64,000 nt of DNA. Source: Anaerolineae bacterium. Its GTDB lineage: Bacteria > Chloroflexota > Anaerolineae > Aggregatilineales > Phototrophicaceae. The notes below the pieces were generated by a model. That model made no database searches. It had not been told where the DNA came from and worked only from the letters and a program-made list of their open reading frames with translations. The stretch covers positions 1-64,000 of the forward strand of contig JABWBO010000007.1 in the NCBI GenBank assembly GCA_013360465.1, in the 5' to 3' direction. Positions 1 through 64,000 of this stretch are shown piece after piece; within the stretch, counting starts at the first letter, position 1, and every line of letters begins with the position of its first letter. The position numbers and the translations under genes are program-made.

Positions 1-2
1 AA

Positions 3-569
3 TTTCGCGCATGGGTTTTCTTGTCGAGTCGTGTTGTGAGAGATACAACTTTACTTGAAAACCCTACTGTTTTATGCCCCCTTTTTGGCACAGGTATTGC
101 GATGAATCTAACGTTTTTATCCGTTCAGCTTATTCAGGCAGATTTGACCCTGTTCAATGCATGGCTGGATGCGTCGCAAAGCGGAGATTCACAGCGCACC
201 GCGTACATCGAACATCTCTTTAGCGACAAATTGCGCACAGCATTTGAGGCGTGGCAAGCGCTTCGCAATACGCCTTCAGAAGCTACACAAGGATTAACGC
301 CATTTGACATGCCGGAGTATCAGGCGACAGCGAATGAGACTATCGAGACATTGAATCAGCAAGCAGAAACGTATTTCACCAGCGCGCTAGCAGCAAACCA
401 GACGAGCGATAACTATGTCTTGAACACGCTCCTACTCGCATTGGCGTTATTTCTGACGGGGGTTTCGGATGGGTTCGGCAGGATCGGATTTCGCATCGCG
501 ATTCGACTGGTGACGATCGTGATTCTATTGATCGCTCTGGTCACTATCATAAGTTACCCCACACTCTGA
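3..569 (+). CDS. Membrane protein with C-terminal helices, 5' end probably off the window
   Basis: The frame is open to the left edge, so the gene probably begins upstream. Internal starts are possible at TTG 21 or ATG 102. The visible protein has a soluble, Gln/Asn/Thr-rich middle, then two hydrophobic helices near the end (about NTLLLALALFLTGV and IRLVTIVILLIALVTII). This resembles small membrane proteins with a helical extramembrane stalk, in which an N-terminal helix would lie in the missing part. I do not recognise a named function. No partner gene is visible, and the next gene has its own Shine-Dalgarno sequence. Confidence 0.6.
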   Translation, partial: FRAWVFLSSRVVRDTTLLENPTVLCPLFGTGIAMNLTFLSVQLIQADLTLFNAWLDASQSGDSQRTAYIEHLFSDKLRTAFEAWQALRNTPSEATQGLTPFDMPEYQATANETIETLNQQAETYFTSALAANQTSDNYVLNTLLLALALFLTGVSDGFGRIGFRIAIRLVTIVILLIALVTIISYPTL

Positions 570-775
570 AGGACGTCATGCAGTAACGTGATACGTGATA
601 ACAGGCTTTTGACTGGTATCCGTACAGATGACAACACTCCCTATGGATACCGTAATGATGGGTGTAGAGGAGGCAATAATCTGGATTTATCTGGCGGTGA
701 TCGCGCCGTGTTGAGAGTATGTTTGCTCTAGTTGGGCTAATTACATCGTCTAGTTGAACTATTGGGAGGATCACT

Positions 776-1363
776 GTGGCACTTCTCACCGGGTTGATTT
801 TTCTGGTCGTAGGTCTGATCGCCTGCTTCTTCGGCAAGCGCCTCTACCGAGTCGTGCTGGCGCTGACCGGTTTCGGCGTGGGCTATTACGCTGCATCGGC
901 GGCACTCGTGTCGCAGTCGGATATCATTCAAATCGTCGGGGCGATCATCGCTGGCTTGATTGTCGCCGTCATTTTCTGGTCGCTCTACAAGTTCGCCTAT
1001 GTCGTGTTCGGCGTGTTCCTTGGACTAGCCGTCGGCGTATTGATCGGCAATGCTTTCAACCTTGACGGCGTCGTCTATCTCATCGTCGCAATCGTCCTTG
1101 CGGTCATCGGCGGCGTAATCGGCAGTTCTCTTGCTGACCTGATGATTCGGCTGGCGACTGCGTTTGGCGGTGCGAGTCAGGCGATCAGCGGGCTGGCGGC
1201 GATCGCTGCGGCGCTCAGCATCACTCTGCCACTGGTGGATCCCTCGCACAGCTCAACGGTCGCTCACGACAGCACCGCCGCCATCATCACGATTGTACTC
1301 GTGATCATCCTTGGGGTGGTCGGCTACATTTTCCAAACACGAAATGATCCCGATGCTGCCTGA
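776..1363 (+). CDS. DUF4203/TMEM198-like multi-pass membrane protein
   Basis: This 195-residue protein is almost entirely hydrophobic, with about six or seven membrane segments. It opens with a helix followed by a short FFGKRLYR loop, then a Gly-rich helix (ALTGFGVGYYAASAAL), the pattern seen in DUF4203/TMEM198-like proteins. A GTG start at 776 is favoured because GGGAGG lies at 765-770. The role in bacteria is unknown and no substrate can be read from the sequence. The last helix (IITIVLVIILGVVGYIF) is followed by a short charged tail. The gene stands alone between two intergenic gaps of about 200 bp. Confidence 0.65.
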   Translation: MALLTGLIFLVVGLIACFFGKRLYRVVLALTGFGVGYYAASAALVSQSDIIQIVGAIIAGLIVAVIFWSLYKFAYVVFGVFLGLAVGVLIGNAFNLDGVVYLIVAIVLAVIGGVIGSSLADLMIRLATAFGGASQAISGLAAIAAALSITLPLVDPSHSSTVAHDSTAAIITIVLVIILGVVGYIFQTRNDPDAA

Positions 1364-1490
1364 GGAGCGGGCACAATATGACTCCCCAGATTTGTCGCCG
1401 TCCTGCGCGATGCGTGCAGCCACGTATCTGTGCCAAGCATCCAATTGTTGGCGACGACGGTCTGAGGACATTTGGGCAGCGATTTGAAAG

Positions 1491-1551
1491 TCAAAAAACA
1501 ATACCTTCGCCAGTTCGACCGTTTCGCGGCTTGCTTGGCGAAGGTATTGTT
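1491..1551 (-). terminator. Rho-independent terminator of the TAP-like hydrolase gene
   Basis: Perfect 16-bp inverted arms (1497-1512 and 1536-1551) enclose a 23-nt loop. Read on the minus strand, the stem is followed by six T residues (complement of the A run 1493-1498). It begins 14 bp past the stop of the leftward hydrolase gene, so termination of that transcript is the natural reading. The rest of the 1364-1564 gap shows nothing else. Confidence 0.8.
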
Positions 1552-1564
1552 ATTGCGAACAGGT

Positions 1565-3568
1565 TTATTCCGCCGCTGGTGGCAGTTCTTCATCGGGCAG
1601 CACGAACACCGGACGCATTCCCTCAATGCACGCTGCGTTCAGTTCTGCGTCGGGGTACATGAAGAAGGCGTTGGTAACGTCCATCGCGCACTGTGAATCC
1701 ATCGTCGCGCCATGGACGCTTTGCGGAAATGTCAGCATGCGGGCATTCTGCAAATTCCCGTAAACCGCTTCACCCCAGATGAGCGGTGTACGATCATCCA
1801 GCGTTCCGTTCACGACCAGCACTGGGAACCCACTGGTATTCGAGACTAACGGCGGGATGTCCGTCGTGACCAAGCCATAGACCTCGCAATTAAGCGCAAA
1901 CTGACCCTCGATACCGGTCAGGTCAAGCAGTTGCGGGACCTCAAATCCGCGCAGCATCTCGAACGCCCGGTTCATGTCAAAGACGCGATCATTGCAGTGG
2001 ATCACGGTTTGGCTGATATGAAACGAGAGAACCAACCGCTCAGCGTAGAGAGGATCGGAGAGGATCGCAAATACCTGTGCGATGTCCTCATCATTCATCA
2101 GATTGAGCAGACTCACCAACAAATCTCGCTCGGAATCGGGCATCAGGTTGACATGATCGACCAGCGTTTGACGGTCAGGCGGGACAATCGCTATGTCGCG
2201 GAGGAATCCGCTGAGCAGCGATCTGCTGCTGGAAGTGATCTGTTCGGCGGCGTCCGCAAACTCCTCGGCGAAGAATTCCGGCAGTGTCAGACCGCGCTGA
2301 TAGGCATCGCTCAGGCGTTGGTTTTGGGCTGCAAGCGCTTCAATGCCGTCGGCAAGTGTGCGTGCCTGGCTTGCCAGATCGTTCGCTTCTTGCGACGTCG
2401 AATCAAGAGGATTGCTGAGCTGAGGACTGGATGCCGCTGGAACAGGCAGCGTCCCATCCCGCAGCCGCGAATAGACCGAAATTTCGCCTCGCTCCAATTC
2501 ATCAATCAGACGCGGCAGATAGATGTTCGAATCGGCATGTCCGGCAGCACTGCCTAACACCGTCCGGAGATCTCCGAGAGCAATCGTCGTCGTATCATCA
2601 ATGACGAGCGGCGCAGCTTCCACGGACGCAAGCAGATCAATGGCACGCTGGCGGATGTTCGGGTAGTTGGCAGAACAGACCGCATCTTGCTCGCACGCAC
2701 TGAACGCACCTAGGATTATCGTCGGCAAACCCAATGTGTTATTGACAATCCAGTCTACAGAGATCGGAATAACCCCATCAATCAGCACGCTGCGGATCTG
2801 CGGAAGCGCCGACGACGGATGCTCGTCATAGTAGCGCATGACCTCCAGCGTGTGGGTTGTTCCATAGGAAATGGCGTAGAGGTTGTAGGAGGGATAGCTC
2901 AGCGCTCCCATCAGCGCGATCGCGTCGAGGGCGTTCTGATAGGTGCCGTACTGATCGAGGTCAATACCCTGCTCGGCAAAGTACGGCGCGCAGTTCACAT
3001 CCTCATGAGCCGGGCCAATCACCCTAAACGCTTCGAGAAGCGCAGCTAGGTCAGAGTCGAGCGAAACGGACGAGAGGGTCGCCTCAAGGGCTGCTGGATC
3101 GACTCCTTCAGGAATCTCGAACGGGACTTCTCTGTTTCTGATCTCCGGTGGACATTCGAGATTGGAACTGTAGCGGATACCCCGCTGATCGAAGAAGATG
3201 ATATCCCGCGTCTGACGCAAGCGCTGTGTGTACCCTACCAGCGCTTCGATCTCCTCCAGCGCTGAGATACCGGGACCCCCTTCAAAATAGATGATCGGAT
3301 CCGGGAAAGGCGCGTCGTTGAACGCCTTCGCAATCGCATACGTGACGACAATTGTTCTGCCAGCCGGGTTGTCCCAGTTTTCTGGCACCTGAATCTGTCC
3401 GCAGACCATCGTCTCACCATCGACATCCCCTTCGGGGAGCGTCATCGGGCAAGGAATGGTTTCGGCACTTAACGCCTGTGGTACGCCGCTATTCTGTCCC
3501 TTCGTAACCATCGTGGAAGAGACAAATACGAATACTGCAAGTACAGCAAATGTGATAAAACGCCTCAC
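1565..3568 (-). CDS. Secreted alpha/beta hydrolase, TAP-like peptidase family
   Basis: This 667-residue protein has a signal peptide (RRFITFAVLAVFVFVSS) and an N-terminal cap ending in a YFEGGPG oxyanion-loop motif, as in prolyl/tripeptidyl aminopeptidases. The nucleophile elbow reads AISYGTT, so the usual first Gly of GxSxG is Ala. A long helical lid is followed by a C-terminal TAP-like region with VNGTLDDRTP (acid) and VHGAT (His). Family members are exported peptidases or esterases, and the substrate is not predictable here. The gene is monocistronic, with a strong terminator downstream. The Ala substitution may be tolerated, so activity is probable but not certain. Confidence 0.85.
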   Translation of the reverse strand: MRRFITFAVLAVFVFVSSTMVTKGQNSGVPQALSAETIPCPMTLPEGDVDGETMVCGQIQVPENWDNPAGRTIVVTYAIAKAFNDAPFPDPIIYFEGGPGISALEEIEALVGYTQRLRQTRDIIFFDQRGIRYSSNLECPPEIRNREVPFEIPEGVDPAALEATLSSVSLDSDLAALLEAFRVIGPAHEDVNCAPYFAEQGIDLDQYGTYQNALDAIALMGALSYPSYNLYAISYGTTHTLEVMRYYDEHPSSALPQIRSVLIDGVIPISVDWIVNNTLGLPTIILGAFSACEQDAVCSANYPNIRQRAIDLLASVEAAPLVIDDTTTIALGDLRTVLGSAAGHADSNIYLPRLIDELERGEISVYSRLRDGTLPVPAASSPQLSNPLDSTSQEANDLASQARTLADGIEALAAQNQRLSDAYQRGLTLPEFFAEEFADAAEQITSSSRSLLSGFLRDIAIVPPDRQTLVDHVNLMPDSERDLLVSLLNLMNDEDIAQVFAILSDPLYAERLVLSFHISQTVIHCNDRVFDMNRAFEMLRGFEVPQLLDLTGIEGQFALNCEVYGLVTTDIPPLVSNTSGFPVLVVNGTLDDRTPLIWGEAVYGNLQNARMLTFPQSVHGATMDSQCAMDVTNAFFMYPDAELNAACIEGMRPVFVLPDEELPPAAE

Positions 3569-3883
3569 GATTATCCCTCATGTTGGAATTGTGGTTCTTA
3601 ACACCGAACGAAATGAAGCACTACGAGGTTCCTGAAATTAACCAAATTCGAGCAACTATGCACTATACGATGGTATAGTCTTGCATCGAACTATGGGGGA
3701 CATTACTCCGATTCGTGTCAACTTGCTTATGAAGTTGGCTATTCGAATGATCCTCGACCTGAACGGCTGTAGACACACTAAGCACATCAGCAGAAGCAGG
3801 CGCGTCAATTTCACGCCTGCTTGCAGATGAGATTTCGATGACGATGTTTTGCTAAGCTGGCAGCGGGTGGAACCATGTCACAC
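3569..3883. other. 315-bp intergenic gap at the left edge of the accessory island
   Basis: No coding frame is convincing here. The gap holds a perfect 7-bp palindrome with a 4-nt loop (3662-3668/3673-3679) about 95 bp upstream of the hydrolase start, possibly an operator. It also holds a 9-bp stem (3794-3802/3814-3822) downstream of the HU-like gene without a T run. Either end could contain the island junction, but no direct repeat with the 13.67-13.90 kb side was found by eye. Confidence 0.4.
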
Positions 3884-4180
3884 TTATTTCTCTTGTCTGC
3901 ATCGCTGCTTGCATTGTTCGTACAGGCGGATTCTGGTTCGCAGACGCAGTTGCACCTTTCGCCGTTGTCGTGTTCCATCTGCTGTGATCGCAGTCACATA
4001 TCCTTTTCCCTCCTCGCGGACAACCTGAATCTTGCCGATGTACGGGATATCGACCCATTTTCCGCTGGCAATCTCCTCCGCCAATGCTTCCAAATATCGT
4101 TCGACCGATTCGCGGACAACGGCTTTCGTTAAACTGCGCCGCTGCCGAGCGACGTGCGCGACTCGCTGTGTGTGGTTCAC
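3884..4180 (-). CDS. HU/IHF-family DNA-binding protein
   Basis: This 98-residue protein has an HU-like N-terminal helical half (HVARQRRSLTKAVVRESVERYLEAL), then the turn and strand GKWVDIPYIGKIQVV, matching the G-x-V-x-I-x-G-x-G-x-F pattern of HU dimers with variations. The C-terminal arm is short and basic (RQRRKVQLRLRTRIRLYEQCKQRC). HU proteins bend DNA and assist replication initiation and recombination. The GTG start at 4180 has GAGGAA about 10 nt upstream. Just upstream lies the GTCGG repeat array, so the protein may bind or be regulated there. It is probably the architectural protein of the island's replicon. Confidence 0.75.
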   Translation of the reverse strand: MNHTQRVAHVARQRRSLTKAVVRESVERYLEALAEEIASGKWVDIPYIGKIQVVREEGKGYVTAITADGTRQRRKVQLRLRTRIRLYEQCKQRCRQEK

Positions 4181-4208
4181 TTCCTGTTCCTCTCGAATGT
4201 TAAGAAGG

Positions 4209-4298
4209 TGTCGGTATCACCGACAAACCGACACCGCCGACAAATTGTCGGTAGAGTCGGTTGTCGGTTCTGTCGGTAGAGTCGGTAAATTAACCGAC
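4209..4298. repeat. Iteron-like array of GTCGG/CCGAC motifs
   Basis: Ten copies of the pentamer GTCGG occur in 89 bp: at 4210, 4247, 4256, 4263, 4272 and 4281 on the plus strand, and at 4220, 4228, 4237 and 4294 on the minus strand. Plus-strand spacings are mostly 7 or 9 bp. The 16-mer TGTCGGTAGAGTCGGT is repeated exactly at 4246-4261 and 4271-4286. A palindrome (7-bp arms, 3-nt loop) lies at 4209-4225. The array is between the HU-like gene and the end of the DUF3987 gene, and overlaps the latter's last codons. Iterons, a centromere or an operator cluster are the main options. Confidence 0.75.
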
Positions 4299-5846
4299 AA
4301 ACTCCGCTGCGATGAACCATTCCGCCCGTTCCATGCGACGTTCCTCGATCAATCCGGCACGCATCAGGTCGGTGGCAAGCTGGCGCGCCTGCTTCGCTGA
4401 GAAATTCAGGTTGCGATACAGATCGCGCAAAGCTACCCCGTCTGCACCTGCCTGACGGATGGTTGTCAGCAGACGATCTTGCTGGCGACGCTCGACCACC
4501 GCCTCCCCACTCTTGTCGAGCTGCTCCAGCAGGCGGTGCGCGCTCGTGCGCCAGCCGTCGCAGATCGCCTGCGCGGCGTTCCAATGTTCAACTGTGACCG
4601 TCGGCACAGTGTCGCTCGTTTTGAGCCAATCCAGCGCAGCGAATACTGACGCCAGCTTGAACGCCTGTACGTGCATCCGTCCGTAAACGCCCTTCAGCCG
4701 TTCGTCGAGTTCGACCTCGCGGCGCGGATCGCACAAGCGGCGCAGTTCATCGCCGTAGCGCTGACATTCCGCCCAACATTCGACATTCAAGCGCAGCGCA
4801 CCCGGCGCGCTCAGTCCCATCTCGGTCATCTCCGGCGCGGGCAGCCGCTCGTGCAGGCGGCGCAGATGGTCGATCAGGTCGGTGGGTGCAGGTTGATACA
4901 GTGGCGAGGCGGGACGCTCGGCATAGTCCGGCTCTGGCATGAGCAGCGCGAAGCGGACGAGTAAGCCGTTGTCCCAATCGCCCGCGCTGATGGCGCTGCC
5001 CAAACTGGCAGGCGTGGTCACACCGAGAATCGAAAGCGCCGCGTTCTCGACCACATTCAGCCCGGTCTGCGTGTCCTTGTCGAAGTAATCCGGGCAGTCG
5101 TACAGCTCCATGAGCAGGTCTTTCATCCCCACCATATAATCGCGTTTGTTGATCGCGCCGAACAACCCCGACACCTCATCCTTAAGCAGTCCCCGCTGCG
5201 CCGCGAACGGCTGTCCCCGCGTGAGCCGCTCCTGCTGCGCTTTCGGCAGCTTGTCGAAGTTGGTCGGCATCCGCCCCGCCAGCGCCTCCTGAAACCGCTC
5301 CGGTGATCCGGGTGTCGGCATCAGCATGTGTGGAATGTCCGCCCGTGCCACGCTCTCCGCCAGCTTATAGGCGGTCGATTTACGGTAAAACGTTGTCCCG
5401 GCAACCAGCATCAGGTACAGATTCGGATAAATCCGCACGCCCCACGGCGCTTCCCCGTACAACCTGCGTCCGACGGCGGTCGCCAGCAGCCAAAGCCCGG
5501 CAGCTTGATGGAAGATCAACGGGGTCTGGTTGCCCGTCGCGCCCGCCCATGACATATAGCGTTCGAGCCAATCGGGGAGCTTCAACGGTGGCGCGGGTGG
5601 TTCCTGTCGCGGCGGATCAGCAGGTAGTTCGCGGCGGCGTGTGATTTTTGGCGGTTCAGGTTTTTCGACCAATCCACCCAACTGCACCGGATCGATGTTC
5701 AACCGCGTGCAAACTTCCTTCGCCAGCATCGTTCCGCACAAATAGCAGTGCCCGTAGCCGCTGGCGATATTGAAGCGTATGTTAAGTGGAATCAAACGGT
5801 GGAGTGGGATACATTGAAACCCCGTTTTGGTAGTGGAGGGTAGCAT
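4290..5846 (-). CDS. Primase/DUF3987-helicase, C-terminal half, separated from its N-terminal half by the nested element
   Basis: From 5777 down, the protein begins mid-domain with ASGYGHCYLCG, the second half of a CHC2-like zinc ribbon. A DUF3987-type ATPase region follows, with a P-loop-like VAGTTFYRKSTAYKL and a later DEVSGLFG. The C-terminus is winged-helix-like (LLTTIRQAGADGVALRDLYRNLNFSAKQARQLA). In related plasmid proteins this region is fused behind a prim-pol domain, and here that domain lies at 9396-10142. Codons between 5778 and 5846 belong to the inserted element and give an ATG at 5846 with GAGGAG upstream. Internal ATG 5729 is an alternative. The half is intact and could be made separately. 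Confidence 0.75.
   Translation of the reverse strand: MLPSTTKTGFQCIPLHRLIPLNIRFNIASGYGHCYLCGTMLAKEVCTRLNIDPVQLGGLVEKPEPPKITRRRELPADPPRQEPPAPPLKLPDWLERYMSWAGATGNQTPLIFHQAAGLWLLATAVGRRLYGEAPWGVRIYPNLYLMLVAGTTFYRKSTAYKLAESVARADIPHMLMPTPGSPERFQEALAGRMPTNFDKLPKAQQERLTRGQPFAAQRGLLKDEVSGLFGAINKRDYMVGMKDLLMELYDCPDYFDKDTQTGLNVVENAALSILGVTTPASLGSAISAGDWDNGLLVRFALLMPEPDYAERPASPLYQPAPTDLIDHLRRLHERLPAPEMTEMGLSAPGALRLNVECWAECQRYGDELRRLCDPRREVELDERLKGVYGRMHVQAFKLASVFAALDWLKTSDTVPTVTVEHWNAAQAICDGWRTSAHRLLEQLDKSGEAVVERRQQDRLLTTIRQAGADGVALRDLYRNLNFSAKQARQLATDLMRAGLIEERRMERAEWFIAAEFVG
5778..5794 (+). repeat. Left terminal inverted sequence of the Tn554-like element
   Basis: TATGTTAAGTGGAATCA is immediately followed by an AT-poor leader to the first recombinase gene. 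Its GTGGAATCA core (5786-5794) recurs inverted at 9384-9392. The flanking base pattern fits a recombinase arm-binding or core site. Confidence 0.6.
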
Positions 5847-6852
5847 GATGACTACTCCTCAATGGGCAAGGTTTGGACGGATTCGCAACCATCCACAAGC
5901 CAGCGCATGGTTGGAATTCCAAGCGAATTTAGGTTTGGCGGACAACACGCTGGACGCTTATGGACGCGGTTTAGAAGCTTTTCTGGCGTTTTGTGAGGTG
6001 CGCTCGTTTCCAACAAACCTGGCAAAACGCGAACACATTGCCTTGTATGTCCGTCATCTGGCAGACTCCGGGCTCGCCAACGCCACGCTGCAACAACGCT
6101 TGACAGCAGTTCGACTCTTTTTTGACCATTTGGTTGAGGATGGGATACGAACTGAAAATCCCGTCGGGCGTGGTCGCTACCGTCCGGGAAATGCCTTTGG
6201 TGGGACCCGGGAGCGGGGACTCATCGCCCGTTACCATAAGCTGCCGTGGATTCCTTCGGAAGCGCAGTGGCAAGCGATTCTTGTCGCCGCCCGCCAAGAG
6301 TGTTTGCGAAACCGCACGATGTTTGCGTTCGCCTATGATGCAGGGTTGCGCCGTGAAGAACTTTGTTTACTGTCTACCCAAGATATTGACCCTCCTCATC
6401 GTCTGCTCCGTGTTCGAGCCGAAACCACCAAGAACCGTCAGGAGCGCCGTGTGCCGTACTCGACGTGCGCTGGAAAGTTATACCAAGCGTATGTTCATGA
6501 ACGAGCGAAGGTCAGTCACAGTCGTGGTGCCTTATTCCTGTCGGAGTCCGCACGAAACCGAGGTCAGCCGATCTCCATCTGGACGTGGACGAAGGTGGTG
6601 GAACGGATTGCCAAACGCGCCCAGATCCCCGAATTTACCACCCATACCCTGCGGCATCTCTGTTTGACGGATTTAGCGCGTGCGGATTGGGATTTGCATG
6701 AAATTGCTCAGTTCGCTGGACACCGCAGTTTGCAATCCACGCTGTGTTACATCCACCTGAGTGGCCGCGAGTTGGCTGAGAAACTGGCACGCAGTCTTGA
6801 GTCCATACGGGACATGCGCCTGACCGAAATGGAGGCATGGGTCAATGAGTAA
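5845..6852 (+). CDS. Tyrosine recombinase, TnpA-like (small subunit of the pair)
   Basis: This 335-residue phage-integrase-family recombinase has an N-terminal SAM-like core-binding domain (residues about 15-105) and a C-terminal catalytic domain. All active residues are present: R169 (GLRRE), K196 (TKNRQ), H267 and R270 (HTLRH), H293 (GHRS) and Y302 (CYIHL). The ATG at 5845 is preferred over an upstream TTG because GGAGGG at 5835-5840 is well placed; ATG 5848 is also possible. The stop overlaps the next start in ATGAGTAA, implying translational coupling. It probably acts with the large recombinase to move the element. Confidence 0.9.
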   Translation: MMTTPQWARFGRIRNHPQASAWLEFQANLGLADNTLDAYGRGLEAFLAFCEVRSFPTNLAKREHIALYVRHLADSGLANATLQQRLTAVRLFFDHLVEDGIRTENPVGRGRYRPGNAFGGTRERGLIARYHKLPWIPSEAQWQAILVAARQECLRNRTMFAFAYDAGLRREELCLLSTQDIDPPHRLLRVRAETTKNRQERRVPYSTCAGKLYQAYVHERAKVSHSRGALFLSESARNRGQPISIWTWTKVVERIAKRAQIPEFTTHTLRHLCLTDLARADWDLHEIAQFAGHRSLQSTLCYIHLSGRELAEKLARSLESIRDMRLTEMEAWVNE

Positions 6853-9085
6853 TCTGGAGGCTCCGAAGATACCGACCAGCGGCATCCCCTTCCGAGTCAT
6901 GAATCTTGACCCCTATGACCGAAACCCCATCCTCACTCAACCTGAGCGGGAAGCGTTGCAGGCAATGGTAAAGGTGTTCGATGCCAAACGCTTCTACTGG
7001 CCAGCGGGAAGTGAACAGACCCTCTACCGTCTGCTCTGCCCACTTGGGGATGTCCTGTCCTTTCTGCCCAGCTATCCGCTTTCCTGCATGAAAGCGGTGC
7101 GCCTGATGATTCGCACGATGCACACCAGCCAAGCAGCCTATTGGGGCTGGACTCCGCAACAATGGTTTCCCCTGTTCGAGGACCACCCGCGTACGCCCAC
7201 TCGGAAAGCGGTTCGTCCGGTCATCCGCGCTTTCGCCTACCTGCTGGGTGGCATTCGACATCTGCCCGAAACGGACAAGTGCAACCGTTCCTACTTTGCC
7301 GCCCTTATCTTTGGCAAAGAAGTCGTTGAAGCAGCCCTGGAACAGGTCATTAGCCACCTCATGTCGTGGGGCTACAGTCAGGTTGACGTTCCCAGCCAAG
7401 TCCGCGAAGTCCTGTCTGAATTTTTCCTCGTCAATGGCAGCACGGCGCTGGAGATGCTGCCCACGGATATTGTGAGTCGCGTTCAGAAAACATGTCCACC
7501 TGTCCATTACTACAACACGGTTCACGCCATTTCGCGGGCGCTGGTGAGTCTTGGCTGCCGTCAGGTCCCGCTTCTGATTCCAGAACCAGACAAAGTGCCG
7601 TCAAAACGCCCTGCTGCCACACAGGGCATTGACCCCGAATGGATAGCCTGGTGCAAACGCTGGGCGCATACATCGACCCAAACACCCGGAACCATTGAAC
7701 ATCATTACTACACCTTACTGAAAGTCGGGCGATGGTTAGCCGCCACACATCCCGAAGTGACTTCGCCAGCGCACTGGACCCGCTACCTCGCCGTTGAGTT
7801 TGTCGCTGCGGTGAACCACATGAAGGTTGGTGACTATGTATCTTCCCAGAAGCACATTCCAAACGTCGGCAAACCGCTATCTGCCTCCTTCAAGGTCAAT
7901 CTCCTGTTTACCGTGGGTGTGTTCATTCATAACTGCCAGGAATGGGAATGGATTCCCAGAACCTTCAGTCCTGAACACTGTCTGACCGCGACACGCACTC
8001 TGAAAGCACAGCTCAAGCCCGCGCCGCGAGTCATTGACGATGCGCTCTGGGCCAAACTCATCTGGGCAGGTCTCAACCTGACGGCTGAGGATGTTGTGGG
8101 CTTTGTCTACCCTTATGAATTTGTGCGGGCGGTCGCCGTGTTATGGCTGTTCTCTGGCTTGCGAAGCAATGAGATTCGCCGTTTGCGGGTCGGCTGTATG
8201 CGCTGGCAGAACACGCCGTCCAAGGCGGATGAGGCTTCCCTAGCTCAGGTTGTTTGTTTACTCGATGTACCCGCCAACAAGACCTGCGGTGCCTTTACCA
8301 AGCCTGTCGCTCATGTGGTGGGCAAGGCGATTACGGCATGGGAAGCCTTACGTCCATCTCAACCACCCCTGCTTGACCTCAAGACGGCTGAAATGGTTCA
8401 CTATCTGTTCGTCTACCGAGGCAAGACCATGGGGGAACACTTCATTAACAAAAGCCTGATTCCCATCCTCTGCCGAAAAGCGGGTCTTCCTCAAGAAGAC
8501 CAGCGCGGTAGATTGAGCAGTCACCGCGCACGGGCAACCATTGCCACGCAGCTGGCGAATGCCAAAGACCCGATGTCGCTTCTGGAATTACAACATTGGC
8601 TGGGGCACAACACCCCGCTCTCGACACAATACTACGTCATGGTCACGCCAACCCGTCTGAGCCGGGCGTATGCTGAAGCAGGCTATCTCGACCGTAATCT
8701 TCGCGCGATTGAAGTCCTCATTGACCAAGAAGCGATTCGCAGTGGGGCGGCTGCGGCGGGTGAACCTTGGAAATACTATGACCTAGGGCATGGGCATTGC
8801 ACCTACGACTTCTTCGACCAATGCCCACACCGGATGGCGTGCGCTCGGTGTGACTTCTATGTTCCCAAAGATTCTGCCAGGGCACAACTGCTTCAGGCCA
8901 GAACCAATCTGCTGCGCATGAAACAGGAGATTCCCCTGCTTGAGGACGAGTTAGCCGCTTTGGATAACGATCTGGCAGCCATTGACCGGTTGTGTCGTCG
9001 CTTAGCGGATGTACCCTCTCCCGCTGGTCCAACCCCACGGGAACTAGGTGCCAGCAACATTATCTCCCTGAACGATATTGGTTGA
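6845..9085 (+). CDS. Large tyrosine recombinase, TnpB-like
   Basis: This 746-residue protein has a long N-terminal region and a catalytic tyrosine-recombinase domain in the second half. Catalytic candidates are R440 (GLRSNE), a Lys in PANKTCG, H560 and R563 (SHRARAT), H588 (LGHNT) and Y596/Y597. After the catalytic core comes a Cys/His-rich segment (HCTYDF..CPHRMACARCDFY) that may bind zinc, then a coiled coil and a Pro-rich end (LADVPSPAGPTPRELG). The size and the overlap with the preceding gene match TnpB of Tn554-type elements, which act as a pair on fixed or sequence-related targets. Its 3' end overlaps the antisense primase tail at 9060. Confidence 0.88.
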   Translation: MSNLEAPKIPTSGIPFRVMNLDPYDRNPILTQPEREALQAMVKVFDAKRFYWPAGSEQTLYRLLCPLGDVLSFLPSYPLSCMKAVRLMIRTMHTSQAAYWGWTPQQWFPLFEDHPRTPTRKAVRPVIRAFAYLLGGIRHLPETDKCNRSYFAALIFGKEVVEAALEQVISHLMSWGYSQVDVPSQVREVLSEFFLVNGSTALEMLPTDIVSRVQKTCPPVHYYNTVHAISRALVSLGCRQVPLLIPEPDKVPSKRPAATQGIDPEWIAWCKRWAHTSTQTPGTIEHHYYTLLKVGRWLAATHPEVTSPAHWTRYLAVEFVAAVNHMKVGDYVSSQKHIPNVGKPLSASFKVNLLFTVGVFIHNCQEWEWIPRTFSPEHCLTATRTLKAQLKPAPRVIDDALWAKLIWAGLNLTAEDVVGFVYPYEFVRAVAVLWLFSGLRSNEIRRLRVGCMRWQNTPSKADEASLAQVVCLLDVPANKTCGAFTKPVAHVVGKAITAWEALRPSQPPLLDLKTAEMVHYLFVYRGKTMGEHFINKSLIPILCRKAGLPQEDQRGRLSSHRARATIATQLANAKDPMSLLELQHWLGHNTPLSTQYYVMVTPTRLSRAYAEAGYLDRNLRAIEVLIDQEAIRSGAAAAGEPWKYYDLGHGHCTYDFFDQCPHRMACARCDFYVPKDSARAQLLQARTNLLRMKQEIPLLEDELAALDNDLAAIDRLCRRLADVPSPAGPTPRELGASNIISLNDIG

Positions 9086-10142
9086 CTTGGCTCATGGTTC
9101 GGCACGGCGAATGGCTGTAAGCACTCTGGATGGTTCGTCGTGCCTCTCCCGCTCTCGCTTGTCTGGATTCATGCCCTTCACTGTCCGCCAGATAACACGG
9201 CACGAGCAAACTCTCCGACTCGGTCATGGTGTATCCCCCGTTGCGAAAATGACACGCTGCCTCAAACAAAGCCCTGTTCCGTCGTCCAACCGGCGCTCCA
9301 TAAGCCAGATAATCCCATGTTGACTTCGGTAAAGCACGGTGACCGAAGTTAGCGCACAAGGTTTGACCGCTTGACAACGATCCTGATTCCACATAACCGA
9401 AAGACGGATTCCGGTCGCCATGTTTGTGCCGCTCTGGGTACAGGCAGCGACCGTGAAGCCATTCGCCATGCGACTTGAAGCCCTGCCCCGGCAGCACGCG
9501 GGCGATTTCCTCAATCACCCGGCGGTTGAGCGGCGCATCCCCACTCGGCGCGCTGATCTTGGGCGGCTGCCATGTGCGCGTTTCTTGCCGGGGCTTAAAG
9601 GCTTCGATCCACTCGACCAAATCATCCAAGTTCGGCACGCGCAGAATGTCGAGCGGTTGCTCGACCCGGTACGGCTGTCCCGTGATCGGGTGAATGCTCG
9701 GTGGCGCGACCATCTGCCTCCCATCCCCACACACCTCCAAGTGACCGATGGGCGTGTTCATCGCCTTCACGCTCGGGGACAGCACATCGACATAGAAATA
9801 GACGTGCCGCCCCACGCCTCCCCCGCTGGCAACGGTGTAGGTTTGCGCCAGCGCTGGAAAGGTTGCGCCGAACGCTGCGTACCCCGCCGCTCCATCGAGA
9901 TCGAGGACAACGAGGTTTCCTGATACTGCACCGCACACGATGCCGACATTGCCAAATGTCCAAGAGCGGATCGTCGCTTCGTCCGCCCGCTGCTGCTGAT
10001 ACTGTGTCCAGCTTTTCAGCGCCGGACGCTTACCGTCCAGCGGAATGACGCTCAAGCCGAGCGCAGCATATGCCAGCGCTGCGGATAGAATTGTGTCTTG
10101 CTGCGCCGCCTGAACAATAGGCGGGAAATTCAAGGATGACAT
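9060..10142 (-). CDS. Prim-pol N-terminal half of the plasmid primase, with an element-encoded C-terminal tail
   Basis: This is a 360-residue product. Residues about 15-200 form an AEP/bifunctional primase-polymerase domain, with an acidic VVLDLDG motif and SGGGVGRHVYFY. The first half of a zinc ribbon follows (RCLYPERHKHGDRNPSFG). At 9395 the frame enters the inserted element and continues without a stop for about 112 codons. The tail contains TLCANFGH and helical charged sequence (EGHESRQARAGEARRTIQ) that looks protein-like, not random. The ATG at 10142 is chosen for GGAAGC just upstream. Primase would prime the island's replication. The tail may replace the lost half of the ribbon, which is inferred. 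Confidence 0.7.
   Translation of the reverse strand: MSSLNFPPIVQAAQQDTILSAALAYAALGLSVIPLDGKRPALKSWTQYQQQRADEATIRSWTFGNVGIVCGAVSGNLVVLDLDGAAGYAAFGATFPALAQTYTVASGGGVGRHVYFYVDVLSPSVKAMNTPIGHLEVCGDGRQMVAPPSIHPITGQPYRVEQPLDILRVPNLDDLVEWIEAFKPRQETRTWQPPKISAPSGDAPLNRRVIEEIARVLPGQGFKSHGEWLHGRCLYPERHKHGDRNPSFGYVESGSLSSGQTLCANFGHRALPKSTWDYLAYGAPVGRRNRALFEAACHFRNGGYTMTESESLLVPCYLADSEGHESRQARAGEARRTIQSAYSHSPCRTMSQVNQYRSGR
9384..9395 (-). repeat. Right terminal inverted sequence of the Tn554-like element
   Basis: On the minus strand this reads TATGTGGAATCA. It shares TATG and GTGGAATCA with the left end, where five bases separate them differently. The host primase codons for NPSFG abut it directly at 9396. 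Confidence 0.6.
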
Positions 10143-10198
10143 CGTGCTTCCTTTATAGAGGTACACACCGGATGTAAAACGCGCCGTTGGACAACGAT

Positions 10199-10250
10199 GT
10201 GAACCTGATGTATCCTCAAGTTGACGAGACAAGAGAAACATCAGGTTCAC
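10199..10250. repeat. 13-bp perfect inverted repeat upstream of the primase gene
   Basis: GTGAACCTGATGT (10199-10211) and its exact reverse complement (10238-10250) flank a 26-nt spacer between the RHH gene stop and the primase start. The lack of a T run argues against a simple terminator. An RHH-protein operator, replication origin or attenuator is more likely. Confidence 0.6.
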
Positions 10251-10266
10251 CCACGCCGCCAGCCCC

Positions 10267-10674
10267 TCACGCTGGCGGTTCGGTTTTCTTGCCGGCAGCG
10301 ACAGTCTCGATCCACTCGCTCACCGTATCGTGCAGATCGACCCCTTCGGTGATCGCATCTGCCAAAAGATCACCCGCTTCAACCTGTTCCTTGCGGAGGC
10401 GCTCGGACAGCAGGTGCAGTGTTTGCAGATTGAGCCACAGTGTCACCGACAGCAGCCGTTCAATGTGATCAACCCGTCGCCCAAAGGCTTTAGTGAAGTG
10501 CTTGCGGCTGCCGATCACGTCCTCCTGTTCGTCGAGAAAGGCGCGCAGTGCGGCGCGCACCACCTCTGCTTTAGCTTCGTCGCGCCCGCGCGCGACCTGT
10601 TCCAGACGGTCGTCCATTGCTTCGGTGACCTGCACCGTGAGGCGCTTTGGAAATTCTTTGTTTCTATCAGCCAT
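10267..10674 (-). CDS. Ribbon-helix-helix (CopG/MobC-like) DNA-binding protein
   Basis: This 135-residue protein has residues 8-50 forming an RHH fold: a strand KRLTVQVTEAM, helix DDRLEQVARGR, then the helix KAEVVRAALRAFLDEQ. A mainly helical C-terminal half with leucine-rich heptads (ERLLSVTLWLNLQTLHLLSERL) could dimerise or contact a partner. Such proteins serve as copy-number repressors or as relaxosome accessory factors. The position between the relaxase and primase genes, beside two groups of inverted repeats, supports a DNA-site-specific role. The ATG at 10674 is clear. The choice between repressor and relaxosome protein cannot be made from sequence. Confidence 0.75.
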   Translation of the reverse strand: MADRNKEFPKRLTVQVTEAMDDRLEQVARGRDEAKAEVVRAALRAFLDEQEDVIGSRKHFTKAFGRRVDHIERLLSVTLWLNLQTLHLLSERLRKEQVEAGDLLADAITEGVDLHDTVSEWIETVAAGKKTEPPA

Positions 10675-10769
10675 GTTCCCTCATTTGCACTGCACATCGA
10701 ACGAAAAATGCACTTGCGGTTCGTTTCTGGTGGCGCTGGACGCTGAGAAGCGTGCTGCGCCATGCCTTT

Positions 10770-10970
10770 CAGCGTCGGGGGGCTGCGACACCCTCGACGC
10801 TGGCGGCGCGCTCCCGAGCGCGGCGCATCAAGCCTCCCCGGCATGTGAGGGGCGAGTTGATTAAACTCGCTACCCCTACTTCGTAGAGGGTAGGGTGTCC
10901 CGCCCAGCGGGATCGACCATCTGTACAGCAGAATGGGCGGGACACCCACGAGCGGCGCGAAGCCGCTCGT
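10770..10970. other. Stem-loop cluster, candidate oriT or replication origin
   Basis: The 340-bp gap 10675-11014 has no gene but contains tightly packed inverted repeats. They are: 8-bp arms 10770-10777/10795-10802; a palindrome 10807-10822; 7-bp arms 10852-10858/10864-10870; an imperfect hairpin 10870-10893; 14-bp perfect arms 10893-10906/10934-10947; and 9-bp perfect arms 10948-10956/10962-10970 abutting the previous one. This density next to a relaxase gene is typical of oriT or single-strand origins. A structured RNA is an alternative. Confidence 0.6.
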
Positions 10971-11014
10971 ATGCTTTTGGGCAGTGCGACCCGGATGCAA
11001 TGCAAAGAACTGTT

Positions 11015-11698
11015 TCATAGATCGATCTCCAGACTGCGCCCGTCGCTGTTGTCGATGTCCAATGCAATATCCTGCTCCTGCCCCAGTTCTGGGTCACGCA
11101 GTAAACGCCACTCCCGCCCAATTGTCCGATCCAGCAGCGTCTCGAACTCGTGCCGCGCAATGTGATGCAGGTTGTCTTCCCGGTTCAATCCGCCGCGATC
11201 CGTACACACCTGCTGGCGATCCACCCGGTGCGACTCACGTTCACCGAGGCTGTTCTCGATGGTTCCGGCGACAAACACATGCGTGTGCAGCATTTGTATT
11301 CCATAGTCGTCGTCAGTATCCCGGTCGTGGAGTACGTATGAAAACTCAGGGGTATTCAGCCCGCGCGCCTCGTGCCACGCCTCAATCGTCCGCTCGGTGA
11401 CTTCGCGCACGAGGTCATGCTTCATTTCGTCCGGTACGAGTTCCATCAGATCAGGTGCGGGCGCGATGACGAGGTGATGCGCCAGCACATACGGTCCCGC
11501 CAGCTTGCCCGCGTTTTCGTAGACGGCTCGCCAGCCCTTGCCCAACCCGCAGTCCGTCCAGTGTTCGTCGATCTCGACCGGGCGGTGATCGGGACTCTCG
11601 CGGTTCGATACATACTTGAGCAGTTTCTTCAGCCCGCGATAGCCGCCTTTCGACGGCTTCTGATACTTCCAGTTCGGGATGATCGTTGGCTTTGCCAT
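11015..11698 (-). CDS. Small HUH relaxase/mobilisation protein
   Basis: This 227-residue protein has the metal-binding HUH motif LHTHVFVAGT preceded by VLHDRD and by HHLVIAPAPD, and an N-terminal YRGLKKLLKYVSNRESPDHRP segment that could supply the nicking tyrosine, as in MOBP/MOBV-like relaxases. The start at 11698 has GGAAGGGA upstream and lies 5 nt after the zinc-finger gene's stop. It is short, with no C-terminal helicase or primase domain, so it would rely on a host conjugative system. Candidate nick sites are in the stem-loop region directly downstream. Family assignment is from motif only. Confidence 0.7.
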   Translation of the reverse strand: MAKPTIIPNWKYQKPSKGGYRGLKKLLKYVSNRESPDHRPVEIDEHWTDCGLGKGWRAVYENAGKLAGPYVLAHHLVIAPAPDLMELVPDEMKHDLVREVTERTIEAWHEARGLNTPEFSYVLHDRDTDDDYGIQMLHTHVFVAGTIENSLGERESHRVDRQQVCTDRGGLNREDNLHHIARHEFETLLDRTIGREWRLLRDPELGQEQDIALDIDNSDGRSLEIDL

Positions 11699-11703
11699 GC
11701 GCG

Positions 11704-11859
11704 CTAAATCCCTTCCGATGACACAAAATGAGAGACAACCGCATTCCTGCGTTGCAGTTTGGCTGTCTGCCGGCAGCGGTTGCTGCAATACAAACGCGGT
11801 CGTCCGGCGTAGTAATCCGACCGGGGCAGCACGTCTCCACACACGGCGCAGTGCCTCAT
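11704..11859 (-). CDS. 51-residue CxxC...CxxxC zinc-finger protein
   Basis: This small gene sits between the membrane-protein and relaxase genes. Its ATG overlaps the stop of the upstream gene (ATGA at 11856-11859), and it ends 5 nt before the relaxase start, so all three are probably co-translated. The protein reads MRHCAVCGDVLPRSDYYAGR followed by PRLYCSNRCRQTAK and a basic tail. The CAVC and CSNRC pairs suggest one structural zinc site, similar to FCS/MYM-like or plasmid-encoded treble-clef fingers. It is likely a DNA- or relaxosome-binding accessory. The operon position and Cys pattern are the only support. Confidence 0.72.
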   Translation of the reverse strand: MRHCAVCGDVLPRSDYYAGRPRLYCSNRCRQTAKLQRRNAVVSHFVSSEGI

Positions 11860-12821
11860 TCGTTCGCCTCTGGATGGCTGCCATTCCCGTTCACGCTGAC
11901 GGCTAAAGGGCGCACCATCTCCACAACGCCCCCTTCGTCTCTGCCTTCAACCAGCACGGGCGTAGCGATTGTTTCCGGCGTTTCGTACCAGTCGTCTGCC
12001 TGCAATTCCCGGTAGACCAGCGCCCGCCAATCGGCGTGACTCAGCGTTTCCAGCACTTCGCGCTTGCGGCTGTTCACCTTGCGGAGTGCATCTCGCAGTG
12101 CATTGGCGTAGAACTGCATCCAGCGGTTGTGCGCTTCCGGGTTGATCGTCGCCCGCTGCCACTCATTGATCGCCGCCTGATAAGCGCGTTCATTCGCATG
12201 GCGCAGTTCGATGGCTTCGAGCATCTGCTCTTTGAGGACATAAGCAGTGGACAGCACCAACAGCGGCGGCGCGATCGCTTCCAACCAAGCGAACGGGCTT
12301 TCCAGATGACCGGGCAGGGCAACCTGTACGTTCCCGATGAGCGCGATCCCCGTGGCGATTCCCATACTCCCATAGAGCAAGCGGCGCGCCCCTTTCGATG
12401 TGCCGAGTGTCGCCAGCGCAAGCGAGAACACCACCTGTCCGACTTCCGCAGTTAGGACGGTAGCAATCCCGACCGCGACCATCGCCAGTTCATACGGCAC
12501 GGCTGCGCCGAAGGTTGATGAACCAATTACATAGAGACGAATTGCAGACGGTGTGAAGGCTGCCAGCAGCAGTGCGATGCACAGCCCGCTGATCAATTTC
12601 GTAACCATCGGTGGGTAGCGGTGCGCGGCATGGTGATTGAAGCGCTCTCGGTCGGGGCGCTCTCCGATATCGCGCATGACGGCATCTCCTGCCGCGCTGC
12701 GTGCAAGCTGGCGCTCTTCCTGTGTGAGGGGTTTAATTTGTGATAGTGGGAATGTTCCGTTCAATGCCTCGTCTCCAAGTTCCAAAACGACTTCGTTTAG
12801 GAACCTGGTCAGGCACTTCAA
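11856..12821 (-). CDS. Four-helix membrane protein of the mobilisation operon
   Basis: This 321-residue protein has a charged N-terminal region (about 75 residues), four hydrophobic helices (about residues 72-98, 105-140, 146-170 and 176-200), then a cytoplasmic Glu/Arg-rich helical tail. It is the first gene of the operon that continues with the zinc-finger and relaxase genes (ATGA overlap). Membrane proteins in this position on mobile elements sometimes couple the relaxosome to a secretion channel, but no ATPase motif or named family is seen, so this is a suggestion only. The TTG at 12821 is the longest start; a later start near residue 50 is possible. Confidence 0.6.
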   Translation of the reverse strand: MKCLTRFLNEVVLELGDEALNGTFPLSQIKPLTQEERQLARSAAGDAVMRDIGERPDRERFNHHAAHRYPPMVTKLISGLCIALLLAAFTPSAIRLYVIGSSTFGAAVPYELAMVAVGIATVLTAEVGQVVFSLALATLGTSKGARRLLYGSMGIATGIALIGNVQVALPGHLESPFAWLEAIAPPLLVLSTAYVLKEQMLEAIELRHANERAYQAAINEWQRATINPEAHNRWMQFYANALRDALRKVNSRKREVLETLSHADWRALVYRELQADDWYETPETIATPVLVEGRDEGGVVEMVRPLAVSVNGNGSHPEANE

Positions 12822-12956
12822 TCATCGGCATCAGTGTCAGCGCCATGCCCGAAGGTGACAGGATCGCCCAGCGCGGGTGGTAACAAATGGGATGGTCGGC
12901 GCGGTGGGGGTATCAGCCGCCGCGTTGAGGTGTTTTCGTTCCCCCTTACGAGTACT

Positions 12957-13667
12957 ATGCCAAGCCGCATCGGGACACTTACCGAAAAATCGCTGCACGC
13001 TGCGCTCAAACAGCATTACGCGCAGCCGGGCGATCTGCTGGAGAGCCGTCTGCACGGCTATTTCATCGACATCCTGCGCCCTCCCCTCAGCGCCGGCAAA
13101 CCACCCTTGTGCATCGAAATCCAGACGAGACATCTTGCGGCGATGAAGCCGAAACTGGCAGTGCTGCTTGACCAGCACCCGGTTCGGGTGGTGCATCCCA
13201 TCGCGCAAGAACGCCATATCATCCGCATTGACCGCGACGGCGTGATTCAGAACCGGCGCAAGTCGCCGAAGCGCGGTGCGATATACCACATATTCCCGGA
13301 GCTGGTCAGCCTTGTCCCACTCCTTGTTCACCCGAACCTGTCTATTGAGATTGCCTTCATCCACGACGAGGAAGTGTGGATCGACGACGGACAGGGAAGC
13401 TGGCGGCGTAAGCGTTGGAGCATTCACGATCGGCATCTGCTCGCCGTCACCGGGACGCATCTTCTGGCGGTACGCGCAGACTACGCGGCACTGATCCCCT
13501 CAAACCTCCCAACCGAGTTCGATACCGGCGAACTCGCCAGGGCGATTCGTCAGCAGCGGACGCTGGCGCAGAAGATGGCGTACTGCCTGCGTGAGCTAGG
13601 GCTGATCCAGGTCGTCGGAAAACGCGGGCGGGGGCTGCTCTATCGCGCCACGCAGGATCGGACTTGA
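12957..13667 (+). CDS. Restriction-endonuclease-fold-like conserved protein (DUF8091-type)
   Basis: This 236-residue protein is transcribed away from the mobilisation operon. The N-terminal 110 residues show a D...E-x-Q pattern (GYFIDILRPP, then LCIEIQTRHL), reminiscent of PD-(D/E)xK nuclease cores with Gln in place of Lys. A middle segment contains RRKSPKRG and an SWRRKRWSI signature. The C-terminal AQKMAYCLRELGLIQVVGKRGRG looks like a winged-helix end. I recall similar uncharacterised proteins across Chloroflexota, but the family name is from memory. The ATG at 12957 is preferred to an upstream frame that is low in conserved-looking sequence. A defence or maintenance role is a guess. Confidence 0.6.
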   Translation: MPSRIGTLTEKSLHAALKQHYAQPGDLLESRLHGYFIDILRPPLSAGKPPLCIEIQTRHLAAMKPKLAVLLDQHPVRVVHPIAQERHIIRIDRDGVIQNRRKSPKRGAIYHIFPELVSLVPLLVHPNLSIEIAFIHDEEVWIDDGQGSWRRKRWSIHDRHLLAVTGTHLLAVRADYAALIPSNLPTEFDTGELARAIRQQRTLAQKMAYCLRELGLIQVVGKRGRGLLYRATQDRT

Positions 13668-13899
13668 TCGTTCTTCTTCTGAAACCATGAAACGCCACAT
13701 CCGGCGTTCTGCTCCGCCCTCTCTCGTTCAACGGCTCCAGGCACATCGCGGCGTACCTTCATATCTCCTGAACAAGTCTTTAACGAATTGTTAAGGATAG
13801 CCCGGAAATTTCTCCACATTTCCTAACTACTATTTAGCAATTGACGCCAGTTGAGCGGCGCATCTTTAACAGAACATCTTCGGACGGAGTCACAACATT

Positions 13900-14736
13900 A
13901 TGACTGACTTGCTGAATGTCCCGGTTGAACGCCGAGTCGTTGAACAACTGGATTGGGCGGTCACACATCTGACCCCCCTGCTAGCGCAGTTTCAGCCGAT
14001 CAGTCTCGCCGATATACAAAGCGCGGCGCTGCTGGACCGCGTGGACACGAAATACATCATGGGGGTCAGTCAGTTGTGCGAGGCATTGGAGACGATGCCG
14101 CGTCACTATTGGGTTCTCGAAATTCAGGGCGTCCGGCTGAATCGCTATCAGACGGTCTACTTCGATACCGATGATTTCGTCCTCTATCAGCAGCATCACA
14201 ACGGGTTTGGGACGCGCTACAAGGTGCGCGCCCGCAAGTATGTCGATTCAAACCTCGCGTTCTTCGAGATCAAGCATCGCACGAACCGACAGCGCACCAT
14301 TAAATCCCGCATCACCATCCCCGACATCAGCCTTCAGATCGAAGACCGGGTCGCGGAATTCGTCAAGGCGAACACCCCTTACCAAGGGCAGGCTTTGGAG
14401 CCAAAGCTGTGGAACGACTACATGCGTGTAACCCTGGTGAGCAAGAACGACTTGGAGCGGCTGACGCTCGACCTGAATATCGCCTTCGGATGGAACGGCT
14501 TGTACAGCGTACTGCCTGGTGTCGCCATCGCCGAGGTCAAACAGGCGCATCTTTCGCGGGGTTCCGAGTTCGTCCAGCAGATGACCCGTCTGGGAGTGCG
14601 CCCCGCCTCGTTCAGCAAGTACACCGCCGGTGTATACACCCTGTATGACCAGGTGAAACACAACGCTTTCAAGCCTCAGATTCGCCGTATTGCCAGGCTC
14701 ATGCAAAGCGAGTTCAGCCATGAATGCTCTCACTGA
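13900..14736 (+). CDS. VTC-domain (polyphosphate polymerase-like) protein
   Basis: This 278-residue protein has a VTC/CYTH-tunnel layout: DRVDTKYIM at the start, QTVYFDTDDF, RYKVRARKY, FFEIKHRTNRQRTIKSRI, then later basic and acidic strands (LDLNIAFGW, VAIAEVKQAH). In yeast Vtc4 such residues bind nucleotide and growing polyphosphate. Bacterial VTC-domain proteins are mostly uncharacterised. GGAG at 13886 supports the ATG at 13900. It is followed with a 17-bp overlap by a DUF4956 membrane protein and then by a CotH kinase gene, a recurring trio in bacteria. Polymerase activity is inferred from fold only. Confidence 0.85.
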   Translation: MTDLLNVPVERRVVEQLDWAVTHLTPLLAQFQPISLADIQSAALLDRVDTKYIMGVSQLCEALETMPRHYWVLEIQGVRLNRYQTVYFDTDDFVLYQQHHNGFGTRYKVRARKYVDSNLAFFEIKHRTNRQRTIKSRITIPDISLQIEDRVAEFVKANTPYQGQALEPKLWNDYMRVTLVSKNDLERLTLDLNIAFGWNGLYSVLPGVAIAEVKQAHLSRGSEFVQQMTRLGVRPASFSKYTAGVYTLYDQVKHNAFKPQIRRIARLMQSEFSHECSH

Positions 14737-15352
14737 AGCCCTGGTAGGTTTCTTGCTGAACCTGATCATCGTCGTGGTGATCGTCAGGTTCATCTACTAC
14801 CCGCAGCAGCGCGATAAGCACTTCGTCTTCACATTTGTCGGGTTCAATACCGTCGTCTTCTTCGTGATGGGGCTGTTGAACGACTCTGCCCTGAGTATCG
14901 GTGCCGGTTTCGGGCTGTTCGCCATCTTCTCGATCTTCCGGTACCGTACCGACGCCATCCCTATCCGCGAGATGACCTACCTCTTCGTGCTGACGGCGCT
15001 TCCGGTCATGAATTCCATTCTGCTGCCCGCCGCAGCCTACGGGGAATTTGCGCTGGTCAACATCGCTGTCGTCACCGTCTTGTTCGTCCTGGAAAAAGGT
15101 TGGGGCTTCAGCTTCGATGTACGCAAAACCATCGTCTATGAACGGATTGAACTGACCCGCCCGGAAAACTGGTCGCTGCTGCTTGCCGATCTGCAAGAGC
15201 GAACCGGGCTGCCGATCAAACGGATCGAGATCGGCGAGCTGAATTTTCTGCGCGACACTGCGCAGATCACCATCTATTTCGACGCCCGCGCCGTTAACCC
15301 AACATCAGTTGGCTTCTCCGTAACATCCATCGCCGCCGCCGCCGATGACTGA
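14720..15352 (+). CDS. DUF4956 membrane protein
   Basis: This 210-residue protein has about four membrane helices in the first 130 residues (starting LVGFLLNLIIVVVIVRFIYY), including the typical FGLFAIFSIFRYRTDAIPIREMTYLF stretch of DUF4956. A cytoplasmic C-terminal domain of about 80 residues is alpha/beta-like. It starts at ATG 14720 inside the end of the VTC gene. DUF4956 is regularly found beside VTC-domain genes, so the two may form one membrane-linked machine, with the VTC protein as the soluble catalytic or sensing part. No function is established. Confidence 0.85.
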   Translation: MNALTEALVGFLLNLIIVVVIVRFIYYPQQRDKHFVFTFVGFNTVVFFVMGLLNDSALSIGAGFGLFAIFSIFRYRTDAIPIREMTYLFVLTALPVMNSILLPAAAYGEFALVNIAVVTVLFVLEKGWGFSFDVRKTIVYERIELTRPENWSLLLADLQERTGLPIKRIEIGELNFLRDTAQITIYFDARAVNPTSVGFSVTSIAAAADD

Positions 15353-15404
15353 ACCACCGACTGCCACACACTGCACCCGGATTACCCACAAGGATTGACG
15401 CCCC

Positions 15405-16997
15405 ATGAAACAGCACCTACTCGCCCTCGCTGCCACCATCCTTCTCGTCATGGTGGCAACGCAAACCCCTTTATCATTGGCGCAAGGAGACACCGCTGCC
15501 CGACCGGATGGGTGGCGAGAAGACTCGCACGGCAGCGAGGTCGATCCAGATTATGCGGTGGTGTTTCCAACGGATGAAGTGAACACCATCACTATCACCA
15601 TCACGCCCGATAACTGGCAGGCGATCCTGGATGATATGACCGAACTATACGGCGGATTTGGGTCGCGCCCCGGCGCAGATCGGATCGGCGGCGGCTTTCC
15701 GGGAGATCGTCTCCAACCGCCGGGTGGGAGCGGACTTGCTCTGCCGCCCGAAGGGTTTCAGCCACCTGAAGGCGACAATCCAGGACAAGTACCACCCGGC
15801 GGTGTACTGCCCGGCGGCTTTCGCCCTCTCGGTGGCGCAGGCGAGAATGTCCTCGGAATCGATCAGAATCCGATCTGGGTGACGGCGACCATCGAGTTCA
15901 ACGGACAGACCTGGACGAATATCGGTTTTCGACTCAAGGGTAATTCGAGCCTGATGAGTTCCTGGTCTGGCGGGCTCTACAAACTGCCCTTCAAGCTAGA
16001 TTTCGACCAGTTCGAAGACGACCACCCGGAAATCGAAAATCAGCGATTCTTCGGTTTCCAGCAGCTGAGCTTTTCAAGCAACTGGAGCGACGACTCGCTG
16101 CTGCGCGAACGGGTCACCGCCGACATCTTCCGCGAAGCCGGCGTTCCCGCTTCCCACACTGCCTTCTATGCGGTCACCATCGATCACGGGTCTGGACCCA
16201 TCTACTTCGGGCTGTACACCGCTGTTGAAGTCGTCGACGACACCGTCATCGAGACGCAGTTTTCCGATGACAGCGGCAACCTCTACAAGCCGGAAGGCAG
16301 CGGCGCGACCTTCGCCCTGGGCGCGTTCAGCGAGGAGTCTTTCGACAAGGAGACCAACCAAGATGAGGAAGATTACAGCGATATCCTAGCCCTCTTCGCA
16401 GCGCTGCATGACGAAACCCGCACCACTGATCCAGAAGCCTGGCGTGCGCAGCTCGAAGCGGTATTCGATGTGGACGTTTTTTTGCGCTGGCTGGCGGTGA
16501 ACACCCTCGTCCAGAACTGGGACACTTACGGCAGAATGGCGCACAACTACTATCTCTATAACGACCCCGCCGACGGACTGCTGACCTGGATTCCCTGGGA
16601 TAACAATATGGCGCTGAGCGAGGGTTTTGGCGGTGGGTTCGGCAGAGGCAGGCAGAACGATTCGCCAGCCAGCAGCGCGCTTGATCTCTCTGCTGTTGAC
16701 GCCGGTTGGTCCCTGATCCGCTTCCTGATGGATGATCCGGTCTATCAGGAGCGCTACGTCGAGGATGTAGAAGAGATCATTCAGGGTGCGTTCGAACCGG
16801 CGAGGATGGAAGCGACCTATCGCGCTCTGCACGACCTGGTTGCTCCATACGTCGTGGGCGAAGATGGCGAAATCGCCGAACACACGCTGCTCAGCTCTCC
16901 GCAGGCATTCGAAAGCTCAGTCGCCGAACTCATCGCGCACGTCAACGCTCGGTATGATCTGGCGCTGGACTATCTCGCCTCGCAGGCTTCGCAGTAG
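15405..16997 (+). CDS. Secreted CotH-family kinase-like protein
   Basis: This 530-residue protein has a signal peptide (first 27 residues, ending LSLAQ). A TITITPDNWQAILDDM strand-helix opens the CotH region. A Gly/Pro-rich insert of about 70 residues (15650-15850) precedes the core, which has GNSSLMSSW, KLPFKLDFDQF, FSNWSDDSLLRERV, FGLYTAVEVVDD, LYKPEGSG and the metal-binding-like WIPWDNNMALSEG. CotH proteins are atypical extracellular protein kinases of spore coats and of many non-spore-formers. It follows the VTC and DUF4956 genes by 52 bp and is probably co-expressed. A bidirectional terminator ends the unit. Confidence 0.88.
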   Translation: MKQHLLALAATILLVMVATQTPLSLAQGDTAARPDGWREDSHGSEVDPDYAVVFPTDEVNTITITITPDNWQAILDDMTELYGGFGSRPGADRIGGGFPGDRLQPPGGSGLALPPEGFQPPEGDNPGQVPPGGVLPGGFRPLGGAGENVLGIDQNPIWVTATIEFNGQTWTNIGFRLKGNSSLMSSWSGGLYKLPFKLDFDQFEDDHPEIENQRFFGFQQLSFSSNWSDDSLLRERVTADIFREAGVPASHTAFYAVTIDHGSGPIYFGLYTAVEVVDDTVIETQFSDDSGNLYKPEGSGATFALGAFSEESFDKETNQDEEDYSDILALFAALHDETRTTDPEAWRAQLEAVFDVDVFLRWLAVNTLVQNWDTYGRMAHNYYLYNDPADGLLTWIPWDNNMALSEGFGGGFGRGRQNDSPASSALDLSAVDAGWSLIRFLMDDPVYQERYVEDVEEIIQGAFEPARMEATYRALHDLVAPYVVGEDGEIAEHTLLSSPQAFESSVAELIAHVNARYDLALDYLASQASQ

Positions 16998-17004
16998 CTT
17001 CTCA

Positions 17005-17039
17005 GGTGAAGCGCCGACGTCATTCTCTGGCGCTTCACC
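17005..17039. terminator. Bidirectional terminator between cotH-like and GH130 genes
   Basis: Perfect 11-bp arms (17005-17015/17029-17039) with a 13-nt loop lie between two convergent genes. T content after the stem is low (CTTCCCTC), so efficiency is uncertain, but placement fits termination for both genes. Confidence 0.6.
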
Positions 17040-17057
17040 CTTCCCTCGCAAGCAGGT

Positions 17058-18065
17058 TCACACTTCCGAGTTCGCTTTGACGAAATCGACCAGTTCGTCG
17101 ACATAGGCAAACGCCAGCCCGGTCACCGTGTCCGCCGCGCCATAGTAGATGGCGATTCGTCCCGTATCCGGGTCAAAGAGGGACGCGCAGGGGAAAACCA
17201 CGTTTGGAACATCCCCGACGCACTCATAGGACATCTGCGGCGACATCAGATACGGTGCGGCGCGATGGATGACCTTCCAGGGCTGGTCCAGGTCGAGCAG
17301 GGCGGCTCCCATGCTGTAGACGTAGCCGTTGCACGACGTGAGTACGCCGTGATAGATCAGCAGCCACCCTTCGCTTGTTTCGATGGGAATCGGTCCAGCG
17401 CCAATCTTGGTACTTTCCCAGCGCCAGGGCTTGGGCTTCATCACGAAGCGGTGACTGCCCCAGTGAATCATATCCGGGCTTTCGCTGTAGAAGATATCGC
17501 CGAACGGCGTGTGCCCGGTATCGCTGGGGCGGCTGAGCATGGCGTACTTGCCGTTGATCTTGCGAGGGAACAGGACGCCGTTGCGGTTATAAGGCAGGAA
17601 GGCATTTTCGATGAAGTGGAACTCCTCGAAATCGTGGGTATAGCCGATCCCGATGGTGGGTCCGTGATAGCCATTGCACCACGTGACGTAGTACCGATCT
17701 TCTAGCCACACGACGCGCGGATCATAGCGATGAACGAACTCGCTCAGTTCGGCGTCCTTGAATCTCCATTCGATGGGACGATCCCCAATCTGCCAACTGA
17801 AGCCATCTTCACTGCGCCCGACGTGCAGCGTCATGATGCGCCGGGTGTCGTCCACACGGAACACCCCGGCGAATTTCCCCTGATGCGCGACAGCCGCGCT
17901 GTTGAAAATGCTGTTCGAAGTCGGCGTCGCATCGCGGCGGATGATCGGATTACCGCTGTAGCGCCAGAGGACCGCGCAGGACTCTTTGGGGCGATCTTGC
18001 CAGGGAATATTGGGCAGCGGGCTGCCGATCATCTGAACACGAGGAGAATTCACTTGGTTAATCAT
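17058..18065 (-). CDS. GH130 beta-mannoside phosphorylase-family protein
   Basis: This 335-residue protein has the five-bladed beta-propeller features of GH130: [37 protein letters not shown] (the Asp after the Arg-Tyr is the likely general acid), [19 protein letters not shown], and [14 protein letters not shown] near the end. GH130 enzymes split beta-1,2- or beta-1,4-mannosides with phosphate, or hydrolyse them. It is cytoplasmic, with no signal peptide. It is divergent from the LacI-type regulator, so it probably belongs to that regulon. ATG 18065 is preferred over an upstream TTG because GAAGGAT lies before it. The exact linkage cannot be told. Confidence 0.85.
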
Positions 18066-18095
18066 AATTGACGAAACATCCTTCAATCGAGCTGC

Positions 18096-18134
18096 TTGAC
18101 AAAGTACTCATTCGAGTCTAATCTTGAACTAGTT
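18096..18134 (+). promoter_or_regulatory. Promoter and possible operator of the LacI-family regulator gene
   Basis: A consensus -35 TTGACA (18096-18101) is followed by TCTAAT (18117-18122, 15-bp spacer) or TAATCT (18119-18124, 17-bp spacer). Over the -10 lies an imperfect inverted repeat, TTCGAG...CTTGAA (18111-18128), and the perfect palindrome AACTAGTT (18127-18134). These are good candidates for autoregulation by the LacI-type protein and for control of the divergent GH130 gene. Confidence 0.55.
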
Positions 18135-18167
18135 TTCGTACAAGTTCGATTTGTTCGATGCGGAATT

Positions 18168-19202
18168 ATGGCTAAGAATCCCACACTTCGTGATATTGCT
18201 GCCAAAGCCGATGTGGCGCTGAGTACCGTGTCACAGGTTTTGAACAACCGCGCCAACGTTTCTGCCGAGACGCGCGACCGCGTACTGCGCGCCGCCAGCG
18301 AACTTGGCTACCGGCAGAAGGTCTTCACCAACGCCCAGCTCATCCCAGAGATCTCGACTGTTGGGCTGCTGACCAAGCGGCACAACAATCAGCCGCTCAT
18401 TGTGAATCCTTTCTACTCGTACATCATCGCCGGCGTCGAACGCGAATGTCAGCGCCACAACATGAATCTGATGTACGCCAATGTCGAGGTTGACGAACGT
18501 AATCACACGCAGACCTGGCCCGCCATGCTGCTCAACGAAGCCGTCGATGGGGTAATCGTGCTGGGCGCATTCCTGGAAGAAGCCATCGCCGACATCAGCA
18601 GCCGCGCCAAGAGCAGCATCGTGCTGGTCGATGCCTACACAGCACAGGAATCCGGTTTCGACAGCGTGGTGATCGACAACTTCAACGGTGCGGCCAGCGC
18701 AGTGTCGCATCTGATCCAGAACGGACACCGCCAGATCGGACTGATCGGCAGCAGCCCCGATTCCTATCCCAGTGTGCTGGAGCGCCGCCGGGGTTACTTG
18801 TCAGCCCTTGCCCAGCACAGCATTCATGAGACGTACGTCGAAGAAGGCGCACTCAGCAGGGTCGATGGCTTCGAGGCAGCGCTTCGCCTGCTGCGCCGTC
18901 ATCCCCAGATCACCGCCATATTTGCCTGCAACGACGAAACCGCCCTCGGCGTCATGAGCGGCGCGCGCGAGTTAGGCTATCGCATGCCAGAGGACCTGTC
19001 GATTGTCGGCTTCGACGACATTGATCTGGCGCAGGAAGTCGTGCCTGCGCTGACCACCGTACATGTGGACAAAGTGCTGATGGGCACGATGGCGCTGCGT
19101 CTCCTGCGTGACCGCCATTCCGACCCGGATCGTTCGTCGATCACCGCTGTCGTCGCGACTCAACTCATCCTGCGTGACAGCGTACGCAAGATTGGAGATT
19201 AG
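18168..19202 (+). CDS. LacI-family transcriptional regulator
   Basis: This 344-residue protein has an N-terminal LacI HTH (TLRDIAAKADVALSTVSQVLNN, then the hinge RVLRAASELGYRQ). The periplasmic-binding-protein-like effector domain includes NPFYSYIIAGVERE, DGVIVLGAF, VSHLIQNGHRQIGLIG, ITAIFACNDETALGVMSGARELGYR and SIVGFDDID. These are standard features of sugar-responsive repressors. It lies between the GH130 gene and the sugar ABC genes, so it probably controls both with a mannoside or related sugar as effector. The start was placed at ATG 18168 because the HTH begins there and the in-frame sequence upstream is not conserved-looking. Confidence 0.93.
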   Translation: MAKNPTLRDIAAKADVALSTVSQVLNNRANVSAETRDRVLRAASELGYRQKVFTNAQLIPEISTVGLLTKRHNNQPLIVNPFYSYIIAGVERECQRHNMNLMYANVEVDERNHTQTWPAMLLNEAVDGVIVLGAFLEEAIADISSRAKSSIVLVDAYTAQESGFDSVVIDNFNGAASAVSHLIQNGHRQIGLIGSSPDSYPSVLERRRGYLSALAQHSIHETYVEEGALSRVDGFEAALRLLRRHPQITAIFACNDETALGVMSGARELGYRMPEDLSIVGFDDIDLAQEVVPALTTVHVDKVLMGTMALRLLRDRHSDPDRSSITAVVATQLILRDSVRKIGD

Positions 19203-19339
19203 CACCCCTGGTGGGTGAGTAATCGCGCTTTCTTCTCAAAGTGCCGTGTCGAAAGGAGTCGCTTCAAAGAATACGTCAGGCTCGTCGCTCAACACCCCCC
19301 TTGCTGGCGTTTGGTCCATAATTCGCTTAGGGAGTTAGT

Positions 19340-20575
19340 ATGATGAAACAGCACAAAGTTCTTCTCGCTATCACAGTTCTGGTTACGCTCATGTTTACCA
19401 TGACCGCCAGCGCTCAAGACGGCATCACCTTCTGGCTGACCGGCGACGATACCGGCGCAGCCATCCTTCAGGAAGTCGCCAACGTCTGGTCAGAAACGTC
19501 GGGTGTCCCGGTGACAGTGACCGCTGTCGGTTGGGGCGATGCCTATGCCCAGTCGCTCGCCGCAGTCGCCGATGGTTCCGGCGCCGACATCATCGCCGGC
19601 GGCATGAGCTGGGGCATTTCGCTTGGCGGGCTGGGTGGGATGGTCGATCTGGGTGAACGCTTCCCCGACCAGATCGCGCAGATTGCCGAGATCAGCAATC
19701 CCGCGTTTTACAGCGCAATTCTGACCACAGCGAGCAACGTTTATTTTGTCCCCTACAACCTCGACACAATGCTGATGTACTACCGCCCTGCCAAGTTCGA
19801 GGCGGCGGGCGTCGCCGTCCCGGCGACCTGGGACGACGTCGCGGCGGCGGCTGAAGCTGGGCTGCGCGGCGGCTGGAGCTGGGGCAACACCAGCTGGCTC
19901 GGTTTCCAGAGTATTCTCAAGCAGGCGGGCGGCGACTGGTATGCTGCCGACTGCAGCGCGGCGGCGATCAACAGCGATGAGGCGCTGACGGCGCTCGAAT
20001 ACTACACCGCGCTGTACGAAGAATACGGCTTCCCGGCGGAACAAGCATCGGTTGCCGACGGCTTCGCGGCGGATACGCTCGATTATGCCATCGACGGTGA
20101 ATGGCTGGCGACCGGCATCAACGCCGCGCACCCTGAACTCGAAGGGCAGTGGAGCGTCGCGCCGCTGCCGGCTGGTCCTGCCGGAAGCTTCAACGCCTTC
20201 ATTGGCGGCAAGGGTATGGGCATTTTCTCGTATTCACAGAACGTGGATGCCGCCTTTGAGCTGATGCTGTTCCTCAGCACTCCCGAAGCCCAGCAGATGC
20301 TGACCGAGCAGTCGATTGCGATGGCGAATCAGATTCACGTCCCGCCGCAGCCGGAAAACTACCAGTTCATCAAAGGTGGCGATGATGTCAACGCGGCGCT
20401 TTCGGCGCAGCTTGGCGACGCCGCCGGTCCATCCAACTGCGCTGGTTGGGAAGAAAGCAACGCCGAGATCGACCTGGTGATTCAGTCGGTCCTGTTTGAA
20501 GGCATGGCTTTCGAAGATGCCCTGGCGGAGATGGAAGACATCCTGAACGCCGGTCTTGAAGAGTTCGGCAGCTAG
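19340..20575 (+). CDS. Sugar ABC transporter substrate-binding protein (family 1)
   Basis: This 411-residue protein has a signal peptide (LLAITVLVTLMFTMTASA) without a lipobox Cys. The body shows extracellular binding-protein family 1 features: FWLTGDDTGAAILQEVANVWSE, WGDAYAQSLAAVADGSGADI, VPYNLDTMLMYYR, FIGGKGMGIFS and FLSTPEAQQML. It starts at the first of two ATGs, with AGGGAG upstream. It heads a cluster with two permease genes, and the 196-bp gap after it carries a hairpin, a common way to make more binding protein than permease. Ligand is inferred from neighbours to be a manno-oligosaccharide or similar glycan fragment. Confidence 0.92.
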   Translation: MMKQHKVLLAITVLVTLMFTMTASAQDGITFWLTGDDTGAAILQEVANVWSETSGVPVTVTAVGWGDAYAQSLAAVADGSGADIIAGGMSWGISLGGLGGMVDLGERFPDQIAQIAEISNPAFYSAILTTASNVYFVPYNLDTMLMYYRPAKFEAAGVAVPATWDDVAAAAEAGLRGGWSWGNTSWLGFQSILKQAGGDWYAADCSAAAINSDEALTALEYYTALYEEYGFPAEQASVADGFAADTLDYAIDGEWLATGINAAHPELEGQWSVAPLPAGPAGSFNAFIGGKGMGIFSYSQNVDAAFELMLFLSTPEAQQMLTEQSIAMANQIHVPPQPENYQFIKGGDDVNAALSAQLGDAAGPSNCAGWEESNAEIDLVIQSVLFEGMAFEDALAEMEDILNAGLEEFGS

Positions 20576-20601
20576 AGGGCGAATTCGGCGGATCGCCCTC
20601 T
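20574..20601 (+). terminator. Intra-operon hairpin after the binding-protein gene
   Basis: Nine-base-pair arms (20574-20582/20593-20601) with a 10-nt loop start in the stop codon of the binding-protein gene. No T run follows, so it is probably an mRNA 3'-end stabiliser or partial terminator, not a full stop. The rest of the gap to 20771 shows nothing else. Confidence 0.5.
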
Positions 20602-20771
20602 CTCCTCGTCCCTGCCTGATGCTACAGTCCGGCAAGGGGCGAGGGATTAGGCGGGGATCCGCCGGATGGGTTCCTCGTGCATCCCCAAAAGTGATCTCCT
20701 CCAAAGAGGATGCTGAGGCGGTTGTCTCATCATCTTCTCCCGTGTGCTGAACCTCACTGGAGCAGGAATTT

Positions 20772-21965
20772 ATGAGCGCACAAACCTACCCTGGCAGACG
20801 ATCAGGCGCAGCGTCCCTCCACAGGCAGCCCGCTTCGATCCTACAGCGTATCTGGCGGTCGCGCGTTTCCTACATAATGCTTTTGCCGATGTTGCTGCCC
20901 TTCGCTTTCTTCGTGCTGCTGCCCCTTATTCAATCTGCGCTGGTCAGCTTTCAGGATTACAGCGCCGTGAAAACCGACGAGCCGGAATATATCGGCTTTG
21001 AAAACTACGTGAACCTGCTGAGTCTGGAACTGCGCGAACAACCGGCGTTGTTCGACGATGCGACCGGAGAACGGATGTATCTGTGCGGGCGGCGGCGCAT
21101 CCCCCAGAGCGAGGTCACGGCATACGAATCCGAAGAAGGGGCTACCTGCTCCGAGGCATTCGTCTCCCCGCGCGACCTGCTCAGCGACGGCTATCGCGAA
21201 TGGCAGACCTTCACCCTGCTGGGCAAACAGGTTGTCCTTGGCGCGCGTGACCCGCGCTTCTGGACTTCCATCGCCAACACCTTCGTATTCGTGTTCTATA
21301 CGGTGATCGGCAAGCTCGTCTTCGGTCTAGCTGTCGCGCTGGCGCTCCGTAAGCAGACGCGCTTCAACTATGTGTTACGGTTGATCTTCTTCCTGCCGTC
21401 CGTCACCGCCAGCATCGCCGTGACCGTCGTCTGGGGGTGGATTTTCAAAGGGCAGCCGTATGGGCTGATCAACTATATGCTGCTGCAAAGCGGCGCAATC
21501 ACCGAGTCCATCTCCTTCCTCAACGATGCTGCCTGGACGATGCCCATCCTGGTCGCCATGACGATCTGGGGCGGCATCGGCTACAACATGATCCTGTTCC
21601 TCGCCGGACTGCAAAACATCAACCCGGAACTGTACGAAGTCGCGGCGATTGACGGGGCGGGTCCCTGGGCGATCTTCAGCCGCATTACCCTGCCGCTGCT
21701 CCGCCCCACAACGCTCTACGTCCTGATCACCAGCATCATCGGCGGCTTCCAGGTCTTCGAAGCGGTCTACATCCTCTTCGCCACGTCAGAGGGCATGGGC
21801 GGCGTCCTGGATTCTGGACTGACCGTCGTACCTTACCTCTACGACTCCGGTTTCCGGCTCTTCCAGATGGGTTACGCCTCCGCTATTGCCTGGATTCTCT
21901 TCGCCATCATCTTCGTACTCACCCTGATCAATCTGCGCGTCGGACGCGCCAGTGAGGCTTACTGA
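20772..21965 (+). CDS. Sugar ABC transporter permease, MalF/UgpA type
   Basis: This 397-residue protein has a first helix at about 35-58 (YIMLLPMLLPFAFFVLLPLI). A long hydrophilic insert (about residues 65-165, with Cys105 and Cys126) precedes the remaining helices. The EAA loop YEVAAIDGAGPWAIFSRITLPLLRP contacts the ATPase. The insert is longer than in most UgpA-like permeases and may contact the binding protein, as MalF-P2 does. It pairs with the next gene, which starts 2 nt after this stop. No ATPase gene is nearby, so a shared MsmK-type ATPase elsewhere in the genome is expected. Confidence 0.92.
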   Translation: MSAQTYPGRRSGAASLHRQPASILQRIWRSRVSYIMLLPMLLPFAFFVLLPLIQSALVSFQDYSAVKTDEPEYIGFENYVNLLSLELREQPALFDDATGERMYLCGRRRIPQSEVTAYESEEGATCSEAFVSPRDLLSDGYREWQTFTLLGKQVVLGARDPRFWTSIANTFVFVFYTVIGKLVFGLAVALALRKQTRFNYVLRLIFFLPSVTASIAVTVVWGWIFKGQPYGLINYMLLQSGAITESISFLNDAAWTMPILVAMTIWGGIGYNMILFLAGLQNINPELYEVAAIDGAGPWAIFSRITLPLLRPTTLYVLITSIIGGFQVFEAVYILFATSEGMGGVLDSGLTVVPYLYDSGFRLFQMGYASAIAWILFAIIFVLTLINLRVGRASEAY

Positions 21966-21967
21966 TC

Positions 21968-22861
21968 ATGGAGCAGACTGCTCGCTCGACCACAGTTCTG
22001 CGCTGGATGGGGATGGCGCTGATCGTGCTGATGGCGCTGATCATCCTGATCCCCTACTACTGGATGGTGTTAGGCGCTTTCAAAACCGTGCCGGAACTCA
22101 ACCGCATTCCGCCGACCTTCATCATCGAAGCGCCGACACTCAACAGCTTCTACGATCCGCTGGGCGAACTCCCGCCAGATCACACGCGCGGCTTGTTTCA
22201 GATTTATCCGGGGACGGAAGGCGGCTTCTTCCGCTACGTCTTCAACAGCATGTTCGTCTCTGGCGCGATCACAGTATGTGCCCTGTTCATTGCGGCGCTG
22301 GCGGCATACGTCCTGGCGAAACATCACTTTCCCGGTCGTAATTTCTTCTTTCTGCTCTTCATCGCGTCGATGATGATCCCCTGGCAGGTGACCATCATCC
22401 CGAACTTCCTGAACGTAAGCAGGTACATCGGGCTGGACACTTACGGCGCGCTGATCATCCCGGCGCTGCCCAAGGCGTTCGCGCTCTTCTTCCTGCGCCA
22501 GTACATGCTGTCGATGCCCGACGAGATGATCGAAGCGGCGCGGCTTGATGGCGCAGGGGAGTTCCGCATCTTTCTGAGGATGATCCTGCCCCTGGTGGGT
22601 CCTGCGCTGGTCTCTATGGGCTTGTTTATCTGGCTCAACGAGTGGAACAACCTCGTCTGGCCCCTGGTGACCATGCGTTCGGAAGAGATGCGCACCCTGC
22701 CGCTCATCATGACGACGATGAACGATCCCTTCGCCGCCGCGACAAAACAGGGAGTGGCGATGGCGTCGGCGCTGCTCACCTCCATCCCGACGGTGATCCT
22801 CTTCATCCTTTTCCAGAAACAGTTCGTGCAGGGTATCGCCGTTGTGAGCGTCAAGGGATGA
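21968..22861 (+). CDS. Sugar ABC transporter permease, MalG/UgpE type
   Basis: This 297-residue protein has six helices and the EAA motif MIEAARLDGAGEFRIFLRMILPLVGPAL split over the usual cytoplasmic loop. The N-terminal helix (MALIVLMALIILIPYYWMVLGAFK) and the last one (ALLTSIPTVILFILFQKQFVQGIAVVSVKG) are typical of this group. An extra segment between helices 1 and 2 (RIPPTFIIEAPTLNSFYDPLGELPPDH) is usual. It is co-translated with the preceding permease. The following glycosidase gene begins 28 bp later and is likely in the same transcript. Confidence 0.93.
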   Translation: MEQTARSTTVLRWMGMALIVLMALIILIPYYWMVLGAFKTVPELNRIPPTFIIEAPTLNSFYDPLGELPPDHTRGLFQIYPGTEGGFFRYVFNSMFVSGAITVCALFIAALAAYVLAKHHFPGRNFFFLLFIASMMIPWQVTIIPNFLNVSRYIGLDTYGALIIPALPKAFALFFLRQYMLSMPDEMIEAARLDGAGEFRIFLRMILPLVGPALVSMGLFIWLNEWNNLVWPLVTMRSEEMRTLPLIMTTMNDPFAAATKQGVAMASALLTSIPTVILFILFQKQFVQGIAVVSVKG

Positions 22862-22889
22862 TCCCGCCTTCTGGAGGCTGCGTAACGTC

Positions 22890-24680
22890 ATGAAGCGATC
22901 CTTGTTCCCCCTGCTCTGCCTGGTACTTCTGCTTCCGAGGATGACAATGGCAAACCCTGCGCAATCAGACACCTCTTCTGCGGCGCTGAAAGGCATTACC
23001 GCTGTGACTGCGCTGTCGGCTGAGGTCGGGCGTTTCGAGAAGTTCGAAGTACAGATTACCCTGGATGCACAGTTCGACAATCCCTACGACCCGCAGGAGA
23101 TTCGCCTTGATGCCGAATTCACCGCTCCCTCCGGCAGGGTCATCAGCGTTGCCGGTTTCTACTACGAGGAATTCAGCTACAACGGTGGCAGCGTCGCGCC
23201 GTCAGGCGAGTCCTCCTGGCGCGTCCGCTTCACGCCGCAGGAGGTCGGTGAATATCGCTACCGCATCACCGCCTCGACCGCTGGGACGGCATTGAGCAGC
23301 GACGGTTACAGCTTCACGGCGCTGGAATCGAACCTTCCGGGTTTCGTGCGCGTCGATGCGCGCAATCAGCGTTACTTTGCCTTCGACGATGGCTCCCCTT
23401 ATTTCCCGGTCGGGCTGAATATGGCGTGGGGTTTATCGAACACGATTGGCGAGTACACCACCTGGCTCGACAAACTGGACGCCAGCGGCGGCAGTTTCAT
23501 CCGGGTGTGGATGGCGCCCTGGAACATGTCTATCGAGTGGATCGATACCGGTCTGGGCGACTACAGCCGCCGTCAGTTTCGCGCCTATGAACTCGATCAG
23601 GTGATTGCACTGGCGGAAGAACGCGGCGTCTATATCATGCTGACGCTGCTCAATCATGGGCAGTTCAACACATCGGTCAATCCAGAGTGGGCTGAGAATC
23701 CCTACAACAGCGCCAACGGTGGTCCCTGCGATGTACCGGAATGTTTCACCACCAACCCGGAGGCGATTCGCTACTGGGAACAGCGCCTGCGCTACATCGT
23801 CGCACGCTGGGGCTATTCCCCCAACATCATGGCATGGGAGTGGTGGAACGAGGTCAACTGGACCCCCCTTTCCGGCGAAGCGATCCTCGCGCCCTGGATC
23901 GAGCGCAACAGCGCGCTCATCCGCGAACTCGATCCCTACGATCATCTACTGACTCATTCCGGCTCGCCCAGCGCCCTCTCCAGGGTATGGTCGCCGCTAG
24001 ATTTCACCCAGGATCACTTTTACGACCGCGACGACTTCCCCCGGACATTTCTCAACGCCGTCCCGGAATGGTCGGAAGCCTATCCCGAAAAACCGTTCCT
24101 GGTCGGCGAATTCGGGCGGGCAACCGAGGCGCTCTCCTACGACAGCGAAGCCGTCGAGCTGCACATCGGCATCTGGAGCGCCCCTATGAACGGCGCGGCA
24201 GGCACCGCCATGACCTGGTGGTGGGACACCTATGTCCATCCCAATGATCTATGGGAGCGCCTGTTCGCCGGCATATCGGCGTTCTTCGCCGGTGAAGACC
24301 TGGGCGGACGCGCCTGGCGCAGACCGGAGACGGATTTCGTCGAACGCCCGCGCGCCCGCGTATTCGGTCTGCAGAGCGATGACCGCGCCCTGCTGTGGAT
24401 TGTCAGCCGTGACTATTCACCGCAGTATCTTGAAAGCGCTTACCTCGACAATCTGCGCGCTAGGGCGGAAAACCCGCTGAACATCGTATTTCCAGATGTG
24501 TCGGGTGCCGAGCTAGTCGTGAGCGGATTCCAGGCGGGGCGATACACTGTCGAAATCTGGGATACCTTCACGGGCGAAGTTCTTGATACCCAGGAAGCCG
24601 ATGCCCTCGACGGCAGCCTACAGATAGCGCTCCCCCGCTTCAACCGAGATCTGGCGATCAAGATCGCGGTGCAGCAATGA
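22890..24680 (+). CDS. Secreted DUF5060/GH5-like glycoside hydrolase
   Basis: This 596-residue protein has a signal peptide (1-21). A DUF5060 beta-sandwich follows (about 40-140, with WRVRFTPQEVGEYRYRITA), then a TIM-barrel of clan GH-A beginning YFPVGLNMAWG. E321 in WEWWNEVNW is the probable acid/base and E407 in FLVGEFGR the nucleophile. A C-terminal strand-rich domain (ALLWIVSRDYSP...) completes it. Proteins of this build are often annotated as mannanase- or cellulase-like; exact activity is unknown. It would cut a glycan outside the cell for the adjacent importer. Its stop overlaps the next start (ATGA). Confidence 0.85.
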   Translation: MKRSLFPLLCLVLLLPRMTMANPAQSDTSSAALKGITAVTALSAEVGRFEKFEVQITLDAQFDNPYDPQEIRLDAEFTAPSGRVISVAGFYYEEFSYNGGSVAPSGESSWRVRFTPQEVGEYRYRITASTAGTALSSDGYSFTALESNLPGFVRVDARNQRYFAFDDGSPYFPVGLNMAWGLSNTIGEYTTWLDKLDASGGSFIRVWMAPWNMSIEWIDTGLGDYSRRQFRAYELDQVIALAEERGVYIMLTLLNHGQFNTSVNPEWAENPYNSANGGPCDVPECFTTNPEAIRYWEQRLRYIVARWGYSPNIMAWEWWNEVNWTPLSGEAILAPWIERNSALIRELDPYDHLLTHSGSPSALSRVWSPLDFTQDHFYDRDDFPRTFLNAVPEWSEAYPEKPFLVGEFGRATEALSYDSEAVELHIGIWSAPMNGAAGTAMTWWWDTYVHPNDLWERLFAGISAFFAGEDLGGRAWRRPETDFVERPRARVFGLQSDDRALLWIVSRDYSPQYLESAYLDNLRARAENPLNIVFPDVSGAELVVSGFQAGRYTVEIWDTFTGEVLDTQEADALDGSLQIALPRFNRDLAIKIAVQQ

Positions 24681-26176
24681 CCGCCAGTTTTCCTGGAAGC
24701 CTTGACTTCAGGGCGCATCGACCGAGAAAGTGCAGAAGTGGGCACAGAGAAATATTGAACGCGCGTCTGTGGTCACGAACCGTCACTGTGATTCTGTGTG
24801 TCCTGCTGCTGTCGGCTCGCGGGATGAGCGCCGCCGAACCAGGAAGCTATGACACTTACGATCAGTCGGCATTCCTGGACGCGGACTGGTATCGCGAGAA
24901 TCTGGTGGACTCAGCCGATCTGTGGAACGGTGGTCTGGATGGCGACTCCGGGATGGGAGCCTATCGAGAGAACTTCAATGGTTTCTTCCACGTCAATCTG
25001 GATCGGCGATGGCGGCAGCTTCCTCTGATTTCCAGCACGACGGTGGCACAGAGCCGCGCAATCTACATGAACGTCGAAGCCTATCGTGCCGCCGGCGAAG
25101 CGAACGGGGAGCGATTTCTACAAGCGGTCACCCAGGGTGTCGCGTTTCTGCTTTCCGAGTTTCGCGACCGGCAATTTGGCGGGTTCACCTGGGCGGTCTC
25201 GCGCCGGGGCATCATCGACGATTCGATGAAGCACGGCTACGGCAACGTCCATCCCATCTTTGCGCTGACTCAAGCCTATTCCGTTACCGAAAATCCGGAG
25301 CATCTGGCGGCGGCGCTGGAGCAGCTTCAGGTCTTTCGGGAACGGTTCCTTGACCCGGCTTACGACTGCGCCATCCATCCCGGCTTTTCGCGCAATTTCA
25401 GCCAGATCATCGGCGTGAACAATATCGATGTCTTCACGCACTTCTTTGAGGCGCTGCTCGCCCTCCATGATGTCACCGACGGCGCACTGCAGGATGACAT
25501 CGACTCGCTCATCGTCCGGTGTGGCGACTTCCTGGTGAATACGCTCTATCGCGACCAGGAAGGCTATACCGACCGGGGTTATGTCGCCTACAACTATGAC
25601 GAGACGTGGCAGCCGTCGCAGATCCCCTATTCGCGGGAGGCGCAGTGGTCCGGGGCGCTTCACGCCACCACCGGACACAACATCGAACTGGCGTATCTGC
25701 TCAGCCGAGCCGTTGAACGGGGATTTGATCCCGAATGGCTGCAAACGGCGGACAAGCTGCTCCGCTTCTGCCTCGAATATGCGATCAATGCTGAGACCGG
25801 CGGCATGGTCTACGAGATCACCGGCTACGACGGGCAGCCTTTGTCGGGCAACCCGGATAACGCGCTGTACGTCTGGTGGGCGCAGGCTGAAACAGCGCGC
25901 GCGCTGCTGCATTTTGCCGTCGTCCGAAGCGAAGACGCTTATGCCGAGCCATTCAAGAAGGTCGAAACGCTCTTCCACGCGCTGTTGACCGATCAGGAAT
26001 TCGGTGGGTTGTATCAGAACCTGGACGCAGTCACCCTTCAGCCAGTCGGTCTCGACAAAAGCAGCATATGGAAGGTCAACTACCACTACGCCATGTTCTT
26101 CGCCGAAGCGCTTCGATTGCAGGCGCTCTACGCGGAACGACTCGCGCAGCTTGAGCCTGCGGGATCAGGCGCCTAA
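24677..26176 (+). CDS. Exported AGE/cellobiose-2-epimerase-superfamily protein
   Basis: This 499-residue protein has an alpha/alpha-barrel of the N-acylglucosamine 2-epimerase superfamily: RAIYMNVEAYRAAGE, GGFTWAVSRRGIIDDSMKHGYGN, HFFEALLALHDVT, EAQWSGALHATTGHNIELAYLL (the conserved His/Glu region) and KSSIWKVNYHYAMFFAEAL. Unusually for epimerases it carries a signal-peptide-like helix (SRTVTVILCVLLLSARGMSA). Starting at TTG 24755 would give a classical signal peptide, while ATG 24677 overlaps the previous stop. It could epimerise a manno-oligosaccharide before uptake, or the fold may serve a lyase or glycosidase. Function is inferred from context. Confidence 0.75.
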   Translation: MTASFPGSLDFRAHRPRKCRSGHREILNARLWSRTVTVILCVLLLSARGMSAAEPGSYDTYDQSAFLDADWYRENLVDSADLWNGGLDGDSGMGAYRENFNGFFHVNLDRRWRQLPLISSTTVAQSRAIYMNVEAYRAAGEANGERFLQAVTQGVAFLLSEFRDRQFGGFTWAVSRRGIIDDSMKHGYGNVHPIFALTQAYSVTENPEHLAAALEQLQVFRERFLDPAYDCAIHPGFSRNFSQIIGVNNIDVFTHFFEALLALHDVTDGALQDDIDSLIVRCGDFLVNTLYRDQEGYTDRGYVAYNYDETWQPSQIPYSREAQWSGALHATTGHNIELAYLLSRAVERGFDPEWLQTADKLLRFCLEYAINAETGGMVYEITGYDGQPLSGNPDNALYVWWAQAETARALLHFAVVRSEDAYAEPFKKVETLFHALLTDQEFGGLYQNLDAVTLQPVGLDKSSIWKVNYHYAMFFAEALRLQALYAERLAQLEPAGSGA

Positions 26177-26241
26177 TTTCGCGCCGTGAAAACTGGCGTT
26201 ATGCTTTACGGCGACTGAAACGACGGAACATGGAGACGACG

Positions 26242-27222
26242 ATGCTGAGACTTGCTGAAGTGCTGCCCCCCCAGCCGAATAATCTGTGGACGCTCGCCCG
26301 TCAGTGCGGAGTAGACTATGTCGTAGGGACCTTTGACTGGAGCAGAGGGACGGATGTCCCCAGGGAAGAACTGCCCTGGAGCTACATGTCGCTGGTACGG
26401 CTCAAAACCGCCTACGAAAACGCCGGTTTCCGCCTGGAAGTCATCGAGAACCGTCCACCGCTCAACAAGGCGAAGCTCGGTCTGCCGGGGCGTAATGAAG
26501 AGATCGACGCCGCCTGCGATCTGATCCGCAACATGGGCAAGTTGGGCATTGCCGTGTGGTGCTACGAGTGGATGCCCGTCTTCAACTGGATGCGCACTTC
26601 GAGCAACATCCCGGCGCGCGGTGGGGCGCTGGTCACCGGCTACGACCACGCGCTGATGAAGGACGCCCCGCTGACCGAATACGGCGAAGTGACGGAAGCG
26701 CATCTGTGGGATACGCTGAAGTACTTCCTGGATCGCGTCATCCCGGTCGCAGAAGAAGCCGGAGTCAAACTGGCGATGCATCCCGATGACCCGCCCCTCT
26801 CGCCGATTCGCGGCTTGGGGCGCATCATGCGCAGTGTTGACAACTTCCAGCGGCTCCTCGACATGGCTCCTAGCCCGGTCAACGGGATCACCCTCTGCCA
26901 GGGCAATTTCGCCCTGATGACCGATGATCTGCCCGGCGTCATCCGTCATTTCGGCGCTCAGGGCAAAATCTTCTTCGTTCATATGCGCGACGTTCGCGGC
27001 ACGCCGGAAAAATTCGTCGAAACCTTCCACGACGACGGACAGACGGATATGCTCGCCTGCATGAGGGCGTATCGTGACATCGACTTCGATGGACTCTGCC
27101 GCCCGGATCACGTCCCGACGATGCTCAACGACAGCAACGACCACGCCGGCTATTCGGCGGTCGGTCGGCTTTTTGCCCTGGGCTACCTGAAAGGGCTGCG
27201 CCAAGCCGTCTACGCTGAATGA
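26242..27222 (+). CDS. uxuA: Mannonate dehydratase (UxuA-type)
   Basis: This 326-residue TIM-barrel enzyme would convert D-mannonate to 2-keto-3-deoxygluconate. Diagnostic stretches are GVDYVVGTFDW, KLAMHPDDPP, GITLCQGNFALM, FFVHMRDVRG, ETFHDDGQTDM and RPDHVPTM, which hold the metal ligands (His, Cys, His, Asp) of the UxuA family. ATG 26242 has GGAGA at good spacing; ATG 26230 would add four residues. It is likely the last gene of the glycan operon. It links sugar-acid intermediates to the Entner-Doudoroff pathway, although uxaC/uxuB partners are not in the window. Confidence 0.9.
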   Translation: MLRLAEVLPPQPNNLWTLARQCGVDYVVGTFDWSRGTDVPREELPWSYMSLVRLKTAYENAGFRLEVIENRPPLNKAKLGLPGRNEEIDAACDLIRNMGKLGIAVWCYEWMPVFNWMRTSSNIPARGGALVTGYDHALMKDAPLTEYGEVTEAHLWDTLKYFLDRVIPVAEEAGVKLAMHPDDPPLSPIRGLGRIMRSVDNFQRLLDMAPSPVNGITLCQGNFALMTDDLPGVIRHFGAQGKIFFVHMRDVRGTPEKFVETFHDDGQTDMLACMRAYRDIDFDGLCRPDHVPTMLNDSNDHAGYSAVGRLFALGYLKGLRQAVYAE

Positions 27223-27233
27223 CGATTCTTTTG

Positions 27234-27262
27234 TTGACTCCCTGGCGGATTCGCAGTATCTT
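27234..27262 (+). promoter_or_regulatory. Sigma-70-type promoter of the acetoacetyl-CoA synthetase gene
   Basis: TTGACT (27234-27239) and TATCTT (27257-27262) are separated by exactly 17 bp, 36 bp before the ATG at 27298. It starts a new transcription unit after the mannonate dehydratase gene. Confidence 0.55.
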
Positions 27263-27297
27263 GCGCCTGGATTTCACAGACTGCCGGTCGGCAAAGG

Positions 27298-29280
27298 ATG
27301 GCGCGGGTGAGCAGAGTGCAGGAAGGCGATCTCCTGTGGACTCCCTCTCAGGAAGTCATCCAGGCGTCTAACCTGGAACGCTATCGGGCATGGCTGAATA
27401 CTGAGCGAGGCATCGCGCTGATGGACTATGCAGCGATGTGGCACTGGTCGGTGGAGTATCTCGAAGATTTCTGGGAAAGCCTGTTCGCCTTCTTCGATCT
27501 GCGCTACTCACAGCCCTGGACCGTGCCGCTCGTCGAGCGGAAGATGCCCGGCGCGCGCTGGTTTCCTGGAATGCGCCTGAACTACGCCGAAAATATCCTG
27601 GCACAGGCGGCTGCCGACCGCCCTGCCCTGATCTACTCAAGCGAGCGGGGCGATTTGGGTGAAGTCTCCTGGGTGGACCTGACAGCAGCGGTCGGTCGAG
27701 CTGCTCAAGCACTTCGGCGCGCCGGCGTTCAGCCGGGTGATCGAGTCGCCGCCTATGTTCCGAATATCCCCGAAGCTGTCATCGCCATGCTGGCATCCGC
27801 CAGTATCGGCGCGATCTGGTCCAGCTGCTCGCCAGATTTCGGCGCGCGCGGCGTGCTGGATCGCTTTCAGCAGATTGCCCCCAGGGTGCTGATCGCCGTG
27901 ACCGGCTACCAGTACAACGGCAGGGTCTTCGACCGCCGCGAAGTGGTCGCCGAACTGCTGAACGAACTCCCGAGCGTACAGCGCAGCCTGCTGCTGCCCT
28001 TCGATGGTATAGAAATGGATGCGCCGCGCGCCGAGGTTTGGTCCGACGCCCTGGCGCAGAGCGCCCCCGAACCGCCTGTTTTTGAGCAGGTCCCGTTCAA
28101 CCACCCGCTCTGGATCCTCTACTCCTCTGGCACGACAGGCTTGCCCAAAGCTATCGTACATGGGCACGGCGGAATGCTGCTGGAACACGCCAAGGCGGCG
28201 GCATTTCATAATGATTTGAAGCCGGGAGATCGCTTCTTCTGGTATACCAGCACGGGCTGGATGATGTGGAATTATCTGATCGGAAGCCTGCTTTCCGGCG
28301 CATCCGCCATCCTCTACAACGGCAGCCCGACCTACCCCACCTTCGATACGCTGTTCGCGCTGGCAGAACGCGCCGGCATGACCTATTTCGGCACGTCAGC
28401 GGCGTTCGTCTCCGCCTGCATGAAGGCGGAGATACACCCCCACCTGAAGTACGATTTATCGCGCATTCGGGGGGTGGGTTCGACCGGTTCACCGCTGAGC
28501 GTAGATGGCTTTACCTGGCTCTACGACAACATCAACCGCGATCTGGCGCTGGAATCGCTGAGCGGCGGCACGGATGTCTGTACGGCGTTCGTCGGCGGCG
28601 TGCGGTCCCAGCCGATCTATGCCGGTGAGTTACAGGGTAGGTCGCTCGGCGCGGCAGTGCGCGCGTTCGATGACGATGGACATGAGCTGATCGACGCCGT
28701 CGGCGAGCTGGTGATCACCGAGCCAATGCCCTCCATGCCGGTCATGTTCTGGAACGACCCAGACATGGCGCGCTACCGTGCCAGCTACTTCGATGTCTAC
28801 CCCGGCATCTGGCGGCACGGTGACTGGATCAGGATCAACGCACGCGGCGGCGGCGTGATCTATGGACGTTCCGATTCGACGATCAATCGCCAGGGCATCC
28901 GCATGGGGACCGCCGAACTCTACCGCGTGATTGAGTCCTTCCCCGAAGTGTCTGACAGTCTGATCATCGACCTGGAGATGCTCGGACGGGAATCGCGTCT
29001 GCTGTTGTTCATCGTCCTGAAAGAGGGTAAGGCATTCAATGACAGCCTGCGCCGGCAGATCATCCAAAGGCTGCGCCGCGATATTTCGCCCCGACATGCC
29101 CCCGACGAGATCGTGCCCGTTCCCGAAGTCCCCTACACGCTGAGCGGCAAAAAGATGGAAGTGCCGATTCGCAAAATCCTCCTGGGTTTCGATGTCGAGA
29201 CCGCCGTCAAGGCGAGTGCCATGCGCAACCCGGAGTCACTCGACTTTTTCATCGCCTACGCCAGGCGTATCGACAAGTAG
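27298..29280 (+). CDS. Acetoacetate--CoA ligase
   Basis: This 660-residue AMP-forming synthetase activates acetoacetate to acetoacetyl-CoA in the cytoplasm. The N-terminal WHWSVEYLEDFWESLFAFFD and WFPGMRLNYAENIL are typical of acetoacetyl-CoA synthetase/AcsA relatives. The A3 motif is YSSGTTGLPKAIVHG, A5 lies near YNGSPTYP..YFGTSAAFVS, A8 near WRHGDWIRI..GGGVIYGRSDSTINRQGIR, and the catalytic Lys is in YTLSGKKMEVPIRKI. Length matches the family (about 650). It is followed by a methyltransferase gene 13 bp away. Ketone-body or PHB-linked carbon use is a reasonable role. Confidence 0.92.
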   Translation: MARVSRVQEGDLLWTPSQEVIQASNLERYRAWLNTERGIALMDYAAMWHWSVEYLEDFWESLFAFFDLRYSQPWTVPLVERKMPGARWFPGMRLNYAENILAQAAADRPALIYSSERGDLGEVSWVDLTAAVGRAAQALRRAGVQPGDRVAAYVPNIPEAVIAMLASASIGAIWSSCSPDFGARGVLDRFQQIAPRVLIAVTGYQYNGRVFDRREVVAELLNELPSVQRSLLLPFDGIEMDAPRAEVWSDALAQSAPEPPVFEQVPFNHPLWILYSSGTTGLPKAIVHGHGGMLLEHAKAAAFHNDLKPGDRFFWYTSTGWMMWNYLIGSLLSGASAILYNGSPTYPTFDTLFALAERAGMTYFGTSAAFVSACMKAEIHPHLKYDLSRIRGVGSTGSPLSVDGFTWLYDNINRDLALESLSGGTDVCTAFVGGVRSQPIYAGELQGRSLGAAVRAFDDDGHELIDAVGELVITEPMPSMPVMFWNDPDMARYRASYFDVYPGIWRHGDWIRINARGGGVIYGRSDSTINRQGIRMGTAELYRVIESFPEVSDSLIIDLEMLGRESRLLLFIVLKEGKAFNDSLRRQIIQRLRRDISPRHAPDEIVPVPEVPYTLSGKKMEVPIRKILLGFDVETAVKASAMRNPESLDFFIAYARRIDK

Positions 29281-29293
29281 AGAGAAGCATCCC

Positions 29294-29938
29294 ATGAGCA
29301 GATCGCACCGCGAGATCATCGAGGAGTATTTCCGGCGCGGTGACTACATCGGCTGGTATGAAGCGCTCTACCAGAATGCCGGAGGTGATGCCAGCGCCGT
29401 CCCCTGGGCGCGTCTTTCTCCAGATCGCGATCTGGTCGATTGGCTGGAGACCGACGAGGTTGACGGCGCGGGAAGATCGGCGGTCGTCGTCGGCTGTGGC
29501 TTGGGCGACGATGCGGAAGCACTGGCGGAACGCGGTTTCGCCGTCACCGCCTTCGACATCTCGGCAGAGGCGATCCGCTGGTGTCGAAGGCGTTTCCCGG
29601 AAAGCCGGGTCGAATACGTCGCCGCCGATTTGTTCGACCTGCCGCCAGCATGGCGTGGGCGATTCGACCTGGTACTGGAAAGCCGCACCCTACAGTCCCT
29701 CCCCTGGCAGATGAACGCGCCGGCAGTCGCCCATATCGCCGCGCTGGTCGGGGGAACAGGCGCGCTCCTGGTGCTGTGCCTGGGACGCGACCCACATGAG
29801 GAACGCCGGGGCATCCCCTGGGCACAGTCGCGCGTCGAACTTGAACAATTCCAGGCGCATGAACTCCATGAGCGGCGCTTCGATGACCTGCGCGAACCCG
29901 GAGGGCATCGCCGTTTCCGCGTCATCTACACCCGGTAG
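29294..29938 (+). CDS. Class I SAM-dependent methyltransferase
   Basis: This 214-residue protein has motif I AVVVGCGLGDDAEALAERGF, motif II VTAFDISAEAIRWCRRRF, an acidic VEYVAADLFDLP and DLVLESRTLQSLP after it. A C-terminal strand (RRFDDLREPGGHRRFRVIYTR) resembles thiopurine/small-molecule methyltransferases. ATG 29294 is chosen because the upstream in-frame region is antisense-like and overlaps the ligase gene. It is located 13 bp after the ligase stop and probably co-transcribed. Substrate is unknown. Confidence 0.85.
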   Translation: MSRSHREIIEEYFRRGDYIGWYEALYQNAGGDASAVPWARLSPDRDLVDWLETDEVDGAGRSAVVVGCGLGDDAEALAERGFAVTAFDISAEAIRWCRRRFPESRVEYVAADLFDLPPAWRGRFDLVLESRTLQSLPWQMNAPAVAHIAALVGGTGALLVLCLGRDPHEERRGIPWAQSRVELEQFQAHELHERRFDDLREPGGHRRFRVIYTR

Positions 29939-30050
29939 GGTACAGACCTGGCTCTTGACCCCTCCTCGCTTGTCCATCATGATGTCTGTAGGAGCGTCCG
30001 CCTTGCGGACCAGAAGTGCCGAGCGAGAACACAAGGAGTCATGACTGTCG

Positions 30051-30635
30051 ATGAAAGTTGGGGTGCTGGCATTACAGGGCGCATTCATTGAACACGCGAA
30101 GAACATCCGTCTGCTGGGCGCAGAAGCGGTCGAGGTCCGGCGTCCTGAACATCTCGTCGGTCTGGATGCCTTGATTATCCCTGGCGGAGAGAGTACGACC
30201 ATCGGCAAGATCGCCACCAGTTACGGATTGATCGCGCCGCTGCGCGCATTCGCTCGAGAGAAGCCCACCTGGGGGACCTGTGCAGGGATGATCTTCCTGG
30301 CGAAGGACATCGGCTTTGACCGGCAGCCGGTGCTTGGATTGATGGACATCAAGGTCAACCGCAATGCCTTCGGTCGCCAGATAGACAGCTTCGAGACCGA
30401 CCTGCACATCAAGCCGCTCGGCGATATCCCGTTCCATGCGGTCTTCATCAGAGCGCCTGTCGTCACCGAAGTCCGCGCCAACGTCGAAGTGCTGGCAACC
30501 CTGGAAGATGGGCGTATCGTCGCTGTCGAGCAGGACAACCTGCTGGCGACTGCCTTCCATCCTGAACTGACTCCAGACCTTCGTCTGCACCAGTATTTCC
30601 TGCATAAAACAGGGCGGGGTGGCGGCAGCTGCTGA
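30051..30635 (+). CDS. pdxT: Pyridoxal 5'-phosphate synthase glutaminase subunit PdxT
   Basis: This 194-residue class I glutaminase supplies ammonia to PdxS for PLP synthesis. It has [26 protein letters not shown], the nucleophile Cys in [19 protein letters not shown] and the His/Glu of FHPELT. Length is as usual (about 190). pdxS is not next to it, whereas many genomes place pdxS-pdxT together. A PLP enzyme of the MalY type is encoded later in the window but is not linked. Confidence 0.95.
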
Positions 30636-30650
30636 GCGTAAATTTGCCGT

Positions 30651-30698
30651 TTGCATTCCGGGAGATCATGCTACAATACGCGCGCTTTGCGCTACAAT
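30651..30698 (+). promoter_or_regulatory. Candidate promoter region of the acidic-protein gene
   Basis: Two TACAAT hexamers (30672-30677 and 30693-30698) lie in a duplicated GCTACAAT context. The first has TTGCAT at 30651-30656 with a short 15-bp spacer. One of them probably serves as -10 for the gene starting at 30738. Confidence 0.4.
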
Positions 30699-30737
30699 GA
30701 CCTTAGTTCATCTGCCACAAGACCAGGTGATAACGCG

Positions 30738-30953
30738 ATGATTGACGAAGAACTGTTCCTGTTGCGCGTCGATTATGGTGATGACAATGACGACATGATC
30801 GACGACGAGGATTACCTCGAAGACGAATTCGAGGATGAGGAGTTCGACGACGAGGACGACGACGAGTACTACGACGACGAGGACGAGTTTGACGAGGACG
30901 ACGACTACTACGACGACGAGGATGACGAGTACTACGACGACGAGGACGAGTAG
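30738..30953 (+). CDS. Extremely acidic Asp/Glu/Tyr-rich small protein
   Basis: This 71-residue protein has roughly 50 Asp or Glu residues, regularly broken by Tyr and Phe (EYYDDEDEFDEDDDYYDD). The first 14 residues (MIDEELFLLRVDYG) look like a short ordered head. The tail is made of near-repeats such as DDEYYDDEDE at protein level and GACGACGAG-type triplets at DNA level, so it can expand or contract by slippage. It would be disordered, and could bind cations, basic proteins or act as a nucleic-acid mimic. It lies between pdxT and a secreted propeller gene. No homologue is recognised. Confidence 0.7.
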   Translation: MIDEELFLLRVDYGDDNDDMIDDEDYLEDEFEDEEFDDEDDDEYYDDEDEFDEDDDYYDDEDDEYYDDEDE

Positions 30954-30970
30954 CCCTGCGTGAAGCCGTT

Positions 30971-31960
30971 GTGAACTTCGTCATGCGCGCCTTCCTGTTC
31001 CTATTCGCGCTGCTCCTGACCAGCGTGGGCGTATCTGCCCAGGGCGATTCGCCCGGAACGCTGGTCGGGCTTCTTGAAGCCGGTGACTTCAGGGCGCTTA
31101 CGGTTACAGATGACGGTGAGTACCTGCTTGTCACCGACGCTGCAACCAGTCAAATCCGCATTTACGCGCTGAACAATCTCGCTGAACCGCCGCTGATCGC
31201 CAGTGTAGCGGTTGATGGCGTCCCGACCGGGATCGCCGCAGGGCGGGGTTTTGTCCTCGTTGCGACCCGATCCTCGGCTAGCCCAAGCACGATTGAAGTC
31301 CTCGCCCCGGCGCGCTACGCCAGTGACTCTCCTTTTGCGGCAGGCAGCAACTACGTCGATCTGCCTTTCGAGACCGACAGCCTGATCGTCTCAGCGGAGC
31401 GTAACTACGCGGCAGCGCTCGGACAGGATCGCTTCGCCCTGCTCCGCCTGCGCTCCGCCGGCGACATTGATGCCCGCACCTTCAACCGATCAATTTCCGC
31501 CGCCGCCATCGCATCAGGGACCCTGTTCTATGCGGAAGGCAGCATCCTGCATGCTGCGCGTCTGAACGGCACATCGATTGCAGCAGACAGCGGCACGCTC
31601 GACGCGGGGGGCGCTGTCACCGGTGTCGCAATCAGCAGCGACGGATCGGTCGGCGCGCTGGCGCGGAGTGACGGCGAAATCCGCTTCTTTGACCCGAACG
31701 ATCTGGACCTGCTGGGGTCCACTTCCAGCGGTGTTCGCCCGGTCATCATTCAGTTCGGCGCTGCCGAAGGTCGCCTGCGACTGCTGGTCGCTGGACAGGG
31801 CGAGAACCGCCTCCGCGTCATCGATGCCGAGCAGCCCGACGCGCCGCGCAGTCTTGACGCTGACCTGCGATTGGATGGCAGCATCGTCGGCTTGACAACC
31901 TTCCCCGATCATGTGGTCGCCACAGACGGCAGCACCATCGGCATTTTCGCGCTCCCCTGA
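30971..31960 (+). CDS. Secreted WD40/YVTN-like beta-propeller protein
   Basis: This 329-residue protein has a signal peptide (AFLFLFALLLTSVGVSAQG). Repeated blade-like units of about 40-50 residues follow, of the type DFRALTVTDDGEYLLVTDAATSQIRIYAL and VTGVAISSDGSVGALARSDGEIRFF. Such propellers usually bind other proteins or polymers at the cell surface. GTG 30971 gives MNFVMRAF, with ATG 30983 as an alternative. It starts 17 bp after the acidic protein gene, and a terminator follows, so the two probably share an mRNA. Confidence 0.7.
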   Translation: MNFVMRAFLFLFALLLTSVGVSAQGDSPGTLVGLLEAGDFRALTVTDDGEYLLVTDAATSQIRIYALNNLAEPPLIASVAVDGVPTGIAAGRGFVLVATRSSASPSTIEVLAPARYASDSPFAAGSNYVDLPFETDSLIVSAERNYAAALGQDRFALLRLRSAGDIDARTFNRSISAAAIASGTLFYAEGSILHAARLNGTSIAADSGTLDAGGAVTGVAISSDGSVGALARSDGEIRFFDPNDLDLLGSTSSGVRPVIIQFGAAEGRLRLLVAGQGENRLRVIDAEQPDAPRSLDADLRLDGSIVGLTTFPDHVVATDGSTIGIFALP

Positions 31961-32314
31961 CACGCCGCGTCGCTCAAGTCCCAGACTCGATGGTTTACAG
32001 CCGGGTATTTTCGCGGTAGAGTTAGTGCGATCATCGAGACCTTGATGATCGTTTTGTCGCTTAGTTAGGTGAAATGCTCCATGAACGCTGGCAGTAGTAG
32101 CGAACAGTCGCCTTCATTATCTGGCGGCAATAGCGTTCTCCCGCGCACCTGATCTCCGCGTTATTTGACTGGGGTGTGCTGCGCGGCGCGCTGTTGCCGA
32201 CCCTGCCTCGCAGGGATACCCCAGAGACCGAAAGCCCTGTTCCAGATCGAACCGTCATCCTGTAAGCCGCGCACCGCCGCGCCGGCTCTATGTTCTTTCT
32301 GGAGGGATAGCAGC
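31961..32314. other. 354-bp gap with a terminator and otherwise no recognisable feature
   Basis: The first 95 bp hold the terminator listed separately. From 32056 to 32314 there is no convincing small gene or conserved motif, only the Shine-Dalgarno GGAGGG at 32301-32306 for the next gene. A promoter for that gene must lie here, but no clear -35/-10 pair was seen. Confidence 0.4.
32028..32055 (+). terminator. Rho-independent terminator after the propeller gene
   Basis: Eight-base-pair arms CGATCATC/GATGATCG (32028-32035/32044-32051) with an 8-nt loop are followed directly by TTTT. It is 68 bp past the stop of the propeller gene. Confidence 0.7.
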
Positions 32315-32959
32315 ATGTACAATGATCTGCTTCTAAACCGGCTTGTCGCCCCGACGGACACCGAAGACACCCAGATCAACGACCTGATCGATGAGATCGA
32401 GGAGCTGGACAACCTGCTCAGCCCCGAAGCGCAGGAGCTGATCCGCGATCTGCGTCCGCACATCGTCACCGATGATGTCTATGAAGGGATCGACGAGAAA
32501 GCATCTTTCGGCGACCGCATCGCCGACCGGCTGACCACCCTCGCTGGCAGCTGGAAGTTCATCATCATTTTCGTCTGCCTGATGACGGTCTGGATCGGCA
32601 TCAACAGCTACCTGGGCGGTCAGGCATTCGACCCCTTTCCGTTCATCCTGCTGAATCTGGCGCTGAGTACGCTGGCGGCGATTCAAGCCCCCGTCATCCT
32701 TATGTCGCAGAACCGCCAGGCGACGAAGGACCGCGCCGTGGCAGAGAATGATTTTCAGGTCAATTTGAAAAATGAGGTCGAAATCGCCGATCTCCACCGC
32801 AAGATCGATTCGCTCACCGACGCGCTGACGATGCAGACTCGCCTGGTCAACGCCCTGGTCGAAGCGCGGCGCAAAGAACTGAACGCGACCGTGCGCCTGA
32901 TCGAACACGCCCGCAGCGGCGAAGCCGCTAACGGCGCGCACGCCCCTGCATCTGGGTGA
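32315..32959 (+). CDS. DUF1003 membrane protein
   Basis: This 214-residue protein has DUF1003 features: FGDRIADRLTTLAGSWKFIIIFV, then a WIGINS..FDPFPFILLNLALSTLAAIQAPVILMSQNRQATKDR stretch, giving two helices joined by a short loop. The C-terminal helical tail would lie in the cytoplasm (DLHRKIDSLTDALTMQTRLV). The N-terminal region before it is acidic. The ATG at 32315 follows GGAGGG. The family is widespread, and no reaction is known. It is monocistronic. Confidence 0.88.
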   Translation: MYNDLLLNRLVAPTDTEDTQINDLIDEIEELDNLLSPEAQELIRDLRPHIVTDDVYEGIDEKASFGDRIADRLTTLAGSWKFIIIFVCLMTVWIGINSYLGGQAFDPFPFILLNLALSTLAAIQAPVILMSQNRQATKDRAVAENDFQVNLKNEVEIADLHRKIDSLTDALTMQTRLVNALVEARRKELNATVRLIEHARSGEAANGAHAPASG

Positions 32960-33033
32960 TGAGTTAAAGCAATGGACGCCTTCAAAGCGAACGGGTGACG
33001 CTTCTCATGCACGTCACCCGTTCTGTTTTCCGA

Positions 33034-34440
33034 TCAGTGTTCGGTACGCACCGTTTCGGGGAAAATCTTGCCGGGGTTCAGGATCGCGTTCGGATCAAGC
33101 GCCGCTTTGATCGTGCGCATCACATCGAGCGCCGCACCATGCTCAAACGTCATGTAGGCGGATTTGCCGATGCCGACGCCGTGTTCTCCGGTTGCCGTCC
33201 CTCCCAACTCGATGGCGCGGATCACGATCAGCTTGTTCATCGCCATCGCCCGCTGATACTCGAAATCGTCAGCATACGGAAATTCGACATGAATATTGCC
33301 GTCTCCCGCATGTCCGATCATATAGGCGGTCATCTGATGTTCGCGCTTCAGTTCTTCAACGTAGCCGATGAGCGCCGGATAGCTGCTGATCGGAACCGCC
33401 ACATCGTTGATGAAGAAACGGCGATCTGGATGTGAGCGCACCATGATCTCGTAGGAATGATGCCGGGCATGCCACAGCTTCTTGCGTTCCGTCGGGTCGG
33501 TCGTGGAGCGGAAACTGATCACGCCCATCTCATCACAAATCTCGCGGACGGCTGCCAGTCCCGCTTCGAGTGATGATTCCTGCGCGGCGTGGAACTCCAT
33601 GAACACCGTCGGGTGGTCGCTCAGATCAACGCCTTCTGCCTCGCGCAGCATCTTACAGTGGGCTGCATCGACCAGTTCCAGCGCGGCGGGGTCAAGCCCA
33701 CTGCCTCGCACCGCCACCACCGTCTCGACGGCAGCCTGAACCGATGGAAATGCCGCGACGACTGCACTCATATTGGTGGGGATAGGCACGAGCTTCAGCG
33801 TCGCTTCGGTGATCACGCCGAGCGTTCCCTCGCTGCCGACAAACAGATGCAGCAGATCGTAGCCGGATGACTGCTTGACCGAGCGCGATCCCACCTGGAT
33901 CAGCCTGCCGTCGGCGAGCGCTACCTGCATCTTCAGGACGTTGTCCTTGCTTGCGCCGTAACGTACGGTGCGAATCCCTGCCGCGTTGTTTGCCAGCATC
34001 CCGCCCACCGAGGCGTTCGCCCCTGGGTCAGGCGGAAAGAATAATCCCGTCCGAGCAAGCTGCTGATTCAAGTCTTTGTGACCAATTCCCGGCTGCACAG
34101 TCACCTGAAAGTCATCCGCATGGACTGCCACAACGCGGTTCATGCGCTCCAGAGACAGCAGCACACCCCCGTACACCGGGATCGCGTTCCCTTCTAAGCC
34201 TGTCCCGACACCCCAGGGGGTCACCGGAATACGCGCCTCGTTGGCGAGTCGCAGCACCCCGGCGACCTGCGCTGCTTCCGTCGGGAACACAACAACATCC
34301 GGCATATGGGCGGCGTGATGCGATTGGTCGCGCGCGTGCAGTTCGCGCTCTGCCTGCGCCGTACTCACAGCCCCAGCGCCGAGTATGGCGACCAGGCGCG
34401 TCACAAACTCCGGCGTCACCGCCATGAAGTTCATCATCAT
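33034..34440 (-). CDS. FAD-linked D-lactate dehydrogenase/glycolate oxidase GlcD-type
   Basis: This 468-residue flavoprotein of the PCMH/vanillyl-alcohol oxidase family oxidises a 2-hydroxyacid such as D-lactate or glycolate. Key stretches are VVFPTEAAQVAGVLRLANEARIPVTPWGVGTGLEGN (FAD-binding), FFPPDPGANASVGGMLANNAAG, GYDLLHLFVGSEGTLGVITEATLKL and the C-terminal HAGDGNIHVEFPY with GEHGVGIGKSAYM (metal/substrate His). Of three initial ATGs, 34434 has the best distance to AGGAG. The gene follows an alginate-lyase-like gene by 3 bp and is co-transcribed. No Fe-S subunit gene is nearby. Confidence 0.92.
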   Translation of the reverse strand: MMMNFMAVTPEFVTRLVAILGAGAVSTAQAERELHARDQSHHAAHMPDVVVFPTEAAQVAGVLRLANEARIPVTPWGVGTGLEGNAIPVYGGVLLSLERMNRVVAVHADDFQVTVQPGIGHKDLNQQLARTGLFFPPDPGANASVGGMLANNAAGIRTVRYGASKDNVLKMQVALADGRLIQVGSRSVKQSSGYDLLHLFVGSEGTLGVITEATLKLVPIPTNMSAVVAAFPSVQAAVETVVAVRGSGLDPAALELVDAAHCKMLREAEGVDLSDHPTVFMEFHAAQESSLEAGLAAVREICDEMGVISFRSTTDPTERKKLWHARHHSYEIMVRSHPDRRFFINDVAVPISSYPALIGYVEELKREHQMTAYMIGHAGDGNIHVEFPYADDFEYQRAMAMNKLIVIRAIELGGTATGEHGVGIGKSAYMTFEHGAALDVMRTIKAALDPNAILNPGKIFPETVRTEH

Positions 34441-34443
34441 CTC

Positions 34444-35373
34444 CTAACCGAACAAACCACGCCGCCGCAGCGGCGCACCATGAGACAGCGTTGTCAACCC
34501 ACCGGCGAACGGCGTGAAGATGGGGCGAAGGTCTTCCAGCAAAGGGTTCAGATCGCGATGCCCGGTCCTGGCTTTGACGATCTCCAGATACCCGGCGTAA
34601 CGTCTGAACCAATTCTGAACGTCTTCCGGGGAAAGGTCTTTATCCCACATCCATTTTTCGGTCGTGTAGAAATAGTAGATGGGATACAGTGCCGCCGTCG
34701 TCGCCGAAATGCCGCGATTCTCATAACGCCACAGATCGACGCCGGCGTTCCCGGCAGCTTCCGCCATGAGCGTGAGCGCCGCCGAAGCTGCGATCTGCCG
34801 GTACATGGCGGCTCCATCCGCGCCTTCCAGCGCTTTCGGGATGAATCCCTGCGGGCGAATATCGTGATCAACGGTCTCCTGAAAAACCTCGACGCCGATC
34901 TGCAAGACATCTTCGCGCTCCAGCAGAATACCAGAGATCAGCACGAGCGCCGCCGCCCACAGATTCTCCACATAGGACTCTTTGTAGGGACTGGCGGTCA
35001 GCGCATGCACGCGCGCCTCAAAACGGTTGAGCCACCCTACTTTGCGCACAAAGCTGAATGTCGGATGTTCGCGCAGCATTTCGAAAGTCTGCGCTGCCAT
35101 CATGGTCTCAGCGACGACATCAAGATAGGTTGAATCTTCCGAAAGATCGCTTTCGATGATGCGTTCCAGTACCGGCAGAACCGCTTCGCCCATCACAGTG
35201 TCGCCCAGGAATGTATAGCCGAACGCCTTCCAGAGCGGCGAAGCAGCCTCCGACGGGTTGTCAGCCTTCAGGCGTGCAAATGCCGCATCCCAGGGGTCTT
35301 TGCCGCTGTTCTGGCGGGCGAAAGCGATTTGTTCTGGCGCAAAATACAGACCACAGTGACGAGGTGTGAACAT
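34444..35373 (-). CDS. Alginate-lyase-fold (alpha/alpha toroid) protein
   Basis: This 309-residue protein is all-helical with YVENLWAAALVLISGILLEREDVLQIGVEVFQETV, then PQGFIPKALEGADGAAMYRQIAASAALTLMAEAAGNAGVDLWRYENRG. This matches the layout of the PL5-like alginate lyase domain, in which a Gly-Pro-Glu-like loop is followed by a helix pair and DLW. The catalytic assignment cannot be confirmed. It has no signal peptide, unlike most lyases of this type. ATG 35373 is preferred to 35409. It is paired with the FAD oxidoreductase gene (3-bp gap), so a sugar-acid or uronate-linked role is plausible. Confidence 0.6.
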   Translation of the reverse strand: MFTPRHCGLYFAPEQIAFARQNSGKDPWDAAFARLKADNPSEAASPLWKAFGYTFLGDTVMGEAVLPVLERIIESDLSEDSTYLDVVAETMMAAQTFEMLREHPTFSFVRKVGWLNRFEARVHALTASPYKESYVENLWAAALVLISGILLEREDVLQIGVEVFQETVDHDIRPQGFIPKALEGADGAAMYRQIAASAALTLMAEAAGNAGVDLWRYENRGISATTAALYPIYYFYTTEKWMWDKDLSPEDVQNWFRRYAGYLEIVKARTGHRDLNPLLEDLRPIFTPFAGGLTTLSHGAPLRRRGLFG

Positions 35374-35448
35374 GATCGCGGTAGGTCTTCCGTACTGGTC
35401 CCGCCGCAAAGTATAGCATGGGGTTCAAGCAAAAGATGGCAAACAGGT

Positions 35449-35454
35449 TATAAT
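35449..35454 (+). promoter_or_regulatory. -10 element upstream of the 35498 gene
   Basis: A perfect TATAAT, preceded by GG, lies 44 bp before the GTG at 35498. TTCAAG at 35424-35429 (19-bp spacer) is the best -35 candidate and is weak. The position implies a transcript start near 35461, which argues against starts further upstream. Confidence 0.5.
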
Positions 35455-35497
35455 CTCTTTATATTTGTCATCTTGCAGCTTGATACGGACGGCAACG

Positions 35498-36250
35498 GTG
35501 GACGATCCGCGTGCTTTCGATGATAAAGACCCAAAGGAACGCCAGCAGCCGCTAAGATCGCCCGTCCGCCCTGCGCCGCCGGAATCGCCCGCTCCTCCGG
35601 AGAAAGCTGCCAATCCGGAGAAACCGCCCTCGTCGCCCCCGGCAGCGGCTTCATCTTCCCCAGTTAATGCGCTCGGCACGCTGCGACAGAAGATGGAAGC
35701 CATCGCCGACGAGTTCGCCGCCGGGAAAATCAATCGCGCCCAGTTTTACGCTCTCTACCGCCGCTACAGCGAACAGCGCGCCATCATTGAACGGCTGGTG
35801 GAGCGCAACCCGCAGACGGACGCCTGGAAGCAGGTCATCGGCGCGCCGGGGCAGACTGGTTTTCTGCGTATGCACTTCGCCGCACAAGCGCTTTACTTCG
35901 TAGTCTTCCGCAACAACGACCGCCATCCCCTGCTGAGCGACGGGCGCGAACATCCCGATCTCTCGCTGCTGGACTCAGTCCTGCTGCCCATCTGGCGCAT
36001 GGCGTCTCGCCCCAAACAAGGCTTGGGACGCAAGCAGATCGGCGAACAAAAGTGGCTGATCCTGGCGATCGGCGAATACGGTTCGACGGTCGTCGTCTGG
36101 TCAACTGAGCCGTCGCTCTCGCAGTCGCGCCTCGTGCGCGACCTCCATGCCGACTTCGAACGCGCCAATCAAGCGGCGCTGGCGCGCGGACTGATCACCC
36201 CAGACAAGCTGGTCTTTCCGCAGCGCGCCCTGATGGATCGCGGCGGCTGA
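35498..36250 (+). CDS. Hypothetical protein with Pro-rich linker
   Basis: This 250-residue protein begins with a Pro/Ser-rich tract of about 60 residues (PVRPAPPESPAPPEKAANPEKPP). A helical segment (LRQKMEAIADEFAAGKINRAQFYALYRRYSEQRAIIERLV) and an alpha/beta domain follow, with FLRMHFAAQALYFVVFRNNDRH and EYGSTVVVWSTEPSLSQSRLVRDLHADFERAN. The helical part resembles a short SHOCT-like unit. The last part resembles nothing I can name. It stands alone, convergent with the next gene. Confidence 0.6.
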   Translation: MDDPRAFDDKDPKERQQPLRSPVRPAPPESPAPPEKAANPEKPPSSPPAAASSSPVNALGTLRQKMEAIADEFAAGKINRAQFYALYRRYSEQRAIIERLVERNPQTDAWKQVIGAPGQTGFLRMHFAAQALYFVVFRNNDRHPLLSDGREHPDLSLLDSVLLPIWRMASRPKQGLGRKQIGEQKWLILAIGEYGSTVVVWSTEPSLSQSRLVRDLHADFERANQAALARGLITPDKLVFPQRALMDRGG

Positions 36251-37195
36251 TCACACCGCAGAACGCGGCACCGTCTTCATTCGCGACAGACTGGTGACGC
36301 AGAGTGTCCCGGCGACGCTGAATGCCAGCGCCCCTTTGCTGTTGATCGCCAGCGCGCCAACAGCCGACCTTCCGGCTTCCGGCATCGCCAGCAGTTGAAC
36401 GCGCTTCGCCTCTGCCAATAAGTCCACCGCGAAGCGCTGATGTGTCGGGCGCAGGTCCACGCCGCTGTAGACCCGCACGACGTTGGCATCCAGGTCGCTG
36501 ATCACCAACCGCCGACCGTCAGACGAACTCGCTATTCCGCCTACCGTGAAATACAACTCGATCTGAGCGCGTATCCTGCCAGAGGCATCCATCGCCACGA
36601 GTCGATTGCCATCGGTGATCAGGACGGTACTGCTTCCCTTGGTCACCAGCAGGATCGGGCGGAAATCATCGCTCACACTCAGCCCGGTCGGAAACGTGCC
36701 GAGGCGCGTCCGCTCGCTGAACAGCGTGAGCTGTGCGCGCGTATCCAGCGCCGCTGTGACGCCCAGCGCACGATCCATACCGACTGCCAGATAACCATCC
36801 TCGGAAGCACCGCCGTGCGCCGCATCTCCGTGCGGAGGCACTTCCAGACGGGTTTCCTGACCATTCGACTCTAGGTAAAGGTCGCGCCCTCCGGGATAGT
36901 AGAGACGCTTTGTCCCGTCGCTGCTGACGTGAAACGCGCCGCCTTTGACGCGAACGTAGGGGAGGTAGATGCTGTTGGGCGCGCGCAGCCCTTCAACGAA
37001 CTTCCGCCAGGGTTCGGCGTTCCGCAGACCGAAGTCGCCCGGTTCCAGCTTGAGATCGCTCTTCTGGACGCCGCTCTGCAAATCGAGGAAAACAACGTGA
37101 TCAGCGCGCAGCCAGGCAGCCAGCAGCGATGGCCTGCCCGACAGGATATCGAGCCGCTTGATCGTGCCCTCGGTTAGCTGGATTCGCCACGCCAT
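36251..37195 (-). CDS. Hypothetical beta-propeller-like protein
   Basis: This 314-residue protein has no signal peptide. Blade-like segments such as FHVSSDGTKRLYYPGGRDLYLES, GYLAVGMDRALGVTAALDTRAQLTLF and GGIASSSDGRRLVISDLDANVVRVY suggest a WD40-like or PQQ-type propeller. The C-terminal part (LLAMPEAGRSAVGALAINSKGALAFSVAGTLCV) continues that pattern. It is convergent with the 35498 gene and overlaps nothing. Function unknown; such proteins often mediate protein contacts. Confidence 0.6.
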   Translation of the reverse strand: MAWRIQLTEGTIKRLDILSGRPSLLAAWLRADHVVFLDLQSGVQKSDLKLEPGDFGLRNAEPWRKFVEGLRAPNSIYLPYVRVKGGAFHVSSDGTKRLYYPGGRDLYLESNGQETRLEVPPHGDAAHGGASEDGYLAVGMDRALGVTAALDTRAQLTLFSERTRLGTFPTGLSVSDDFRPILLVTKGSSTVLITDGNRLVAMDASGRIRAQIELYFTVGGIASSSDGRRLVISDLDANVVRVYSGVDLRPTHQRFAVDLLAEAKRVQLLAMPEAGRSAVGALAINSKGALAFSVAGTLCVTSLSRMKTVPRSAV

Positions 37196-37350
37196 CGCCT
37201 CACCGCCTTCGCGCGGCTATCCGGCTCCGCCTCTGCTGCGAAGCGCGCGCGCTTATCGCGTATGATACACCCTTTTATAGGCTGGCAAACGCCACGCCAA
37301 CGCAGATGCATGGGATTCTTAACACTTCGACGAGGCGCTTAATGCAGCCT

Positions 37351-38286
37351 TCAGCCTGAGGTCTCCACGCGAATCCGCCCGGAGGTCAGCGCGTAGCGTA
37401 TCGGATTTTCGGAGACGACGATGAACTTGTCCTGCCAGATGTCTCCGGCGAGTTCATCATACTTGGCAGAATCGATTTGCGGCACGATGCCGCTGTTCAG
37501 GCGGTTCAGTTCCAGGCGGGCAGCAACGTCATCCGGCACGAACAGGACCAGCTCACCGCCGGGAGAAGCGAGGGTGCCGAGCAAGTCTTCCGGCTGCGAA
37601 TAGATCGGGTTGTGGTCCGGGAGTGTGACGACGAGATCACCATTTTGAGCGGTGGCATTCAGGCGTTCCAACGCCAGCCCGCCCAGGTTCAGCACAACTG
37701 ATCCCTGATCGGACAAGAACTCGATGTCCATCGGGATCGCCGTCGGCAGCTCGAGCCGCACCGTCCCTCTGCCGATCATCTCCAGAAGTGGGTAGTCGCC
37801 GCTCATGCGGTTCTCGAAGATCGTCAGCGTGGCGGTACCGTCGCCAGCTTCCTGATAGTTCACGTTGATCAGGTTATCGCCGCTGCCGATGAACTGACCG
37901 GTCACGATCTCTGACGTCGTGCCTGCCAGAAGTTCTACGTCGGTCGCCAGCGTCCCCACGCGCAGCCGCAGCAGAGTCAGCTCAGGGTTCACCGTCTGGC
38001 TGATCGTCTGCTGGTTCTCGGTACGCATCTGGCTGGCACGGGTCGAAAACGCCATGTAGCCAGCGCCAGCCACCAGGAACGCCGTCAGCGCTAACGCAAT
38101 TCCTCCTGCCAGCGGCAGCCGCCGGCGCAGCAAATATGTCAGACCGATCAGGATCAGCAGCGCCGGCAGCGCCCGCTGGATGAAATCATCCAGCCCGACC
38201 GGCAGCACGCCCAGCACCCGCACACCCCACCAGGCAGCCAACGCAACGGCGATCACGCCCCACATCAGTTCCGTCTGACGTCGCAT
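37351..38286 (-). CDS. LiaF/toast-rack-like membrane protein
   Basis: This 311-residue protein has three N-terminal helices (LMWGVIAVALAAWWGVRVLGVLP, ALPALLILIGLTYLL, PLAGGIALALTAFLVAGAGYMAF). A long beta-rich region follows (LRVGTLATDVELLAGTTSEIVTGQF, TVRLELPTAIPMDIEFLSDQGSVVLNLGGL, LVVTLPDHN), the repeating strand pattern of the LiaF C-terminal/toast-rack domain. LiaF-type proteins restrain cell-envelope stress two-component systems. It is 9 bp after the PspC-domain gene on the same strand, which supports an envelope-stress unit, although no LiaRS genes are adjacent. Confidence 0.7.
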   Translation of the reverse strand: MRRQTELMWGVIAVALAAWWGVRVLGVLPVGLDDFIQRALPALLILIGLTYLLRRRLPLAGGIALALTAFLVAGAGYMAFSTRASQMRTENQQTISQTVNPELTLLRLRVGTLATDVELLAGTTSEIVTGQFIGSGDNLINVNYQEAGDGTATLTIFENRMSGDYPLLEMIGRGTVRLELPTAIPMDIEFLSDQGSVVLNLGGLALERLNATAQNGDLVVTLPDHNPIYSQPEDLLGTLASPGGELVLFVPDDVAARLELNRLNSGIVPQIDSAKYDELAGDIWQDKFIVVSENPIRYALTSGRIRVETSG

Positions 38287-38295
38287 ATCAACTCT

Positions 38296-38649
38296 TCATC
38301 GAATCTGCCGCAGCAGAAAGACTACCGAAAGCAGCAGAGCCGCCGCCTGCCAGAACATCGATGTTCCATCGGGGGCAGCCAGCAGGTTGGCGTCGCGTAC
38401 ATACCAAGCGGCGGCGCCCAGCACCAGCAGCGCCAGCGTCAGGATCAACGGCAGTCCTCGGCGGCGTTCCAGCGGCGAGTCCAGCGGGACGATCCACCAG
38501 AACAAGATGTACAGGGCGGCAAAAATCCCCTGGCTGATCGTGGTCAGCAGCACAAACGCCACGCGCACCAGCCAGGAATCAACGTGCAGTGAGGCGGCTA
38601 ATCCGCCGCAAACGCCGCCGAGAATACGATCTGAAAAGCTCCGCCGCAT
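38296..38649 (-). CDS. PspC-domain membrane protein
   Basis: This 117-residue protein begins MRRSFSDRILGGVCGGLAASLHVDSWLVRVAFVLLTTISQGIFA, a classical PspC domain with its GVCGGLA and LVRVAFVL signatures. Two more helices (ILTLALLVLGAAAWYV, FWQAAALLLSVVFLL) follow. PspC proteins sense or transmit envelope stress. The start at 38649 is set by the domain; longer in-frame sequence upstream is not PspC-like. It is co-transcribed with the LiaF-like gene. Confidence 0.88.
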   Translation of the reverse strand: MRRSFSDRILGGVCGGLAASLHVDSWLVRVAFVLLTTISQGIFAALYILFWWIVPLDSPLERRRGLPLILTLALLVLGAAAWYVRDANLLAAPDGTSMFWQAAALLLSVVFLLRQIR

Positions 38650-38792
38650 CGGTCGCAGTCTTTGGTACGGGTTCCAACACAAAAGGACATCCATGCGCAC
38701 GGTAGGCTCCGCCGCGCATGTCAGAACTATATCCTTGTGTTGATTGGTGAGCAAGCGCAAAAATGCCGCGCCGCGCAAAAACGGGGGGATGC

Positions 38793-39221
38793 CTAGCGTG
38801 AAGGGATGCGAAGCAGAGAGACCGTCAGGCGTATCGTGCCGAACTCGATCTCATCGCCGTTACGCAGTCGATAATTGCGGAGCGGTGCGATTCTGAAGCC
38901 GTTGATTCGGGTGCCGTTGGTGCTGTTGAGGTCTTCGACGTACAACTCGCCTTCATGGAGTGTGAAGACGGCATGGCGGCGGGAAACGCCCTGGGTCATC
39001 CCCCCCAGCGGCTCCAGATCAATCGGCGGCGCAAAACCCTCGTAACCACGACCGACCACCACAATGTTTTCGCCGATCGGCGTCGAGAGGATGCGATTGG
39101 CATCCAGACACCTCAGCACCAGCCGCAGTTCCGGAGACAGTGCGTGTGCCGTCGTGCTTTGACTCAGCGACTGCTGTTTTCCCCGCCCTCGACCAACCTG
39201 GACCAACATGCCTCTTTCCAC
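38793..39221 (-). CDS. FHA-domain protein
   Basis: This 142-residue protein is mostly one FHA domain: IVVVGRGYEGFAPPIDL, then GVSRRHAVFTLHEGELYVEDLNSTNGTRINGFRI and LRNGDEIEFGTIRLTV. The Arg, Ser-Arg-Arg-His and Asn-Ser-Thr-Asn-Gly signatures for phosphothreonine binding are all present. A basic N-terminal arm of about 30 residues precedes it. It would read out Ser/Thr-kinase signalling, but no kinase gene is in the window. The start may be M1 or M5 (39209). Confidence 0.88.
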   Translation of the reverse strand: MERGMLVQVGRGRGKQQSLSQSTTAHALSPELRLVLRCLDANRILSTPIGENIVVVGRGYEGFAPPIDLEPLGGMTQGVSRRHAVFTLHEGELYVEDLNSTNGTRINGFRIAPLRNYRLRNGDEIEFGTIRLTVSLLRIPSR

Positions 39222-39365
39222 TCTGGCAATGCCGCACCTATCCCTGACAATAATTGTATGCGCGTTCTCCGATGCAGCGCACCATCAGCAGTGATAATTC
39301 AGGAAAATTTCAGAAGCGGGCATCTATCGCGGTAAAATCGTGATTGTGAACAAGGAACGAAAGTT

Positions 39366-40799
39366 ATGCGGCGCATTCTGATCATCCTCTTCCTGCTTTC
39401 GCTGGTGACAGCACCGACGGTCTTCGCCGAGACTGTCCTGCAAGGCGATACCTGCACGGTGACGGCTGACACCGTCATCGAAGGGAATCTCTTTGCCCTC
39501 TGCCGAACGCTGATCGTGGACGGCGTCGTTCGCGGACATCTCTACAGCATCTCTGCCGCCGCACAAATCAATGGCAGTGTCGAAGGCAGCGTCTATCTGC
39601 TCGGCGGGCAAGCCGCTTTCGCCGGGCGTTTTGCCGGTAATCTGCACTTCATCGGCGGTTTGATGCAGATCGCCCCTTCGGCGCAGATGACTGCCGCAGA
39701 CGGCAGCCTGACGGCGTTGAGCCTCAGCATCACCGCCGCTGCGCCTGTTCCCGGCAGCATCAGCGCCGCCGGCTATCAGATGATCCTGAACGAGGGCGTT
39801 GAACGCGAGGTAAATTTCTGGGGCACCGCCCTGGAGATCGATGCAGCGCTGAACGGTAATGTGTCCGCACAGGTGGGCAGTCAGGAGGTCGGTGGCGCGC
39901 CAGAACTGCTGACCCTGCTGCGCATCCTCGCCCCTGAAATGCGGGTCGTTTCTCCCGGACTGCGGCTGAGCGGCGACGCGATCATCGCCGGGACTCTGCG
40001 CTACAGCGCCCCGGCTGAGGCAGATTTTGGGCGATCTCTACCCAACCCGGTCGAGTATATCCCGATGCAGTCCGTCGTCACCCTGCCCCAGGGACAGGAC
40101 CTGCCAGATGGTTTCAACGAGTGGTTTGGGCGTTTTGCCACCGAACTGCTGCTGTCGATCATCCTGGGGCTGCTCGTGGCGGCGGTCGGTTCACGACTCA
40201 CCTCCCGCGCGGCGGATACGATCGGCGCGGCGACCGGCGGTTCTCTGTTGGTCGGCGCCGGCTCGCTGCTGCTGACCATTCCCGTTCTGGCGATGATCAT
40301 CGTACTCAGCCTGGTCGTGATCGTCGCGCTCTCCGCCCTGCGCCTGCCCGCGCCGGCTTTCGCCGCCGGTTTCGTCATCAGCGCCCTCGGCATCGGGCTG
40401 ACCAGCGCTTTCGTAGCATTCGGGGTGTTCATCGCCCGCATGGTCGCTGCCTACACTGTTGGACGCTGGCTGGTGCGGCGCATATCCCGGCGGGCGAAGG
40501 AAGAGGAACAGCGATTTGCCCTGTCCATGCTGGCGGGTGTCGTGCTGATCGCCGCGCTGATGTCGCTTCCCTACGTCGGCTGGCTGTTCAGTGTGGCTGC
40601 ATCATTCCTGGGCACAGGCGCTGTGCTGCTGACGGCTTACAGAGGCTTTCGCCCGGCAGCGGCGCCGACACCGCTGCGCCAGCGTTCGACGCGGGCTTCG
40701 CTGGCGCTGCCGGCTCCCCCTCCGATAGCCGAGGACGCACCAGAAGCGCCGGGTATGGACAATCTGCCGGATGGCTTCACCTGGTGGGATGAATCCTAG
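39366..40799 (+). CDS. Secreted polymer-forming (bactofilin-like) membrane protein
   Basis: This 477-residue protein has a signal peptide (ILIILFLLSLVTAPTVFA). A right-handed beta-helix-like region of polymer-forming type follows (TVIEGNLFALCRTLIVDGVVRGHLYSISAAAQINGSVEGSVYLLGG). After a long middle domain come about five to six hydrophobic helices (from FATELLLSIILGLLVAAVGS to YVGWLFSVAASFLGTGAVLL) and a proline-rich tail. A polymer-forming head outside the cytoplasm on a membrane anchor differs from cytoplasmic bactofilins. Its stop overlaps the stop of the convergent gene by 3 bp. Confidence 0.75.
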   Translation: MRRILIILFLLSLVTAPTVFAETVLQGDTCTVTADTVIEGNLFALCRTLIVDGVVRGHLYSISAAAQINGSVEGSVYLLGGQAAFAGRFAGNLHFIGGLMQIAPSAQMTAADGSLTALSLSITAAAPVPGSISAAGYQMILNEGVEREVNFWGTALEIDAALNGNVSAQVGSQEVGGAPELLTLLRILAPEMRVVSPGLRLSGDAIIAGTLRYSAPAEADFGRSLPNPVEYIPMQSVVTLPQGQDLPDGFNEWFGRFATELLLSIILGLLVAAVGSRLTSRAADTIGAATGGSLLVGAGSLLLTIPVLAMIIVLSLVVIVALSALRLPAPAFAAGFVISALGIGLTSAFVAFGVFIARMVAAYTVGRWLVRRISRRAKEEEQRFALSMLAGVVLIAALMSLPYVGWLFSVAASFLGTGAVLLTAYRGFRPAAAPTPLRQRSTRASLALPAPPPIAEDAPEAPGMDNLPDGFTWWDES

Positions 40800-41143
40800 A
40801 GATCGTCCAGCCCACCATCGCGTAAGGATGCCTCCAGCGCTCGCCCGACCGTCAGGATATGCTCGATCCACCATGCCAGCGTGTCTTCATCGACATGCTT
40901 GACGACCTCATCGAGGATTTCTGGCGGCGTATCGAGCATGATCTCCGTCGCCAGACAGGACACTGCCTGCTCAACCGAGGGACGAGACGGGGGAATATCT
41001 TCTTCATCAAGTTCGCGATACCACCGCTCGATGATCGGGTGAACCTGCTCGCAGGCTGAACCTTCGCCCAGCTCGCGCCGGGCAAGTTCGTCGAATTCGT
41101 GCATCCAGTCTGGCTCTTCCGGGTGCTGCTGATCGTCAGCCAC
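40796..41143 (-). CDS. Hypothetical small acidic helical protein
   Basis: This 115-residue protein reads VADDQQHPEEPDWMHEFDEL at its start, then predicted helices (EQVHPIIERWYRELDEE, SVEQAVSCLATEIMLDTPPEILDEVVKHVDED). A GTG start at 41143 has GAGGG about 9 nt upstream. A longer frame reaching 41911 crosses the flippase gene and is rejected. Its last codons overlap the preceding plus-strand gene, so the two mRNAs overlap at their 3' ends. No family is recognised. Confidence 0.65.
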   Translation of the reverse strand: MADDQQHPEEPDWMHEFDELARRELGEGSACEQVHPIIERWYRELDEEDIPPSRPSVEQAVSCLATEIMLDTPPEILDEVVKHVDEDTLAWWIEHILTVGRALEASLRDGGLDDL

Positions 41144-41276
41144 AGTTTTTTCCCTCGCTGATGCTTGATCCAAGTGTAATCGAAAGTGCGCCGAAAACTC
41201 AAGCGACCCACCCAGGAACAGCGCGCAGGGCGTAGATTGTGCTGTGTCTACTAGGCATACCTCCCAACTGATACAA

Positions 41277-41294
41277 TCGTGATCCTTATCACGA
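41277..41294. promoter_or_regulatory. Palindromic operator candidate upstream of the flippase gene
   Basis: TCGTGAT-CCTT-ATCACGA is a perfect 7-bp palindrome just downstream of TACAAT (41272-41277), placing it at the likely transcription start 15 bp before ATG 41309. A repressor site is the simplest reading. The -35 box is not evident. Confidence 0.45.
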
Positions 41295-41308
41295 AAGAGC
41301 AGTAATGC

Positions 41309-42313
41309 ATGACTTCCAGGCAAAGACTCCTTGTAATCGCCGGGCTGCTGATCAGCGTTGTCTTTCTCGTCCTCGCCTTTCGCGATCTCAAGCCGCTTGA
41401 AGTCGTTACCTACATCCGCAACGCTGATACCGGCTTGCTCATCGTCGCCGCCGTGTGGTATCTCATCACCCGCCTGGTGACATCGCTGCGCTGGTGGTTT
41501 CTGCTGCGCACGACGCGCAGCATGCCGCTCTGGGACCTGCTGCAGCTCGTCTGCATCGGCTATATGGGCAACAATATCTATCCGCTCCGCGCCGGCGAAG
41601 TGCTGCGCATCGTGCTGCTCAAGCGTGAGCATGATGTGCCGATGATGCGCACGACCACCGTCATCCTCGCCGAACGGGTCTTCGACGGCATCGTCCTGCT
41701 GACCTTCGTCGTCGTCGCCCTGCTCAGCCTGAACGTAGGCACGCCAGAGGTGCGCTCTGTCGTCACGATTGCCGCGCCGGTTTTCGGGGCAGCGCTGCTC
41801 GTTTTCTTCGCTCTGGCGCTGAATCCCCGGTTGTCTAGCCGCATCCTGAGATGGTTTACGACGAAGCTCCCCGGCGCGCTCGGTGGGCGTATTCAGGCGC
41901 TTGGCGAGCATGTCATCGCCGGGCTGGGCGGTTTGCGCACGCCGCTCGATCTAATGGGCACGGTCATCACTTCCTACGCCAACTGGATGCTCGAAGCGCT
42001 GACCTTCTTGCTGGTCGCGCAGGCATTCGGTATGCCGCTCGATTATCTGTCCATCCTGCTCCTGGTCGGCGTCGTCAACCTCGCCGGGCTGATCCCGGCG
42101 TCTCCGGGTCAGTTCGGCGTGTTTGAGGGATTCACCCGCGTGGTATTGACCGGAATCGGCGTGGCAGTCACCGAAGCGACCGCCTACGCGCTGGTGGTAC
42201 ATATCATGATCTGGCTGCCGGTGACAGTACTCGGCTTCATCTTCCTCGCCCGCAAGGGACTGGGCTTGGCAGCCGTCACCCAGACTGAACAGCTAGTCCG
42301 CCAGGAGGAATGA
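41309..42313 (+). CDS. Lysylphosphatidylglycerol synthase/UPF0104-type flippase
   Basis: This 334-residue protein has about eight membrane helices and signature motifs of the PF03706-like family: RWWFLLRTTRSMPLWDLLQL, GYMGNNIYPLRAGEVLRIVLLKRE, TVILAERVFDGIVLL and GLIPASPGQFGVFEGFTRVVL. These membrane proteins flip or transfer lipid-linked groups (for example glycolipids and lysyl-PG). It overlaps the next gene (FAD oxidoreductase), a pairing often seen in polyprenyl-linked glycan pathways. The exact substrate is unknown. Confidence 0.88.
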   Translation: MTSRQRLLVIAGLLISVVFLVLAFRDLKPLEVVTYIRNADTGLLIVAAVWYLITRLVTSLRWWFLLRTTRSMPLWDLLQLVCIGYMGNNIYPLRAGEVLRIVLLKREHDVPMMRTTTVILAERVFDGIVLLTFVVVALLSLNVGTPEVRSVVTIAAPVFGAALLVFFALALNPRLSSRILRWFTTKLPGALGGRIQALGEHVIAGLGGLRTPLDLMGTVITSYANWMLEALTFLLVAQAFGMPLDYLSILLLVGVVNLAGLIPASPGQFGVFEGFTRVVLTGIGVAVTEATAYALVVHIMIWLPVTVLGFIFLARKGLGLAAVTQTEQLVRQEE

Positions 42314-42318
42314 GATAC

Positions 42319-43617
<1,299 letters not shown>

Positions 43618-43626
43618 GCACAGGCG

Positions 43627-44490
43627 CTACGGCACGATCACATAGTAGGCGTCGCTGCCTTGCGGCGCATATCCATCGTAGAACGAAGCGATGCCGCGCA
43701 GCGTGCCCTGCACCCCGGTGACGGTCCGCCAGAGGATTGACGCGCCATCGCCCAGGTTAGAATCAATGCCGATCACCTGCGCGCCGCCCGTCGGGGCGAT
43801 CAGCTCGAACGCCACCTGACGCGCAGCCGCGGGAAATGCCGACTCCCAGCGAATGGTGATCAGTTCGTCGGGGTTCAGCGTGTAGACGGTCCCATTGACC
43901 GCCGCATACGAGGAAATCGACAGCGCTGTGCCGATGATGATCGGCGGTATTGCCGTCGGCGGCGGCAGCGTGGGCAGCGGCGCAGCCGTCGGATAGACCG
44001 GCGGCGGATAGGGCGGATGATGGGGATGCGGCGGATAGGGATGATATGGCGCGGGGACCGGGTAAGCATAGGGAACCCGCAGCGCCTGTCCGGCGTAGAT
44101 CAGGTTCGGGTTGCTCAGGCAGTTGGCGTATGCTAGGGTCTCGACGGTCGTCCTGTAGTACGCGGCGATCCGCGCCAGCGTATCACCGTACCGAACAACA
44201 TAATGCGGCCAGTCATAACGCAGCGCACACATCGGCGCGATCACATAGACGGGTTGATTGACGATAACAGATTGCACCACGATCTGAGGTTGGGCGGCAG
44301 CCGGCGCATCGCCGGCATCGGCGCCGCTCGACGAACGCAGATCGATGAACGATGACGCTGGACGTTCTGGAAGCGAGGACGGCGGCTCTGTCGGCGTGAC
44401 CAGCGGCGTCAGAGAAGAAAGCGAACAGCCGCTCAGCCAAAGTGCCAGGACCATCAGAATCAATGGGATGCCGCGTCTCTGAACGTCCAC
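43627..44490 (-). CDS. LysM-domain lipoprotein
   Basis: This 287-residue protein has a lipoprotein signal with lipobox LSGC (Cys22). A LysM motif (HYVVRYGDTLARIAAYYRTTVETLAYANCLSNPNLIYAGQALRVP) would bind peptidoglycan. A His/Pro/Tyr-rich linker (PYHPYPPHPHHPPYPPP) connects to a C-terminal immunoglobulin-like domain (TLNPDELITIRWESAFPAAARQVAFELIAPTGG). It is probably an outer-leaflet cell-wall linker. The linker could bind metal ions through its His residues, which is inferred. Confidence 0.85.
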   Translation of the reverse strand: MDVQRRGIPLILMVLALWLSGCSLSSLTPLVTPTEPPSSLPERPASSFIDLRSSSGADAGDAPAAAQPQIVVQSVIVNQPVYVIAPMCALRYDWPHYVVRYGDTLARIAAYYRTTVETLAYANCLSNPNLIYAGQALRVPYAYPVPAPYHPYPPHPHHPPYPPPVYPTAAPLPTLPPPTAIPPIIIGTALSISSYAAVNGTVYTLNPDELITIRWESAFPAAARQVAFELIAPTGGAQVIGIDSNLGDGASILWRTVTGVQGTLRGIASFYDGYAPQGSDAYYVIVP

Positions 44491-44523
44491 AGAATCGTCC
44501 TGTTGGTTACAGATTCTGTGATG

Positions 44524-44532
44524 ATTATATCA
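44524..44532 (-). promoter_or_regulatory. Extended -10 promoter of the LysM lipoprotein gene
   Basis: On the minus strand TGATATAAT gives a perfect -10 (TATAAT at 44529-44524) with an upstream TG extension, about 34 bp before the start at 44490. An extended -10 can work without a good -35, and none was seen. Confidence 0.55.
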
Positions 44533-44568
44533 GGATTCTAACGCTCGCGCCGGACCATTTAGCGACGA

Positions 44569-45852
44569 TCAGCCGCCGCATTCCAGGGTTCTGCCCAATG
44601 AATCAGGACGCGCCATCAGAGTCACCGCGATGTCGAAGGTCTGCGACCCGCGTATGATAGTCAGGCGAATCATGTCCGCCGGTCTGGTCTCTGCAACCAG
44701 ATAGGCGACCAGCGCATCCATCGTCTCAACAGCGATGCCATCGACGGCGATGATGATGTCGCCTCCTGCACAGATGTCCCGACCGCGCACCGCCTCGACG
44801 CGCGTCCCGCCCAAAAGTCCGGCGGCGGCGGCTGGCGAGCCGGGCGTGACATATTCCACGAGGACGCCTGTCTCAACCGGAAGCTCCAGAGGTTCCGCCA
44901 GCGCCGCCACCGTCAAACCGTTCTCGCTTGGCAGCGTCGAGATGCCAAGCCAGGCATAGTCGACTCGCCCGTCAGCGATCAGTTCTGGAATGACCCGCAG
45001 CACTGTGCTGGATGGCACCGCAAAGCCCACCCCGGCGAAGACGCCGGTCTCCGTGCGAATAGCGGTGTTGACGCCGATCACTTCTCCATGCGAGTTCAGC
45101 AGCGGACCACCGCTGTTACCCGGGTTGATGTCCGTATCGACCTGGATGATCGACGGGTTCTCAAAGCCGGGTCCACTCGCGCCGATCAGCTCGGCAGAAG
45201 GAAGCTGACGCCCCAAGCCGCTGACGATTCCGACTGTCATTGAAGTCGACAGCCCGAACGGATTGCCGATAGCGATGGCGCGCTCGCCAACCCGCACCCG
45301 CCCAGAATCGCCGAATGTCACCGGACGCAAGAGGTTCGCCTCAATCTCGACGCGCAGGACCGCCAGATCGCTGTAGGTATCCATGCCCAGGACTTCTGCG
45401 TCACTGATGCTTCCGTCGTAGTAGGTGACCAGGATATCGCGCGCATCCACCACCACGTGCGCGTTGGTGATGATGTGCCCGGCGCTGTCGTAGACGAAGC
45501 CCGATCCACTGCTGGCGGCTCCCCCACCATCCGCAGAGCCGGCGACCACCACATCGATATTGACCACCGACGGGGCAATCCGCTCGAAGATATTGGTCAG
45601 CAGCAGATATTCGGCATCGGCAGAATCGATGATCGCCTGTGGGACCGGCGACGGCGTCGCCGCCTCAGCCTGTTGAAAGGCGATCAGTTCGGCGAGGGGG
45701 GTACTCGGTGCAGGGGTCGGGATCGGGCTGGCGAACGCCTGGCATCCGGCGGAGGCGAGCAGCGCAGCAATGAGCAGCACAACAATGGAAACCGCCCGCT
45801 GACGAGGCTTTCGGACACGGTGGCGAAAGCGCGGTCTTTCGGCGGCGGACAT
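44569..45852 (-). CDS. HtrA/DegP-type serine protease, lipoprotein, with PDZ domain
   Basis: This 427-residue protein has a lipobox-like ASAGC (Cys37) after a basic start. The trypsin-like domain has the catalytic triad H132 (ITNAHVVVD), D162 (TYSDLAVL) and S247 (NPGNSGGPLL). The C-terminal half carries a PDZ domain (GVLVEYVTPGSPAAAAGLLGG and GDIIIAVDGIAVETMDALVAYL). It degrades or refolds misfolded envelope proteins. Its ATG overlaps the dnaJ-like stop (TGATG), forming a protein-quality operon from one promoter. Confidence 0.93.
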   Translation of the reverse strand: MSAAERPRFRHRVRKPRQRAVSIVVLLIAALLASAGCQAFASPIPTPAPSTPLAELIAFQQAEAATPSPVPQAIIDSADAEYLLLTNIFERIAPSVVNIDVVVAGSADGGGAASSGSGFVYDSAGHIITNAHVVVDARDILVTYYDGSISDAEVLGMDTYSDLAVLRVEIEANLLRPVTFGDSGRVRVGERAIAIGNPFGLSTSMTVGIVSGLGRQLPSAELIGASGPGFENPSIIQVDTDINPGNSGGPLLNSHGEVIGVNTAIRTETGVFAGVGFAVPSSTVLRVIPELIADGRVDYAWLGISTLPSENGLTVAALAEPLELPVETGVLVEYVTPGSPAAAAGLLGGTRVEAVRGRDICAGGDIIIAVDGIAVETMDALVAYLVAETRPADMIRLTIIRGSQTFDIAVTLMARPDSLGRTLECGG

Positions 45853-46724
45853 CAGCTCAGCGAGGCGCGCAGCTTCTCGACGAGAGCGCGCTGATCCGAA
45901 GTCAGAGTCTCTGGGACGCTGATCAGCAGTCGGGCGTACAGATCGCCAAAGGTCTCGGCTTTGTTCAGCACGGGCATACCTTTACCGGTCAGGCGGAACT
46001 TACGTCCAGACTGGCTGCCCGGCGGAATCTTCAGCTTCAGCGCCCTGCCCATCGTTGGGACCTCGATCTCGCCCCCCAGCATGGCGGTGAACATGTCCAC
46101 CTTGACCTCGACCAGAAGATCATCCCCGGTGCGCTCGAAGCGGCTGTCCGGTTCAACCTGCACGTTCAGGAAGAGATCGCCGGATTTGCCGCCGCTCGCG
46201 CCGGGGCTGCCCTCGCCTACCAGACGCACGCGCGTTCCGGTCTTCGCTCCGGCAGGGATGTTCACCCGTACCGTGCGCTCGCCCTTGGTCACCAGACGTG
46301 TCGTCCCGGTGTAGGCTTCTTGCAGCGAGATGGTCACATCCTGCTCGATATCCTCACCATCGGAGGGGCTGAACGGTCTGGTCTGCGTCCGCCCGCGTCC
46401 GCGCGCGCTGCCGAAGATCGAGCTGAACAAGTCGCCGAGATCCCCCATATCCGGGTTGGTGGTCGTGTAGGTGTACCCGCCGCCGGGCGACCACCCGCCC
46501 TGCTGCGGGTTGGCTGTGCCGAAGCGGTCATAGGTCGCGCGCTTTTCCTTGTCGCTGAGTACTTCATAGGCTTCGTTGACCTCTTTGAAGCGCGCTTCAG
46601 CCTTTGGATCATCCGGGTGGGTATCCGGGTGATACTGCTTCGCCAGGCGTCGAAACGCCTGTTTGATTTCTTTCTCAGTGGCGGAACGCGCCACGCCGAG
46701 CGTCTGATAGTAGTCTTTTGCCAT
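45852..46724 (-). CDS. CbpA-type DnaJ protein (no zinc finger)
   Basis: This 290-residue protein has a J-domain at residues 1-67 ([35 protein letters not shown], with the HPD motif), then a Gly/Phe/Tyr region ([24 protein letters not shown]). Two C-terminal substrate-binding domains follow ([33 protein letters not shown]), without the zinc-finger repeats of DnaJ. This is the CbpA/DjlA-like type. ATG 46724 is set by the J-domain. It is followed by the htrA-like gene (TGATG overlap) and preceded by a good promoter. Confidence 0.92.
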
Positions 46725-46797
46725 ACCGATAAACCGCTTCTCCGCGCTGCCAAGCAGCGTCAAAAACACCGAGTTTGCGCTATTTCTCCCGATCATT

Positions 46798-46826
46798 ATC
46801 GTATGACGAGGGGAAGAGGGAGTCAA
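46798..46826 (-). promoter_or_regulatory. Sigma-70 promoter of the dnaJ-htrA operon
   Basis: On the minus strand TTGACT (46826-46821), a 17-bp spacer and TACGAT (46803-46798) form a good promoter about 70 bp before ATG 46724. No CIRCE repeat was seen. Confidence 0.6.
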
Positions 46827-46854
46827 CTCACGCTGCGTATTTCTTACGCAGATT

Positions 46855-47526
46855 TTACGGCGAAGTCTCGATCAGGATGCACTCGGCGACGTGATAACCC
46901 ACGACCCGCTGGATTCCGTTGACAAGAGCCATAGTCGGTCCCTGAAATGGATCACGGGCGATCACCTCGACCCTTCCCTGCAATGGAAAGCCCCGATCAA
47001 GCATGTGCTGGAGCATCTCCGGGTCGCTGGTCTTCAGTTGGGCGATCACCCCGCCCCGTCCCGGTTCCAGCTCAGAGAGCGGCATCAGATGGCGGTAGAG
47101 CAGCGTCCCATCGGCGGAAGGAATCGGATCGCCGTGTGGGTCAATGACCGGATCCCCCAGCTTCTTGGCAATCGCCTCGACGAAACGATCCGAGACGGCA
47201 TGTTCCAGGTCCTCCGCCTCACCATGAACTTCGTGAAGCTGGTAACCCAGCTCGCGCACCAGATACAGCTCGATCAGACGATGCCTCCGGATGACTTTGA
47301 GGGCGATCTCGCGCCCCGCCTCGGTGAGGACGACTCCGCGATACTTCTGATAATCCACCAGTCCCGCCGATTCGAGCCGCTGCGCCATATCGGTCACAGA
47401 CGGGGCGGTCTTGTTCAGAACGTCGCTCAGGGTATTGGTGGCGACGCGGTCATCCCCCTCCTGCAAGGCATAGACCGCCTTGAGGAAATTCTCGACCGAC
47501 TTCGACTGCAACGGATGATCGGACAT
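46855..47526 (-). CDS. DtxR/MntR-family metal-dependent transcriptional regulator
   Basis: This 223-residue protein has an N-terminal winged HTH ([59 protein letters not shown]). A dimerisation/metal domain follows, with [34 protein letters not shown], containing the His/Glu/Cys-type ligand positions of the MntR group. A FeoA-like C-terminal domain ([21 protein letters not shown]) completes it. It represses manganese or iron uptake genes when metal is bound; such genes are not in the window. A self-regulatory site could be in the 83 bp upstream. Confidence 0.93.
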
Positions 47527-47609
47527 CGCTCGCTTATCATACCCTACTTCGGTAGTGTTCGCTCATTCTAACATAAGAAAAGCGCGGACAGGCACAATGC
47601 CCCATGCGA

Positions 47610-50573
47610 TCACGATCCGGCGCGCAGCACCTCAACAGTGATCGGGCTGGATGCCTGATTGCCGACCGAGTCGAAGGCAATCGCCGTGAAGGTATGCTCC
47701 CCCAGCCCGATAATCTGCCAGTCGAGGCTGTAGGGCCAGCTGACATCGGCTCCCAGCAGCGTATTCTCATAGTAGAATTCCACCCGATCGATCTTCAGGT
47801 TGTCTACGACCTGCGCGCCTAAGGCGACCACATCGTCGGTGGGCCAGCGATAGATCTTGCCAGGCTCCACTGAATCCAGCCGTACCGAGGGGGGTTGGTT
47901 GTCGACGGTCACCTGCACGGCGTCGCTTTCGCGCGAGGTATCATCCATCACCGCTACCAGTCGCAGACTGTAGAGACCATCCAGCCCGCGCGTATCCCAG
48001 ACCCCCAGAGGACGCCCCGGATCAGGATTGGTCTGATTCTCGCCGATGCTCAACCACAGCGTAGGGTTGACTCCCTGTCCATATTCCAACTGTACGTACT
48101 GGATGTCTTCGGTATCGACCTCGGCGTAGATTTCGACCTGCCCGCCGACGTAATCGAAGAGCTGCGGACGGGCAATTCGCACCGTCTGGAAGACCTGCGG
48201 TCGGCTCACCTCGTCATACTCGACCGGCGGCAGAGGCAGGTTATTCGTCGTCCACCAGTCGCGCACCTCCCCGACAGGCGGGACGAAGAAGCGCGCCTCG
48301 CTGCGCAGTTCGGGCGGCGTGTTGACATTCGCCAGTCGACCATTCTGGTTGTTGATCTCCACAACCTGCCAGTAGGTATCGACCGTCTGAGGCTGAGTGC
48401 CATCCAGGAAAATCTCATTGACGACCGGACAAACGCCGTTCGGCAGCAGCCCGGAGGTCTCGCAAACGGCTGAATCGACCACCGACACGGGGCGTTCCCA
48501 GGGCACAGTGGTCCTGCCGCTGCGGGCGTGTACATATTCCATCAGCCCGTGCCACAGCGGCGCAGCAGCGCTGATCGTGGCTGTGTCGTAGCCGACCGGT
48601 TGAGAGTCGGCGCGATACAGCACCGCCCCGACGACATAGTCAGGCGAATATCCGAAAGTCCAGTGGCGCTCACCACCGCCGGCAACGCCAGCGATAACGG
48701 CGGCGGGCATGGATGTGTCGAAGGGGCTGCCCTGCCCGAAAATCGACCAGCGCGTCTCTTGATCGGATAGAATATCATTGACCAGATAGGCTGCGCCGGG
48801 TTCCAGCAGCGGCGTACACACGTCCAGTGTCATACAGGTACGCGCCGCCGTCTCATCATACTCCCACAGCACGCCCCCGTTCGGGTCACTGATGCGCAGC
48901 ACAGCGACCGGGTCGCGCGCGCGGTATCCACGCGCTGCTGGCGTCACCGGGACTCCCCGCATATCTCCCAGTGTCGAGAACACCGAGAGGGAGTAGGCGA
49001 CATCCAGCAGGGACACGCCGCCGCCGCGTTCCAGCAGCATGATGTCAAACCTGCCCTCATCCAGGCTGTTCAACCCAAGAGAATGCGCCGTCTGAAGAAT
49101 GTTTGCCATCCCCTGGCGATAGGCAACCGACGCCGCTGCCGGCATCCGCCACGATCCCATTGCGTCGCGCAGATTCATCGGACCGTTGAACGGCTGATTT
49201 GGGTTGCTGAAGGAGTAGATCAATCCCTCCTGCGCGCCAGGGAATTGATTGGGGATGTCGTAGACCATCGTCCCAGGCGTCTGAGCGCCGCCCAGAAACC
49301 CGTTGAGATAGACGAACGGTTGCAGCAGGACACCAGGCTCATGTTCGGCACTCGCCGCTCCGCCCACCATCGCCCGAATTACCCCGGTCTGAGCATCCAT
49401 CAAGATCAGAGCACCGGTGTCCGGCGGCAGCCCGTCGATCGCGGTTTCGAAGCGAGCGGTGAAGGCTCCTGCAGGGCAGTTGGTGACTGTTTCCGCCGCG
49501 CCGGAAGCGCGCGCCAGCGCGATCTCCAGCGCGCAGGTCATCTGCTGGTAGAGCGCCAGATCGAGCGACGTGGTCACACGCAGCCCGCCCAGCGCCACCA
49601 GGCGCGTACCATCGTAGCCGAGCGAATCCAGGATCGCCGCAGCCTGTCGGCGCGCGTACACGGTGAACTCCGGGGCGATTTGCGGCAGGTAGTTGCCGCG
49701 CACGATAGGCACAATACGCGCTGAAGCCGCTGCGTAGGCGGATTCATCGATGCGGTCGCTGTTGCGCATCAGCCGCAGCAGATCCCCCTGCCTCCCACGT
49801 GCCGCGATCTCGTTGTTGAAAGGGTTGTACTGTGGCGCAGACGGGATCGCAGACAGCAGCGCCGCCTCATCCAGCGTCAGGTCCACGGCGCGCTTGCCCA
49901 GATATAACTGCGCCGCCGCCTCGACACCGTAAGCCTCGTTGCCGTAATAACTGGTATTGAGATGCCATTCCAGGATTTCTTCATGGGAGTAGCGCCGTTC
50001 GACTTCGGCGATCAGGACGATCTCCTGAGCGCGCACGCTGTTGAGGTCACGACCGCCCTGCGCATCCGCCGCTGGAAGGATGACATCGCGCACTAATCTG
50101 CCCGTGATAGAGGTATCCGGTGGCAGCGTGCCGCCCAGCCAGTTCCGCCACAGCCCGACGACCATGTCCAGGGCATTTACGCGCCGGCTCGTCAGAAAAT
50201 CGGCGTCTTCCGCCATCAGCGCCGTGTCGATAACCAGCGGCGGCAGCGTGTCGATATCCACCCAGGCATCGGTGTCACCGGTCGTACTGCGCAGCGTGTA
50301 GATCAGCGTCTCATCTGCGGCGTCGAAAAGCTCGGTGACCCGCCCTGCTTCCGAGTCGGCAGCGCTAGAGCGATCCAGGGCGGAATTGTTGATGGTGCGC
50401 CAGTAGAAGCTGAGCGTATCCGCCGTGACATATATGCCGGGCAGGATGAAGAAGACGCCAAGCAGCACAGCAAAAACCGCGCTCCACAAGGTGCGCTGTC
50501 TGGAAAGAGCGGCGCGGCGCTGAAGACGCCGCCGCCGCCGTCCGATGATTTGCACGACCGAACCCACACGCAT
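47610..50573 (-). CDS. Class A PBP homologue with degenerate transpeptidase domain
   Basis: This 987-residue protein has one N-terminal membrane helix after an Arg-rich segment, and a GT51 glycosyltransferase-like domain (AEDADFL, DTSITGRLVRDVIL, EVERRYSHEEILEWHLNTSYYGN). The PBP-like domain has lost its active-site motifs: SxxK reads PGVLLQPF, SxN reads SWRMPA, and KTG reads AGVAGGGER. Two Ig-like C-terminal domains follow. In the GT51 part, the first Glu is retained but the usual STITQQ is SITGRL. ATG 50573 is set by the Arg-rich start. It may be a structural partner of a true PBP, not an enzyme. Confidence 0.85.
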   Translation of the reverse strand: MRVGSVVQIIGRRRRRLQRRAALSRQRTLWSAVFAVLLGVFFILPGIYVTADTLSFYWRTINNSALDRSSAADSEAGRVTELFDAADETLIYTLRSTTGDTDAWVDIDTLPPLVIDTALMAEDADFLTSRRVNALDMVVGLWRNWLGGTLPPDTSITGRLVRDVILPAADAQGGRDLNSVRAQEIVLIAEVERRYSHEEILEWHLNTSYYGNEAYGVEAAAQLYLGKRAVDLTLDEAALLSAIPSAPQYNPFNNEIAARGRQGDLLRLMRNSDRIDESAYAAASARIVPIVRGNYLPQIAPEFTVYARRQAAAILDSLGYDGTRLVALGGLRVTTSLDLALYQQMTCALEIALARASGAAETVTNCPAGAFTARFETAIDGLPPDTGALILMDAQTGVIRAMVGGAASAEHEPGVLLQPFVYLNGFLGGAQTPGTMVYDIPNQFPGAQEGLIYSFSNPNQPFNGPMNLRDAMGSWRMPAAASVAYRQGMANILQTAHSLGLNSLDEGRFDIMLLERGGGVSLLDVAYSLSVFSTLGDMRGVPVTPAARGYRARDPVAVLRISDPNGGVLWEYDETAARTCMTLDVCTPLLEPGAAYLVNDILSDQETRWSIFGQGSPFDTSMPAAVIAGVAGGGERHWTFGYSPDYVVGAVLYRADSQPVGYDTATISAAAPLWHGLMEYVHARSGRTTVPWERPVSVVDSAVCETSGLLPNGVCPVVNEIFLDGTQPQTVDTYWQVVEINNQNGRLANVNTPPELRSEARFFVPPVGEVRDWWTTNNLPLPPVEYDEVSRPQVFQTVRIARPQLFDYVGGQVEIYAEVDTEDIQYVQLEYGQGVNPTLWLSIGENQTNPDPGRPLGVWDTRGLDGLYSLRLVAVMDDTSRESDAVQVTVDNQPPSVRLDSVEPGKIYRWPTDDVVALGAQVVDNLKIDRVEFYYENTLLGADVSWPYSLDWQIIGLGEHTFTAIAFDSVGNQASSPITVEVLRAGS

Positions 50574-50743
50574 CTCCACAGACGACCGCTCGAAAGTTCG
50601 AGCGCCAGTGTCGATTGTACAGGACGCGCCCTCCGTTGAAAATTCACCGTGAATGACACATCTCGACGCTGGCATGATTGTTACGATGGATGTATATTCA
50701 TTACAAAGTAAGCTTCTCAAATCGTTACACTCTGGGGGCGAAG

Positions 50744-51490
50744 ATGGGCAAGACCAAAATACTCCTCGTAGAAGACGATCCGAATATCAACAAACTCATC
50801 ACCGATTACATGACCGCACATGGATTCGATGTCAGCAGTTTTGTCGATGGACCGGAGGCGCTGGACAATATTCAGAAGCGAGGACTGCCCCATATCGCCC
50901 TAATCGACCTCACGCTGCCGACGATGCATGGCTTCGACCTGTCCAGCCGCCTCAAATCCATGGCAGATGTGCCGATCATCTTCATCACCGCTACCAGCGA
51001 TACCGAAACCGTCGTCCAGGGTCTCAAGAAGTATGCAGAAGATTTCATCGTCAAACCCTTCGAGCTGCGAGAACTGGAGGCGCGCATCCAGGTGGTGCTG
51101 GCGCGCATGCCCAGCCTCGATTACGCCAACGAGCCGATCATCCCGGTCGATGACAAGCTGAGCATCGACTTCGCGCATAACCGCATCGTCATCAACAGCA
51201 AGTCCTACACCCTGACCCCAACCGAGTCGAAGCTGCTCTCCATCCTGCTGCGTAATTCGCAGCGAGTCGTCGAAAACCGACAGCTGATCGCCCGCGTCTG
51301 GCCCTCGGAAGAGGTCTACGAAGACACGCTGCGCGTCCACATGCACCGTCTGCGCCGTAAGCTCGAAGCGGACTCACATCACCCGCATTACATCCGGACC
51401 GAACGCGGCATCGGCTATATGTTCACGGTGCGCCCACCGGACGGCGTGTTCCCCGATGACGAAGATGGTCTGGCGGATGACGGAACCTAG
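50744..51490 (+). CDS. OmpR-family response regulator
   Basis: This 248-residue protein has a receiver domain (KILLVEDDPNINKLITDYM, phosphoacceptor D55 in ALIDLTLP, K104 in FIVKPFELREL). An OmpR-type winged-helix effector follows (SYTLTPTESKLLSILLRNSQRVVENRQLIARVWPSEEVYEDTLRVHMHRLRRKLEADSHHPHYIRTERGIGYMF). ATG 50744 is placed by the receiver start. Its stop is 26 bp before the kinase gene start, so the pair is probably one operon. Target genes cannot be read from the window, but the divergent PBP-like gene is a candidate. Confidence 0.93.
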   Translation: MGKTKILLVEDDPNINKLITDYMTAHGFDVSSFVDGPEALDNIQKRGLPHIALIDLTLPTMHGFDLSSRLKSMADVPIIFITATSDTETVVQGLKKYAEDFIVKPFELRELEARIQVVLARMPSLDYANEPIIPVDDKLSIDFAHNRIVINSKSYTLTPTESKLLSILLRNSQRVVENRQLIARVWPSEEVYEDTLRVHMHRLRRKLEADSHHPHYIRTERGIGYMFTVRPPDGVFPDDEDGLADDGT

Positions 51491-51516
51491 CTCAGGGGAA
51501 GAAACACACTGAATCC

Positions 51517-53610
51517 ATGACCACCTTCGATCCATCCACGCTGCACGATACGATTCGCGACTCCATTGCGCAGCTCGCGCCCCGCGCTTTCTGTGTGATG
51601 ATCTGGGAGAAACCTTCCGCCCGCCTGCGCGTCATCGTCCAGGACCCGGATTGCGAAGAACGCGACGCGATCTTCAAACGTATCGAATGGTGGATTCGCA
51701 CGCCGCTGGATGAGATCAGCGCCCAGCCGCCAGTGCCGATCTTCACGACAGTCTTACCGGAAGGCTGCTGCGGCAACGAGTGCATTATCACCGCCATGCC
51801 CTTCGATGTCTCCGCCGATGTAGTGGGCATCCTGGTACTGGTCACCCCAAAACCGATTAGAGCCAGGGGCATCAACCAGATTGTGGCGCAGCGCCGCATG
51901 TTCGGCACGCTTCTAGCTTATCATCTTGAAGTCACAGCGCTGGCGGACCTGCTGGACAGCACCCAGGCGGTCCTACGGACGGCGCGCGATCTGGTTGACA
52001 ACCCTTCCCCACAGACGATAGTCGAGACCCTGCGCCAGAACCTCTTCAAGGGGCGCATTTCAAGCTGCGCCATGCTCCTCTTTGGCGGATCGTCGGACAA
52101 AGCACGCCCAGAACAACGCCCCTATGTGGAAATTCAGGGGACATGGTCTCGCCGCATGGGCAGTCGAGTCGGCGTCGGCGTGCGGTTGTATCTGAGCGAT
52201 TATCCGGCACTGCTCGAACGGCTCGCCGACCAGCAGATCGTCTACTTTCCAACCACACAGTCCATCCGCGAGCAGTTCGACCCGCTGGTGAACGGACTGC
52301 TGAAGATCGAGCGCGTCCGTTCACTTGCGCTGATCGCGCTGAAAGATCGAACCCAGAACCTTGGTTTACTGTCGGTCGCGGCTGACAAACCGAACGCCTT
52401 CCAGCCGACCGACCTGGAACAGCTTCGCCTGCTCGGCGAATACATGACTCTCAGCACCTATGCCCAGCTCGCCGCCAAACGTCAGGTGCAGCAGGAACAG
52501 CACCTCACGGCGATGCTCAACGCGGTACACGACGGCGTGGTAATGGTGCTGCCCTTTGGCAAGGGTGGGCACGTCTTCATCACCAACCGCCACTTCAAGA
52601 TGATGTTCGAAGTACCCGACGAAGGCGCAGAAGGCATATCGCTCATCGACCTGCTGCACAAGATGCGCATCCCGGAAACCATCCGCCAGGAACTCCAGAC
52701 GATCTGGCTCGGTATTCCTCCCCGTGCGCCGAATATCCTGCGCGGCGAGTTCCACATGGTCAACCGCGAAGGTCAGCCTTCGGACATCGAATGGTACAGC
52801 GCGCCGGTCTATCAGGAAGAGCGATCTCTGGGGCGCGTCTACACCTTTCACGATGTCACCCCGGAACGCACGGCACAGCGTCTGCGCGCCGCCTTCCTTT
52901 CGCGCGTGTCGCACGAGCTGCGCACGCCGCTGACTTCGATCCGGGGTTTTGCCGAGTTCATCCTGGAAGCGACCGGCGACAGCCTGCCCGCCCTGGCGCG
53001 GGAATACACCGAGATCATCCTCAACAGCGCCCGTCACCTCAACAACCTCTTCACCGATATGATCGAGATCACGCGGGCGGACGCCGGCGAGTTGAAGCTG
53101 AGCAAGGCAGAAGCGCACCTGCCCGATCTGATCATCAGCGCCGTCGCCCGCCTGGAACTGCATTACCGCAGTCGTGAGCAGCAGGTCGTGATGGAACTGG
53201 ATGACGACCTGCCGCATGTGGATGTAGACGTGGACAAGATTAACCAGGTCTTGACCAACTTGTTGAGCAACGCCATCAAGTATTCTCCGGAAGGCGGCAA
53301 GATTCGCGTCACGACGCGCCTCGTGACGCTGGCGGATGAGTTTCCTCCCTCTGCTCCATCGGGCATTTTACTCCCGGCTCTGCTGGTGACGATCCGCGAC
53401 CAGGGCAAAGGCTTGGGACGCGACGAAGTTGAACAGGTCTTCCTGCCTTTCTATCGCACAGAAGATGTCAAGAAGCAGCGCATTGAAGGAGTCGGCTTGG
53501 GGCTTGCCGTGACGCGCAGCATCATCGAGATTCATCGGGGGAAAATATGGGCAGCGCCGCGCGGCGAAGTGCGCGGCGGCTGCTTCATGTTCACCCTGCC
53601 GACACCCTGA
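51517..53610 (+). CDS. GAF/PAS sensor histidine kinase
   Basis: This 697-residue protein has no obvious membrane helices. A large N-terminal region with two GAF-like parts (around 75-330) is followed by a PAS-like segment (MLNAVHDGVVMVLPFGKGGHVFITNRHFKMMF). The HisKA domain has H466 in RVSHELRTPLTSIRG and the HATPase domain has N-box NQVLTNLLSNAIKYSPEGG, G1 DQGKGLGRDEVEQVFLPFY and G2 EGVGLGLAVTRSI. It pairs with the preceding response regulator. The signal is unknown, likely cytoplasmic or redox. Its last codons overlap the end of the convergent MalY gene. Confidence 0.92.
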   Translation: MTTFDPSTLHDTIRDSIAQLAPRAFCVMIWEKPSARLRVIVQDPDCEERDAIFKRIEWWIRTPLDEISAQPPVPIFTTVLPEGCCGNECIITAMPFDVSADVVGILVLVTPKPIRARGINQIVAQRRMFGTLLAYHLEVTALADLLDSTQAVLRTARDLVDNPSPQTIVETLRQNLFKGRISSCAMLLFGGSSDKARPEQRPYVEIQGTWSRRMGSRVGVGVRLYLSDYPALLERLADQQIVYFPTTQSIREQFDPLVNGLLKIERVRSLALIALKDRTQNLGLLSVAADKPNAFQPTDLEQLRLLGEYMTLSTYAQLAAKRQVQQEQHLTAMLNAVHDGVVMVLPFGKGGHVFITNRHFKMMFEVPDEGAEGISLIDLLHKMRIPETIRQELQTIWLGIPPRAPNILRGEFHMVNREGQPSDIEWYSAPVYQEERSLGRVYTFHDVTPERTAQRLRAAFLSRVSHELRTPLTSIRGFAEFILEATGDSLPALAREYTEIILNSARHLNNLFTDMIEITRADAGELKLSKAEAHLPDLIISAVARLELHYRSREQQVVMELDDDLPHVDVDVDKINQVLTNLLSNAIKYSPEGGKIRVTTRLVTLADEFPPSAPSGILLPALLVTIRDQGKGLGRDEVEQVFLPFYRTEDVKKQRIEGVGLGLAVTRSIIEIHRGKIWAAPRGEVRGGCFMFTLPTP

Positions 53611-54775
53611 AGGCATCGTAGGCGCTCTTCATACGCTCTAAGCCCTGGATGACCGTATCGCGCGATGTGGCAAAGTTGAGGCGGACGAATCCGCGCCCCG
53701 GCTCGCCAAAAGTCGCGCCGTCGTTCAGGGCAACTCGCCCCTGCTCAAGAAAGTGCGCATAAGGCGACTTGTCTCCTGGCAGAGAGACTGCCCGGCAGTC
53801 CAACCAGAGCAGGTAGGTCGCCTGGGGGCGTGTCGTTGTGATGTCTGGCATGTGATCGTCAATGAAGCGGATCGCCGTCTCCCGGTTCTGTTCCAGGTAG
53901 CACATCGCCTGATCCAGCCACTCCTGCCCATCGCGATATGCCGCCAGCGCGGCGGTATACCCCAGTGCATTCACAAAAGATCCCATGCCGGTCTGATAGT
54001 CCCGCAGAGCCTTCAACAGCGCAGGGTTCTGTGCGACGGCAAACCCCAGCGCCAAGCCCGGCAGATTGAAGGTCTTGCTGGGAGCCATCAGGGTGATGCA
54101 GCGATTGGCGATCTCTGGCGACAACGAAGCGAGCGAGATGTGCTGTTCTCCGGGATAAAGGAGATCGCAGTGAATCTCGTCCGAGGCGACGATCAGATCA
54201 TGACGAAGGCAGAACTCTGCCAGCCCTTCCAGTTCGGCGCGCGTAAACGTCCTGCCGACCGGATTATGGGGGTTGCAAAGCATGAACAAGCGGGTCTGCG
54301 GCGTGACCGCCGCCTCCAGAGCGTCAAAGTCGATCTCATAATGGAGGCGCTGTCCGTCGCGCGTGACCGCCAGCGGCGCGGTTTGTACGATACGCTGCTG
54401 GTGTTTCGGAGCTTTGAGGAAAGGTGGATAAATTGGCGTGAGAGTCAGAACGCCGTCACCCGGGGCGCCGATGAGGTGGCTGACGAAGTTCAAGGCGGTG
54501 ACCAGCCCAGGGATGAACACGATCTCATCGGGGTTGATGGTTATCGCATGGCGCAGTCGTAACCGCTCAATCAAATTATCGCGCAGAGCAGGTTCGTCAA
54601 AGTGATAGCCGAAGATGCCGTGTTCGACGCGCCCCCGCAGCGCCGTAATGACAGCATCCGGGGCTTTGAAATCCATGTCGGCGATCCACATGGGTAAAAC
54701 ATCATGATCGAACTGCCGCCACTTTTCTGAACCGCTGGCGCGCCGTTCCACGAAGGTATCGAAATCGTATGCCAT
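53591..54775 (-). CDS. MalY/PatB-type cystathionine beta-lyase/aminotransferase
   Basis: This 394-residue PLP enzyme of fold type I has the MalY/PatB-type N-terminal MWIADMDFKAPDAVITALRGRVEHGIFGY, NPHNPVGRTFTRAELEGL, and the PLP-binding Lys in LMAPSKTFNLPGLALGFAV. C-terminal Arg of FVRLNFATSRDTV contacts the substrate carboxylate. It would split C-S bonds in cystathionine or similar amino acids. The gene is convergent with the kinase gene (20-bp overlap) and next to recN on the same strand. Confidence 0.92.
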   Translation of the reverse strand: MAYDFDTFVERRASGSEKWRQFDHDVLPMWIADMDFKAPDAVITALRGRVEHGIFGYHFDEPALRDNLIERLRLRHAITINPDEIVFIPGLVTALNFVSHLIGAPGDGVLTLTPIYPPFLKAPKHQQRIVQTAPLAVTRDGQRLHYEIDFDALEAAVTPQTRLFMLCNPHNPVGRTFTRAELEGLAEFCLRHDLIVASDEIHCDLLYPGEQHISLASLSPEIANRCITLMAPSKTFNLPGLALGFAVAQNPALLKALRDYQTGMGSFVNALGYTAALAAYRDGQEWLDQAMCYLEQNRETAIRFIDDHMPDITTTRPQATYLLWLDCRAVSLPGDKSPYAHFLEQGRVALNDGATFGEPGRGFVRLNFATSRDTVIQGLERMKSAYDAFRVSAG

Positions 54776-54816
54776 TCCTGTTCCTCTATGAGATTTGCTG
54801 AAAAGGGTATCACGAA

Positions 54817-56598
54817 TCAGGGCAGCGGCAGCGGGGCGGGCGGGTCTTCGCGCTTGCCGACCATCTTCTGATGGCGCGCCTCGTGCAGCAGTTCGCGCGC
54901 CGACAGCACACCCGGCTCGTTGATCGTCCCCAACATCGCCGCCAGTTCTTCAACCCGCTGCTCTTCACTATCCAGGCTGACGATCTGGGTGTGCGTCCTG
55001 CCGCCGTCGATCTGTTTGAACACGCGGAAATGGCGGTCGGCAAACCCGGCGAGCTGCGCCATATGGGTCACGACGAGTACCTGATGTTCGCCGGTCAGTT
55101 CCCAGAGCTTTCTGCCCACCACGCTGCCCACACGCCCCCCAATCCCCTGGTCGATCTCGTCGAAGATCAGCGTCGGCGTCTGGTCCGCCTGGGTCAGGAC
55201 GCGCTTGAGCGCCAGCATGATGCGCGCTGCCTCGCCCCCCGATGCCACTTTCGCCAGCGGGCGCAGCGGTTCACCGGGATTCGCCGACATCATGAACTCC
55301 ACCTGATCGATCCCGGTCGCAGTGAACGCCAAACGGCGTTCGCCTACGTAGCAGCCTTGCGGGTCCTCCTGCTGCATGATGGAGACCTCAAACTGCGCCT
55401 TTTCCATGCGCAGATCCGCCAGCTCGTTCACGATACCCTCGCTTAACCGCCGTGCAGCTGCCAGCCGCGCCCGGCTGATCCGTTCAGAAAGCTCGCCAAC
55501 ATGCTTAAGCAGGCTCGTTTCCTGTTCGCGCAGGGCGTCCAGGCGTTCGGCGCTGTGATCGATCCCTTCGAGTTCGGCGCGCGCGCGCTCGGCATAGGCG
55601 AATATCTCTTCGATGCTGGCAGCCCCAAAGCGGCGCTTGAGGCTGTTGACCAGTTCTAGGCGCTCCTCAACCTCATCCAGGCGATCCGGGCTGTGTTCGA
55701 TGCTGTCCACATAGCGCCGCATGGACAGCGCCAGTTCTTCGACCTGCGCCACAGCTGTCTCTGCCAGGTCATATTCTTCTTGCAGAGAAGCGTCAATCGC
55801 CTTGAGCTTAGCCATCAGCGCCGCCACCTGTACAAGCTGATCGACCGCCGACTCCTGCCCACCCGGCACTTCGTCTCCGTACAGCAAGGAGATCGTCTCA
55901 GAGGTGAAGCGCGCCAGTTGTTCGCTGTTGGCGAGCCGCTGACGCTCGCTTCGCAGCGTTTCTTCCTCGTCTGGCTGAAGCTCCGCCGCCTCGATCTCTT
56001 CCAGTTCATCCCGCAGCCGGGCGGAGCGGCGCTCCAGCTGCGCCTCGTTCTCGACCAGATCGGCGATCTCCCGGCGGGTCTCCGCCAGACGTCCGACAAC
56101 CATACTCAGGGCATCGCGCGCATCCATCAGACCGGCATAGCGGTCGAGCAGATCCAGGTGTGCCGCCGCTTTCAGCACCGAAAGATGCGCGCTCTGTCCA
56201 TGCACATCGACCAGGAACTCACCGATCTCGCTGATCACGTCGATGCTCACCGTCACGCCGCCGACCCGCGCCGACGAACGTCCGTTTGCGCGAATCTCGC
56301 GCATGATCGTCACGGTGTGATCGCCGCCGTCCTCCAGCAGATTCTCGCGCTCCAGGATGGGCAGCACCGCCAGGCGCGCGCCCTGGCTCAGCCGAAATAC
56401 ACCTTCGATGATGGCGCGTTCTTCACCGGCGCGCACCATCGCCGGGTCCGCCTTCGCGCCGAGCAGCAGCTCAACCGCGTCGATGATGATCGACTTGCCC
56501 GCGCCGGTTTCGCCGGTGATGACGTTCAACCCTTCGCCAAAGGTCAGCTCGAGCTGATCGATGATTGCAAAGTTCCGAACGCGAATTTCCTCTAACAT
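54817..56598 (-). CDS. recN: DNA repair ATPase RecN
   Basis: This 593-residue SMC-like protein has Walker A GETGAGKSIIIDAVELLLGAKAD close to the N-terminus, a long coiled-coil middle with Glu/Arg-rich heptads, and the conserved C-terminal part LRPLAKVASGGEAARIMLALKRVL (signature), TLIFDEIDQGIGGRVGSVVGRKL (Walker B) and QVLVVTHMAQLAGFADRHF. Its length is typical (about 560-600). RecN acts in double-strand-break repair. It is followed by the malY-like gene with a 41-bp gap and preceded by nadK in the same direction, a common neighbour of recN. Confidence 0.95.
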   Translation of the reverse strand: MLEEIRVRNFAIIDQLELTFGEGLNVITGETGAGKSIIIDAVELLLGAKADPAMVRAGEERAIIEGVFRLSQGARLAVLPILERENLLEDGGDHTVTIMREIRANGRSSARVGGVTVSIDVISEIGEFLVDVHGQSAHLSVLKAAAHLDLLDRYAGLMDARDALSMVVGRLAETRREIADLVENEAQLERRSARLRDELEEIEAAELQPDEEETLRSERQRLANSEQLARFTSETISLLYGDEVPGGQESAVDQLVQVAALMAKLKAIDASLQEEYDLAETAVAQVEELALSMRRYVDSIEHSPDRLDEVEERLELVNSLKRRFGAASIEEIFAYAERARAELEGIDHSAERLDALREQETSLLKHVGELSERISRARLAAARRLSEGIVNELADLRMEKAQFEVSIMQQEDPQGCYVGERRLAFTATGIDQVEFMMSANPGEPLRPLAKVASGGEAARIMLALKRVLTQADQTPTLIFDEIDQGIGGRVGSVVGRKLWELTGEHQVLVVTHMAQLAGFADRHFRVFKQIDGGRTHTQIVSLDSEEQRVEELAAMLGTINEPGVLSARELLHEARHQKMVGKREDPPAPLPLP

Positions 56599-56663
56599 TG
56601 AGTCCTCAATCTCAGGATGAGAAACCAGTCGTCACTCAGTTCAAAGCCTGTGCAGTACGCCCA

Positions 56664-57545
56664 TTATAGTTTGAGTTGGCTGGGCATTCCCGACACTGTT
56701 TTGCGCGGTTCCATCCGGTCAAGGAGCGAGCGGTAGAAGTAGTTGCGTTCCCGCAGTCGGGCAAACCGGCTGACCACCTCGCTCGCCTGAATCGTGACGT
56801 GATCGCCGGGGATCAGGCTGACGCCGGGCGTGCCATCCGCCGAAAGCACTGTCTCCGCCTGCGTGTCGGGCGAGACGACAATATCGACCCGCGCACCTTC
56901 GGGCAGCACAATCGGGCGATCCAGACTCAGATGCGGCGCAACTGGCACGATCAGGATACTGCGCAGTTCCGGCGGCAGGATCGGTCCCCCGCTGGCGAGC
57001 GCGTAAGCAGTCGAGCCGGTGGCGGTGGCGATAATCAGCGCGTCGGCGCTGTAGGTCGTCGTCCAGTCGCCGTCGATGAAGGCATCGAGACGTACCATGC
57101 GAGGCATGGCTCCCCGGCTGATGACCACATCGTTCAGCGCTTCGCTTTCGGCGATAACCTGCTGTTGGCGCGTCACCCGCGCCTTGAGCATCATACGTGT
57201 CTCAATCCAGTAGTCGCCGGTGAGTACCTGGTCGATGTGGCTGTCCCAATCCTCCGGGCTGCTAATTTCTGTCAGAAAGCCGAGATAACCCATGTTGACG
57301 CCCAGAACCGGCACACCGAAGCTGGCGCAGACGTGCGCCGCGCGCAGCATCGCGCCGTCGCCGCCAATCGCCACGACCAGATGCGCCTGAGCGATCCGCT
57401 CGCCCGCTTGCTTCGGCGTCCACGTCTCCAAGACCCAGGCACCGCAGCCTCGATCGCGCAGCGTCTGCGCGATTCGCCTGGCGACAGGCGCGCTCTGCGG
57501 GCGACCAGGATGGGCAAGCACTCCGAACTGCTTGGCGGTCAACAC
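56664..57545 (-). CDS. nadK: NAD kinase
   Basis: This 293-residue enzyme phosphorylates NAD to NADP. Motifs are VVAIGGDGAMLRAAH (GGDG), VLGVNMGYLGFLTEI, LNDVVISRG, YSADALIIATATGSTAYALASGGP and VPVAPHLSLDRPIVL. All NAD-kinase signature residues are present. The GTG at 57545 follows GAAGGAAG. nadK and recN are often neighbours in bacteria, as here (65-bp gap). Confidence 0.95.
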   Translation of the reverse strand: MLTAKQFGVLAHPGRPQSAPVARRIAQTLRDRGCGAWVLETWTPKQAGERIAQAHLVVAIGGDGAMLRAAHVCASFGVPVLGVNMGYLGFLTEISSPEDWDSHIDQVLTGDYWIETRMMLKARVTRQQQVIAESEALNDVVISRGAMPRMVRLDAFIDGDWTTTYSADALIIATATGSTAYALASGGPILPPELRSILIVPVAPHLSLDRPIVLPEGARVDIVVSPDTQAETVLSADGTPGVSLIPGDHVTIQASEVVSRFARLRERNYFYRSLLDRMEPRKTVSGMPSQLKL

Positions 57546-57846
57546 AGCGCTTCCTTCGATGATTTTGGCGGCACGCTATCCGTTGGGCAAATCTTCGCTA
57601 CAAGTCTAACGCCGAGCCGTACTACACGCCAGCGCCCACCCTTATCATAGCACATATGTTTCATTTCAACGGATGCCGATCTGGAACTCCCCGTTCCAGT
57701 AGGATCGCGGAGATTTAATCATTCCGACTATGTTCCTTAACAGCATCTCCGGGTTTCATTAATCCACCGCGATTAGCATCCCGTTCTGGACGTGTAAAAC
57801 ACAAGTCCAAAGATTCTATCGAATCAGCTTCAGGAGAATGCCGAAC
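57546..57846. other. Intergenic region between nadK and pstS
   Basis: The 300-bp divergent region must hold promoters for both genes. A weak 7-bp hairpin (57681-57687/57693-57699) is present. TTAACAG occurs at 57737-57743, but no clear Pho-box repeat or -35/-10 pair was recognised. The rest is featureless by eye. Confidence 0.4.
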
Positions 57847-58836
57847 ATGCTCAAGCGTCTTTTCTGGATCGTTGCCGCCATCGTCCTGGTTCTGCCAATC
57901 GCCATCATGGCGCAGGAAACCGAAGTTGAACTCCCAGAGGTCGATCCGCTCAGCGTCTCTGGCGACATCATCGTCGCCGGCAGCTCGACAGTCTACCCGC
58001 TGACCGAGGCGGTCGCCGAACAGTTCATCGCCGACGGTTTCTCCGGCGAGATCACCATCGACAGCATCGGTTCGGGCGGCGGTTTCGAGCGCTTCTGCGT
58101 CGCTGGCGAAACCGACATCGCCAACGCCAGTCGTGGCATCAAGGACAGCGAGATCGAAAGCTGCGGCGCGCTCACTCCGGCGCGCACCCCCATCGAGATT
58201 CGCGTCGGCACCGACGCCCTCGCAGTCGTCGTCAGCGCTGAAAACGACTTCGTTGAAACCCTGACCATCGAACAGCTCGCCAAGATCTACAGCGGCGAAT
58301 TCGCCACCTGGGCGGATGTCGACGCGACCTATCCTGCCGAAGCCATTCAGCTCTTCAGCCCTGGCACCGACAGCGGCACGTTCGACTTCTTCGTGGAAGC
58401 GGTCATGCAGCCCGGTCTGGGCGCTGAGGCGGAAGATGCCGAAACTGCCATCATCAATGCCCCCGGCATTCAGACCTCCGAGGACGACAACGTCCTGGTC
58501 CAGGGCGTCGAGGGCAGCCCGTACGCTATCGCTTACTTCGGCTTCGCCTACTTCAGCGAAGAAGCTGACAGCCTGAAGGCGCTGGGTATCGACGCTGGTG
58601 ACGGCGTGTCCTTCCCGAACGCGGAATCTGCCGAAGACGGAAGCTATCCGCTGGCGCGTCCGCTGTTCATCTACACCGACGCCGGCATCATGGCAGAGAA
58701 GCCGCAGGTTGCCGCTTATGTGGTTTACTACCTGACAGTCGTCAATGACCTGATCGGTGAGGTTGGCTACTTCCCGGCGAGCGACGAAGCGCTGAACGCG
58801 GCGAAGACCGCCGTCTCTGAAGCACTGGGCATGTAA
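57847..58836 (+). CDS. pstS: Phosphate ABC transporter substrate-binding protein PstS-type
   Basis: This 329-residue protein has a signal peptide (LFWIVAAIVLVLPIAIMAQ). The PstS/SphX-like body has GDIIVAGSSTVYPLTEAVAEQF, TIDSIGSGGGFERFCVAGETDIANASRGI, LSPGTDSGTFDFFVEAV and GEVGYFPASDEAL. The phosphate-binding Ser/Asp/Arg positions are as expected. ATG 57847 is preferred to 57838 because of spacing to AGGAGA. It is the first gene of a pst operon; a hairpin follows it. Confidence 0.93.
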   Translation: MLKRLFWIVAAIVLVLPIAIMAQETEVELPEVDPLSVSGDIIVAGSSTVYPLTEAVAEQFIADGFSGEITIDSIGSGGGFERFCVAGETDIANASRGIKDSEIESCGALTPARTPIEIRVGTDALAVVVSAENDFVETLTIEQLAKIYSGEFATWADVDATYPAEAIQLFSPGTDSGTFDFFVEAVMQPGLGAEAEDAETAIINAPGIQTSEDDNVLVQGVEGSPYAIAYFGFAYFSEEADSLKALGIDAGDGVSFPNAESAEDGSYPLARPLFIYTDAGIMAEKPQVAAYVVYYLTVVNDLIGEVGYFPASDEALNAAKTAVSEALGM

Positions 58837-58858
58837 TTCGCCGGCAACGCTGCCTGAG

Positions 58859-58888
58859 GAGGGGATAGGCTTCAATGCCTCTCCCCTC
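58859..58888 (+). terminator. Attenuating hairpin between pstS and pstC
   Basis: Twelve-base arms with one mismatch (58859-58870/58877-58888) and a 6-nt loop are followed by TTT. This is a typical partial terminator to raise pstS over the permease genes. Confidence 0.65.
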
Positions 58889-58970
58889 TTTCGCTTGAGT
58901 ATAAGGTCTTCGCAGTGGCTGTGCCAGAAAGGCGCAGATGACAGCAAAGCAAACACCGCCAGGAGGAACG

Positions 58971-59948
58971 ATGCAGACACAACTTGAGGCTGGGCGCGAA
59001 ATCAGCAGGGTGCAGTCGGCGGTCGCCGCTCGCCGCGCTCAGGCGACGCTGTTCAAGCGCCCGCGTCCCGGTGAGGACGCCATCCGCGTCTACCTGCTGC
59101 TCTGCGGAGTCCTGTCGATCTTCACAACGCTGGGAATCATCTTTGTGCTGGGGGAAGAATCGCTGCGCTTCTTCACCAGCGGCGTCACAGATGCCGTCGA
59201 ATTCCTCACCAGCATCAAATGGCAGCCCCAGGCGGGAGAATTCGGCATCCTGCCCCTGTTGGAATCCACACTGATGACCAGCTTCATGGCGATGCTCGTC
59301 GCCATCCCCCTGGGACTGGGTTCGGCAATCTACCTGGCAGAATACGCGCCAAGCGGCGTTCGCACGGCGATGAAACCCATCCTGGAAGTCCTCGCCGGCA
59401 TTCCGACCGTAGTTTATGGGTATTTTGCGCTCACCTTCATGACTCCCGCGCTGCGCGGCATCTTCGGTCAGGATGCGGTGCAGATCTACAATACTGCGGC
59501 AGCCGGAATTGTCATGGGCATCATGATCCTGCCGACGATCAGCTCGATGGCGGAAGACGCCCTGAGCAGCGTACCGCGATCGCTCCGCGAAGCCTCCTAC
59601 GGCTTGGGCGCGACGCGCTTCGAGACCATCGTCAAAGTGGTCCTCCCGGCGGCGCTCTCCGGCATCCTGGCGGCATTCATCATCGGCATCTCGCGCGCCG
59701 TCGGCGAGACGATGATCGTCGCGCTGGCAGCCGGTGCCGGGTCCAACTGGAGCTTTCCGCCAAACTTCTTCGTCGCAGCCGAAACGATGACCGGTCACAT
59801 CGCCCGCATCAGCGGCGGGGACCTGAGCTATGACTCTGTGGACTACAACAGCCTTTTCGCCATCGGTCTGATGCTCTTCTTCATCACCCTCGGTCTGAAT
59901 CTGCTCAGCCAATGGGTCAGCAAGCGCTTCCGCGAGGTCTATCAATGA
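58971..59948 (+). CDS. pstC: Phosphate ABC transporter permease PstC
   Basis: This 325-residue protein has six membrane segments, beginning [20 protein letters not shown]. The PstC signature [42 protein letters not shown] and the EAA loop [48 protein letters not shown] are present. AGGAGG five bases before ATG 58971 sets the start, against an earlier ATG at 58938. The stop overlaps the pstA start (ATGA). Confidence 0.94.
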
Positions 59949-61306
59949 GCGTGTCTGTGTCTCAATCGAATCTGCTGCCGACGGGCGCAGAATTCCAGAA
60001 AGGTCTGGCACGGCGCAATTTTCGCGGGTCCGTCTGGGGGCGCTTCTACTCGCTCTCGCTGGTAGTCGCGATCCTGGCGCTGATCGCCCTTTTTCTCAAT
60101 ATCATCAACTCGGCGGTGGGCTACACGATCACCGTCTATGAGGTCGAACCAACAGCGCTGGTCGCCGGCGGGGATATTGGCAGTCTCGATGCCAACCAGC
60201 TGGTTGGCATCCTCCAGGAGTATCAGGAGCGCCGCCTGCCCGTCTATGTGCGCGATAATCTGAGCGTCGTTGATCCCAGCCTCTTCACGCAGGTTGCAAT
60301 CAGCGAAGCGCTGGCAGGGCATACTTACCCGGCGGAACTTGCCAACCTGACAGTGACCGAGCTGAGCCGTGATCAGCAGGCAAGCATCCTGGCGGCAAAT
60401 CTTCCCCTGGAGGTGCTGCGCACCCTGGTGAGAACCGATGTGATCGGCGAAAAGGTCATTCACCCCTACTCGCTGAATGAATCCCTCTTCGAGCGCGCGC
60501 GCATCGACGCCGAGCTGCTCGAAGCACAGGAGGATGAACCTAACGCACGGCTGGAATTCCGAAGCTGGCTGAACTTCGATTTCCTGATCAATCCCGGTTC
60601 CAGCGACCCGGCGGCAGCCGGCGTGCGCACCGCTCTGTTCGGCACGCTCTGGGTGATCTTCATCACCGTTCTTTTTGCATTCCCGGTCGGCGTTGGCGCT
60701 GCCATCTATCTCGAAGAATACGCCGCCGCCAACCGGCTGAACAAGCTGATCGAGACCAACATCCGCAATCTCGCCGGCGTTCCTTCGATCATCTACGGTT
60801 TGCTCGGTCTCGCTGTCCTGGTGCGCAGCCTGGAATTCATCACCCAGGGTCGCACCATCATCTCTGCCGGACTGACGCTGGGTTTGCTCATCCTGCCGGT
60901 GATCATCATCAACAGCCAGGAAGCCATCCGGGCTGTACCGTCATCTATCCGTGAGGCGAGCTTCGGGGTCGGGGCGACCAAGTGGCAGACGATCTGGAAT
61001 CAGGTGCTTCCGGCTGCCATGCCGGGCATCCTGACCGGGACTATCCTCGCCATGTCGCGAGCCGTTGGCGAGACCGCGCCGCTGATCGTCATCGGCGCAT
61101 CAACCTTCATCGTCACGGATCCCACCAGTCCATTCGCCAAGTTCACCGCCCTGCCGATCCAGATCTACCAGTGGACGGCACGACCGCAGTCGGAATTCCG
61201 GGCGATTGCGGCAGCGGCGATCATCGTGCTGCTGGTGCTGCTGCTCCTCTTCAATGCAACGGCGATCATTCTCCGCCAACGGTACAGAAAGAGTCTGCAA
61301 GGATGA
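59945..61306 (+). CDS. pstA: Phosphate ABC transporter permease PstA with large extracytoplasmic insert
   Basis: This 453-residue protein is about 160 residues longer than usual PstA. Helix 1 (residues 37-62) is followed by a hydrophilic insert (about 66-228: VARDNLS.., [34 protein letters not shown]). The rest is normal: [44 protein letters not shown] and [45 protein letters not shown]. The insert would face outside and may touch PstS. It overlaps pstC and pstB by ATGA. Confidence 0.93.
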
Positions 61307-62109
61307 CCCAAAACGGGGCATACGCCATTCAACTCAAGAACGTCGATGTCTTCTATGGTCCGAAGCTGGCTGTGAGCGACGTCAGCCTGAATATTCAGAC
61401 CCGGCGCATCACCGCGTTCATCGGTCCCTCGGGGTGCGGCAAGAGTACGGTGCTGCGTTCTATCAATCGCATGAATGATCTCATCCCCGGCGCGCGGGTG
61501 CAGGGTGATGTCACATTTCAGGGGCAGAATCTTTACGCCCCGGAAGTGGACCCGGTCGAGGTTCGCCGGCGCATCGGCATGGTCTTCCAGAAGCCAAACC
61601 CGTTCCCTAAGAGCATCTATGATAACGTCGCCTATGGACCACGCCTGCTCGGCGTGCGTTCCAAGGCGGTCCTGGACGAGATCGTCGAAAAGAGCCTCAA
61701 AGGCGCGTATCTGTGGGATGAGGTCAGGAGCGACCTGAAAAAATCGGGATTGGCGCTCTCTGGTGGTCAGCAGCAGCGGTTGTGCATCGCCCGCACTATC
61801 GCCGTCGAACCGGAGGTCATCCTGATGGACGAACCCTGTTCGGCGCTTGACCCGATTGCGACACAAGCCGTCGAAGACCTGATGAAGATTTTAGTCAAGC
61901 AGTACACCATCGTCATCGTCACGCACAACATGCAGCAGGCGCAGCGCGTTTCCGACTTCACCGCTTTCTTCAGCATCCGCAAGCAGGAAGAGACTCCCGG
62001 CAAAGAGAACCGCTGGGGGGTGTTGGGCGAATTTGCTGAAACAACCGAGCTGTTCAGCAGCCCCAACAGCGAAGAGACCGAGCGCTACATACGGGGCGAA
62101 TTCGGTTAA
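61303..62109 (+). CDS. pstB: Phosphate ABC transporter ATP-binding protein PstB
   Basis: This 268-residue ATPase has Walker [23 protein letters not shown]-loop [18 protein letters not shown], signature [19 protein letters not shown], Walker [14 protein letters not shown] and H-loop [16 protein letters not shown]. The [17 protein letters not shown] stretch is specific to PstB. ATG 61303 overlaps the pstA stop. It ends the operon; phoU is missing here, though it often follows pstB. Confidence 0.95.
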
Positions 62110-62144
62110 AGCAACGTATCACGGCGCGGCATTGAAACCCCCAT

Positions 62145-62180
62145 CGCCGGGGCAGGACGAATCGGTCTTCTGCCCTGGCG
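62145..62180. terminator. Bidirectional terminator between pstB and the amidase gene
   Basis: Eleven-base arms with one G-T pair (62145-62155/62170-62180) enclose a 14-nt loop between the convergent pstB and nitrilase-family genes. A T run is lacking, so efficiency may be moderate. Confidence 0.6.
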
Positions 62181-62196
62181 TCATGAGCGCTGTTTC

Positions 62197-62985
62197 CTAG
62201 GCGCCGAAAATGTCCGACCGACGATCCTCGAATACCGGAATGCGGTTGCGCACGACATCGACATAATCCAGGTCGATCTCGGCGGTGACGACGCCAGGAG
62301 TCTCGCCAAATTCCACGACGACCTTCCCCCAGGGATCGACGATCATCGAATGTCCGCCGAATACCTTATCGCCGATCTGTCCAACGGCGTTGGTCGCCGC
62401 GATATAGCATTGATTCTCGATAGCGCGTGCGATCAGCAGAGTGCGCCAGTGGTCGATTCGTTCGATAGGCCACTCCGCCGGGATGACGATCAGCTTCGCC
62501 CCTTGAACCGCATAGCGCCGGAACAATTCCGGAAAACGCAGATCATAACAGATCGCCATGCCGGTCCCCCCCCAGGGGAGGTCCATCAGCAGCGGCGCGG
62601 AACCGGCTTGCAGGAAGCGGTCCTCTTCCATCAAACGAAACAGGTGCATCTTGCGGTAAACGCCCAGCAGCTTACCATTCGGCGCGAAGAATGTCCCGCT
62701 GTTGGCGACTTCCAGACCGCGTTTTTCCAGTAGAGAGCCGACGATGCTGAGCTTATTCTGCGTCGCCAACGTCGCAATCTGGGCGAAAATACCAACGTTC
62801 AGTGGGTTTGCCAGCTCGCGAGCGCGTTCCAGCGCGTAGCCGGTCGACCACAGTTCAGGCAGCAGAAGCAGATGTGACTTACGGAGCGCCGCTTCCGCAA
62901 TGTACTCCTCTGCGGTCGCCATATTCTTGCGCGGGTCGCCCAGGGCGATGTTCATTTGCCCCAGGCTGATCATCAATTTGACCAT
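62197..62985 (-). CDS. Nitrilase-superfamily carbon-nitrogen hydrolase (omega-amidase-like)
   Basis: This 262-residue enzyme has the Glu-Lys-Cys triad: Glu in LLLLPELWSTGY, Lys in GVYRKMHLFRLMEED and Cys in MAICYDLRFPELFRRY. The C-terminal part IIDPWGKVV-like (MIVDPWGKVVVEFGETPGVVTAEIDLDYVD) fits. Omega-amidase (2-oxoglutaramate or 2-oxosuccinamate) or a general amidase is most likely; substrate is not certain. It is convergent with pstB and precedes a shikimate-kinase-like gene in reverse order, with 7 bp between. Confidence 0.88.
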   Translation of the reverse strand: MVKLMISLGQMNIALGDPRKNMATAEEYIAEAALRKSHLLLLPELWSTGYALERARELANPLNVGIFAQIATLATQNKLSIVGSLLEKRGLEVANSGTFFAPNGKLLGVYRKMHLFRLMEEDRFLQAGSAPLLMDLPWGGTGMAICYDLRFPELFRRYAVQGAKLIVIPAEWPIERIDHWRTLLIARAIENQCYIAATNAVGQIGDKVFGGHSMIVDPWGKVVVEFGETPGVVTAEIDLDYVDVVRNRIPVFEDRRSDIFGA

Positions 62986-62992
62986 AGCTCTC

Positions 62993-63538
62993 TCACCCCA
63001 AGTCTACAACGCCCGAACGCTGCCGCCAGTGCGCAACGGCTTCCTCTAGCACCTCATTATCGCTCATTTCTGAGCTGTCGATTTCGATCACGCCGGGGCG
63101 ACCGCGCACCGCCCACTCGCGACGCAGCATGCCGATGGCGCGTTCCCGCTCCGCCGGATCGTGATAGCGCGCGCCCATCGCAATGTGCAGGCGTCGCAGC
63201 ACAGCATCCAGCGACGCCGCCAGACAGACCACGATGGAATTCACCTGAAGCCTTTCCAGAACCCCTACCTGCGCCAGCACATGTCCGCTGATATTCAGCA
63301 CGCTGCCGCGCGCCAGCGAAATCTCGGCGACAACATCGCCTTCCAGCGCCTTGAGCCGCGTCTCGCCGAAGCGAAGGCGAAACTCGTCGATGGGGGTGTC
63401 GACACGGGCTTCCAGCATGGCTTCAAAGTGCAGAAAGGGCATACGCAAACGTTCGGCGATGCGCCGGCTCAAGGCGAGCTGACCAGGTCCAATATACCCA
63501 GTCAGCACGAGATTCTGGTCAAAAGGCGTGGGCTGCAC
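62993..63538 (-). CDS. Shikimate-kinase-like protein without a P-loop
   Basis: This 181-residue protein resembles AroK in length and in NLVLTGYIGPGQLALSRRIAERLRMPFLHFEAMLEARVDTPIDEFRLRFGETRLKALEGDVV. The P-loop GxxGxGKT is GYIGPGQLA: Lys and Thr are replaced by Gln and Leu. The later RYHDPAERER and WAVRGRPGVIEIDSSEMSDNEV keep the helical parts. ATP binding is therefore doubtful. It may be a divergent small-molecule kinase or a regulatory homologue. It lies between the amidase and a HAD hydrolase gene. Confidence 0.7.
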   Translation of the reverse strand: MQPTPFDQNLVLTGYIGPGQLALSRRIAERLRMPFLHFEAMLEARVDTPIDEFRLRFGETRLKALEGDVVAEISLARGSVLNISGHVLAQVGVLERLQVNSIVVCLAASLDAVLRRLHIAMGARYHDPAERERAIGMLRREWAVRGRPGVIEIDSSEMSDNEVLEEAVAHWRQRSGVVDLG

Positions 63539-63555
63539 GGTCGATCCGCAGGTCC

Positions 63556-64000
63556 TCAGGCATTGCCGGTGACACGCCGCCAGCCCGCATACCAGGCATC
63601 AAGCAGGGACAGCAGTTCGGACAGACTGCGTATGCTGGCGTCGGGCACGACATCGGTGCGCAGCCCGCTTTCGGTGCGTGGAGTCAGACGCAGTACGGCG
63701 CGCATGCCAACACGCTGTGCCCCGACGATGTCAGCGTCGAGATCGTCGCCGACGAATACCGCCTCGGAAGGCGCAGCCCCGACCAGGTCCAGCGCCGCAT
63801 GGAAAATTTCCGCATGCGGCTTGAGCAAGCCGAAATCTGCCGCCGAAATCCGACAAATCGGGAAATAGTCGAACAACCCGTGCGCCGAAAGCTCGATATC
63901 GCGCATACTCATCGGCTGCGGCGCGTTGGTGACGATGCCGATCTTGATCCCCTGGTCGATCAGCTGCTTCAAGCTGGGGACGACATCGGGGAAAACGACC
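63556..64000 (-). CDS. HAD-family hydrolase, 5' end beyond the window
   Basis: The visible C-terminal part reads VVFPDVVPSLKQLIDQGIKIGIVTNAPQPM, in frame to the right edge. HAD motif II is IGIVTNA, the lysine of motif III is in FGLLKPHAEIFHAALDL, and motif IV is AVFVGDDLDADIVGAQRVGMRAVL. Motif I with the nucleophile Asp is outside the window. It is probably a phosphoglycolate-phosphatase-like or pyrophosphatase-like enzyme. It is followed at 17 bp by the shikimate-kinase-like gene. Confidence 0.85.
   Translation of the reverse strand, partial: VVFPDVVPSLKQLIDQGIKIGIVTNAPQPMSMRDIELSAHGLFDYFPICRISAADFGLLKPHAEIFHAALDLVGAAPSEAVFVGDDLDADIVGAQRVGMRAVLRLTPRTESGLRTDVVPDASIRSLSELLSLLDAWYAGWRRVTGNA

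Follow-up and report, generated by a model that had tools for sequence, protein, structure and literature searches.

A Tn554-related recombinase-pair element in the split primase gene of a probable plasmid-like block from an Anaerolineae bacterium

The window analysed here is a stretch of 64,000 nucleotides from an Anaerolineae bacterium of the phylum Chloroflexota (contig JABWBO010000007.1). One block of it recurs on another contig of the same genome, C49, and within this block a primase gene is divided by an insert that encodes two tyrosine recombinases. The features of the locus are as follows.

3900 to 12740 (no strand): host block, recurring on contig C49 of the same genome (blastn, 80% identity on both sides of the insert)
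4290 to 5775 (-): C-terminal half of the primase gene, with the rest of the zinc motif and DUF3987 (Pfam DUF3987, E 1.1e-16; joined to the N-terminal half in C49)
4290 to 5846 (-): ORF of the C-terminal half, 518 aa, with its start within the element (ATG at 5846-5844; GAGGAG at 5860-5855)
5776 to 9396 (+): whole insert, 3621 bp (from the empty C49 copy and the terminal repeats)
5776 to 5781 (+): left hexamer CGTATG, missing from the empty site (comparison with C49)
5782 to 5793 (+): left terminal inverted repeat TTAAGTGGAATC (motif common to relatives above chance)
5845 to 6852 (+): tnpA-like tyrosine recombinase gene, 335 aa (Pfam Phage_integrase, E 3.4e-32)
6845 to 9085 (+): tnpB-like large tyrosine recombinase gene, 746 aa, with a C-terminal Cys cluster (Pfam Phage_integrase, E 1.4e-9)
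9060 to 10142 (-): chimeric ORF Prim-Pol::PriCT, 360 aa, across the right junction (ATG at 10142; frame open to 9063)
9105 to 9362 (-): captured PriCT domain fragment from another family of primases, sharing the reading frame of the N-terminal primase half (other primases are 41-55% identical)
9369 to 9377 (+): subterminal GCTTGACAA, also found just inside the right end of a Streptomyces element (L061)
9385 to 9396 (+): right terminal inverted repeat GATTCCACATAA (motif common to relatives above chance)
9397 to 9402 (+): right hexamer CCGAAA, which belongs to the target gene (CCGAAG in C49; comparison with C49)
9397 to 10142 (-): N-terminal half of the primase gene, with Prim-Pol and the start of the zinc motif (Pfam Prim-Pol, E 9.6e-23)

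Besides the primase gene, the host block contains an HU-like gene, genes for an RHH protein and a membrane protein, and an unnamed gene that may encode a relaxase or a replication protein; Bac_DNA_binding and RHH_1 are among its Pfam matches. We infer that the block is plasmid-like mobile DNA. On C49 the primase homologue is uninterrupted and encodes 751 aa. On either side of the insert the nucleotide sequences of window and C49 are about 80% identical, and their alignment breaks at window positions 5774 and 9397. The phage primase family phrog_3022 (788 positions) covers both halves, the N-terminal half at profile positions 52-189 and the C-terminal half at 380-767, and both halves are open frames free of stops. 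The zinc motif (C-x4-H...PSF...CxxC), which we take to resemble the CHC2 type, was not called in the Pfam scan of the intact C49 protein.

Homologues elsewhere are also continuous at this point. Among 14 homologous loci, all ten that span the insertion site are uninterrupted there; nine read PSFGFN and one (L046) ASFGFN, six hold both halves, complete or up to the end of the locus, and four of the 14 lack the zinc motif. None of a second set of 12 loci has an insertion at the site; L182 of this set and L031 of the first are one C49 gene. Decay is seen in this second set as frameshifts (L190 and L192) and a stop (L191), and a supposedly interrupted primase in G711:C14 was rejected, having a frameshift and no insertion. 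Deletion of 5776-9396 restores PSFGFN, as in the homologues, and no target duplication accompanies the insert. The insertion into the primase gene is real. The core could be 7 bp long, given that window and paralogue disagree at the boundary base.

The preliminary description of this DNA had recognised two halves of one primase gene around two overlapping recombinase genes of 335 and 746 residues, and both points hold. The insert that it drew, 5778-9395, does keep the frame when deleted but leaves an extra Arg (PSFGRFN). It had also ended the N-terminal half at 9396, where the frame in fact runs on to 9063 through a PriCT_1-like domain; in listing the content of the element it had the recombinase pair but overlooked both the right arm with PriCT and the start that the C-terminal half gains.

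The two recombinase ORFs overlap by 8 bp. When columns kept by 90% or more of 20 sequences per recombinase are counted as conserved, TnpA retains R170, K196, H267, R270, H293 and Y302, and TnpB retains R440, H560, R563, H588 and Y597 together with C652, C660, C666 and C669; the R-H-R-H-Y positions of both proteins are the catalytic set. Single comparisons were made with a trio from Listeria ivanovii (L148), which is counted as Tn554-type by gene sizes and order and is not Tn554 itself: TnpA shows 26% identity across 332 columns (E 2e-21), and TnpB 23% across 150 columns (E 1e-5), in the C-terminal catalytic and Cys region only, where it resembles the trio in CPHxxACxxC. All six frames between tnpB and the right end were read by eye, and no TnpC-like (DUF6262-like) ORF was found among them; a TnpC in the right arm was accordingly rejected. 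There is no further gene in the direction of the recombinases, and PADLOC returned no defence-system assignment for the four proteins. A candidate promoter spanning the right end (TTGACA + CATAAT) was rejected as well, since its spacing, judged by eye, varies among relatives.

By gene sizes and adjacency, the R-H-R-H-Y sets and sequence kinship, the insert is, as far as its sequence tells, a member of the Tn554-related recombinase-pair elements. It is like Tn554 in lying within a gene and lacking a target duplication, and unlike it in having no TnpC-like ORF and a TnpB similarity limited to the C-terminus. Furthermore, the hexamers appear mirrored relative to Tn554, the left one travelling with the element in most pairs and the right one belonging to the target. 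RIT elements have three adjacent recombinase genes, whereas the window element has two. Under the name Famint36/41, Van Houdt et al. 2012 (PMC3414803) describe from Rhodococcus and Streptomyces Tn554-related couples of adjacent short and long recombinases, of about 350 aa and 611-828 aa, that also lack TnpC; our pair is likened to them by description only, and its host, unlike theirs, belongs to Chloroflexota. The plasmid relatives that score best against the window TnpB likewise include some from Rhodococcus and Streptomyces. SE elements (strand-biased circularizing) likewise combine an ordinary and a large recombinase, inverted repeats, a 6-bp core and target preference, but have four core genes (intA, tfp, intB and srap; PMC10214605), whereas two recombinase genes fill the 3.6 kb here.

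TnpB occurs as a single copy in its own genome, and therefore movement of the window element itself is not seen. Matches to TnpB at E<=1e-3 occur in 6 of 298 genomes of the class sample, its own included, and those in the other five are short, weak and C-terminal; the search patterns used found no TnpB relative in viral contigs. Relatives in several phyla have the terminal inverted repeats in common. With one mismatch allowed, 16 of 36 loci have the end motif at both ends, 12 at one end and 8 at neither. The left and the right motif were each found in 22 of the 36, where Markov shuffles predict 1.25 and 1.85, the motif having been derived from some of the same loci. The left, non-target hexamer is identical in four related pairs, one of which (L137/L143) has an unsure right end; L061/L146 and L062/L140 each show a single-base difference in it, and L098/L103 a difference of three bases.

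These relatives interrupt different genes, frequently ones that belong to other mobile elements, and none with a readable target has a primase there. In both Rhodococcus cases with an rve target, the match starts at profile position 26, and the MmeI and IS5-type transposase targets have one domain on each side of the element (pieces scanned apart in all of these). In an IS605-type TnpB target, scanned on its N piece alone, the zinc domain breaks off at position 52 of 60, and the IstB, Rad52 and Y-family polymerase pieces stop at the element (one side scanned). Other labels were read by eye and are our assumption: ISL3 for L061, L139 and L146, DinD for L097, L098 and L103, PAPS reductase for L066 (E 0.011) and L068 (no match), and umuC for L140. 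Pfam ISL3 reached only E 0.044-0.046, for L144 and L139, the L144 gene being annotated ISL3 in its record. The Pfam scan gave no convincing match for the target pieces of L066, L068, L097 and L098, which leaves the DinD label of the last two free of Pfam support. L097 lies at a different site of its gene than L098 and L103, and L066 and L068 also occupy different sites of their target.

Mapped on a TnpB tree, the 11 target labels require 10 changes, which is the minimum, versus at least 12 and on average 15.7 in 200 shuffles; the tree was built by a quick method without a mixture model, most of its deep forks are weak, and 31 loci were submitted, L107 (147 aa of TnpB) being dropped and 21 of the 30 rows labelled, at gene level. 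Target choice follows the recombinase clade, and each clade has its own conserved coding motif. Tn554-type elements are mainly familiar as resistance transposons with fixed targets. The present comparison suggests a broader rule, in which a single conserved coding motif, often within a gene of another mobile element, is handed down as the target in each clade of recombinases; this would make the elements nested parasites.

The preliminary description thus fares well in its kinship to Tn554, given the TnpA identity and the C-terminal likeness of TnpB, and in its nesting inside a larger element, the recurring host block, which is probably mobile. A conserved coding motif, the most conserved one of this primase gene, was indeed hit, as it had proposed, but targeting of primases rests on one insertion and the primase-derived cargo, because no readable target among the relatives is a primase. 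It had counted recombinase relatives at unrelated sites with different ends against targeted insertion; the relatives are in other genes, but with the same ends. Its suggestion of reversibility found no support: neither an empty allele of this very gene nor an excised circle was seen, and recombination of attL with attR in the related SE elements leaves the empty site unrestored (PMC10214605).

Very probably, then, a 3.6-kb Tn554-related element that has TnpA and TnpB but lacks TnpC moved into the plasmid-like block's primase gene. Both recombinases would act together on a circular form of the element, and the end-to-end junction of the circle would be joined to a short target core in the conserved codon motif. 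The left hexamer would travel with the element and the target's own would stay on the right, leaving a primase gene that is split and perhaps not simply destroyed.

The right arm bears on what the split gene may still encode. The PriCT fragment lies wholly inside the element and scores 19.4 bits against Pfam PriCT_1 (E 8.1e-4; cut-off 21.1 bits). Most primases that match it have open frames near 1000 aa. Matches occur in 30 of 98 host-family genomes at E<=1e-5, the own genome included, and in 2 of 400 genomes of the phylum at E<=1e-6, one being the own genome. No closer source appeared in phages or plasmids at E<=0.01, and viral contigs gave matches of 30-33% only. A PriCT-like stretch is also visible by eye in L039/L043. 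Because the frame of the N-terminal half continues through PriCT and the C-terminal half gains an ATG behind a ribosome-binding-site-like motif, the interrupted gene may yield two proteins.

A second case comes from a sister element that is 99.3% identical in two genera and occupies one and the same codon in two distinct PRTRC_C-like alleles; the right flank alone gives the site, because the left flank comprises only 3 and 5 bases. Both copies (G688 and G700) contain a complete 67-aa ORF, 46-68% identical to full-length host-family relatives, and an AGGAGG-ATG (ribosome-binding-site-like by eye) whose frame is that of the interrupted target in either allele. The cut genes match the NCBIfam PRTRC_C model below its cut-off, and the 67-aa ORF does not match it. 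In a translated search of 17 elements, target-like cargo was clear in this L155/L188 lineage only; small scattered matches in L143 were judged by eye to be low complexity, and those in L137 are its repeated 60-bp right end. A further candidate in G667:C19, where PRTRC_C similarity begins at residue 23, was rejected as a decayed gene with no element end at the break.

On the fate of the primase, we lean slightly towards simple inactivation, with PriCT a decaying chance passenger and the open frame and new start coincidences. By eye, the fragment has lost six residues that are invariant in its homologues (25 alignment rows from 23 distinct loci, two entered twice), and its leave-one-out profile score is the lowest, 83 vs 103-158. 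Its codon-position GC is flat (0.56/0.57/0.55) and it has no similarity to its own flanks. A matching frame has a chance of 1 in 3, and a start with a ribosome-binding-site-like motif, as recognised by eye, one of 3.7-4.7%; the C49 paralogue could supply the primase function. Against this, the fragment has neither stop nor frameshift and lies in its natural place behind the primase domain, both gene halves are open, and AlphaFold2 gives the PriCT stretch (residues 281-350 of the chimera) block means of 67-91, from a shallow alignment of 13 rows and with pTM 0.54. The sister element also counts against simple inactivation, as it brings both a gene resembling its target and a start codon for that target.

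The PriCT capture and the sister's spare target gene raise the question of whether such elements bring rescue parts that spare their carrier when a replication gene is broken. It is possible, if doubtful, that family elements carry parts or signals that keep the broken gene working so that the host mobile element survives, here as Prim-Pol::PriCT plus a free DUF3987 protein and in the sister as an entire PRTRC_C-like gene together with a start codon for the interrupted one; insertion would then be a route to domain shuffling of primases. Natural separate modules of both kinds are known, and Tn552-II, which moves like Tn554, carries target-gene-like DNA (tgl) with a proposed rescue role (PMC12486829). 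The restriction of clear target-like cargo to one lineage, the PRTRC_C model results and the origin of the window cargo in a different primase family, with signs of relaxed constraint, weigh against rescue. Rather unlikely, in our estimate, is the wider proposal that the family consists of lineage-specific parasites of other mobile elements' core genes, carrying exon-like pieces and start signals that give working products, so that a Prim-Pol-zinc-DUF3987 primase became Prim-Pol::PriCT and a separate DUF3987 protein, with PriCT from a rival element's primase. The element itself is of a known kind, and its in-frame PriCT cargo, an other-primase fragment fused to the broken gene, sets it apart from Tn552-II with its whole similar gene; the titles and abstract beginnings retrieved from PMC mention no in-frame captured domain in a Tn554-type element.

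That the halves are natural separate genes with recombinases merely between them is hardly credible and is refuted by the empty C49 site, the closest relative, where they form one gene amid the same neighbours, as well as by the ten continuous homologues and a break exactly at the terminal repeats, even though stand-alone genes of both kinds exist in the genome, with DUF3987 frames that are 539-564 aa long and three short Prim-Pol/zinc proteins, which together with a fourth from its family span 327-395 aa.

The primase gene is divided by a 3621-bp insert, and both the insertion and the kind of element are secure. The parts lie as follows:

4290-5775, minus strand, C-half of the primase (DUF3987)
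5776-9396, the insert
9105-9362, minus strand, PriCT piece within the insert
9397-10142, minus strand, N-half of the primase (Prim-Pol)

The insertion is proven because C49, another contig of the same genome, keeps the gene whole (751 aa) in a neighbourhood shared with the window, and the blastn alignment of the two, at about 80% identity on both flanks, is broken between window positions 5774 and 9397. Both halves thus belong to one gene on C49, as the preliminary description had expected of uninterrupted homologues, and they match consecutive stretches of a single phage primase family. All ten site-spanning homologues are unbroken, with PSFGFN in nine and ASFGFN in one, and PSFGFN is regained on in-silico removal of 5776-9396. 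The earlier placement of the insert at 5778-9395 was right about the insertion but left one extra codon, and 5776-9396 fits; the idea that the insertion may be reversible is not supported. In a second set of 12 primase loci, none (0/12) has an insertion at the PSFGFN site and 3 are decayed. These three homologues of the window primase, L190 (G711:C14), L191 (G690:C7) and L192 (G684:C4), decayed via frameshift or in-frame stop, not insertion. Just past the 3' end of the C-half, at 4246-4286, a TGTCGGT(AGAG)TCGGT-like 16-mer occurs three times.

The contig bearing the window measures 272 kb in a genome of 5.9 Mb. Genes at 13900-16997 resemble those of a VTC polyphosphate polymerase, of a membrane protein and of CotH, and suggest that the host block sits within a chromosome and is not free.

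Catalytic residues are conserved in the short recombinase TnpA (335 aa) and in the long TnpB (746 aa), the latter keeping a Cys cluster as well. Compared with the Tn554-type trio of Listeria ivanovii (L148), identity is 26% for TnpA, over 332 columns, and 23% for TnpB, over a stretch of 150 columns close to the end of the protein. No TnpC was seen among the open frames of the window element; in the cyanobacterial relatives L064, L065 and L067, a third ORF downstream of tnpB looks TnpC-like by eye. TnpB relatives occur in 597 plasmid records (451 with at least 80% query coverage), in 18 of 400 sampled phylum genomes (E<=1e-20) and in 4 of 98 family genomes (E<=1e-10), own genome included in both samples. 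Viral contigs yielded none with the patterns used.

Each end of the insert carries one arm of an inverted repeat (TTAAGTGGAATC at 5782, GATTCCACATAA at 9385-9396), and the same motif stands beside related recombinase pairs in Streptomyces, Rhodococcus, Spirosoma, Skermanella and the window's own phylum. A scan of 36 loci allowing one mismatch found it at both ends in 16, at one in 12 and at none in 8; left and right motifs each occur at 22/36 loci, where shuffles predict 1.25 and 1.85; some of these loci had served to derive the motif. The right hexamer, CCGAAA, is the target's own (CCGAAG in C49), and the left, CGTATG, is not in the empty site. In three related element pairs (L139/L146, L138/L142, L155/L188) the left hexamer is equal and the right different; left hexamers also agree in L137/L143, though L143 has an unsure right end. 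Counterexamples are L061/L146 and L062/L140, with one base changed on the left, and L098/L103, with three. On our reading, the left hexamer would move along with the element, drifting. Tn552-II and SEs, as published (PMC12486829, PMC10214605), carry brought-in sequence at the right, whereas the window element seems to have it at the left, a mirrored arrangement. In L137, a 60-bp copy of the right end is repeated about 1.3 kb past that end, possibly left there by a previous insertion or by an event at one end.

Relatives are inserted in many different genes. In separate Pfam scans of the target pieces on either side, the IS5-type transposase and MmeI targets have one domain each side of the element, both Rhodococcus right pieces begin their rve match at profile position 26, and the IS605-type TnpB target (N piece only scanned) has its zinc domain cut at position 52 of 60. 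Gene pieces for IstB, Rad52 and a Y-family polymerase stop where they meet the element. The pieces of L066, L068, L097 and L098 gave no convincing Pfam match, and the remaining target labels come from motif recognition alone. On a TnpB tree of 30 sequences, 21 with a target label, the label needs 10 changes, as few as 11 labels allow, against at least 12 (mean 15.7) in 200 shuffles; the target is thus inherited along with the recombinase. The closest row to the window TnpB, L189, lies in a gene read by eye as hypothetical, and a second insertion in a primase is therefore not known. Inspection of flanks thus upholds targeting by the family but not a shared primase target; targeting is well supported for the recombinase family and likely for the window copy.

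Mobility and target choice are seen in two sister elements:

L155, 1-3854, contig C50 of genome G700
L188, contig C33 of genome G688

They come from two genera of the host family and are 99.3% identical over 3696 aligned bp. Two clearly different PRTRC_C-like genes are hit at one and the same codon, to judge by the right flanks and by intact homologues; both contigs lack the left flank. The pair shows both properties for the family.

In the window element some 300 bp separate the tnpB stop from the right repeat; in L061, from Streptomyces, hardly any sequence lies between the two. Antisense to this arm, 9105-9362 codes for a PriCT domain with 41-55% identity to primases whose frames are mostly near 1000 aa. 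It has matches in 30 of 98 host-family genomes (E<=1e-5) and 2 of 400 sampled phylum genomes (E<=1e-6), own included in each. The C49 copy of the interrupted gene has no Pfam PriCT, and the piece shows no similarity to its own flanks; it therefore derives from a different primase family. The N-half had been described as ending at 9396, but its frame stays open from Prim-Pol across the right junction as far as 9063 and encodes a chimera of 360 aa. AlphaFold2 (13-row alignment, pTM 0.54) gives it a high-confidence Prim-Pol, a disordered linker and PriCT block means of 67-91. Elsewhere in this genome, stand-alone DUF3987 genes (C155, C161, C29, C63, C36) and Prim-Pol proteins with what by eye is a PriCT-like stretch after them (C72, C250) occur beside the fused type, so primase module shuffling looks common here.

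The broken primase was probably, though far from certainly, simply disrupted, with the PriCT piece a chance passenger. Six residues that never vary across 25 homologous rows (23 distinct loci) are missing from the piece, its leave-one-out score is the lowest, its Pfam match falls under the cut-off and its codon-position GC is flat, all of which speak against function. That the element's parts keep the gene working is rather unlikely, although the sister element, the best parallel, carries a complete 67-aa ORF resembling the gene it targets, and its right end offers, in both alleles, AGGAGG plus an ATG that shares the frame of the cut gene. A rescue role has been proposed for tgl in Tn552-II (PMC12486829). 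Against such a role, a translated search of 17 elements found clear target-like cargo in the L155/L188 lineage only. A gene split yet working is possible. The C-half frame (518 aa) reaches into the element as far as an ATG at 5846 that GAGGAG precedes, a start and motif expected by chance at 3.7-4.7%. Separate DUF3987 genes in the same genome have frames of 539-564 aa, and short Prim-Pol/zinc genes of 327-395 aa occur there and in one genome of its family.
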